From NCBI GenBank assembly GCA_944391215.1, contig CALXSR010000034.1, positions 1-35,978 on the forward strand: a DNA stretch of 35,978 bases. The letters are read 5' to 3'. The stretch is from an uncultured Clostridia bacterium (lineage in GTDB: Bacteria; Bacillota; Dehalobacteriia; UBA4068; CALXSR01). Below the pieces are notes generated by a model. The model worked only from the letters and a program-made list of their open reading frames with translations. It searched no databases and was not told the DNA's origin. The translations under genes and the position numbers were made by a program. Below, piece after piece: positions 1 to 35,978 of this stretch. Every line of letters begins with the position of its first letter. Position 1 is the first letter of the stretch.

Positions 1-32
1 CTTTTTCGATCTTTGATGTATAAGTTTTATCT

Positions 33-152
33 TTCCTGGTGATGCTAGCGAAGAGGCCACACCTGTTCCCATTCCGAACACAGTAGTTAAGCTCTTTGGC
101 GCCGATGGTACTTGGGGGGCGACCCCCTGGAAGAGTAGGTAATCGCCAGGTC
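33..152 (+). rRNA. rrf: 5S ribosomal RNA
   Basis: This is a typical bacterial 5S rRNA. The core block CCATTCCGAACAC lies near 69-81, and the terminal helix forms between CCTGG (35-39) and CCAGG (146-150). It is the 3' end of an rRNA operon whose 23S gene lies before the window, and a tRNA-Asn follows 9 nt later. The exact ends are uncertain by a few bases. Confidence 0.94.
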
Positions 153-161
153 TATGTTTAT

Positions 162-236
162 TCCTCGATAGCTCAACGGTAGAGCACCCGGCTGTTAACC
201 GGGTGGTTGTTGGTTCGAATCCAACTCGGGGAGCCA
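162..236 (+). tRNA. tRNA-Asn (GTT)
   Basis: A full cloverleaf can be folded. The acceptor TCCTCGA (162-168) pairs with TCGGGGA (226-232). The anticodon loop CTGTTAA has GTT at 194-196, closed by CCCGG/CCGGG. The T arm contains GGTTCGAATCC, and the CCA end (234-236) is encoded. The gene is probably co-transcribed with the rRNA operon. Confidence 0.97.
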
Positions 237-245
237 ATTTTTTGT

Positions 246-284
246 AAAACCTCTTGATAAAATCAAGAGGTTTTTGTTTTGTTT
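246..284 (+). terminator. Intrinsic terminator of the rRNA/tRNA-Asn operon
   Basis: AAAACCTCTTGA pairs with TCAAGAGGTTTT around a 5-nt loop and is followed by a T-rich tract. It closes the rRNA operon. Confidence 0.9.
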
Positions 285-290
285 TTTTTG

Positions 291-299
291 TGATATAAT
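291..299 (+). promoter_or_regulatory. Extended -10 promoter for the Gate-protein pair
   Basis: TGATATAAT is a TGnTATAAT extended -10 element located 31 nt before the first start codon, directly after the rRNA terminator. No convincing -35 is visible, as expected for an extended -10 promoter. Confidence 0.55.
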
Positions 300-329
300 G
301 AGGCCACATCTATGAGAAAGGAGATTAGG

Positions 330-743
330 ATGGAAGAAGTTTTGCTGAAAGGCCTAAAAAGCGGAGTTCGTATCGCTTGGGTTTTAATAAAAATCGTGTT
401 ACCTGTTTATGTCCTCATTGCTTTATTAGAAGTAACTGGCGTGATGGGGAGCATTGCGCAATGGATTGCTCCTGTTACTGATTTGATTGGCTTGCCTGGC
501 GAAACATCGGCTTTGTTGACCAGCGGTATCCTGTTAAATATTTATACGGCGATAGGAACAATTCCCTTATTTGATTTAACAGGCAAGCAGGTTACTTTAA
601 TTGCTACATTTTTATTGTTTTGTCACGCTTTAATTACAGAAGGCGTTATTGTAAAAAAAATGGGCGCTAATATTTTTTATATTAGTATATTGCGCTTTGC
701 CTTAGCTTTTGGCACTTGTTTTCTGCTGAATTTATTTTTGTAA
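330..743 (+). CDS. Nucleoside-recognition (Gate) domain membrane protein, first subunit
   Basis: This is a hydrophobic protein of 137 residues with about three or four membrane segments. It resembles the short split Gate-domain proteins related to one half of SpmA/SpmB or nucleoside transporters. I chose the ATG at 330 because AAAGGAG (317-323) sits 6 nt upstream; an in-frame ATG at 312 lies before that site. A second Gate-type gene begins 20 nt after the stop with its own strong ribosome-binding site, so the two probably form a two-component membrane complex. The transported or sensed ligand is unknown: the family name reflects homology, not proven nucleoside transport. The family call rests on overall hydrophobic pattern and pairing, not on a catalytic motif. 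Confidence 0.68.
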   Translation: MEEVLLKGLKSGVRIAWVLIKIVLPVYVLIALLEVTGVMGSIAQWIAPVTDLIGLPGETSALLTSGILLNIYTAIGTIPLFDLTGKQVTLIATFLLFCHALITEGVIVKKMGANIFYISILRFALAFGTCFLLNLFL

Positions 744-763
744 ACAATAAAGGAGGCTATCCG

Positions 764-1243
764 TTGAGCTGGTCTTGGTTTTTGGAAACATTAGTAGGAT
801 GCGGTCATATGATGTTTCAGATTTTGATGATTGCAATTCCTCTTATGATTTTTGTGGAGTTTTGTAAATACTGGAATATTATGGAGAAATGCGCGCCCGT
901 ATTTCGTCCTATTATGGGTTTTATGGGCTTGCCAAAAGAGGCAGTTTTACCTATTTTAGCCGGTCTTTTTTTTGGTTTGTTATATGGAGCCGGCGTTATA
1001 TTGCAATATGCGGCTGATGGCGCATTGCAAAAGAAGGATATGATTGGAATTGCCATTTTCTTAGTTTGTTGTCATTCTTTATTTGAGGATAATATGCTTT
1101 TTTTCACTGTTGGCGCAAATGTACCCCTTATTTTAGGCATCCGTCTTGTTTTGGCCATTTTCCTAACTGCTTTTTGGGGTCGTGTTTGGGGTCGCAATTA
1201 CAAGGAAACAACTTGCAATCATGAAAAAGAGGAAATAGTATGA
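764..1243 (+). CDS. Nucleoside-recognition (Gate) domain membrane protein, second subunit (TTG start)
   Basis: This second small integral membrane protein (159 residues) is partner of the gene just upstream. The start is a TTG at 764, 7 nt after the near-perfect AAAGGAGG; the longer reading frame from 716 would overlap the previous gene and place that ribosome-binding site inside the coding region. The protein has four or five hydrophobic segments and the Gate-like stretch PKEAVLPILAGLFFGLLYGA, followed by a charged C-terminal tail. As for its partner, family-level recognition is reasonable, but substrate and physiological role are not visible. Its stop overlaps a six-codon ATG frame (1242-1262) with no coding signature. 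Confidence 0.68.
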   Translation: MSWSWFLETLVGCGHMMFQILMIAIPLMIFVEFCKYWNIMEKCAPVFRPIMGFMGLPKEAVLPILAGLFFGLLYGAGVILQYAADGALQKKDMIGIAIFLVCCHSLFEDNMLFFTVGANVPLILGIRLVLAIFLTAFWGRVWGRNYKETTCNHEKEEIV

Positions 1244-1517
1244 ATAAATATGATAAATAAAAATAAGAGTAAAAAAGCAGGATAAATTTTTTTTATGTAA
1301 AATCTATTAAATCTATAGATGTTTTGGGAATTTTATATAAAAGCCCAAACACTGTTTGGCGGAAAGGAGGGAAAAATTTAGTATTTTGTAGTTTTATTAC
1401 ATTTTTGATAACGTTATCCATAACAACCCTGTAACAGAAATGATTACATTGGGCATTACAGGCGTTTATATCATAAAAGAGGGATACAAATAATAAAAAT
1501 GATGGGAGGACTTCATT
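1244..1517 (+). promoter_or_regulatory. Leader/intergenic region of DcuC paralog 1
   Basis: No credible gene lies in this 274-nt stretch. It holds a small hairpin (about 1343-1360, GTTTGG pairing with CCAAAC around ACT). A strong SD-like element follows (GGAAAGGAGGG, 1361-1371) with no reading frame after it, then a 12-bp palindrome at 1407-1418. The real ribosome-binding site GGGAGG lies at 1503-1508. An SD-like element 100-150 nt before the start also occurs in front of paralogs 2 and 3. I could not place a convincing sigma-A promoter here. Confidence 0.45.
1407..1418. promoter_or_regulatory. Perfect 12-bp palindrome, LacI-type operator candidate
   Basis: GATAACGTTATC is a perfect palindrome with a central CG. 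Extended by flanking bases (TTGATAACGTTATCC) it matches the CcpA cre consensus at all but two defined positions. It lies about 100 nt before DcuC paralog 1. Catabolite control or a local LacI-family regulator is inferred; no regulator gene is present in the window. Confidence 0.45.
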
Positions 1518-2795
1518 ATGATGTGGATAGGCGTTATTCTTGTCATATTAACTTTCTATTTTATTATCAAAAGGTATGAGCCAAAAATGGTTCTGTTTGT
1601 AAGCGGTTTTTTGATGTGTTTGCTGGGTGGGCAATGGCTAGGCGCTTTTGATAAATTCTATTCCGCACTCTTTTCCGGTTCTATTCCACAAATTATTTGT
1701 GCAGCGATGGGTTATGCATATGTGATGAGTTTTTGTAAATGCGATCTGCATTTAGCGGCGTTTTTGGTTAAAGTATTGTTAAAGGTTCGACCCTTGATTT
1801 TACCGGGGGTTATTATTTCAGCAGGGTTGGTATGTGGCGCATTAGGCAGTAATGCTGGCACAGCGGCAGCCTTGGGGCCTATTGTGATTCCTGTGATGTT
1901 AAAAGCAGGGATTCACCCCATTGTTGCGGCTTCTGCTTTAGCGTTGGGCGGGCAAGGTAATTATTTCGGCTTCGGAGCGCATGCTGCTATGATTGCCGAA
2001 ATTGCCGGAACAGATGTGCCGACGGTAGTATTTAAAAACCATTGGCCTATTGGGGCGATGGCTTATATTATTGTGATTATTTGTACGGTGGGTATTGCCA
2101 AATGGAAAAAAGAAGACAGAGGCTATGTGGCAGAAGATGTTGAGGTGGATGAAAGCAAAGTAATGCATAAAATAAATGGTTATTTTTGCATTTTACCTTT
2201 TGTGCCTATTTTAATGGTTATTTTAGGAATTTTTTTGAATCCTCGTTTGGGTTGGTTCCCTAAATTTTCGGTGCAACAAGCCATGTTGATTTCCACCTGT
2301 TGGGCCCTGGTGACTTGCCGGGTAAATCCGGCGGAGGGTATTCGGGCTTATGCGCAAGGCTTGGGACGCGGTTTGGGCGAAGTTGTTTCCTTAGTGGCTG
2401 CAGCCGGCGTTTTTACTTTAGGTATGGAAAAAGTTGGCATTACGCCTGCTTTGATAACTTTAATGGAATCAAATCCCAATATTGCGGTAATCGGAGCTGC
2501 GCTAGGGCCGGTGGTAATTGGTTTTCTTGGAGGATCGGGTGATGCCGCTACTTTGGCATTTAATGGCTCTGTTACGCCATTGGTTTCCGATTTTGGTTTA
2601 AATCCTATGAATATTGGTAGTTTAGCATATTTATGCGGTTGTTTCGGTCGTACTATGTCGCCCATTGCTGGTATTACCATTATTTGTGCCGGATTTGCTA
2701 ATGTAAACCCCATTGATGTGGCCAAAAGAAATATCCCTTCTAGTGTGTTAAGCGCCTTGTTGGCTATGATTTTACTGGGATATTTTTGGCATTGA
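1518..2795 (+). CDS. DcuC-family (C4-dicarboxylate-type) carrier, paralog 1
   Basis: This is a 425-residue polytopic inner-membrane carrier. The second half follows the anaerobic C4-dicarboxylate carrier DcuC: a GLGRGLGEVVSL block, AAGVFTLGM, a GSGDAATLAFNGSVTPL loop (DcuC has GSGNA...), then FGRTMSPIAG and an INP/VNPIDVAKR motif. The first half has a matching SNAGTAAALGPIVIPVM hairpin, consistent with the ion-transporter superfamily fold of two repeats. ATG 1518 follows GGGAGG. It is the first of three tandem paralogs, which keep these loops nearly unchanged. The hydrolases downstream suggest that the cargo is a dicarboxylate-like or amide-bearing acid rather than plain succinate or fumarate, but this is inference. 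Exchange, uptake or efflux mode cannot be told. Confidence 0.85.
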   Translation: MMWIGVILVILTFYFIIKRYEPKMVLFVSGFLMCLLGGQWLGAFDKFYSALFSGSIPQIICAAMGYAYVMSFCKCDLHLAAFLVKVLLKVRPLILPGVIISAGLVCGALGSNAGTAAALGPIVIPVMLKAGIHPIVAASALALGGQGNYFGFGAHAAMIAEIAGTDVPTVVFKNHWPIGAMAYIIVIICTVGIAKWKKEDRGYVAEDVEVDESKVMHKINGYFCILPFVPILMVILGIFLNPRLGWFPKFSVQQAMLISTCWALVTCRVNPAEGIRAYAQGLGRGLGEVVSLVAAAGVFTLGMEKVGITPALITLMESNPNIAVIGAALGPVVIGFLGGSGDAATLAFNGSVTPLVSDFGLNPMNIGSLAYLCGCFGRTMSPIAGITIICAGFANVNPIDVAKRNIPSSVLSALLAMILLGYFWH

Positions 2796-2825
2796 GTGAA
2801 AAAATAGTCGTTTTTGAAAGGAAAA

Positions 2826-2853
2826 AAGCGGCGTGTTTGCGCCGCTTCTTTCC
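2826..2853 (+). terminator. Terminator after DcuC paralog 1
   Basis: AAGCGGCG (2826-2833) pairs with CGCCGCTT (2840-2847) around a 6-nt loop, followed by a short, interrupted T tract (CTTCTTTCC). The GC-rich stem is strong, but the T run is weak. Confidence 0.7.
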
Positions 2854-2903
2854 TAAAATCCGCTTTAAAATGTAATAAGATAAAACTGAATAGTTTAAAA
2901 ATC

Positions 2904-2933
2904 TTGCAATTCTAGACAGTTTTTTTTTATAAT
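2904..2933 (+). promoter_or_regulatory. Promoter of DcuC paralog 2
   Basis: TTGCAA (2904-2909) and TATAAT (2928-2933) are separated by 18 bp. The block TTTTTATAATGGATT around the -10 recurs at the promoter of paralog 3, and both have a GACA element 10-15 nt before the -10 (AGACAG here, TGACATGTC there), which could be a shared regulator contact. Confidence 0.65.
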
Positions 2934-3155
2934 GGATTATGTATCTTAATGTTATAAAGATACATTTATCTTTTGGATCAGGTTTAATAAACTTTCTTTA
3001 TTAATAAAAAATAAAGGATGCTTTATTATATAATTATAGAATGAAAGGGGGACCGTATTTTAAAAGGTACACAAAAAAAGGAAGAAAAGAGTATGGTATT
3101 ATTTTTATTTTTATGTTAACTGCTCTTTTCAAAAATTAAAGGAGGCTACCTTATT
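2934..3155 (+). promoter_or_regulatory. Long structured leader of DcuC paralog 2
   Basis: From the mapped -10 the transcript would carry a leader of about 215 nt. In order it shows a hairpin GTATCTT/AAGATAC (2941-2947 with 2957-2963), an SD-like GAAAGGGGG (3043-3051) with no gene after it, and a possible long-range stem GAAAAGAG (3084-3091) with CTCTTTTC (3123-3130). A mini-ORF and the true AAAGGAGG follow. The 3' part resembles the leader of paralog 3. There is no match to a riboswitch class I know. Confidence 0.45.
3113..3139 (+). other. Possible leader peptide MLTALFKN before DcuC paralog 2
   Basis: An eight-codon ATG frame ends in the TAA that is part of TTAAAGGAGG, the ribosome-binding site of paralog 2. 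A homologous start (MSALIKN) occurs at the same place before paralog 3. No good ribosome-binding site precedes it, so translation is doubtful; conservation between the two leaders is the only support. Confidence 0.25.
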
Positions 3156-4439
3156 ATGATGTGGGTTGGTGTAATCCTCGTTATTTTAACTTTTTATTTC
3201 ATTATTAAACGTTTTGATCCTAAGATGATTCTTTTTGTTGCTGGTTTTCTAATGTGTTTGCTTTCCGGCCAATGGCTTGCTGCATTTGATAAATTTTATT
3301 CCGCTTTATTTACGGGTTCTATCCCGCAAATCATTTGCGCGGCCATGGGTTATGCTTACTTGATGAGCTTCTGCAAATGCGACCAACATTTAGCTAATTT
3401 CTTGGTCAAAATTCTAAAAAAAGTAAGAGCAATTATTATCCCAGGTGTTATGATTGCTGCTGGTCTTGTTGTTATGGCTTTACAAAGTAATGCTGGTACC
3501 GCAGCTGCTTTAGGGCCGATCGTTATTCCTGTTATGATTAAAGCTGGTATCCATCCTGTTATGGCTGCCACTGTTTTGGCTGTTGGTTCCCAAGGAAACT
3601 TCTTTGCTTTTGGTTCCCATGCTGCTATGATTGCTGAAATTGCTGGTGTTGACATTACAACAGTTGTGTTCCATGATCACTGGCCGATGGGGGCTATTGC
3701 CTATGTTATTGCAATCACATGCTTACTTGTTATTGCTAAAGTAAAAAAAGAAGGCTCCGGTTATGTTGATACCGATGGACAATTCGTAGAAGGGGAAACC
3801 TTAAAGAAAATTAATGGTTATTTCTGCTTCTTGCCTTTCTTGCCTATCATTTTGGTTCTTTTGGGTATCATTTTAAATCCGAGATTGGGTTGGTTCCCCA
3901 AATTTTCCGTACAACAAGCAATGTTGATTTCCACCTGCTGGGCTTTGATTACCTGCCGTGTTAATGTTGCACAAGGTATTAAAGCTTATACCAATGGTTT
4001 AGGCCGTGGTTTGGCGGATGTTGTTTCCTTGATTGCTGCTGCTGGTGTATTTACCGAAGGGATGAACTTGATCGGTATTACTCCTGCTTTAACTGCTGCT
4101 ATGGAAAGTAATCCTAACATCGCTGTTATTGGTGCTGCTGTTGGTCCTGCCGTTATCGCATTCTTGTGTGGTTCTGGTGATGCCGCTACCTTAGCGTTCA
4201 ATGGTTCTGTTACTCCACTAGTTTCTGAATTCGGTTTGAATCCAATGTGTATTGGTAGTATGGCTTACTTATGTGGTTGCCTAGGGCGCACCATGTCTCC
4301 GATTGCTGGTGTTACCATTATTTGCGCTGGTTTTGCAAAAATTAATCCTATCGAAATTTCCAAACGTGCGATTCCGGGTAGTATATTGTCTATTATTACA
4401 ATTATGATCTTGTTAGGTTATGTTTTATATCAATTCTAA
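3156..4439 (+). CDS. DcuC-family carrier, paralog 2
   Basis: This 427-residue integral membrane protein is very close to paralog 1 throughout, including the shared stretch NPRLGWFPKFSVQQAMLIST and the DcuC signature loops SNAGTAAALGPIVIPVM, GSGDAATLAFNGS and LGRTMSPIAG. The start ATG at 3156 follows AAAGGAGG by 10 nt; a second ATG is next to it. The gene is flanked by its own promoter and by a strong 13-bp terminator hairpin, so it is probably a single-gene transcript. Differences from paralog 1 are mild, for example FAFGSHAAM for FGFGAHAAM and a different charged cytoplasmic loop near residue 205-215. Substrate specificity may thus be related but not identical. The exact cargo is unknown. 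Confidence 0.85.
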   Translation: MMWVGVILVILTFYFIIKRFDPKMILFVAGFLMCLLSGQWLAAFDKFYSALFTGSIPQIICAAMGYAYLMSFCKCDQHLANFLVKILKKVRAIIIPGVMIAAGLVVMALQSNAGTAAALGPIVIPVMIKAGIHPVMAATVLAVGSQGNFFAFGSHAAMIAEIAGVDITTVVFHDHWPMGAIAYVIAITCLLVIAKVKKEGSGYVDTDGQFVEGETLKKINGYFCFLPFLPIILVLLGIILNPRLGWFPKFSVQQAMLISTCWALITCRVNVAQGIKAYTNGLGRGLADVVSLIAAAGVFTEGMNLIGITPALTAAMESNPNIAVIGAAVGPAVIAFLCGSGDAATLAFNGSVTPLVSEFGLNPMCIGSMAYLCGCLGRTMSPIAGVTIICAGFAKINPIEISKRAIPGSILSIITIMILLGYVLYQF

Positions 4440-4462
4440 TTTTGCATAAAACATATTACTGC

Positions 4463-4497
4463 AAAAGGGAGTAAGTTTTACTTACTCCCTTTTTTAT
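4463..4497 (+). terminator. Terminator after DcuC paralog 2
   Basis: A perfect 13-bp stem AAAAGGGAGTAAG/CTTACTCCCTTTT with a 5-nt loop (TTTTA) and a T tract forms a strong intrinsic terminator. Confidence 0.92.
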
Positions 4498-4585
4498 TGA
4501 AAATTTTTGGCATTTTGCGGAAAAATAAAAATATATTTGGTTATACAATTAAAGTAAATAGCTATAGGGAATTGCAAAAATAATA

Positions 4586-4614
4586 TTGATTTTTCTGACA
4601 TGTCTTTTTATAAT
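4586..4614 (+). promoter_or_regulatory. Promoter of DcuC paralog 3
   Basis: TTGATT (4586-4591) and TATAAT (4609-4614) are spaced 17 bp. The spacer contains GACATGTC, a perfect 8-bp palindrome (4597-4604), that parallels the AGACAG element of the paralog 2 promoter. The -10 flank is nearly the same as there. Confidence 0.65.
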
Positions 4615-4923
4615 GGATTTAGTACATAATTATACATCAGATAATAATTGTTTACATTTTTTAACGCTTCTTTACATCTTTTCTTTTACACACTAACACT
4701 ATCAGGCAGTTCCTTAATAATTTGGCAAAAAGATCTCTCCAATATCAAGAATTCTAATTTTGGATCGATTATTCCATATGGAAAATGGAATGAATTTAGA
4801 TGATTTTAGTAGAAAGGAGGATTTTGCTATATATTGATTTTGTGATAAGAGTTTTATTTTGCAATTAAGGCAATTATTTATTTTATGAGTGCTCTTATCA
4901 AAAATAAAGGAGGTTGCTTACAT
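4615..4923 (+). promoter_or_regulatory. Long leader of DcuC paralog 3
   Basis: This roughly 300-nt leader without a clear gene contains the 12-bp palindrome TTCCATATGGAA (4772-4783) and an SD-like AGAAAGGAGG (4811-4820) with only a weak TTG frame of 14 codons behind it. A stem GATAAGAG (4844-4851) with CTCTTATC (4892-4899) ends next to the true AAAGGAGG. The layout matches the leader of paralog 2 in order and spacing. Confidence 0.45.
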
Positions 4924-6189
4924 ATGATATGGATAGGTGTTGCCCTTGTTATTATTGCTTTTGTTTTAATTATCAAACGTTTTGAAGCTCGTGTTGTATT
5001 ATTTGCGACTGGTTTTGTTATGTGTTTGTGTGCCGGTCAGGTTTTGGAACCTATTGAGAAATTTTTCTCAGGCTTATTTTCCGGAAATTTACCACAAATT
5101 ATCTGTTCTGCCGTTGGGTATGCTGCTTTAATGGGTTATGGGAAATGTGACCAACACTTGGCACGAGCCCTGGTAAAAATTCTTGCTAAAATTAGACCTT
5201 TGATTATTCCTTTAGTTATTATATTTAGCGGTTTGGTAACAGCTTCAATTTCAAGTAATGCTGGTGCTGCAGCGGCTGTTGGCCCGATTTTTATTCCTGT
5301 TATGGTAAAAGCTGGTATCCATCCAGTTATGGCGGCGTCAGCTTTGGCTTTAGGATGTCAGGCGAACTATTTTGGTTTTGGTTCCCACCCTGCTATGATT
5401 TCTGAAATTACTGGCCTTGAAATTCAAGAAATCGTTATTAAATATAATTGGCCGGTTGGGGCTGTTTGCTTTTTAGTTGTTATTGCCTGTGCTGTCATTA
5501 TCGCTAAAGTTACTAAAACAGGTAGCGGTTATGTAGATGAATCTGGCGAATTTCGTGATGATAATGCAAATGCTAAAATTAATTACTATTTTGCCTTTTT
5601 ACCGTTTTTACCCATTATTGTTGTTTTATTAGGTGTTGTTGGTTGGATACCTAAATTGTCAGTACAGCAAGCAATGGTATTCTCTACAATGTGGGCATTC
5701 ATTACCACTAGAGTTTCTATTAAAGAAGCGATGAATGCATATTGTGCCGGTTTAGGACGTGGGTTAGCAGACGTTGTTTCTATTATTGCCTGTGCCGGTG
5801 TATTTACTCTTGGTATGGAAGCCATTGGTTTGACGCCAGCTTTGATTGCTATGATGGAAAGTAATCCGAATATTGCAATTTATGCTGCAGCAGTAGGTCC
5901 ATTGGTTATTGGGTTCTTATGCGGCTCTGGGGATGCTGCTACTTTGGCATTCAATGGCTCTATTACGCCGTTGGCAAGCAGCTTTGGTTTAGAACCAGTA
6001 AACTTAGGGTGCTTAGCTTATTTCTGTGGATGCTTTGGGCGCACAATGTCTCCTGTGGCGGGCGTTACCATTATCTGTGCTAGTTTGTCAAAAGTAAGTC
6101 CTATCGATATTTCTAAACGGGCATGGCCATCTAGTGTTTTAACTGCCGTAATTGCGATGATTGCGTTTGGATTTATTATGATGCCATAG
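4924..6189 (+). CDS. DcuC-family carrier, paralog 3
   Basis: This third tandem DcuC-type carrier has 421 residues from ATG 4924, which follows AAAGGAGG (4907-4914) by 9 nt. An in-frame ATG at 4885 would add 13 residues, but the added codons run through the ribosome-binding site, so the downstream start is preferred. It keeps the key loops (SNAGAAAAVGPIFIPVM, GSGDAATLAFNGSITPL, FGRTMSPVAG) but is more divergent than paralogs 1 and 2. The central loop lacks the NPRL insertion before the GW.PK.S motif, and HAAMIAEI is changed to HPAMISEI. These changes sit in the presumed substrate region, so it may carry a different acid. It is the carrier nearest the hydrolase cluster, separated from it by a terminator. 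Confidence 0.85.
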   Translation: MIWIGVALVIIAFVLIIKRFEARVVLFATGFVMCLCAGQVLEPIEKFFSGLFSGNLPQIICSAVGYAALMGYGKCDQHLARALVKILAKIRPLIIPLVIIFSGLVTASISSNAGAAAAVGPIFIPVMVKAGIHPVMAASALALGCQANYFGFGSHPAMISEITGLEIQEIVIKYNWPVGAVCFLVVIACAVIIAKVTKTGSGYVDESGEFRDDNANAKINYYFAFLPFLPIIVVLLGVVGWIPKLSVQQAMVFSTMWAFITTRVSIKEAMNAYCAGLGRGLADVVSIIACAGVFTLGMEAIGLTPALIAMMESNPNIAIYAAAVGPLVIGFLCGSGDAATLAFNGSITPLASSFGLEPVNLGCLAYFCGCFGRTMSPVAGVTIICASLSKVSPIDISKRAWPSSVLTAVIAMIAFGFIMMP

Positions 6190-6284
6190 TGGTTAGATAT
6201 TCTTGTTTGCTGTATGGCAGAAAAATTAACATTTCCATGTTGTAAGACCAATTTATTCCATAGGATAGACCCTATATAAAATGT

Positions 6285-6322
6285 AAAATGCCGTATAAAT
6301 ATTCATATACGGCATTTTCTTA
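6285..6322 (+). terminator. Terminator after DcuC paralog 3
   Basis: A perfect 12-bp stem AAAATGCCGTAT (6285-6296) with ATACGGCATTTT (6307-6318) has a 10-nt loop and a short T-rich tail. It separates the carrier from the hydrolases. Confidence 0.85.
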
Positions 6323-6465
6323 TGTTTTGGAATGAAAAAATTTCTAACCATTCAGAAAAAAGGGTATGCAGAATAAATTGCAGAATTAATAATTGTTATC
6401 CCTTGCTCATGCAGGAGGAAGGGTTTTGTAAACGGATTATTTTATATGAAAAAGGAGGAAATACG

Positions 6466-7278
6466 ATGGTTATATGGCCAAAGAACAAGAAGATTGCAGT
6501 AGTGCTAACATTTGATTTCGATGGAGAAACGTATTGGATTGGTAAAAATGAAAGAAGCACGAAAGTATTTGCAAACTTATCTAGAGGGCAATATGGACCG
6601 CATGAAGGGATTTATCGGGTCCTGAATATGTTGGATGAATTGGAAGTGAAGGGGACCTTCTTTGTACCCGGCTATATTGCGGAAACCTATCAGGATCAAG
6701 TAAAAATGATCCATGAGAAGGGACATGAAATTGGGTATCATGGTTATATGCACGAACAAAAAAGAGGCATTAGCCGGGAAGAAGAATTGGCACGCATGGA
6801 AAAATGCGAGGCCATTTTAGCCGGTATTACTGGGAAAAAACCGGTAGGCCATCGTGGTCCTGGTGGTATTATTCATCCTTTTACAATGGAAATGATTGCA
6901 GAACGCGGTTATCTTTATAGCTCTAATATGAAAGATACGAACTCTCCTTATATTCATGAAGTGGCTGGTAAAAAAATTGTGGAATTGCCTACAGATGAAT
7001 ATTATGATGATGCTACCTATTATTGGTTCTCCTTAACGCAGCCGGTTCATAGAGACATCGTTCCACCGGAAACCGTAAATGAATGTTGGGGTTTGGATTT
7101 TGAACAATTATTAGATGAACCTGGCAGCATTATGGTATTGCATATGCATCCGCAACTAATCGGGCGTGCTGGTAGAATTCGTGCTTTGGGTGAATTTGTT
7201 GGTTATATGAAAGCGCATGGCGCTTGGATTGCGACCGGTGAAGAAGTAGCCAATTATGTTTTGGCGCAAAGTAAATAG
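6466..7278 (+). CDS. NodB-fold (polysaccharide deacetylase superfamily) hydrolase, type A, copy 1
   Basis: The 270-residue cytoplasmic protein has no signal peptide. ATG 6466 follows AAAGGAGG by 7 nt; the longer frame from 6322 contains a terminator tail and is rejected. It has the NodB motifs: TFDFDGE (D17 presumed base, D19 metal ligand), HEIGYHGYMHE (metal ligands H92 and H96), GHRGPGG as motif 3, and HMHPQL near residue 225. The order and spacing match the PuuE allantoinase / H. pylori PgdA / cyclic-imide hydrolase branch rather than secreted chitin or peptidoglycan deacetylases. It would hydrolyse an amide or ring-amide bond with one divalent metal. The substrate is not known. It forms a pair with the next gene (35-nt gap) and is duplicated downstream. 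Confidence 0.85.
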   Translation: MVIWPKNKKIAVVLTFDFDGETYWIGKNERSTKVFANLSRGQYGPHEGIYRVLNMLDELEVKGTFFVPGYIAETYQDQVKMIHEKGHEIGYHGYMHEQKRGISREEELARMEKCEAILAGITGKKPVGHRGPGGIIHPFTMEMIAERGYLYSSNMKDTNSPYIHEVAGKKIVELPTDEYYDDATYYWFSLTQPVHRDIVPPETVNECWGLDFEQLLDEPGSIMVLHMHPQLIGRAGRIRALGEFVGYMKAHGAWIATGEEVANYVLAQSK

Positions 7279-7313
7279 AAAAATCAGTATCGAATATTAA
7301 AGGAGGAAATAAA

Positions 7314-8186
7314 ATGAATAATACTTGGCCCAGAATGCAAGTAAAATGGCCTGATAATAAAAAAATTGGAATTTTAATGGCTTTTGATGTGGATGCTGAA
7401 TGCCTTTGGACCCAACGGGGCGATGGAAATCGAGACCATATTACGAATATTTCTCGTGGTACTTATGGCCCTAAAACTGGGTTGCCTCGTATTTTAAAAA
7501 TGTTGGATGCGCATAATATTAAAGCAACTTTCTATGTTCCTGGTTGGACGGCAGAACAACATCCAAAAATTATTAAAGAATTGGCCGATCGCGGTCATGA
7601 AATTGGTTTCCATGGTTATGAGCATGAAGAAAAAGGCGCCAATAGTCGGGAAGAAGAAGAAGCCATTATGGATCGGGCGGAAAAATGTTTGCGTGATATT
7701 GCCGGTGTGCAACCGGTAGGCCATCGTGGTCCTGGCGGCGTTATGTATGATTATAGTGTGGAAATGTTTTATAAAAGAGGATATATCTATAGCTCCAACC
7801 ATCGTGATGTAGATGGTCCTTTCTTCCATCGAATCAATGGCAAAGAAATTCCTTTCTTGGAATTTCCAAAAGACTCTTTATATGATGATGGTTTTTATAT
7901 GTGCACGCTTTCCGAACCAATGCGTGAATCTATGAAATCGCCGCGAGAAGCAATTAAAATGATGAAAGCGGAATTTGATGGTTTGGCGGAAGAAGGCGGC
8001 CGGATGATTACTTTTGTATTCCATCCGCAATTATCAGGGCATCCGGGTCGTTTACGCGTCTTGTCTGAATTTATTGGCTATATGAAAGCACATGGGGCTT
8101 GTTTCATGCGTTCTGATGAAGCTGCTCGTTATTTAATTGAGCAACACGGGCCTTTTGAGCCAATTGAATTCCAATTCGATAAATAA
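7314..8186 (+). CDS. NodB-fold hydrolase, type B, copy 1
   Basis: The 290-residue soluble protein starts at ATG 7314 behind AAAGGAGG. Motifs are AFDVDAE (D25 and D27), the type-B block LWTQRGDGNRDHITN, HEIGFHGYEHE with its HxxxH metal pair, GHRGPGG, and VFHPQLSGHPGR near the C-terminal region. It ends with a type-B tail (EQHGPFEP...). The RGDGN.DHITN block, which is missing from the A proteins, lies directly after the metal-binding aspartates and so probably shapes the active site or oligomer interface. It has about eight extra N-terminal residues compared with its paralog. It is likely co-transcribed with the type-A gene before it, suggesting that A and B form a heteromer or act on linked substrates. 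PuuE/HpPgdA/cyclic-imide-hydrolase-like function is inferred from motif layout. Confidence 0.85.
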   Translation: MNNTWPRMQVKWPDNKKIGILMAFDVDAECLWTQRGDGNRDHITNISRGTYGPKTGLPRILKMLDAHNIKATFYVPGWTAEQHPKIIKELADRGHEIGFHGYEHEEKGANSREEEEAIMDRAEKCLRDIAGVQPVGHRGPGGVMYDYSVEMFYKRGYIYSSNHRDVDGPFFHRINGKEIPFLEFPKDSLYDDGFYMCTLSEPMRESMKSPREAIKMMKAEFDGLAEEGGRMITFVFHPQLSGHPGRLRVLSEFIGYMKAHGACFMRSDEAARYLIEQHGPFEPIEFQFDK

Positions 8187-8204
8187 GGAAATACGAAATA
8201 AAAT

Positions 8205-8243
8205 AAAAAAAAGAAGGTAGAATGATGTTCTACCTTCTTTTTT
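8205..8243 (+). terminator. Terminator after the first hydrolase pair
   Basis: GAAGGTAGAA (8213-8222) pairs with TTCTACCTTC (8228-8237) around TGATG, with A and T runs extending the stem and giving the tail. It is strong and closes the first A-B operon. Confidence 0.92.
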
Positions 8244-8253
8244 AATATATTAA

Positions 8254-8281
8254 AACAGAATATTCTGTTAACAACTATAAT
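8254..8281 (+). promoter_or_regulatory. 16-bp palindromic operator and -10 of the second hydrolase pair
   Basis: AACAGAATATTCTGTT (8254-8269) is a perfect 16-bp palindrome. It is followed by TATAAT (8276-8281), so the palindrome covers the -35 and spacer region. A bound dimeric repressor here would block RNA polymerase. No such palindrome precedes the first pair, so the two copies may be regulated separately. Confidence 0.6.
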
Positions 8282-8355
8282 ATATTGCATTTTTTAATTT
8301 AATTTGTTAGAATTTTCTAAACTGATGATAGAAAATGGGGAAAAGGAGGGATTTT

Positions 8356-9180
8356 ATGCTACAGTGGCCGGATGGGAAAAAAATTGCGGTAGCTTTTACC
8401 TTTGATTTTGATGCAGAAACTTATTGGACTGGCCGTGATGCGCAAGTACTTTCTGCCCCGGGAAACACGATGCGGGGAGAATATGGGGCCAAAGAAGGCA
8501 TTTATCGCGTATTGGATTTGCTAAAGGAAAGCCAAATAAAAGGTACTTTTTTTGTGCCGGGTTGGGTAGCGGAAAAGTATGCGCAGCAGGTGGCGCTTAT
8601 TCATGCCGGCGGCCATGAAATAGGCTATCATGGTTATTTACATGAGCAGGTACGAGGGATTGCTAAAGAAGAGGAAGCCGTACGTATGGCACAGTGCGAA
8701 GAGATTATGCAATCCATTACCGGGCGGAAAATGGTGGGTTATCGTGCTCCTGGTGGGGTGATGCATCCTTTTACCGTTGAACTATTAAAAGAAAGAAATT
8801 ATTTCTATAGTTCTAGCATGAAAGATGCTGATTCTCCTTATATTCATAAAATAAATGGTATGGAAAGCGATATTGTAGAATTATGTAGCGACCAATCTTT
8901 AGATGATAATACTTATTTTTTCTTCTGTTTAACGGCGCCTTATGTTAGGCGTGGTATTAACCCACCTTGCGTCATGTTAGAATGCTGGCAAAGAGATTTT
9001 GCGGTTTTAAAAGAAGAAGGCGGGCGTATTATGATTATAAAATGTCATCCGCAACTGATTGGACGACCTTTACGGATAGAGGCCTTACGGGAATTTATTT
9101 CTTTTGTATTAAAAGAAGATGCGTGGGTTACCACTTGTGAGGAAATTGCCCGTTATGTATTGGCTGAAAAACAAGGGTAG
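8356..9180 (+). CDS. NodB-fold hydrolase, type A, copy 2
   Basis: The 274-residue soluble protein starts at ATG 8356 after AAAAGGAGGG; an earlier in-frame ATG (8335) precedes that site and is not used. It is a clear paralog of the type-A protein at 6466: TFDFDAE (D17 and D19), YWTGRD, HEIGYHGYLHEQ with the HxxxH pair, and PFT..L..R.Y.YSS.MKD.DSPYIH. Motif 3 is YRAPGG in place of HRGPGG, and motif 5 is KCHPQL in place of HMHPQL. A cysteine or lysine near the catalytic His could alter substrate choice. The gene has its own promoter and palindromic operator and a terminator before it. Its stop touches the ribosome-binding site of the type-B gene that follows, so the two are tightly coupled. Confidence 0.85.
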   Translation: MLQWPDGKKIAVAFTFDFDAETYWTGRDAQVLSAPGNTMRGEYGAKEGIYRVLDLLKESQIKGTFFVPGWVAEKYAQQVALIHAGGHEIGYHGYLHEQVRGIAKEEEAVRMAQCEEIMQSITGRKMVGYRAPGGVMHPFTVELLKERNYFYSSSMKDADSPYIHKINGMESDIVELCSDQSLDDNTYFFFCLTAPYVRRGINPPCVMLECWQRDFAVLKEEGGRIMIIKCHPQLIGRPLRIEALREFISFVLKEDAWVTTCEEIARYVLAEKQG

Positions 9181-9191
9181 GAGGGGTAGTT

Positions 9192-10019
9192 ATGGTCATT
9201 TGGCCAAATGGAAAAAGAATTGCCGTTATGATGTCTTTTGATGTTGATGCGGAATTGATGTGGTTGCAAAGAGGCGATGGAAACGCGGATCATATTACCA
9301 ATTTATCTAAAGGCGCTTATGGCCCTAAAGAAGGGATTCCACGCTTGGTGCGTATTTTAAACAAACATAATGTAAAGGGCACTTTTTATGTACCGGCTTG
9401 GGTAGCGGAACAGCATACAGAGGAAATTCGTTTATTGGTCCAGGAGGGCCATGAGATTGCTTATCATGGTTATTACCATGAAAGCGAAGGGGGCCGTCCG
9501 CAAAAAGAAATGGAAGAAATTATGGAGAAAAGCGAGCAAGTGATGCAAAAGCTATACGGTATTAAAATGGTAGGGCATCGTTCTCCGGATGCCGCTTATA
9601 ATGATTATAGTATTGCGATGTATTATAACCGTGGATATTTTTATAGTTCCGATGCCCGTGATTATGATAAACCATATTTCCAAAAAATAAATGGGAAAGA
9701 AATTCCTTTTGTGGAATTTCCGAAAGAATCCTTATATGATGATGCAACTTATTATTTTGTTACGGATAGTTTGCCGGTAAGGGATAATATCAAACCGCCT
9801 AGTTTCGTTTTAGAAAATTTAAAAGCAGATTTTGATGCTTTGGCAAATCTAGGAGATCGTTGTATTTCATATATTTTTCATCCACAATTATCTGGTAGGC
9901 CAGGCCGGGCTGGTGCGATTGACGAGCTGTTAACTTATATGTTGGAAAGAGGGGCTTGGGTTGCCCCAGCAAAGGAAGTGGCAGCTTACATGATTGCCCA
10001 ACATGGCCCTTTCCTATAA
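9192..10019 (+). CDS. NodB-fold hydrolase, type B, copy 2, with altered motif 3
   Basis: The 275-residue soluble protein starts at ATG 9192, 11 nt after the previous stop, with GGAGGGG as ribosome-binding site. It shares the type-B features: SFDVDAE (D17 and D19), LQRGDGNADHITN, HEIAYHGYYHE with HxxxH, IFHPQLSGRPGR and the tail AQHGPF. The motif-3 loop reads GHRSPDAAY, whereas the three other hydrolases have a Gly-Gly loop (HRGPGG or YRAPGG). This loop forms one wall of the active-site groove in the NodB fold, so a substrate different from copy 1 is likely. The metal ligands are all kept, so activity is expected. Confidence 0.85.
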   Translation: MVIWPNGKRIAVMMSFDVDAELMWLQRGDGNADHITNLSKGAYGPKEGIPRLVRILNKHNVKGTFYVPAWVAEQHTEEIRLLVQEGHEIAYHGYYHESEGGRPQKEMEEIMEKSEQVMQKLYGIKMVGHRSPDAAYNDYSIAMYYNRGYFYSSDARDYDKPYFQKINGKEIPFVEFPKESLYDDATYYFVTDSLPVRDNIKPPSFVLENLKADFDALANLGDRCISYIFHPQLSGRPGRAGAIDELLTYMLERGAWVAPAKEVAAYMIAQHGPFL

Positions 10020-10039
10020 ATATTTTCCGCCATCCCATA

Positions 10040-10082
10040 CCAAATACCGCATTTCTAATTTAGAAATGCGGTATTTGGTTTT
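10040..10082 (+). terminator. Terminator after the second hydrolase pair
   Basis: A perfect 19-bp inverted repeat (10040-10058 with 10060-10078) around a single T is followed by TTTTT. In RNA the central A/U pairs open to form the loop. It separates the hydrolases from the ctsR operon. Confidence 0.9.
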
Positions 10083-10186
10083 TACGGATTATTGAAAAAC
10101 AAAGAAATACGAAGAAAAAACTAGATATTTTGAGAAAATAAAAGTAAAATGAAAATTTTGCGTGAAAATATAAGGACAGATTTTTT

Positions 10187-10203
10187 TTTGACTATCTTTG
10201 ACC
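10187..10203 (-). promoter_or_regulatory. CtsR box 1 (inverted orientation)
   Basis: On the minus strand this reads GGTCAAAGATAGTCAAA, an exact match to the CtsR heptad repeat RGTCAAAnAnRGTCAAA. It lies upstream of the -10 candidates of the ctsR operon. Confidence 0.92.
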
Positions 10204-10204
10204 T

Positions 10205-10234
10205 TTGTATAATTGGGTAAAAATTGTTTATAAT
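10205..10234 (+). promoter_or_regulatory. ctsR operon promoter region
   Basis: Two TATAAT elements are present (10208-10213 and 10229-10234). The second pairs with TTGTAT (10205-10210) at an 18-bp spacing. Both lie between the two CtsR boxes, so CtsR bound on either side would cover the promoter. Confidence 0.6.
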
Positions 10235-10242
10235 AAAATCAA

Positions 10243-10259
10243 GGTCAAAGATGGTCAAA
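10243..10259 (+). promoter_or_regulatory. CtsR box 2 (direct orientation)
   Basis: GGTCAAAGATGGTCAAA is an exact CtsR heptad repeat located 20 nt before the ctsR start codon. With box 1 it makes a pair of oppositely oriented operators and predicts autoregulated, heat- and protein-stress-induced expression of ctsR-mcsA-mcsB-clpC. Confidence 0.95.
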
Positions 10260-10279
10260 AGCAGAGAGGGGTTACGTTC

Positions 10280-10744
10280 ATGACTTTAGTCAATCAAATT
10301 GAGAAATATATTAAAAGCCTGTTATCTCAAAGTGGATGCGACGCTATTGAGTTAAAAAGATCCGATTTGGCGGAAACGTTTATGTGTGTGCCTTCGCAAA
10401 TCAATTATGTTTTGGAAACACGTTTTAGTATACATAACGGCTATTTGGTAGAAAGCAAAAGAGGCGGCGGCGGTTATGTGCGGATTATTAAGCTTTCTCC
10501 AGATAAAGAAGGGGAATTGTTAAATATGATCAATAGCGCGAGCGGACGGAAAATATCGCAGGTGGCTGGAGAAAGCTTAATAGACCGTTTGACGGAAGAA
10601 AAATTTTTAACGGAACGGGAAGGGATTTTATTAAAATCGATGATTAATTCTAATGTTCTTTCGCAAGAAAACTCCGATATGAATGTATTAAGAGGTGAGT
10701 TGTTAAAAACTGTTTTGCTGAATTTATTGCGTGACGATTTTTAA
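10280..10744 (+). CDS. ctsR: Transcriptional repressor CtsR
   Basis: The 154-residue repressor controls class III heat-shock genes. ATG 10280 follows a GAGAGGGG ribosome-binding site; the frame open from 10205 would run across the promoter and operator and is rejected. The N-terminal half has the winged helix-turn-helix, including RSDLAETFMCVPSQINYVLE and the Gly-rich wing KRGGGGYVRI that enters the minor groove and senses temperature in B. subtilis CtsR. The C-terminal half (LTEREGILLKSMI) is the dimer domain and the target of McsB/ClpC control. The length is normal for the family. Two CtsR boxes flank its promoter. Confidence 0.96.
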   Translation: MTLVNQIEKYIKSLLSQSGCDAIELKRSDLAETFMCVPSQINYVLETRFSIHNGYLVESKRGGGGYVRIIKLSPDKEGELLNMINSASGRKISQVAGESLIDRLTEEKFLTEREGILLKSMINSNVLSQENSDMNVLRGELLKTVLLNLLRDDF

Positions 10745-10777
10745 TAGGAAGGGCAACCCTTAAAGGAGGTTATAAAA

Positions 10778-11284
10778 ATGCTTTGTGATAAATGTAAAAA
10801 GAACCCTGCTACCATTCAAATTACAACAGTAATTAATGGTGAAAAGAAAGAGGAACATCTTTGCCAAAGTTGTGCTGCTGCAACGGGTGCTTTGAATATG
10901 CCGGAATTTTCCTGGCAAAACTTTTTCCCTAAATTGGTAATGAATGACTTTATGCCAGACGTAAAAGTGGAGGAATTGCATTGTCCCAGTTGCGGTTTGC
11001 AATTAAGCCAATTTAACAAGAGAGGTTTGTTTGGTTGCCCGGACTGTTATCAAACTTTTCGGAGTCAAATATTACCGACGTTAAGCCAAATACAGGCGAA
11101 TACCACGCATATTGGTAAAGTGCCCAAACGAGGCGGCGGAGATTTTGCTTTAAAGAAAGAGCTGAATGATAAAAAAATACAATTAAATCATTTGGTGGCG
11201 GAAGAAAAATTTGAAGAAGCCGCCAAGTTGCGAGATGAGATTAAAAATCTGCAAAATAAAATGGCAAAGGGGGACGCGCAATGA
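10778..11284 (+). CDS. mcsA: McsA, zinc-binding activator of the McsB arginine kinase
   Basis: The 168-residue protein starts with the treble-clef-like CxxC pairs C3/C6, C29/C32, C69/C72 and C87/C90, four pairs in all, expected to bind zinc. Its C-terminal part (about 128-165) is a UVR-type helical hairpin, LVAEEKFEEAAKLRDEIKNL, which binds McsB. It has a good AAAGGAGG before ATG 10778 and overlaps mcsB by 4 nt (ATGA), so translation is coupled. In B. subtilis McsA activates McsB and also senses metal or redox stress. Confidence 0.95.
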   Translation: MLCDKCKKNPATIQITTVINGEKKEEHLCQSCAAATGALNMPEFSWQNFFPKLVMNDFMPDVKVEELHCPSCGLQLSQFNKRGLFGCPDCYQTFRSQILPTLSQIQANTTHIGKVPKRGGGDFALKKELNDKKIQLNHLVAEEKFEEAAKLRDEIKNLQNKMAKGDAQ

Positions 11285-12342
11285 GTACAGTAGGCGTAAA
11301 TGCCAATGCGAGCAAATGGATGCAAGGCGACGGCAAAGAAAGCGATATTGTTATTAGCTCCCGTATTCGCTTGGCACGTAATTTAGCTGGCTATTCTTTT
11401 CCCCACCTGTTAAATCATGAACAAGCGATGCAAGTTGTGGAAAAAGTTGCTTCTGTGTTTGCCAATTTACCAGGTGAGGAAGGAAAAGAATACGATATGC
11501 TTTATATGCAATATCTGCCCTCCTTGGATCGTCAGGTTTTGGTGGAAAAACATTTAATCAGTCCGCAGTTAGCAGAAAAGGAAGAAGGAGCTCTTTTGTT
11601 AAGCAAGGGGGAAGACGTTGCCATTATGCTGAATGAGGAAGATCATTTGCGGATGCAGTGTTTGCTACCCGGTTTGCAGCTGGAAGTGGCTTGGCAGAAG
11701 CTAAATAAAATTGATGATATGTTGGAAGAAAAGTTGGATATTGCCTTTGATAATCAGTTTGGTTACTTAACGGCTTGTCCCACTAATTTGGGTACTGGTT
11801 TAAGGGCTTCAGTGATGCTACATTTGCCGGCTTTGGTATTTACAAAACAAGCGGATCAATTGTTTTCCGTGGTGAATAAAGTGGGTATGACGGTACGTGG
11901 ACTTTATGGAGAAGGTACCAAGGCTGGCGGGAATATGTTTCAATTATCTAACCAGGTTACATTAGGATTGACGGAAGAGGAAATTCTTTCTCGTTTAAAT
12001 AAAGTAGTCATGCAGGTCATTGAACAAGAAAAACAAGCGAGGATTTGGTTGCAAAAAGAAAATGATAAAGCATTGGCCGATCGCATTTGGCGGGCCTATG
12101 GCATATTAACCAATGCCAGAAGCATCTCTTCCGATGAGATGATGGAAAAATGTTCTTTGATCAGATTGGGTATGGATTTGGGCATTTTGCCAAATTTAAA
12201 TTCTGCTATGTTAAATCGTATCATGGTCGGTACGCAGCCGGCTTTTGTGCAAAAGAAAAGTGTAAAAGAGTTGGATCCACAAGAAAGGGATTGGCAAAGA
12301 GCGGAAATGATCCGCAAACAATTAAGGGGTGAAGAATTATGA
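11281..12342 (+). CDS. mcsB: Protein arginine kinase McsB
   Basis: This 353-residue member of the ATP:guanido phosphotransferase family phosphorylates arginines in CtsR and in damaged proteins, marking them for ClpCP. Visible features are [16 protein letters not shown] near residues 26-41 (phosphate-binding arginines), NEEDHLR in the middle, [14 protein letters not shown] with the conserved active-site Cys, and [16 protein letters not shown]. The C-terminal region that follows is typical of McsB. It overlaps mcsA and clpC by 4 nt on both sides, giving a coupled stress operon. The length is normal for the family. Confidence 0.96.
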
Positions 12343-14789
12343 TAAATCGTTTTACAGAAAGAGCAGAAAAAATTATTTATATGGCACAACAAAAAGCACG
12401 GCAAAATGGTGGAAATATGGTTTATACGGAACACATTTTATGGGCTATTTTTGCAGAAGGACATGGGATAGGCGCACAAGCTTTGGCTGCCTTAGGTTTG
12501 AATGGGCAAGAATTAGAACAAGATATGCAAGGAATGGAGTTTCCAAATGCTGGTTCCGGTTTGGCGCCGCATGCCAAAACTGCTATTGAGTTAGCTGGTG
12601 ATGAAGCCATGCGCATGGGTGTCAATTATATTGGTACGGAACACTTGCTGATGGGTTTAGCCGATGAAACGGAATGTGGTGCTTCCCAGTGGTTGGCATC
12701 ACATGGTGTAAATCCGGATCAGCTACGGATGGTGGTATGGCAAATGTTAGGGTTAGCGGAACCAACCAATGCTGGCGGTATTCCGGAAAGTCGCCCGCAA
12801 GATGGCATGCCGAAAGCAAACGGGAAAAGCAATACCCCGAATTTGGATCAATATAGCCGGGATTTAACTGCTTTGGCCAAAGAAGGGAAATTGGACCCGG
12901 TAATCGGTCGGGAAAAAGAAATTCAAAGGGTAACCCAAATTTTATCCCGCCGTACCAAAAATAATCCGGTTTTAATTGGGGATCCTGGGGTTGGCAAAAC
13001 TGCTATTGTAGAGGGTTTAGCTCAAAAAGTTGTGGAAGGGAAAGTTCCGGAAACTTTAGCCAATAAAAGGGTAATTGTGTTAGATCTTTCTGCTTTAATT
13101 GCCGGCAGTAAATACCGGGGTGAATTTGAAGAAAGATTGCAAAAGGTATTGGATGATGTACGCAAAAGCAAAGAGGTCGTTTTATTTATTGATGAATTGC
13201 ATACCTTGGTAGGTGCTGGCAGTGCAGAAGGGGCTATGGATGCCGCCAATATTTTAAAACCGGCTTTGGCTCGCGGGGAATTGCAATGTATTGGAGCCAC
13301 TACTTTGGATGAATATCGGAAATATATTGAAAAAGATGCCGCTTTGGAAAGAAGATTTCAACCGGTAACGGTTGGCGAACCAACAGAAGAAGAAGCGATT
13401 GCTATTTTAACTGGTTTGCGTGATAAATATGAAGCCCACCACAAGGTGACGATTACAGATGAAGCAATTGAAGCGGCTGTAAAACTTTCGGCACGTTATA
13501 TTTCGGATCGTTTTTTACCGGATAAAGCAATTGACTTAGTAGATGAAGCGGCTGCCAAAGTCCGTTTAGCCAGTTTTACCCCGCCGCCGGATTTAAAAGC
13601 CAAAGAGGACGAATTAGCCAAAATTGGTAAAGAAAAGGCGGCTGCAGCGGCCGGACAAGATTTTGAAAGAGCGGCCGAATTGCGCGATAAAGAAAGAAAC
13701 CTAAAAGAGGAAATTGCTGCCGCTAGGGAATCCTGGAAAAAAGAAGAAGTGGGCAAAGGTGCGGTGGTGGATGAAGAGGCCATTGCGGAAGTGTTATCTT
13801 CCTGGACCAATATTCCGGTAAGTAAATTGCAGCAAGAAGAAATGGACCGTTTGTTGGATATGGAAAACATTTTGCACAAAAGGGTGATCGGCCAGGATGA
13901 AGCAGTAAAAAGTATTTCTAGAGCCATCAGACGGGCGCGTTCCGGCTTAAAAAATGCGAAAAGGCCGATTGGTTCCTTTATTTTCTTAGGCCCTACCGGG
14001 GTTGGGAAAACCGAAGTAGCCAGAGCTTTGGCGGAAGTGCTGTTCGGCAGCGAAGAAAATTTAGTACGTATTGATATGAGCGAATATATGGAAAAACATG
14101 CTGTTTCCCGTTTAGTGGGGGCGCCTCCCGGATATGTGGGTTATGATGAAGGCGGTCAGCTAACGGAAGCGGTAAGACGGCACCCTTATACGGTAGTATT
14201 GTTAGATGAAATTGAAAAAGCGCATCCTGATGTCTTTAATATTTTGTTGCAAGTGCTAGAAGACGGCCGTTTAACAGACGGCAAAGGTCGTACGGTTGAT
14301 TTCCGTAATACGGTTATCATTATGACCTCGAATGTAGGAGCTCGTAATATGAGAAAAGAAAGTTCTTTGGGATTTTCTGTTTCTGATGGAGCGGAAGAGA
14401 AGAAAGATGCCTATGAAGCGATGAAAGAACGGGTTATGGGCGATTTAAAATTGGCTTTTCGACCGGAATTTTTAAACAGGATTGACGATATCATTGTTTT
14501 CCATTCTTTAACGCCGGAAAATATCCGTGAAATTGCCGCTTTGATGATTGCCGAATTGGATAAACGGTTACGGGGGCAGGATTTACAGATTACCGTTTCT
14601 GAGGAAGCGCTCGATTATTTGGCCAAAGAAGGCTATAATGAAGAGTTTGGGGCCAGACCGTTGCGTAGAACCATTTTAAATAAGGTGGAAGACCCTTTGG
14701 CGGAAGCTATTTTAAAACAAGAATTTGTGGCTGGTGATCATATTAAAGTAACGATGCAAGATAATGAAATTCATTTTACGAAAGCTTAA
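12339..14789 (+). CDS. clpC: AAA+ unfoldase ClpC
   Basis: The 816-residue Hsp100 ATPase partners ClpP. Domains in order: two Clp-N repeats (about 1-145); AAA-1 with Walker A GDPGVGKT near 214 and Walker [16 protein letters not shown]; a middle domain with UVR motif ([19 protein letters not shown], about 445-463) that binds McsB or MecA-type adaptors; AAA-2 with Walker [10 protein letters not shown] near 551 and Walker [15 protein letters not shown]; a C-terminal D2 small domain ([10 protein letters not shown]). The middle domain separates ClpC from ClpB and ClpE types. It is the last gene of the CtsR operon. The reading frame is intact and no clpP is present in the window. Confidence 0.97.
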
Positions 14790-14804
14790 ATTGTAGCGAA
14801 GAGG

Positions 14805-14838
14805 AAAAAAGAGTAGTCTTAAAACTACTCTTTTTTTT
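14805..14838. terminator. Terminator between clpC and the convergent ABC operon
   Basis: AAAAAAGAGTAGT (14805-14817) pairs with ACTACTCTTTTTT (14824-14836) around a 6-nt loop. A and T runs on both sides allow it to work in both directions, although the minus-strand gene ends inside it. Confidence 0.88.
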
Positions 14839-15439
14839 GTAAATCAAAAAAGGAATAAGATTCATGGCAAACACGTTGGGCCAGATTGTTATCATGGGTA
14901 ATAAGCAATAAGCCTAAATGCCGGTCTTCTATTTGTTTATTTAATAACTGCCAAATTTGGGCCTGGCTAATGGCGTCCAGCATGGTAGTAATTTCGTCGG
15001 CTATCACAAATTGTACGCCTGGGGCTAAGGCGCGGGCAATGGCAAAACGCTGCAATTCCCCACCGGATAATTCCCTGGGATAGCGATTTAACCATTCGGT
15101 AGGGATAGCAAAATCCTCCCAAACTTGCGCTTTATTTTGTTGCGCTTCTTGCAAAACTTGTGCCATTTTTAAACGAGGATTCATCATTTTTTCTGGGTTT
15201 TGGCCGATATATTGTACTGGGCAAAACCCTTTTGCGGGTAAATTATTTTGATTGAGATAAATTTGTCCTTCCTGCGGTTGGTAAAACTGTGCCAGTACTT
15301 TGGCGAGGGTGCTTTTCCCGCAACCGGAAGGTCCGAGTAAGGCAATTTTTTGTCCGCTTTCTATCTGGAGCTGTAAATGCCGGAAAATCCAATATCCGGG
15401 AGAATAGGAAAAGCCTAAATTTTGTGCCTTAAGTTGCAT
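14825..15439 (-). CDS. ABC transporter ATP-binding protein, nickel/oligopeptide type (NikE/DppF-like)
   Basis: This 204-residue ATPase is shorter than the usual 260-330 residues of DppF/NikE because the C-terminal extension is missing. Walker A is GPSGCGKST, the signature is LSGGELQRFAIARAL, Walker B is VQFVIADEITTMLD, and the H-loop is LLITHD. It would power import through the two permeases encoded upstream. It overlaps the preceding ATPase gene by 11 nt. It is the last gene of the minus-strand operon, and its stop lies in the shared terminator. All catalytic motifs are intact, so the short length is probably natural. Confidence 0.88.
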   Translation of the reverse strand: MQLKAQNLGFSYSPGYWIFRHLQLQIESGQKIALLGPSGCGKSTLAKVLAQFYQPQEGQIYLNQNNLPAKGFCPVQYIGQNPEKMMNPRLKMAQVLQEAQQNKAQVWEDFAIPTEWLNRYPRELSGGELQRFAIARALAPGVQFVIADEITTMLDAISQAQIWQLLNKQIEDRHLGLLLITHDNNLAQRVCHESYSFFDLQKKE

Positions 15440-16346
15440 GGAAACAAGCCACCTTTCCGTTACGCCAATCTAGAAAAGGCGGTTCTTGTTGACAACAATC
15501 ATCAAATTTGGGGCAGCGGGGAGCAAAAGGACAACCGTTTGGTAATTTTCCGCTATAAGGTGCATGCCCCGGAATGGGCGTAAAATTGTTTTGGGGCAGC
15601 GCCTGATATAATGCCTTACTGAAAGGATGTCTTAAATTTTGTCCGTTGGCCGTAAAGTCGGCCTGGTTGGCAATTTCTAAGATAGAGCCGGCATAGAAGA
15701 AAGCAACCTTGTCGCTAAAAGGCAAAATAGAGCCGATATCATGACTAATGAGCAGGATACTTTTGCCTTGATCGGCGATAGCGCGACAGGTTTGCAGAAA
15801 ATCTTGTACAATGCTTTCCTCCAAACCCGGCGTCGGTTCATCTACCAAATATAAATCAGCATTGGACATCAACGCACAAGCAATAAGCACTTTGCGAGCC
15901 ATTCCACCCGATATCTGATGCGGGAACAGACGGCCGGTTGCGGGAGGTAACCCTAAAAAGGAAAAAATTTGTTCTTGCCTTTTTTTATTGGTTGTATCGC
16001 GTTTCCCTTGGCAAACTTGGTGTTCAATTCGCATTAAAGGATCTAAAAATTGGACCGATTGAGGAATATAGGCAATCTTTTTCCCGCATAATTGCCTTTG
16101 TTGCTTAGGAGTAAGCGTTTGTCCTTGAAATATTATATTTCCTTGCACAATGGCTTCTTGCGGTAAAATGCCTAAAATGGCTTGTAAAAGTATCGTTTTG
16201 CCAGAACCGCTTGCCCCTACTACGGACATAATTTGTCCATAATCTAAGGAAAAAGATAGATTACACACAACGGGCAATAAAATTTGTTGAGCTTTATTTT
16301 CATAGCGACGAAAGGAAATGGATAAATTTTCGACTTCTAATAACAT
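15429..16346 (-). CDS. ABC transporter ATP-binding protein, nickel/oligopeptide type (NikD/DppD-like)
   Basis: This 305-residue ATPase has Walker A GASGSGKT, a variant signature ISGGMARKVLIACAL, Walker B DLYLVDEPTPGLE and switch LLISHD. The C-terminal part holds the oligopeptide/dipeptide transporter extension with clustered cysteines (GCPFAPRCPKFDDCC), typical of DppD/OppD-type subunits. The start ATG at 16346 follows AAGGTGG. It would pair with the next gene product as an ATPase heterodimer. The signature lacks the usual Gln (ISGGM), as also seen in some NikD proteins, where the partner supplies the canonical site. Confidence 0.88.
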   Translation of the reverse strand: MLLEVENLSISFRRYENKAQQILLPVVCNLSFSLDYGQIMSVVGASGSGKTILLQAILGILPQEAIVQGNIIFQGQTLTPKQQRQLCGKKIAYIPQSVQFLDPLMRIEHQVCQGKRDTTNKKRQEQIFSFLGLPPATGRLFPHQISGGMARKVLIACALMSNADLYLVDEPTPGLEESIVQDFLQTCRAIADQGKSILLISHDIGSILPFSDKVAFFYAGSILEIANQADFTANGQNLRHPFSKALYQALPQNNFTPIPGHAPYSGKLPNGCPFAPRCPKFDDCCQQEPPFLDWRNGKVACFHAT

Positions 16347-16357
16347 TTTGCACCACC

Positions 16358-17173
16358 TTAATCCTGCGCATGATAAGGGTCGTATAAATTTTGTAGAAAA
16401 TGCCCTAGGCGATCAAAAAGATAAACAACGGTTAGTAAAGTAAAACCGGGGAAAAATGCCAAGTACCAATATCCACTGCTTAAATAACGCATACTTTCCG
16501 ATAAAATGATACCGATGGCCGGCGTTTCCGGAGATAAACCAAACCCTAAAAAAGTAATGGCGGCTTCGTGCAAAATTGCATGGGGAAAAAGTAAAATTAA
16601 ACCGGTTAAAAATTGCGGTAAAATATGCGGTAAAATATGTTTTTGTAATAAATAATAATTACTTTTTCCCAAATGGCGGGCGATATGTAAATAATCTTCT
16701 TGCCTTAATTGCAGTACTTCAGCTCGAATTATTCTTGCTAAACTTGGCCAATGGGTAAGCGCAATGCCGGCGGTTACGCCCAAAACACCTCTGCCTAAAG
16801 CAAAGGAAATTAAAATGAGTAAAATAAGATGCGGGATGCCCATGACCAAATCGATCAGCCAATTACAAATATCGTCCACCCAGCGTGGTAAAAGAGCCGC
16901 TGCAGTCCCAATCAATAAAGCCATGATTGCACTGAGAGACGAGGCGATTATCCCTACAAACATGCTAAAAGATAAGCCTTTTATGGTTCGGTTTAGCATA
17001 TCTCGTCCCAGCCAATCAGTACCAAATAAATGATTGAAGTTTGGGGACAGGTTTTGTTGATCAAAATGCGGGGCAATGCCGGTTTCTTTTATACTAATTC
17101 CCCAAAGAAGCAAAACGATAAAAAAGAGGAGAATGGCCCATGTTTTCATTTTGGTTTTCTGGCGGTTGGTCAT
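16358..17173 (-). CDS. ABC transporter permease, NikC/DppC type
   Basis: The 271-residue inner-membrane permease has an N-terminal membrane anchor followed by the HLFGTDWLGRDMLNRTIKG motif typical of DppC/OppC/NikC, then five more membrane spans. The EAA-like loop that docks to the ATPase appears as EAAITFLGFGLSPETPAIG. The start overlaps the stop of the upstream permease (ATGA), and GAAGGAGG serves as ribosome-binding site. It forms a heterodimeric channel with that permease. Confidence 0.9.
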   Translation of the reverse strand: MTNRQKTKMKTWAILLFFIVLLLWGISIKETGIAPHFDQQNLSPNFNHLFGTDWLGRDMLNRTIKGLSFSMFVGIIASSLSAIMALLIGTAAALLPRWVDDICNWLIDLVMGIPHLILLILISFALGRGVLGVTAGIALTHWPSLARIIRAEVLQLRQEDYLHIARHLGKSNYYLLQKHILPHILPQFLTGLILLFPHAILHEAAITFLGFGLSPETPAIGIILSESMRYLSSGYWYLAFFPGFTLLTVVYLFDRLGHFLQNLYDPYHAQD

Positions 17174-18147
17174 TTGCTGGCCTCCTTCGTCCGAGGGTCG
17201 GCCCAGCCGTAAAGGATATCGGCCATCAGGTTTCCGCAGAATACAAAAATCACGCTAAAAAGGGTAATTCCCAATAAGAGAGGGATATCTCCTCTTAACC
17301 CGGCATTTACTGCCGCCTGGCCCAAGCCGGGATAGGAGAAAACGGTTTCTGCTAATACAGAACCGCCGAATAGTTCGCTGAAAGAGGCAAATTGTAAGCT
17401 GATGGCAGGCAATAGAATATTACGCAAACCATGTCGAAAAAAAATGCTTTTGTTACTTTCTCCCCTGGCTTTTGCAAATAAAATGAAATCGCTATGATAA
17501 ATGGCAATTAGTTTCTCTCTGGTATGGAGGGCGATATTGGCAAAAGAGGTTAAACTTAAAGTAAGCGCTGGTAAAAAAAGATGATAGAGCCTTTGCCCCC
17601 AAGTGATGTCTGCTGCCGCTACGCCAATCGGCGCGCTAAAACCGATGGGAAATAGCTCTAAATACACGGCAAAAAATAATAAAAGAAGTAGCCCTAACCA
17701 AAAAGCAGGTGTGGAAGCGAAAAGATAAGAGATTGTTTTTAGTATTTTGTCGGGCCAGCGATTTTCATAAAGGCCCATTAGACAGCCGAGGAATAATCCG
17801 ATTAGCCCAGCGCCCAGCCAAGCTGCCAACATCAGGCAAAAGGAATTGGTAAATTTTTCACCGATTACTTGCAATACGGGGCGCCGATAGATCAGGGAGT
17901 CGCCGAAATCGCCATGCAACAAATGATTGCCCCAAGTGTAAAATCGCTCTATCGGGCTTTGATCTAAACCCCAGTAGGCGCTGATTTGTTCTCTTTGTTC
18001 TGGACTTACCGCTACGCCTGCTCCAATATAGGATTGTACGGGGTCGATGGGGGAAGCTTCCATTAACAAAAAGGCAATCGCACAAGTAGCGATAAGCAGT
18101 GTTATAAAACGAATGAACTGTCGCAAAAACCGATGACTTTTTATCAT
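17170..18147 (-). CDS. ABC transporter permease, NikB/DppB type
   Basis: The 325-residue permease shows the DppB/NikB features: an N-terminal span (FITLLIATCAIAFLLMEASP), the periplasmic region with EQREQISAYWGLDQSPIERF, GDFGDSLIYRRPVL, and the C-terminal docking loop VLAETVFSYPGLGQAAVNA. ATG 18147 has AAAGGGGG upstream. Gene order (binding protein, B-type permease, C-type permease, two ATPases) is that of nikABCDE and dpp operons. Confidence 0.9.
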   Translation of the reverse strand: MIKSHRFLRQFIRFITLLIATCAIAFLLMEASPIDPVQSYIGAGVAVSPEQREQISAYWGLDQSPIERFYTWGNHLLHGDFGDSLIYRRPVLQVIGEKFTNSFCLMLAAWLGAGLIGLFLGCLMGLYENRWPDKILKTISYLFASTPAFWLGLLLLLFFAVYLELFPIGFSAPIGVAAADITWGQRLYHLFLPALTLSLTSFANIALHTREKLIAIYHSDFILFAKARGESNKSIFFRHGLRNILLPAISLQFASFSELFGGSVLAETVFSYPGLGQAAVNAGLRGDIPLLLGITLFSVIFVFCGNLMADILYGWADPRTKEASK

Positions 18148-18183
18148 TTTGCTTTCCCCCTTTCTTATTTTTACAGTTGTTTT

Positions 18184-19770
18184 TTACTCCCAAGTCCATT
18201 CTTTTAAATTGGCGACGACGGGCCAGGCGTGACCGTGCGGATGAATTTTTTGTTGACCGATATTTAGACCGTCGCGTACATAATAGAGATGATCCACATT
18301 CACGAGCCATACCCAAGGACAATCGCCCTGAGTGGCCAAGCCGGTTTGTCCGTCCCATTGGGCTTTTTGCCAGTAGAGATAAGAGTCCTCTAGCGTTTTA
18401 GCCTGCATGGCTTGTTCCATATATTGATCAACCGTTGCGTTATGGTAGTTTTCCGGATTATAGTAATCTTTGCCCATATTGTCTTTATGGTACAGCAAAT
18501 AGGTTTCCATGGGGTTCTGCGCGCCCCAGCCCATCATAACCGGTTCGGCATACATTCTACGGTCAATCTCATCCCAGGAAACGCCTTCCGTGGTTATTTG
18601 AATGCCAAGTTCCTTTGCTTGCTCGCTAACAGCCAAGCAAAGCGCTTGCCTGGTAGAATCTCCTGCGCTGTATAATAAATTGAATTGCGCTTTTAAGCCG
18701 TCTTTTTCCCGGATTCCGGTTTGTTCATTTAGGAGCCAGCCGGCTTCTTCTAAAATTTGTTTTGCTTGCTCTAAACGATAGGGAACGGTACTTTCTTCAT
18801 TCCACCAAGGCATATTATCACATTCCGTATAAGCAGGGCGGCCATAACCAAGCAAAGCTTGCTCCACTAAGGCCGCGCGATCAATACCATAAGAAAGCGC
18901 CCGTCGGATGGCAAGATCGGAGGTAACGTCGTTACCCACGGGATAGCCTTTTTCATTTAGTTGACCGCTTTTTGTATAGGGCAATGTCAAACCACGATTA
19001 TCAATGGTAGGCAGGGATAGTAAATGCATGCCCTTAATTTTTTGGTTTGCTAAATGAGTGGCAGTAATCGCCATATCTAGCTGGCCGGTTTGAGCGGCTG
19101 CTAAAGCGGCATCTTCACTTAAAAAGAGGATGACTACCTTTTTGAAGTAGGGAATTTGCCCATAATAATTTTCGTTGGCTTCTAAAATAATTTGTTGCCC
19201 TTTATCCCATTGCGTTAATTGAAAAGGGCCGGAGCCGATGGGGTTATCCCCATAGGTTTTGCTGTAGGCATGCTGGGGTACAATGCCGGTGGCTGCTACC
19301 GTATATAGAAAGGCCGATTGCGGTTCCTTTAAATGGAATTCTACGGTTGTTTCGTCTTTGGCAATGCAATCGGTTAAAGCGGTCAAATCTACAATAGAGC
19401 CGCTGTTTTTAGCAGTTAAGAAGGTGAAAACCACATCTTCTGCGCTTACTTTGCTGCCGTCTGTGAAAAAAGCGTCGTCACGAATTTGAAAGGTCCAAAC
19501 AAGACCGTTTGCGCTTACGCTGTAATCCGTTGCTAAATCACAAATGATGTTCATGTTTTGATCCGTATCGATTAAAGTGCTTTGGATTAGGGGGTTGCCA
19601 TAACGTCCCCAGCCGGTACAGGGATCAAAGCCACCTTCCGGCTCGCTACCAATGGCCAATACTAAACTGTCTTTGGCTATGTTTTGCTGGGATTCTGGTT
19701 TTTCACAAGCACAAAAAGCGAAAAGACTAACGCATAAAAGAGCGATCGTGTATCCTTTTTTCCAATTCAT
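18184..19770 (-). CDS. Extracellular solute-binding protein family 5, NikA/Opp1A-like lipoprotein
   Basis: The 528-residue binding protein is the capture subunit of the ABC system. I start at ATG 19770, right after GGGAGGAAGAAAG; the frame open from 19785 includes that site. A lipoprotein signal is visible: KK, a hydrophobic core, then FAFCAC with the second Cys as the probable lipidated residue. The mature part begins with SLVLAIGSEPEGGFDPCTGWG, a form seen in nickel and metallophore-binding members, and continues with DDVVFTF-like SAEDVVFTFLTAK and IGSGPFQLTQW of family 5. Nickel or a nickel chelate is my preferred cargo; an oligopeptide cannot be excluded. It has a long regulated leader. 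Confidence 0.82.
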   Translation of the reverse strand: MNWKKGYTIALLCVSLFAFCACEKPESQQNIAKDSLVLAIGSEPEGGFDPCTGWGRYGNPLIQSTLIDTDQNMNIICDLATDYSVSANGLVWTFQIRDDAFFTDGSKVSAEDVVFTFLTAKNSGSIVDLTALTDCIAKDETTVEFHLKEPQSAFLYTVAATGIVPQHAYSKTYGDNPIGSGPFQLTQWDKGQQIILEANENYYGQIPYFKKVVILFLSEDAALAAAQTGQLDMAITATHLANQKIKGMHLLSLPTIDNRGLTLPYTKSGQLNEKGYPVGNDVTSDLAIRRALSYGIDRAALVEQALLGYGRPAYTECDNMPWWNEESTVPYRLEQAKQILEEAGWLLNEQTGIREKDGLKAQFNLLYSAGDSTRQALCLAVSEQAKELGIQITTEGVSWDEIDRRMYAEPVMMGWGAQNPMETYLLYHKDNMGKDYYNPENYHNATVDQYMEQAMQAKTLEDSYLYWQKAQWDGQTGLATQGDCPWVWLVNVDHLYYVRDGLNIGQQKIHPHGHAWPVVANLKEWTWE

Positions 19771-19899
19771 CTTTCTTCCTCCCATAAAAAAACCATGAGA
19801 GTATCCCTATTTGGATTACCTTCATGGTTTGGTTGTGTCATATGTAATTGGGGTTCTTTGGCCTTCTTGGCGCTTGGGCTCGCCTTCTGACGAGCAATT
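19771..19899 (-). promoter_or_regulatory. Structured 5' leader of the ABC operon (candidate riboswitch or attenuator)
   Basis: From the predicted start near 19899 the RNA has about 129 nt before the ATG. Its 5' half contains a hairpin GCTCG/CGAGC with an 8-nt loop and repeated CCAAG/CCAAAG stretches. An ATTAC/GTAAT pairing could compete with the terminator-like stem at 19786-19830. I find no match to cobalamin, NiCo, S-box or T-box consensus elements that I can recall. Confidence 0.45.
19786..19830 (-). terminator. Leader hairpin with T tract (attenuator candidate) before the ABC operon
   Basis: In minus-strand sense, AAACCATGA (19830-19822) pairs with TCATGGTTT (19798-19790). An inner stem GTA(A)TCC/GGATAC lies between them, and a run of seven T follows, right before the ribosome-binding site. 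It has the form of an intrinsic terminator inside the 5' UTR. Confidence 0.6.
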
Positions 19900-19905
19900 A
19901 TTTAT

Positions 19906-19935
19906 ATTCTAGCATAATAGCGCTTTTGTTGTCAA
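19906..19935 (-). promoter_or_regulatory. Promoter of the nickel/peptide-type ABC operon
   Basis: On the minus strand a perfect TTGACA (19935-19930) and an extended -10 TGCTAGAAT (TAGAAT at 19911-19906) are spaced 18 bp. This strong sigma-A promoter makes the long leader credible. Confidence 0.75.
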
Positions 19936-19992
19936 TGAATGGCAGGAAAGAGGCCGGTAAAAATCGAATTATAAAAAGGAAAGCGAGGGTTT

Positions 19993-21357
19993 GTGTTGGC
20001 GAAGGAAAAGTATATTTATGTTTGTTCGGAATGTGGGGCGACCAGTCCGCGTTGGCTAGGGCGTTGTCCGGAATGTCAAAGCTGGAATACTTTATTTGCG
20101 GAAGTGAGCACTACGGTGACGCCGGCAAAAGCGGCCGTCAATGCCAAAAGAGCAACCCCGCTGCCCATTTCAGCGGTGGAAAATGAACAAGAAGCCCGTT
20201 TTACTTTACAAATTGCTGAAATGGATGCTATTTTAGGAGGCGGCTTAGTACCGGGTTCTTTGGTGTTATTGGGTGGGGAACCGGGGATTGGCAAATCAAC
20301 CCTTTTGTTACAAGTTGCAAAAAAGATGGCTGAAACATATGGCAAGGTGCTTTATGTTTCCGGAGAAGAAAGTGCGAAACAAATTAAATTACGCGCTGAT
20401 AGGTTGCATGCCAATGCCGGAAATATTATGTTGTTAGCGGAATGTAATATGGATCATATTATGGCAGCCATAGAAGCGGAACCGTATCAAATGATCATAC
20501 TGGATTCTATTCAGTCTGTTTATAAACCGGATTTACCGGCGGCTCCTGGCAGTGTTTCTCAGGTAAGGCAGTGTGCGGCACAGCTGCTGGAGTATATTAA
20601 GTCGAAAAACATTCCCACTTTTTTGGTGGGGCATGTTACCAAGGAAGGCAGCTTAGCTGGTCCTCGTATTTTAGAACATATGGTGGATACTGTTTTGTAT
20701 TTTGAAGGGGAGCGGATACAATCCTTCCGTTTGTTGCGGGCGGTAAAAAATCGCTTTGGTTCCACCAACGAAATTGCTGTTTTTTCGATGGAGCAAGAAG
20801 GTTTGGTTCCCTATGCGGATCCTTCCCGTTTGTTTTTAAGCCAAAGAGAAAAACCGGAAGCCGGTACTGCGGTAACCGGTATTATGCAGGGGAGCCGTCC
20901 AGTATTATTAGAGGTGCAAGCCCTGACGACCGCTACTTCTTTTGGTAATCCGCGTCGCTTGGCCAATGGTTTTGATTATAATCGGCTTTTGTTGGTATTA
21001 GCGATACTGGAGAAAAAACTAGGCTTGAAATTAGGCACACAAGATGTTTATTTAAATATGGCCGGCGGATTAAGGGTGGAGGACCCAGCGGCTGATTTAG
21101 CCGCCGCTGCCGCGGTGGTTTCCAGCTATAAAGAAAAAACGGTATTAGAGCATGTTTTTATAACTGGAGAAATTGGTTTAACCGGTGAAGTGCGACCGGT
21201 GGGGCAGTTGCCCAAACGGCTAAAAGAGGCGGCAAATTTTGGTTTTACAGAAGCCATTGTACCGAAAAGTAATGGTTTAAAGCAAAAAGATTATACGATA
21301 AAACTGCGCCAGGTATCAGAAATAGAGGAAGCTTTTATTTACTTGGGTTTATGTTAA
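19993..21357 (+). CDS. radA: DNA repair protein RadA
   Basis: The 454-residue RadA/Sms branch-migration ATPase of recombination. Domains: an N-terminal zinc finger (CSECGATSPRWLGRCPECQSW), a RecA-like core with Walker A GGEPGIGKST and the RadA-specific KNRFGST motif, and a C-terminal Lon-protease-like domain (ITGEIGLTGEVRPVGQL). The start is GTG 19993 or TTG 19996; GAGGG at 19985-19989 fits the TTG slightly better. In related genomes radA follows clpC directly; here an ABC operon on the other strand lies between them. disA, the usual next gene, is not here. Confidence 0.95.
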   Translation: MLAKEKYIYVCSECGATSPRWLGRCPECQSWNTLFAEVSTTVTPAKAAVNAKRATPLPISAVENEQEARFTLQIAEMDAILGGGLVPGSLVLLGGEPGIGKSTLLLQVAKKMAETYGKVLYVSGEESAKQIKLRADRLHANAGNIMLLAECNMDHIMAAIEAEPYQMIILDSIQSVYKPDLPAAPGSVSQVRQCAAQLLEYIKSKNIPTFLVGHVTKEGSLAGPRILEHMVDTVLYFEGERIQSFRLLRAVKNRFGSTNEIAVFSMEQEGLVPYADPSRLFLSQREKPEAGTAVTGIMQGSRPVLLEVQALTTATSFGNPRRLANGFDYNRLLLVLAILEKKLGLKLGTQDVYLNMAGGLRVEDPAADLAAAAAVVSSYKEKTVLEHVFITGEIGLTGEVRPVGQLPKRLKEAANFGFTEAIVPKSNGLKQKDYTIKLRQVSEIEEAFIYLGLC

Positions 21358-21466
21358 AAACTGGCTTGTTCCCCCTAAAAAGAGGAAAATAATTACAAGC
21401 TCGCGGTTATATAAATAGAGTAGAGCGTATTGTAGGGTAGGTGAATGTCACCGGAAAGGGGGAGCT

Positions 21467-21952
21467 ATGTTTTCCATAGGCGATAAAATTGTTTATCCTG
21501 TTCATGGAGCAGGTGTTGTAGAAGGAATTGAGGAAAAAGAAGTTTTAGGAGAAAAGAAATCTTATTATATTTTGCGTCTTTGGGGCGATGAAATGCGCAT
21601 TATGATACCGCAAGACCAAGCCTATCATGCCGGATTGCGTAAAGTGGGCGACGAAGAATTATTAGAACGCGCTTTGTTAATATTACAAGAAGATGTGGAT
21701 GATGTTGCTTTAAATTGGAATAAAAGATTAAGGCAGAATATGGATAAAATTAAAAGCGGGAATATCTGTCAGGTAGCAGAAGTGGTTCGTAATTTAATGG
21801 TAAGAGATTTGCGGAAAGGGTTGGCAAACGGCGAAAAGAAATTGCTGGATTCTGCAAAACAAATTCTGGTGAGCGAAATTGCTGTTTCACAGAATCTAGA
21901 AGAAGAACAAGCTTATGATTTGGTAGATAGTTGTTTTCATTTGGATTGTTAG
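21467..21952 (+). CDS. CarD/CdnL-family transcription regulator
   Basis: The 161-residue protein has the CarD/TRCF RNA-polymerase-interaction domain at its N terminus (MFSIGDKIVYPVHGAGVVEGI, then YYILRLWGDEMRIMIP) and a C-terminal helical bundle that contacts promoter DNA at the edge of the open bubble. ATG 21467 follows AAAGGGGG. It matches the CarD-like protein of Bacillota (YdeB-like), a regulator of rRNA and housekeeping promoters. It is separated from radA by about 110 nt and likely has its own transcript, ended by the hairpin at 22004. Confidence 0.9.
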   Translation: MFSIGDKIVYPVHGAGVVEGIEEKEVLGEKKSYYILRLWGDEMRIMIPQDQAYHAGLRKVGDEELLERALLILQEDVDDVALNWNKRLRQNMDKIKSGNICQVAEVVRNLMVRDLRKGLANGEKKLLDSAKQILVSEIAVSQNLEEEQAYDLVDSCFHLDC

Positions 21953-22003
21953 CTTGTTTTCCTAGGGTGGATATGATGTATATTGTGTACAAAAATTCAC
22001 AAT

Positions 22004-22049
22004 GAAATACCCTGTTGCTATTGTGTCAGCAGGGTATTTCCTTTATAAT
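22004..22049 (+). promoter_or_regulatory. Hairpin after the CarD-like gene overlapping a promoter for the PIN-TRAM gene
   Basis: GAAATACCCTG (22004-22014) pairs with CAGGGTATTTC (22030-22040), a likely terminator with a poor T tract. TTGTGT (22021-22026) and TATAAT (22044-22049), 17 bp apart, lie on its 3' arm and form a promoter candidate for the next operon. Both calls are moderate. Confidence 0.55.
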
Positions 22050-22101
22050 AAATCTATACGCTATATTGCCATATTCTGCATTTTCAGAAAGGGGGTGAAG
22101 T

Positions 22102-23235
22102 ATGAGTAAGAAACAATTAAGCAAAAAGGAAATTGTGGATAATATTGCCACCTTTTGTATTATTTTAATTTTTGCAATTATTGCCGCCGCAATTATTTAT
22201 TTTATTGGCGAGCACTGGTTTGACCATAAAAATTCTGCGATGCACATTATTGCCACCGTTTGTGGAGCGATTGTTTTTGCCTGTATCGGCGCTCTTTTTG
22301 CACCGGTTTTTATTCGTATTGGGGAAAAATTTATCAATGGTTTATTATCTGATTTGTTCCGCATTCCGATGAGTACCATTTTGCCTTCAACCATTGGCCT
22401 TATTTTTGGTTTGGTAATTGGTAGCTTGGTAGGGGCTCGTTTTGAGGCGTTTGCTTTTGTAGGGCCTTATATTGCTCTTTTTTGCACCTTGTTTTTAGGC
22501 TATATTGGTTTGATTTTTGGGTATAAAAAGAAAGATGAATTTTACAGTCTTTTTTCTTTTCCTAAAAAGGAAAAAACAAATAAAGGAGAACCGGTTGTAA
22601 AAAGCAGTCCCAATAAGGTATTGGATACCAGCGTAATTATTGACGGACGAATTGCCGATATTTGTAAAACAGGCTTTTTAGAAGGCACTTTAGTGATCCC
22701 TGGCTTTGTTTTAGAAGAATTACAACATATTGCCGATTCAGCGGATGCTTTAAAAAGGAATCGTGGTCGGCGTGGTTTGGACATTTTGAATAAATTACGG
22801 AAAGAATTTGAAAGCAAAGTCATTATTATGGAAAAGGATTATCCGGATATTTCGGAAGTCGATTCTAAATTGGTGCGCATGGCTAAGGATTTAAAAGGCG
22901 TGGTTGTAACAAATGATTTTAATTTAAATAAAGTAGCACAATTTCAGGGTGTGGAAGTTTTCAATATTAACGATTTGGCCAATGCCATTAAACCTGTTTT
23001 GTTACCAGGGGAAGAAATGCTGGTAAAAGTGCTAAAAGAAGGGAAAGATCCCATTCAAGGGGTCGGTTATTTAGATGACGGAACTATGATTGTAGTAGAA
23101 AATGGCCGACGTTATTTGGGGCAAACCATCCGCGTAACCGTAACCAGCGTGTTGCAAACTTCTGCAGGACGGATGATTTTTGCTCGAGCGGGCGATCATG
23201 TAGAAATTATCAATGAAATGGAGTATGAAATATGA
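22102..23235 (+). CDS. Membrane-anchored PIN/TRAM-domain protein (YacL family)
   Basis: The 377-residue protein has four N-terminal membrane spans (about residues 17-35, 48-70, 93-112 and 117-140), a PIN-like nuclease domain and a C-terminal TRAM domain (about 300-375). PIN acidic residues are visible in [10 protein letters not shown] near 174, VLEELQH, EVDSKL and VTNDFN, so the metal site is complete. It belongs to the YacL family of the radA-carD-ispD neighbourhood. Its cellular substrate is unknown; RNA is likely from the TRAM domain. It overlaps ispDF by 4 nt. Confidence 0.92.
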
Positions 23236-24407
23236 GTAAAGCGCCTATTGTGGCGATTCTATTGGCGGCCGGCAAAGGACAAAGAATGGGGCAGGGAAAA
23301 AATAAGGCTTTTTTAACCTTTGGCGGCAAAGAAATTCTGGCGCATACTTTATTGGCCTGGCAAAAAAGCGATTTGGTGGATACTTGTATTTTGGTAGCGG
23401 CGGCGGGAGAGGAAGACTCTTGCCGCCTTCTTCTCTCTCAATATCACCTTTCTAAGGTGCAAAAAGTTGTCACCGGCGGACAAACAAGACAAGAGTCAGT
23501 ACAAAATGCGATTGTTCATTTGCCAGCAGATTGTACCATTGTGGCGGTACATGATGTAGCGCGGCCTTTTTTTGATTGCGCTTGTTTGTCGGAAATGTTA
23601 CAACTATTGCCGCGCTTTGCCGGTGTTTTGCCAGTGGCGCCGGTTACCGATACCATAAAGATTTGTGAAAATGAGATGGTGAAGCAAACATTACCCCGAG
23701 AGAAGCTGTATGCGGTGCAAACGCCGCAATTGTTTTGGCGTGATATTTGGCAACAAGCTTATGCAAAGGCGCAAGCAGAGCAATTTGTGGCAACGGATGA
23801 CGCTTCTGTTGTGGAATACTATGGCGGGCAGGTTGGTATATATCGATATGAGGGGCAAAATATAAAAATTACCAAGCCGGCAGATTTGCTTTTTGCGCAA
23901 GCGATATGGGAAAAGGGAGAAGAAGGAAAAATGACGCATAGTGGGATTGGATACGATGTGCATTGTTTTGCAGAAAACAGAAGTTTGATATTAGGCGGCG
24001 TAAAAATCCCTTATGAAAAAGGGCTTTTGGGGCATAGTGATGCAGATGTCTTATTGCATGCCGTGATAGATGCTCTTTTGGGAGCGGCTTCTTTAGGGGA
24101 TATTGGGCATTTTTTTCCGGACAGCGAACAAAAGTATAAGGATTGTTCCAGCTTATGGTTATTGGAGCAAACAAAAACCGTTTTGGAAAAGGCCCAAAAG
24201 AAAATAGAGCATATTGACGCTACGATTATTGCCCAACAACCGAAAATGGCGCCTTACCTTACGTCAATGAGAGAGCATATTTGTCGCGTTTTAGCTATCC
24301 CGGAAGCTGCCGTGAATATTAAGGCTACCACCACCGAGGGGCTAGGTTTTACCGGCCGCGGAGAAGGCATTGCAGCTTTGGCTGTAGCGGATATTTGTTC
24401 TTTATAG
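23232..24407 (+). CDS. ispDF: Bifunctional IspD/IspF enzyme of the MEP isoprenoid pathway
   Basis: This 391-residue fusion protein. Residues 1 to about 225 are IspD (MEP cytidylyltransferase): [17 protein letters not shown] for CTP binding and VHDVARPF. From about 234 it is IspF (MEcPP synthase): GIGYDVH with the zinc Asp and His, [24 protein letters not shown] and GDIGHFFPD. The fusion performs two non-consecutive steps of the pathway. The junction keeps a Met ([11 protein letters not shown]), as if two genes had fused by loss of the stop between them. Separate ispD and ispF are the rule in B. subtilis; fusions are found in several other lineages. Its 3' end overlaps the convergent terC-type gene by 6 nt. 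Confidence 0.96.
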
Positions 24408-25079
24408 GCGGAAAAAGGTTTTGGTTTTAAATCCACCATAAACGATAATTGAAATAGCGGCCAACCAACCGATAGAGCCGGCGCCGATACCAGGAAGCAA
24501 ACCGGCAATATTTAAAGCTTGGTCGCGTAAAATCATGGTGATGGCTGTATGCACCAAAACGCCGCCTCCAATATAAATAATGATAGGATAGCGATTCATT
24601 AAATCGGCTAAAAAAGTAGAACCCCAAACTAAAATGGGGATAGAAAGGAAAAGCCCAAAAACGACAAAATGAAAGTTGCCATGGGCCGCGCCGGCAACCC
24701 CTAGCACATTGTCAAATGCCATAGATAAATCGGCTAAGATGATAATAGCGATGGCTTGCCAAAAAGAGGAAGCGGCCTTCACTTCTGTTTTGTTGTCTTC
24801 TTGTTGTTTGATCAGTTTATAAGCAATGAGTAATAGAAAAATGCCGCCAATGGCTGTTAAAAAGGGGATTTTGAGTAATTCCGTGGCCATTAGGGTGAAA
24901 AGCAATCTTAAAATAATGGCGCCCAAAGCGCCTAAGGCAGCAGCAGATTTTCGCATATAATGAGGTAACCGGCAAATGGCCAGCCCAATCACAGCAGCAT
25001 TATCGCCGCTTAGTACTAAGTCGATTAAGGCAATGGATAAAATAGAACCAATGGTTTGAAAAAAATTTAGTTCTAGCAA
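24402..25079 (-). CDS. TerC-family integral membrane protein (YjbE type), TTG start
   Basis: This membrane protein of 225 residues has about seven spans. The family features are [15 protein letters not shown] near the N terminus and [15 protein letters not shown] in the second half, each with an acidic residue in the membrane (DNA and FDN), as in TerC proteins implicated in manganese or other metal export. I place the start at TTG 25079, 8 nt after AAAAAGGAG; the frame from 25199 would run through the gltX promoter. It is on the opposite strand to the backbone genes and lies between ispDF and gltX. The upstream leader has GGGGGTTTTTT, but I see no yybP-ykoY motif. Confidence 0.85.
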
Positions 25080-25150
25080 GGAAAGCACTCCTTTTTGTTT
25101 TTTGTATTTCATTACTATGCAAAAAACCCCCAGCTTATACTCGCTTGTTA

Positions 25151-25180
25151 TTGCGGGTATTTTGCTTTTTGTGCTATAAT
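25151..25180 (+). promoter_or_regulatory. gltX promoter
   Basis: TTGCGG (25151-25156) and an extended -10 TGCTATAAT (TATAAT at 25175-25180) have an 18-bp spacing. They lie in the divergent region shared with the TerC gene. Confidence 0.65.
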
Positions 25181-25213
25181 AATTAGAAATGTTTTTCATT
25201 GGAGGAAAGTGAA

Positions 25214-26665
25214 ATGAGTAAAATTCGGGTGCGTTTTGCCCCTAGTCCCACTGGGCCGTTGCATATTGGCGGCGCCCGTTCCGCTTTGTTTAATTATTTA
25301 TTGGCTGCCAAAGCTGGCGGCGATTTTATATTGCGTATGGAGGATACCGATCGCGAGCGTTCTACGCCGGAATCGGAAGAAAATATTAAGGATTCTTTGC
25401 GTTGGTTGGGAATTCAATGGAATGAAGGAATTGATGTTGGCGGTCCTTATGCGCCTTATCGACAAATGGAGCGCTTGGATACTTATCAAAAAGTAGCTGA
25501 GCAGTTGATTGCGGAAGGAAAGGCCTATTATTGCTATTGCTCGGAAGCAGAAATTGAGGAAGAACGGCAAGCGCAACTGGCCAAAGGAGAAACGCCGCGC
25601 TATAGCGGGCGTTGCCGGCATTTAACGGCAGAAGAAAGAGCAGAAAAAGAAGCGCAAGGAATCAAACCGGTGGTTCGTTTTGCTGTTCCGCCGGGACAGG
25701 ATATTGTAATTGAAGATCAAGTGCGCGGTCGTGTTGTGTTTCAAAGCGATGGTGAAGGTGATTTTATTTTAATGAAATCGGATGGCATTCCTACCTATCA
25801 TTTTGCAGTGGTGGTAGACGATCATTTGATGCAAATTACGCATATTGTGCGGGCGGAAGAACACCTTTCCAATACCCCGCGACAACTGTTGCTTTATGAG
25901 GCGCTCGGCTGGGAAAAACCAGTATTTGCTCATGTTTCTTTAATTTTAGGCAAAGATCGCAGTAAAATGAGTAAAAGGCATGGTTCCGTATCGGTGACCA
26001 ATTATCGGGATCAAGGCTATTTGCCGCAGGCTTTGGTAAATTTTTTGGCCCTTTTAGGTTGGGCGCCGGAAGAAAAGAAAGAACTTTTTACTATGGAAGA
26101 ACTGATTGCGGAATTTTCGTTATCCAGGGTGTCTAAAAGTCCGGCTGTCTTTGATCTGGATAAATTAAAATGGTTAAATGGTCAATATTTGCATCAGTTA
26201 GATTTGGATCAGGTGGTTGCCGGTATTACCCCTTATTTGGACGACAGTATGACGCAAAATACGGCAAGCCTACAATTATTAGCTGCTACTTTGCAAAATC
26301 ACTTGTTATGTTTTAGCGACGTGAAAGAATTTATGCCTTTGATACAAGGCGAATTGCCGCAATGGGATGCGGAATGTGCCGCGATTATGCAAAAAGAACA
26401 GGTACCCGGTTTGCTCTGTTTGTTTGCTAAATCTCTTTTTGCTCTGCCGGAAATGACGCCGGAAGAAGTGAAAAAGACTTTAAAGGCTTGCGGCAAGGAA
26501 TTGGGGGTAAAAGGAGCGGATCTGTTTATGCCGGTGCGCATTGCCGCAACGGGAATGCAACATGGGCCGGATATTGATAAACTAATTGCTTTGATGGGTA
26601 AAAATGTTTTAGACCAGAGACTGACGGAATCCTTTGCTCGTCTGCAAATTATAAAAAGCTGGTAA
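25214..26665 (+). CDS. gltX: Glutamyl-tRNA synthetase
   Basis: The 483-residue class I synthetase starts at ATG 25214, 5-6 nt after GGAGGAAAG; a TTG at 25199 in the same frame precedes that site. The HIGH-type motif is PSPTGPLHIGGARSALFN, and the KMSKS motif is DRSKMSKRHGS. The catalytic half and the helical anticodon-binding half both look complete. Whether it charges only tRNA-Glu or also tRNA-Gln for GatCAB cannot be told here. cysS follows directly (13-nt gap), with no cysE between them as in B. subtilis. Confidence 0.96.
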   Translation: MSKIRVRFAPSPTGPLHIGGARSALFNYLLAAKAGGDFILRMEDTDRERSTPESEENIKDSLRWLGIQWNEGIDVGGPYAPYRQMERLDTYQKVAEQLIAEGKAYYCYCSEAEIEEERQAQLAKGETPRYSGRCRHLTAEERAEKEAQGIKPVVRFAVPPGQDIVIEDQVRGRVVFQSDGEGDFILMKSDGIPTYHFAVVVDDHLMQITHIVRAEEHLSNTPRQLLLYEALGWEKPVFAHVSLILGKDRSKMSKRHGSVSVTNYRDQGYLPQALVNFLALLGWAPEEKKELFTMEELIAEFSLSRVSKSPAVFDLDKLKWLNGQYLHQLDLDQVVAGITPYLDDSMTQNTASLQLLAATLQNHLLCFSDVKEFMPLIQGELPQWDAECAAIMQKEQVPGLLCLFAKSLFALPEMTPEEVKKTLKACGKELGVKGADLFMPVRIAATGMQHGPDIDKLIALMGKNVLDQRLTESFARLQIIKSW

Positions 26666-26678
26666 GAGGAGGAACGGT

Positions 26679-28121
26679 ATGATAAAGATTTATAATACGC
26701 TGCATAACCGAAAAGAAGAATTTGTGCCGCGGCAAAAGGGAAAAGTGGGCATGTATGTTTGCGGCCCAACCACCTATAATTATATTCATTTAGGGAATGC
26801 TCGCCCTATTGTGGTTTTTGATACGGTACGCCGTTATTTAAAATATCGTGGTTTTGCCGTTACTTATGTGCAAAATTTTACTGATATTGATGATAAAATT
26901 ATCAACCGGGCCAAGGAAGGAGGGTTATCCGCGAAAGGGGTAGCAGAAAAATATATTGCTGCTTATTTTGCGGATACGGCCGCCTTAAATGTGTTACAGG
27001 CGGACGTACACCCCAAAGTAACAGAGCATATTGATGATATTATTGATATGGTAAAACAGCTGGTGGAAAATGGGCATGCCTATGCTGCTTCCGGAGATGT
27101 TTATTATGACGTGCGTTCTTTTGCTGATTACGGGCAATTATCTGGGCGTTCTTTGGATGAGATGATGGCTGGCGCGCGCGTAGAAGTGGGCGATGTAAAA
27201 AAAGATCCTTTGGATTTTGCATTATGGAAAGCTGCCAAAGAAGGGGAACCCGCTTGGAAAAGTCCCTGGGGGCTGGGGCGGCCAGGTTGGCATATTGAAT
27301 GTTCTGCTATGAGTCGTAGGTATTTAGGAGAAAGTTTTGATATTCATGGCGGTGGGGCCGATTTGATTTTTCCGCATCATGAAAATGAAATTGCGCAAAG
27401 CCAAGGTTGCTGTGGCGGTGGTACCTTTGCAAAATACTGGATGCATAACGGTTTTATTACAGTGAATTCGGAAAAAATGTCCAAATCATTAGGAAATTTC
27501 TTTTTACTGCGTGATATTTTGGATCAATTCCCCGGCGATGTGATCCGTTTTTATTTGTTATCAACGCATTATAGAAGCCCGCTTGATTTTGACGACGCCA
27601 AATTGCAAGTAGCGGCAAAAAGCTTAGAACGAATTCGAAATAGCTATCAATTATTGCAAGAAGCTGCTAAAACTGCTATTGCGGAAGATGCGGATTTTGA
27701 CGCCGGTATGAAATCCAATCAAATGCGCGATATTATCGATTTGGTGCGGGCTGATTTTATTGCTGCCATGGATGATGATTTTAATACTGCTTTGGCTTTT
27801 GCTGCTATTTATAAATTCTGTCATGAATTAAACAGTTATTTGTCTTTGGTAAAACCGGCCAAAAAAGTGGTAATAACGGCCGCGCAAGAATTGTTTGATG
27901 AGTTTGACCAGGTGTTAGGGATGATTAAACCGTATGCTGCGGCCAAAGAGGAAAAGGAAATTGGTATTGCAGATGAATTATTGCAAATGATGATTGAAAT
28001 GCGGGAAGAAGCGCGTAAGAAAAAAGATTGGGCGCAGGCTGACGCGATTCGTGATAAATTAAAAGGTTTGGGAATTGCTTTGGAAGATACGCCGCAAGGA
28101 GTGCGCTGGAAAAAAATATAA
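26679..28121 (+). CDS. cysS: Cysteinyl-tRNA synthetase
   Basis: The 480-residue class I synthetase has MYVCGPTTYNYIHLGNARP (zinc Cys and the HIGH motif as HLGN), WHIECSAMS with further zinc ligands, HHENEIAQSQ, and KMSKSLGNFF. The C-terminal anticodon-binding domain ends in ARKKKDWAQADAIRDKLKGL, typical of CysRS. It sits 13 nt after gltX and is followed by mrnC, the usual order in Bacillota. Confidence 0.97.
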   Translation: MIKIYNTLHNRKEEFVPRQKGKVGMYVCGPTTYNYIHLGNARPIVVFDTVRRYLKYRGFAVTYVQNFTDIDDKIINRAKEGGLSAKGVAEKYIAAYFADTAALNVLQADVHPKVTEHIDDIIDMVKQLVENGHAYAASGDVYYDVRSFADYGQLSGRSLDEMMAGARVEVGDVKKDPLDFALWKAAKEGEPAWKSPWGLGRPGWHIECSAMSRRYLGESFDIHGGGADLIFPHHENEIAQSQGCCGGGTFAKYWMHNGFITVNSEKMSKSLGNFFLLRDILDQFPGDVIRFYLLSTHYRSPLDFDDAKLQVAAKSLERIRNSYQLLQEAAKTAIAEDADFDAGMKSNQMRDIIDLVRADFIAAMDDDFNTALAFAAIYKFCHELNSYLSLVKPAKKVVITAAQELFDEFDQVLGMIKPYAAAKEEKEIGIADELLQMMIEMREEARKKKDWAQADAIRDKLKGLGIALEDTPQGVRWKKI

Positions 28122-28143
28122 GGTTTTTTGAGGGAGGCTTTTT

Positions 28144-28581
28144 ATGCAATGGCAATTGCCGCCCCCTTTGGGGGAAAAATTGGACAATCCTGCTTCTTTA
28201 CCGGCTTTGGAGTTAGCCTATATTGGAGACGCTGTTTATGAATTATGGGCGCGTACCTATTTATGCGGGCAAGGGATTTGTAAAGTGAATGACTTGCATT
28301 GTAAAACAGTGGCGCTGGTAAGAGCGGAAACACAGGCGGCTTTGGCGCAAAAAATTGCCTCTAGCTTAACGGAAGAAGAAACTGCTATTTTACATCGTGG
28401 GCGTAATGCCAAAGGCAGAATACCCAAACATGTTAGTGTACAGCTATATCGACAGGCTACCGGGATGGAAGCCTTGATTGGTTATTTATATTTGCAGGGG
28501 CAAACGGAGCGATTGCAAGAAGTGTTTGCTTGTCTGTTGGCCTTGATGGAGGAAGAAAAAAATGCATGTACAGTTGATTGA
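28144..28581 (+). CDS. mrnC: Mini-ribonuclease 3
   Basis: This 145-residue RNase III-like enzyme lacks the double-stranded RNA-binding domain and matures 23S rRNA in B. subtilis. Its signature is LELAYIGDAVYELWARTYL with the catalytic Asp and Glu-type residues, and the second part reads RGRNAKGRIPKHVSVQLYRQ and TGMEALIGYLYL. It is embedded between cysS and thyX, the normal context, and overlaps thyX by 20 nt. The start ATG at 28144 follows GGGAGG. Confidence 0.95.
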   Translation: MQWQLPPPLGEKLDNPASLPALELAYIGDAVYELWARTYLCGQGICKVNDLHCKTVALVRAETQAALAQKIASSLTEEETAILHRGRNAKGRIPKHVSVQLYRQATGMEALIGYLYLQGQTERLQEVFACLLALMEEEKNACTVD

Positions 28582-29254
28582 ATATACCCCAAATCCAGAA
28601 AAAGTAGTGGCTGCTGCTGCGCGGCTTTGTTATTCTCCGCTTTCCGCAAACGAAATTATGGATGGACTCAATGAACAAATGGTGGAAAGTTTTTTGCAAA
28701 AACTAACGGATATGGGGCATAGCTCGCCTTTGGAACATGCTTCTTTTACCTTTGCCATAGAAGGGGTTAGCCGTGCGTTGTCTCATCAATTGGTACGCCA
28801 TCGAATCGGGGTTTCTTTTTCGCAAAAATCGCAGCGTTATGTGAAAGAAAAGCAATTTGAATATATTGTGCCGCCGAGTATTGTTAAAAAGGAACTGTTA
28901 AAAGAAAAATATGAGGCGCAAATGGCACAAATTCAATCATTGTATAATGAGTTTTTACAGGCGGGGTTGCCGGCGGAGGATGCTCGCTATTTATTGCCAA
29001 ATGCAGCGGAAACCAAATTAGTGGTTACCATGAATGCCCGCAGCTTGCACCATTTCTTTCGTTTGCGCTGCTGTAACCGGGCGCAATGGGAAATTCGGGC
29101 TATGGCCAAACAAATGTTGGTAGAAGTGCGTAAGGTGGCGCCTACTTTATTTGCCAAAGCAGGCCCCAGTTGTGAAACGGAAGGCATTTGCTATGAAGGG
29201 AAAATGTGTTGCGGAAAAGCAAAAACGCTGGCGCAAATAATGGAAAAACAATAG
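28562..29254 (+). CDS. thyX: Flavin-dependent thymidylate synthase
   Basis: The 230-residue ThyX makes dTMP from dUMP with FAD and methylene-THF. The diagnostic region is SHQLVRHRIGVSFSQKSQRY. The spacing between RHR and the Ser before QRY is eight residues here, one more than the usual RHRx7S. Other conserved elements are SSPLEHASFTF and MNARSLHHFFRLRCC. The C-terminal tail has four extra cysteines (CETEGICYEGKMCCGK), perhaps a metal-binding tail. The start ATG lies inside the end of mrnC (20-nt overlap). No thyA is visible in the window. Confidence 0.95.
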   Translation: MHVQLIEYTPNPEKVVAAAARLCYSPLSANEIMDGLNEQMVESFLQKLTDMGHSSPLEHASFTFAIEGVSRALSHQLVRHRIGVSFSQKSQRYVKEKQFEYIVPPSIVKKELLKEKYEAQMAQIQSLYNEFLQAGLPAEDARYLLPNAAETKLVVTMNARSLHHFFRLRCCNRAQWEIRAMAKQMLVEVRKVAPTLFAKAGPSCETEGICYEGKMCCGKAKTLAQIMEKQ

Positions 29255-29262
29255 GAGGCAGC

Positions 29263-30141
29263 ATGGGAAAAAAAGAACGACGCTTAGAACAAAGCGTTAA
29301 GAAAACAAACAAGGATCATAAGGATTTTGCTGCCAAAATGGGGAAACAGAAGCCTTTGCACAAAGAAGCAAACCTCCCAAAAAGGATCGATAAAGCATAT
29401 GCGGAAGACAACGGTTTCATTGCCGGTAAAAACAGCGTTTGGGAAGCTTTGCAAAGCGAACGAACGGTAAATAAGGTTTTTTTAGTTGCCGATGGGGACA
29501 AGCTGTTTTCCGCCAAGGTGTTGGATTTGTGCCGCGAAAAAAATATCCCTTGGCAAACGATAGAAAAGGATGCCTTGGAGCGCATGGCTGGACCGTATCA
29601 TCAAGGAATTGCTGCTAGTTGTACCCCTTTTGTCTATACAGAACTGGACGAAATGATAACTTGCGCCAAACAAAAAAAGGAAGATCCTTTTTTATTGCTT
29701 TTGGCAGGGGTGGAGGACCCGCATAATTTGGGTTCTATCATCCGTTCGGCGGAATGTGTTGGCGTGGATGGTATCATTATCCCGAAAAGACGTAGTGTGT
29801 CTGTCAATCAAACCGTGTTGCGGGTATCGGCAGGCGCGGCTTCTTATGTGCCTGTTGCCAGAGTGAATAATTTAGCGCAAACAATAGCGTATTTGCAAAA
29901 AGAAGGTATTTGGGTAATGGCCGCGCATATGCAGGCTCCGGCTGATATGTGGCATAGTAATTTAAAAGGGCCAATTTGTTTGCTGATGGGTGGCGAAGGG
30001 CAGGGCGTCCCGGAATTGTTACAAAAAAAATGCGATCAGTTGGTAAATATTCCGCAGTGGGGTAAAATTTCATCTTTAAATGTTGCCAATGCTACCGCCA
30101 TTTTATTGTATGAGATAGCCAGGCAAAGAAGGATGCTTTAA
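29263..30141 (+). CDS. rlmB: SPOUT 2'-O-ribose RNA methyltransferase, RlmB/TrmH type
   Basis: The 292-residue protein has a basic, low-complexity N-terminal stretch of about 60 residues, followed by an L30e-like substrate-binding domain (AGKNSVWEALQSERTVNKVF) and a SPOUT domain with NLGSIIRSAECVGVDGIIIP, GGEGQGVPELL and SSLNVANATAILLYE, the three knot motifs. It likely methylates G2251 of 23S rRNA as RlmB does. ATG 29263 follows AGGAGG; the frame from 29206 overlaps thyX and has no site of its own. Confidence 0.93.
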   Translation: MGKKERRLEQSVKKTNKDHKDFAAKMGKQKPLHKEANLPKRIDKAYAEDNGFIAGKNSVWEALQSERTVNKVFLVADGDKLFSAKVLDLCREKNIPWQTIEKDALERMAGPYHQGIAASCTPFVYTELDEMITCAKQKKEDPFLLLLAGVEDPHNLGSIIRSAECVGVDGIIIPKRRSVSVNQTVLRVSAGAASYVPVARVNNLAQTIAYLQKEGIWVMAAHMQAPADMWHSNLKGPICLLMGGEGQGVPELLQKKCDQLVNIPQWGKISSLNVANATAILLYEIARQRRML

Positions 30142-30165
30142 TCTTTACCAGATAATGGACAACTA

Positions 30166-30195
30166 TTGACTTTGTATTTGCCACTTGTTTATAAT
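30166..30195 (+). promoter_or_regulatory. sigH promoter
   Basis: TTGACT (30166-30171) and TATAAT (30190-30195) are spaced 18 bp, about 46 nt before the sigH start. It gives sigH a sigma-A transcript independent of the upstream operon. Confidence 0.65.
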
Positions 30196-30241
30196 TTAAT
30201 GAGACGAAAAATGGAATAGACAGCAAAGGGGGTGTCGGTAT

Positions 30242-30901
30242 TTGACGAATATGGGGATAGGACAAGACGATTGGGAAGAGTTTGCGGCTATGACCGATGA
30301 GAGCGTTGTAGAGCTGGCTCGTGATGGGGATGACGCTGCTTTAGAGTATTTAATACATAAATATAAAAATTTTGTGCGGGCAAAAGCACGTTCCTATTTT
30401 TTGATTGGCGCCGATCGGGAAGATATTATTCAAGAAGGTATGATTGGCTTATATAAAGCCATTCGTGATTTTCGTTGTGATAAATTGTCTTCTTTTCGCG
30501 CTTTTGCCGAGCTTTGTATTACAAGACAAATCATTACGGCCATTAAAACGGCTACCAGGCAGAAACATATTCCTTTGAATTCTTATGTTTCTTTGAATAA
30601 ACCAATTTATGATGAAGACTCTGATCGTACTTTAATGGATGTTATTTCTGGAAGTAAAATTACCGACCCGGAAGAATTGATTATCAGCCGCGAAGAATTT
30701 GATGATATCGAGGGCAAAATGAGCGAGATATTGAGTTCTTTGGAATGGAAAGCTTTGATGTACTATTTAGAGGGGAAATCCTATCAAGAAATTGCGGTAG
30801 ATTTGAACCGACATGTGAAATCGATCGATAATGCTTTGCAGCGGGTAAAAAGAAAATTGGAGCGTTATTTAGAATCCAGGGAAAATAAAATTCGTGCTTA
30901 A
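30242..30901 (+). CDS. sigH: RNA polymerase sigma factor SigH (Spo0H)
   Basis: The 219-residue sigma-70 family factor is used at the transition to stationary phase, sporulation or competence in Bacillota. The start is TTG 30242, 7 nt after AAAGGGGGTG (ATG 30251 is a less well placed alternative). Region 2 is visible as AREDIIQEGMIGLYKAIRDF-like sequence with FRAFAELCITRQIITAIKTATRQKH; region 4 reads SYQEIAVDLNRHVKSIDNALQRVKRKLERY. Length and context (rlmB before, tRNA cluster after) match sigH. Confidence 0.94.
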   Translation: MTNMGIGQDDWEEFAAMTDESVVELARDGDDAALEYLIHKYKNFVRAKARSYFLIGADREDIIQEGMIGLYKAIRDFRCDKLSSFRAFAELCITRQIITAIKTATRQKHIPLNSYVSLNKPIYDEDSDRTLMDVISGSKITDPEELIISREEFDDIEGKMSEILSSLEWKALMYYLEGKSYQEIAVDLNRHVKSIDNALQRVKRKLERYLESRENKIRA

Positions 30902-30913
30902 TCGGACAAAATG

Positions 30914-30942
30914 TTGACAAAAGGTTGTGCTCTTGTTATAAT
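30914..30942 (+). promoter_or_regulatory. Consensus promoter of the tRNA cluster
   Basis: TTGACA (30914-30919), a 17-bp spacer and TATAAT (30937-30942) form a perfect sigma-A consensus 17 nt before the first tRNA. Confidence 0.9.
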
Positions 30943-30959
30943 ATCATTTGTCAGTCTTT

Positions 30960-31035
30960 GCCGACGTAGCTCAATTGGCAGAGCAGCTGATTTGTAATCA
31001 GCAGGTTGCGGGTTCAAGTCCCATCGTCGGCTCCA
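30960..31035 (+). tRNA. tRNA-Thr (TGT)
   Basis: The acceptor GCCGACG (30960-30966) pairs with CGTCGGC (31025-31031). The anticodon loop TTTGTAA gives TGT, closed by GCTGA/TCAGC. The T arm contains GGTTCAAGTCC, and CCA is encoded. Confidence 0.97.
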
Positions 31036-31085
31036 ATACAAATCAACTGCCGAACTTAGTTGGCAAAAAATATAGGTTAAATCAT

Positions 31086-31170
31086 GGAGAGGTTCCCGAG
31101 CGGCCAAAGGGGGCAGACTGTAAATCTGTTGTCACCGACTTCGCTGGTTCGAATCCAGCCCTCTCCACCA
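31086..31170 (+). tRNA. tRNA-Tyr (GTA)
   Basis: An 85-nt class II tRNA with a long variable arm. The acceptor GGAGAGG (31086-31092) pairs with CCTCTCC (31160-31166). The anticodon GTA lies in ACTGTAAAT, the T arm contains GGTTCGAATCC, and CCA is encoded. Confidence 0.97.
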
Positions 31171-31179
31171 TTTTTTTAT

Positions 31180-31255
31180 CGCGGGATGGAGCAGTCGGTA
31201 GCTCGTCGGGCTCATAACCCGAAGGCCGTAGGTTCAAGTCCTACTCCCGCAACCA
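31180..31255 (+). tRNA. Initiator tRNA-fMet (CAT)
   Basis: The anticodon CAT lies in CTCATAA, closed by the three consecutive G-C pairs GGG/CCC that mark initiators. The first base C (31180) faces A at position 72 (31251), giving the unpaired end needed for formylation. CCA is encoded at 31253-31255. These points separate it from an elongator tRNA-Met. Confidence 0.93.
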
Positions 31256-31262
31256 GAATAAT

Positions 31263-31294
31263 AAAAGTTCCTTCTACAAAGAAGGAACTTTTTT
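31263..31294. terminator. Bidirectional terminator of the tRNA cluster and of the argB remnant
   Basis: AAAAGTTCCTTCT (31263-31275) pairs with AGAAGGAACTTTT (31280-31292) around ACAA and is followed by more T. The minus-strand argB frame ends inside this stem, so it can serve both directions. Confidence 0.9.
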
Positions 31295-32169
31295 GTTTGT
31301 TAATTTTGCTTCCGGCATGATGACGGTGCCGATTCCTTTGTCGGTAAAAATCTCTAATAATAGGCAATGGGCAATCCGCCCATCTAAGATATGTACCCGC
31401 GAGACGCCTTGTTCTATGGCTTGGATACAGTTTTGCAGTTTAGGCAACATACCGCCATAAGCCGCTTTGGACTGCATAAATTCTTGCGCTTCTTTTGTCG
31501 TTAATGAAGATAATAGAGATTTTTTATCATTAATATCGCGATAAACGCCTTCTATATCAGTGAGAAATGCTAATTTTTCCGTTTGCATGGCAGAGGCAAT
31601 CGCATAAGCGGCGTCATCGGCATTGATATTATAGGTTTGATCATTGGCATCAAATCCAATGGGGCAAACTACTGGTAAAAAGTCTTTTTCTAGTAAATCA
31701 AGCAGTATTTTGGGTTGCACTTCTTTTATTTCGCCCACAAAGCCAATATCAGCCCCAGGACAGTGTTTTTTTGTACTTTTAATAATCCGCCATCTTTACC
31801 GCTAATGCCGGCGGCCAGGACCCTTAGCTGTTCTATTTTTTGTACTAAACTTTTGTTCAACTTGTTTAAAACCATTTCTGCTATTTCCATCGTTGGGGCA
31901 TCGATAACGCGTAATCCATTTTGGAATTGCGCCTGCAAACCAACTTTTGCTAACCATTTGTTAATTTCTTTGCCACCACCATGAACTAAAATGGGTTTAA
32001 AGCCGACCAACTTTAACAAAACGACATCTTGTATTATCTGTTTTTGTAAATTTTCCTCTATCATAGCGCTACCGCCGTATTGGATAACAATAATTTTGCG
32101 GTTAAATTTTTGAATATAGGGTAATGCTTCAACCAATATTTCTGCCTTTTGTAATGTTGTAATCGTCAT
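31274..32169 (-). pseudogene. argB: argB pseudogene (acetylglutamate kinase, frameshifted)
   Basis: Two minus-strand pieces together make a full ArgB of about 298 codons. The first (32169 to about 31760) has [26 protein letters not shown] and [10 protein letters not shown]; the second (about 31760 to 31274) has DIGFVGE-like sequence, YNINADDAAYAIA and FLTDIEGVY. A net loss of one base puts them in different frames; a run of seven A in coding sense (31766-31772) is the likely site. The normally invariant Lys of VIKYGG is Gln here (VIQYGG), and the Gly of the VGK(V/L)NK motif region is lost. Acetylglutamate phosphorylation, step two of arginine synthesis, is therefore lost, unless the shift is a sequence error. 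It follows argC closely. Confidence 0.88.
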
Positions 32170-32182
32170 ATTTTAACCTCCA

Positions 32183-33219
32183 TTAAGGAAAAATGGGCGC
32201 ATCGGTTAGCCCGCAATATTCTGGTAATTGAAATAATAAATTCATATTTTGTATTGCTTGCCCAGCGGCGCCTTTTATGAGATTGTCCAGGGTACCGGAT
32301 AAAAGCAATTTATTGGTCGGGAATCAATTTGGAATTGGATATCTACAAAATTACTGTTTTCTACCCATTTGCTTTGCGGTAGCATGTTTTTTCCTAAAAT
32401 GCAGATAAAGGATTCATTGCCATAATAAGAATCGTAAACGGCCTTGATTGTATCGTAATCAGCAGGCTTTTTTAAATCGGTATAAGCGGTGATGAAAATA
32501 CCGCGGTTCATTGGAATAAGATGCGGAATAAAATTTAATGTTATTTTTTCCCCGGCAGCAAATGCAAGTTGTTCTTCTATTTCCAGAATATGGCGGTGCC
32601 CGGTTAGGCCATAAGCCTTTATATTTTCATTGACTTCTCAAAATAAACGATCGGTTTCATTGCTACGTCCAGCTCCAGATATACCGGACTTCGCGTTAAT
32701 AATGATGCCGTGAGATGCAATATAACCCTCTTTTAATAAAGGATAAATGGTTAAAATGCTGCATGTTGGATAACAACCAGGATTGGCGACTAAAGAGGCC
32801 TGAGCGATTTGTTCCCGATAAAGTTCCGGCAAATCATAAATGGCCTTTTGCAAAAGTGTTTTTGGGGCTGCTGAGAGTTTGTACCAGTTGGTGTAAGAGG
32901 CACTGCTTTTCAGCCGAAAGTCGGCGCTCAAATCAATAACTTTATATTGACTTAATATTTTTTCCGTCAAATGCATGCCGCAAAAGCCTTGTGGGGTGGC
33001 AGTGAAAATCAAGTCGACTTTTTTGGCTAAGGCGGCCAATGATTGATCGACACAGGTTTCATCGATAATTTGCAACATGTTTTGATAGACAGAGGAAAAT
33101 GGATCGCCATGATGACTTTGCGAGCTAAGCCAAATAATTTGTACTTTTGGATGTTAGCTTAAAAGGCGAACCAGTTCTGCGCCGGCATAACCGGTTGTGC
33201 TTATGATTCCTACTTTTAT
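32183..33219 (-). pseudogene. argC: argC pseudogene (N-acetyl-gamma-glutamyl-phosphate reductase)
   Basis: The remnant covers a whole ArgC (about 346 codons): KVGIISTTGYAGAELVRLL for NADP binding, VIDLSADFRL, YDLPELYRE, NPGCYPTCS with the catalytic Cys, SGISGAGRS, EVNENIKAYGLTGHRH, and at the end [18 protein letters not shown]. It has at least four lesions. The start codon reads ATA (33219-33217). There is an in-frame TAA at codon 22 (33156-33154) and an in-frame TGA at codon 194 (32640-32638). A one-base loss lies around 32310-32325. So many lesions cannot be sequencing noise; the gene is dead. argJ, often found between argC and argB, is absent. Confidence 0.93.
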
Positions 33220-33273
33220 CTTTTAAAGTCCCTCTTTTAAAAATTTTATAATTATACAATTTAAATAATAATT

Positions 33274-33294
33274 AATAATCAATAATCAATAATC
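33274..33294. repeat. Three tandem AATAATC heptamers upstream of argC
   Basis: AATAATC occurs three times in direct tandem (33274-33280, 33281-33287, 33288-33294) in the AT-rich region before the argC remnant. It may be a relic operator or simply slippage in AT-rich DNA. Confidence 0.6.
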
Positions 33295-33362
33295 AAATAC
33301 GAATTTGCCTATATTTGTTATATGCGGTATTTGTTTTATTCTGTATTGTATGAATATAAAAA

Positions 33363-33398
33363 CAAAAAAGGAGGCATGCTGTGGAAAGCATACCTCCT
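33363..33398 (-). terminator. Terminator of the aldehyde/alcohol dehydrogenase operon
   Basis: In minus-strand sense AGGAGGTATGCT pairs with AGCATGCCTCCT (one G-U pair) around a 6-nt loop, followed by six T. It lies 18 nt after the dehydrogenase stop codon. Confidence 0.88.
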
Positions 33399-33415
33399 AA
33401 ACTGGGGAAAACGTC

Positions 33416-34897
33416 TTAGTTTTGATACCAGCCAATTGGCCCTGGGTTCAGGGCAATATTGATTTGTTTCGTTTGTTGATATTCTTCTAACCCTTGTACG
33501 CCCAAATCGCGTCCATAACCGCTCATTTTATAGCCACCCCAGGGTGCTTCGTTGAATGTTGGGTTATAACAATTAATCCAAGTAATGCCGGCACGAATTT
33601 CTTTTACAACTCTTAAAGCACGAGCTCCGTCTGTGGTAAAAACGGCGCCGGCCAAACCGTAAATAGTGTCATTGGCCAAGGCGATTGCTTCTTCTTCTGT
33701 TTGGAATGTTTGTACTGTCACAACAGGACCAAAAATTTCTTCTTTAACAATGGTCATTTGTGAGGTGCAGTCGGTGAAAATGGTGGGTTCCACAAAATAT
33801 CCTTTTGCACAGTTCCCTTTGGTATAACGATTACCACCACAAACTAAGGTAGCGCCTTCTTCTTGGCCGGTTGCTATATATTGCAATACCTTTTCCATAT
33901 GTTCCTTTGAAACCAAAGGGCCCATATCCGGATTTTGTAAACCGTTGCCAATGGTAATGGCTTGGGCTCTTTCCACTAATCTTTTTATAAACTTATCTTT
34001 CAGGCTTTCCTCTATGATAATGCGAGAGCCGGCGGCACAAACTTCTCCTTGATTTAAGAAAATGCCAATCATAGCCCATTCAATTGCTCCTTCGAAATCA
34101 GCATCTGCAAAAATGATATTGGGCGATTTGCCGCCTAATTCTAAACCAACTTTTTTTAAATTTCCCACAGCAGCATGGGCAATGCTTTGTCCCACTTCTG
34201 TGGAACCGGTAAAGGTAATGATATCCACATCCTTATTTTGGGCAAGTTCCTGACCGACAGTAGCGCCACTGCCCAATACTAAGTTTACGCAGCCTCTTGG
34301 TAGGGGGGAATCGGCAAAAATTTCAAATAATGCCACGGTAGAAAGAGGGGTAATAGAGGCTGGCTTAAATACAATGGAGTTCCCGGCAGCCAAAGCTGGG
34401 GCAAGTTTCCAAACCGCCATTAAAAATGGATAATTCCATGGCGTAATTTGCCCGCAAACGCCAACTGGTTCCTGTACGGTATAGGAATGCATCGGCCCAA
34501 AACCATCATTCACATCATAAACGCCGCCGTATGGTTTGGTAATTAGTCCTGCGTAATAACGAAAACAGTGAATGGCATCATCAATATCGCCTTCTGCTTC
34601 TCTAAGCGGTTTTCCATTGTTTATGGTATCCAATTGGGCGATTTCATCCCGTTTGGCGGCAATGGCATCGGCAATGCCGAATAGAATATCAGCACGGGCT
34701 TGAGCATTCATTCTGCGCCATTCTCCTTGGCCATAAAACGATTCTTTGGCTGCAGCGATAGCTGCTTGCGCATCTTTTTGGTCGCTATCGGTAGCAAGGG
34801 CAATGATTTCTCCGGTCGCCGGATTGATGATATTCCTGGTTTTACCGGAAAGAGCCGGTACCCATGCGCCATTGATATAATTTTTTAATAGTTTCAT
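33416..34897 (-). CDS. NAD(P)-dependent aldehyde dehydrogenase (betaine-aldehyde dehydrogenase-like)
   Basis: The 493-residue ALDH superfamily enzyme oxidises an aldehyde to the acid. Visible motifs: ITPWNYPFLMAVWKLAPALA (cofactor and active-site Asn), KPASITPLST, FTGSTEVG, ELGGKSPNII with the general-base Glu, NQGEVCAAGSR with the catalytic Cys, and EEIFGPVVTV. Length and motifs fit GbsA/BetB-type enzymes, but many other aldehydes are possible. ATG 34897 follows AAGGAGG. It lies 13 nt after an iron-type alcohol dehydrogenase, so alcohol to aldehyde to acid conversion is a sensible reading. Confidence 0.9.
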   Translation of the reverse strand: MKLLKNYINGAWVPALSGKTRNIINPATGEIIALATDSDQKDAQAAIAAAKESFYGQGEWRRMNAQARADILFGIADAIAAKRDEIAQLDTINNGKPLREAEGDIDDAIHCFRYYAGLITKPYGGVYDVNDGFGPMHSYTVQEPVGVCGQITPWNYPFLMAVWKLAPALAAGNSIVFKPASITPLSTVALFEIFADSPLPRGCVNLVLGSGATVGQELAQNKDVDIITFTGSTEVGQSIAHAAVGNLKKVGLELGGKSPNIIFADADFEGAIEWAMIGIFLNQGEVCAAGSRIIIEESLKDKFIKRLVERAQAITIGNGLQNPDMGPLVSKEHMEKVLQYIATGQEEGATLVCGGNRYTKGNCAKGYFVEPTIFTDCTSQMTIVKEEIFGPVVTVQTFQTEEEAIALANDTIYGLAGAVFTTDGARALRVVKEIRAGITWINCYNPTFNEAPWGGYKMSGYGRDLGVQGLEEYQQTKQINIALNPGPIGWYQN

Positions 34898-34910
34898 ATG
34901 GTAAACCTCC

Positions 34911-35978
34911 TTATTGTTTTAAGGCTTCTTGAATTAACAGCAATAAGCTTTCTTCTGTTAAGAGTCGTGGGTTGCTGGGTGCTGATACGTTTTTAACGGA
35001 TTTTTGCGCAATTTTAATGCAGTCTTGTTCTGTGAGATGATAACCAAGTTCTCTTAAGGTGGGTATGCCAATATCGTTAGCAAGTGTTTTTAAATAAATA
35101 ACCGCTGCTTGTGCAGATTCTCGGTCTGATTTTTGGGCAATATCGATACCCAGCGCTTTTGCCACTTGACTATGTTTTTTTACATCGGCCGGAATATTGA
35201 ACTGAAAAACGATGGGTAGAAAAATAGAATTTGCCACTCCATGCGGCGTATTATAAATTCCCCCCAAAGACTCTGCTAAACAATGTACACCGGCCACGTC
35301 GGAATAGCCAAAAGCAATGCCGGCCAGCAAGCTGCCTAACATCATATCATGGCATGCCGCGGTAGTTTTTTGGTAAACCAAATCTCTTAAACTTCCTGAG
35401 ATCAGGGAAATGGCATGTAAAGCGAGGGCGTCGGTAAGAGGAGAAGAGACTTTGCAAGTATAGGCTTCTATGGCATGCGTCAAGGCATCCATCCCGGTTG
35501 CGGCAGCCAAAGAAGGGGGAACACTTTTTAGTAAATCCGGGTCATTGATGGCTAAAATAGGCGCAATATTGGTATCTAAAATAGATTCTTTACTTTGTTT
35601 TTCTGTCACAGAAATAACCGCAAACATGGTTACCTCACTACCGGTGCCGGCTGTCGTTGGCACACATATAATCGGCAACCCTTTTTGGGGAACGGTATTT
35701 GGATAAAATAAAGTATGAATAGAACCGGGATTCGCCGTTAATGCGGAAATTGCTTTTGCAGTATCCATGCTGCTACCACCGCCTATGGCAACCACAGCAT
35801 CCACTTTTTCTTTTTGGGCAATGAGGGCGCCTTTTTCGCAATCCTCACTATGGGGATTGGGTAATACATCATGAAAGATCACAGATTGCAGTCCTGCTTT
35901 TTGTATGTATTCTTGTGCTTGATCAATAATGGGTGTTTGGCATAACCCAGGGTCTGTCACAATCATAACTTTATGGTA
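34911..35978 (-). CDS. Iron-containing alcohol dehydrogenase, 5' end beyond the window
   Basis: At least 355 codons are visible, from Y-H-K-V-M-I-V-T-D-P to the stop; the true start lies upstream of the window edge because about 25-30 residues of the family's N terminus are missing. Motifs: GGGSSMDTAKAI for NAD(P) binding, GTGSEVT, GMDALTHAIEAY with a metal His, and HCLAESLGG...NTPHGVAN with further metal His residues. The type III family includes B. subtilis GbsB (choline to glycine betaine aldehyde) and butanol or 1,3-propanediol dehydrogenases. With the aldehyde dehydrogenase just downstream it could make a GbsB/GbsA pair; the substrate is not proven. Confidence 0.9.
   Translation of the reverse strand, partial: YHKVMIVTDPGLCQTPIIDQAQEYIQKAGLQSVIFHDVLPNPHSEDCEKGALIAQKEKVDAVVAIGGGSSMDTAKAISALTANPGSIHTLFYPNTVPQKGLPIICVPTTAGTGSEVTMFAVISVTEKQSKESILDTNIAPILAINDPDLLKSVPPSLAAATGMDALTHAIEAYTCKVSSPLTDALALHAISLISGSLRDLVYQKTTAACHDMMLGSLLAGIAFGYSDVAGVHCLAESLGGIYNTPHGVANSIFLPIVFQFNIPADVKKHSQVAKALGIDIAQKSDRESAQAAVIYLKTLANDIGIPTLRELGYHLTEQDCIKIAQKSVKNVSAPSNPRLLTEESLLLLIQEALKQ

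Follow-up and report, generated by a model that had tools for sequence, protein, structure and literature searches.

Hydrolases of the NodB1.2 branch of the NodB fold are routinely annotated as polysaccharide deacetylases. HpPgdA (HP0310) of Helicobacter pylori is a homotetramer of one protein with a covered active site that suits a small molecule (PMC3084791), PuuE allantoinase acts on a small cyclic substrate and is reported to be non-metal-dependent (PMC10967932), and HxnM of Aspergillus is a cyclic imide hydrolase, HpPgdA-like and with 64% identity to the imidase of P. putida (PMC9304392). HpPgdA (structure 3QBU) and 3RXZ, a 'polysaccharide deacetylase' of Mycobacterium smegmatis, are the only NodB1.2 members with all five active residues, and the substrates of the group are mostly unknown (PMC10967932). 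A 25-residue arm has also been described for HpPgdA. The protein in 3RXZ, uncharacterised, was deposited as one chain type, and to our knowledge it has no partner paralogue.

Here, proteins of this branch form a conserved two-gene unit, A-B, in amino-acid catabolic contexts. Our search of the literature on NodB heteromers and on imidase or hydantoin-racemase links brought up no account of a pair of this kind, in agreement with the original prediction, which knew of none. We propose, with a probability of roughly 0.5, that A and B are paralogous subunits of one cytoplasmic metal-dependent NodB1.2 amidohydrolase opening the ring of a small imported cyclic substrate.

The four genes of the window and their relatives

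The window, i.e., the whole stretch of 35,978 nucleotides that was analysed, contains the following features around the two pairs.

1518..2795, + strand: DcuC-family transporter 1, 76% to copy 2
3156..4439, + strand: DcuC-family transporter 2
4885..6189, + strand: DcuC-family transporter 3, immediately 5' of the A1-B1 unit
6285..6318, + strand: intrinsic-terminator-like hairpin from a hairpin scan, lying between DcuC gene 3 and A1
6466..7278, + strand: A1, NodB-fold hydrolase, 270 aa; D17, D19, H92, H96, R130 and H228 present
7314..8186, + strand: B1, NodB-fold hydrolase, 290 aa, catalytic set intact; 35 nt downstream of A1
8207..8243, + strand: intrinsic-terminator-like hairpin between B1 and A2, listed by the scan on the - strand
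8356..9180, + strand: A2, second A protein, 274 aa, catalytic set intact; alternative ATG at 8335
9192..10019, + strand: B2, second B protein, 275 aa, catalytic set intact; 11 nt downstream of A2
10040..10078, + strand: terminator after B2, a 17-bp perfect hairpin followed by T5, found by inspection and absent from the scan list

All four proteins match the Pfam profile PF01522 (NodB) with 70-79 bits against a cut-off of 23.1 and have no N-terminal hydrophobic signal, bearing out the description of signal-less NodB-fold proteins in the order A1-B1-A2-B2. The A1 frame could be extended to 6322, but AAAGGAGG precedes the ATG at 6466. In the alignment, the Asp-His-His triad (D19, H92 and H96) and the catalytic residues D17 and H228 are present in the four proteins. 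Pairwise identity is 56% for A1-A2 and 53% for B1-B2, and 39-43% for A versus B (A1-B1 43%, A2-B2 41%). The motifs first quoted for the two types occur in the window, TFDF-D-G/A-E and YW.GKN or YW.GRD in A1 and A2, and FDVDAE, QRGDGN.DHITN and QHGPF in B1 and B2; QRGDGN, however, is not general to B proteins, the corresponding position of B3 (see below) reading QRSNIDDYKDHITN.

Terminator-like hairpins bound each pair, so that each looks like its own transcription unit; the one at 8207-8243, near-palindromic with a T run at each side, sets pair 1 apart from pair 2.

The AlphaFold2 models of A1 and B1 (pLDDT 90.8 and 87.7, respectively) retrieved 3RXZ as the best structure, then HpPgdA and PuuE-type structures. 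3RXZ is the best match in both sequence and fold, with 35% and 31% identity and TM values of 0.94 and 0.87 to A1 and B1. HpPgdA (TM 0.88 and 0.82; about 25% identity) shares with A and B the lack of a signal peptide, the metal-site residues and an enclosed site for a small molecule (PMC3084791). PuuE (3CL6) belongs to the same branch (TM 0.85 and 0.76) and acts, as A and B probably do, on a small cyclic substrate; A and B, unlike PuuE as reported (PMC10967932), retain the metal triad. The cyclic imide hydrolases, i.e., the P. putida imidase AAY98498 and HxnM, fall in the same HpPgdA-like branch and offer a probable chemistry (PMC9304392), being set beside A-B solely through the shared likeness to HpPgdA; unlike A-B, they are single proteins. 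PuuE, HpPgdA and the cyclic imide hydrolases had therefore been correctly named as the branch to which the window proteins belong, as judged from the structure matches and the literature (PMC9304392). Identity with PuuE or with a CE4 deacetylase is ruled out by curated cut-offs, as the window proteins score 69-89 bits (A1, 81) on TIGR03212 (PuuE; cut-off 424.6) and at best <=86 bits on the NCBIfam deacetylase equivalogs (cut-offs 237-400), and for CE4 deacetylases also by the absence of a secretion signal.

The A-B pair in other genomes and its phylogeny

An alignment search of genome contigs gave 80 loci, whereas an exact-peptide search of genomes with B1 alone returned no match. The seven loci closest to B1 (44-54%), from Eubacterium UBA5416, Eubacterium S30_Bin6, Lachnoclostridium An14, a Lachnospiraceae MAG, an Oscillospiraceae MAG, Phascolarctobacterium and Acidaminococcus, all have A immediately 5' of B (7/7); the other 73 comprise four with a tandem pair of another kind, one in which about 4 kb separate two family genes, and otherwise single genes. 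With three pairs in the window genome and one in genome G705, eleven A-B pairs were available, and in all of them A is adjacent to B and comes first. The conserved A-B adjacency proposed as a check on the unit was thus found in 8/8 other genomes carrying the clades, in a fixed order and with overlapping stop and start codons in 8/8 pairs outside the window genome. The overlap is a 4-bp ATGA, with the B start within the A stop, in 6/7 of the closest loci, and the Phascolarctobacterium junction is TGATG, or a 7-bp overlap; the window pairs are instead spaced by 35 and 11 nt. No orphan A or B was found in the genome searches made here.

The distribution of the pair is patchy yet spans several Bacillota families. 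None of 40 relatives of the window genome had an A/B-grade match. Of the 299 genomes of the An14 family, five had strong matches, in each case tandem pairs: A-B in two (only the query genome and one more) and X-Y, the pair described in the next section, in three.

In the tree, A and B are sister clades (support 99/94 and 100/99, respectively), and the single Emergencia protein L073 is the next branch, basal to A+B. The A and B topologies largely mirror each other, except for the Oscillospiraceae and Eubacterium S30 members. Constraining A1+B1 as a clade, the grouping named beforehand as the one to look for against the unit, cost 180 log units and was rejected (p-AU 0.0002), A1 grouping with A2 and not with B1. 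The sister clades, the mirrored trees and the rejection of A1+B1 argue that the pair arose by a single ancient tandem duplication. The A-B unit is old and common to several Bacillota families.

The window genome carries a further pair, with A3 on contig C43, cut by the contig end, and B3 at the start of contig C29; the two ends share 42 identical bases and, once joined, give A3 in full with B3 behind it, both downstream of a sigma-54 regulator and then DcuC. Searches for the sigma-54 promoter consensus found none at the pair gene starts of the window, where counts were near chance, and in L032 gave sites above chance, none placed at the pair promoter. A1 and A3 (66% identity) are sisters in the tree, as are B1 and B3 (71%), both values being higher than those for A1-A2 and B1-B2, and A2 and B2 fall outside, which indicates two duplications of the whole pair in this genome. 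As had been predicted, a two-gene unit was duplicated, A1 grouping with A2 and B1 with B2; four independent copies of one gene are ruled out by the tree. A recent tandem duplication of the window pairs is excluded as well, since pair 1 is nearer to pair 3 on another contig. Judging from the branching order, pair 2 split first from the ancestor of pairs 1 and 3, and pair 1 later from pair 3, so that the adjacent pairs A1-B1 and A2-B2 are not the most recent duplicates, a correction to the earlier picture of neighbouring tandem copies.

Active-site residues are retained in 11/11 B and 10/11 A proteins, the exception being A3, in which Glu conservatively replaces the catalytic Asp (D17E). Two columns distinguish all or nearly all A proteins from B. 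One is K156 in A and R164 in B; the other, residue 226, two positions before the acid His, is K in ten A proteins, H in A1 and V or I in B, and from strand periodicity and its position in the predicted fold, its side chain may point toward the pocket.

X-Y, a parallel NodB pair

A second tandem NodB pair, X-Y, forms a separate clade (n=13), with Bacillota members in G063, G187, G426, G427, G431 (three pairs), G491, G524 and G696 and members outside Bacillota in Burkholderia, Variovorax and Pseudomonas. X and Y are one clade each (97/89 and 90/83, respectively). X keeps D17, D19, H92, H96, R130 and H228 in 13/13, whereas Y has lost at least one of the catalytic or metal-binding residues in 13/13: in Bacillota, D17 is changed to N and H228 to D or T, while the proteobacterial Y proteins have lost metal ligands. 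A single duplication behind both pairs is ruled out, A+B and X+Y each being its own clade; whether the two clades are sisters is borderline (p-AU 0.045).

A catalytically dead partner kept beside an active one typically signals a heteromer. Trypanosome deoxyhypusine synthase offers a comparison case (PMC3663545). The loss in every Y and in no X (0/13) suggests that X-Y is likely an active/inactive heteromer, as read from the residues. X-Y resembles A-B in being tandem NodB paralogues kept adjacent, with similar neighbours (amino-acid transport, Asp/Glu racemase), and differs from it in its separate duplication, in the active-site loss, which no B has undergone, and in the ArgH-like lyase and malic enzyme adjoining several X-Y pairs. 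Since A and B are both intact, the parallel is only an analogy for A-B, for which it makes a heteromer plausible. A-B, with both sites live, and X-Y, with one degenerate, together allow a direct test of NodB enzymes as heteromers.

Gene neighbourhoods and alternative readings

Four DcuC-family genes adjoin the pairs of the window genome, each of the three pairs lying near one, and a DcuC-family gene is found near A-B also in L066, with an M20 peptidase, and in L166, with an M20-like neighbour. In Eubacterium UBA5416, Lachnospiraceae and Phascolarctobacterium, A-B lies next to a polar amino-acid ABC transporter; in the last of these, where the transporter is of family 3, it is followed by an Asp/Glu/hydantoin racemase, and the same racemase and family-3 ABC set recurs beside X-Y in G187. 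Other pairs have arginine-deiminase-like genes, an amidohydrolase and a 2,4-diaminopentanoate dehydrogenase in their vicinity, and sodium:alanine symporters are, with the ArgH-like lyase and malic enzyme, neighbours of X-Y. Single relatives on plasmids adjoin genes for N-carbamoyl hydrolase, dihydroorotase, racemase, amidase, isoaspartyl peptidase, ArgH and amino-acid ABC transport, and FmdA-like genes are also among the neighbours of single relatives. From relatives and neighbours we infer that A-B serves to break down small cyclic amides or imides derived from amino acids of the dicarboxylic or arginine type. The neighbourhoods single out no one substrate and, as they vary between genomes, the substrate may vary too.

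The data directly support the pair as an inherited unit, its conserved order and coupling, the intact active sites and the transporter neighbours. The fixed side-by-side placement suggests that A and B are working partners, which probably break small ring-shaped amides inside anaerobic gut-type bacteria. In the subunit model, A and B would be made from adjacent, usually translationally coupled genes and would assemble most likely as a mixed tetramer, given that the closest characterised relatives are homotetramers. Each subunit would hold one putative metal through D19, H92 and H96 (A1 numbering), with D17 as the base and H228 as the acid of a presumed ring opening; B would retain the ancestral pocket, while A would have gained the basic side chain at position 226. 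The candidate substrate is small, cyclic and imported, an imide, ureide or amide that would derive from an amino acid of the dicarboxylic or arginine type, and the product would feed anaerobic catabolism. A-B and X-Y give a handle on a catabolic route in gut anaerobes for arginine, aspartate or hydantoin-like ring compounds. Tentatively, NodB-fold hydrolases may twice independently have become obligate two-subunit enzymes that open the rings of some class of cyclic amino-acid derivatives, the hosts being gut-type anaerobes and some soil bacteria, A-B with two live sites and X-Y with a live and a degenerate one.

In favour of a heteromer stand fixed adjacency and co-inheritance (11/11 pairs adjacent, trees largely mirrored, overlaps in 8/8 pairs outside the window genome). 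Against it, the complete active sites mean that A and B could each work alone, the lone L073, basal to A+B, shows that a single protein can suffice, the window pairs have spacers in place of overlaps, and A3 has the D17E change. It is conceivable, though less likely, that A and B are separate homomeric enzymes catalysing two consecutive hydrolyses in one pathway; for example, B would open a neutral imide or hydantoin ring, and A would cleave the product, a carboxylated half-amide or carbamoyl acid, in place of the amidase found with single relatives. Besides the intact sites of both proteins, the basic residue 226 of A (V or I in B) would suit a carboxylate product, although this role comes from the strand position in a predicted fold only; single relatives adjoin amidases, N-carbamoyl hydrolase, isoaspartyl peptidase or FmdA-like genes, and Aspergillus has an imidase followed by an amide hydrolase in the HxnM-HxnN order (PMC9304392). 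Fixed adjacency and stop/start overlap, however, suggest stoichiometric synthesis, and two-step catalysis cannot account for the degenerate Y of the parallel pair.

It is improbable that A and B are plain paralogues with unrelated substrates that stay together solely through block-wise horizontal transfer of the operon: the patchy distribution, with 0/40 relatives of the window genome and two carriers among the 299 An14-family genomes, would agree with it, but the pair is intact in 11/11 cases over several families with largely mirrored trees, no orphan was found and three pairs are kept in one genome. Very improbable, finally, is the reading suggested by PF01522 membership and by the automatic label 'polysaccharide deacetylase', in which precursors of the cell wall or envelope would be the targets of N-acyl or polysaccharide deacetylation, because there is no signal peptide, every deacetylase equivalog falls far below its cut-off, the nearest folds are NodB1.2 proteins with enclosed pockets (PMC3084791, PMC10967932) and the neighbours are transport and amino-acid catabolism genes.

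A third A-B pair

The genome of the window (G000) carries a further pair of these NodB-fold genes, A3-B3, divided between the ends of two contigs, which share a 42 bp overlap:
L032:1-2004 and L031:1-1169, A3-B3 pair, contigs C43 and C29

In A3 the catalytic Asp17 (A1 numbering) is replaced by Glu, and a DcuC gene and a sigma-54 regulator lie 5′ of the pair.

The X-Y tandem pairs

The other tandem NodB pair, X-Y, is the product of separate evolution and was found at the following loci:
L051:8941-10643, L053:8896-10590, L090, L133, L134, L143 and L158-L165, X-Y pairs

The second member, Y, has in every case (13/13) lost one or more of the catalytic or metal residues, and frequent neighbours are an ArgH-like lyase, malic enzyme and Asp/Glu racemase. 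Three X-Y pairs occur in the single genome of Bacilliculturomica massiliensis (G431; contigs C16 and C21, L160-L162), showing that multiplication of a pair is not confined to the window genome.

ArgH-like genes were located at three of the loci:
L163:5487-6950, argH equivalog score
L158:7543-8934, argH equivalog score
L160:7753-9186, Pfam lyase domains matched

All three belong to what look like catabolic clusters, in which X-Y pairs are accompanied by malic enzyme and symporters for amino acids; no arginine biosynthesis genes were noticed adjoining them, and the encoded proteins may cleave another N-substituted aspartate.

DcuC-family genes and the start of the window

Immediately 5′ of the window A-B pairs, three DcuC-family transporter genes stand in tandem (1518-6189; 62-76% identity), an unusual local amplification, and a fourth such gene of this genome precedes A3. 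At the start of the window lie a 5S rRNA and a tRNA-Asn (35-236), which probably close an rRNA operon immediately 5′ of the DcuC cluster. Two small membrane proteins in succession (312-1243) look like a SpmA/SpmB-type pair; the latter of the two contains a Gate (nucleoside recognition) domain.
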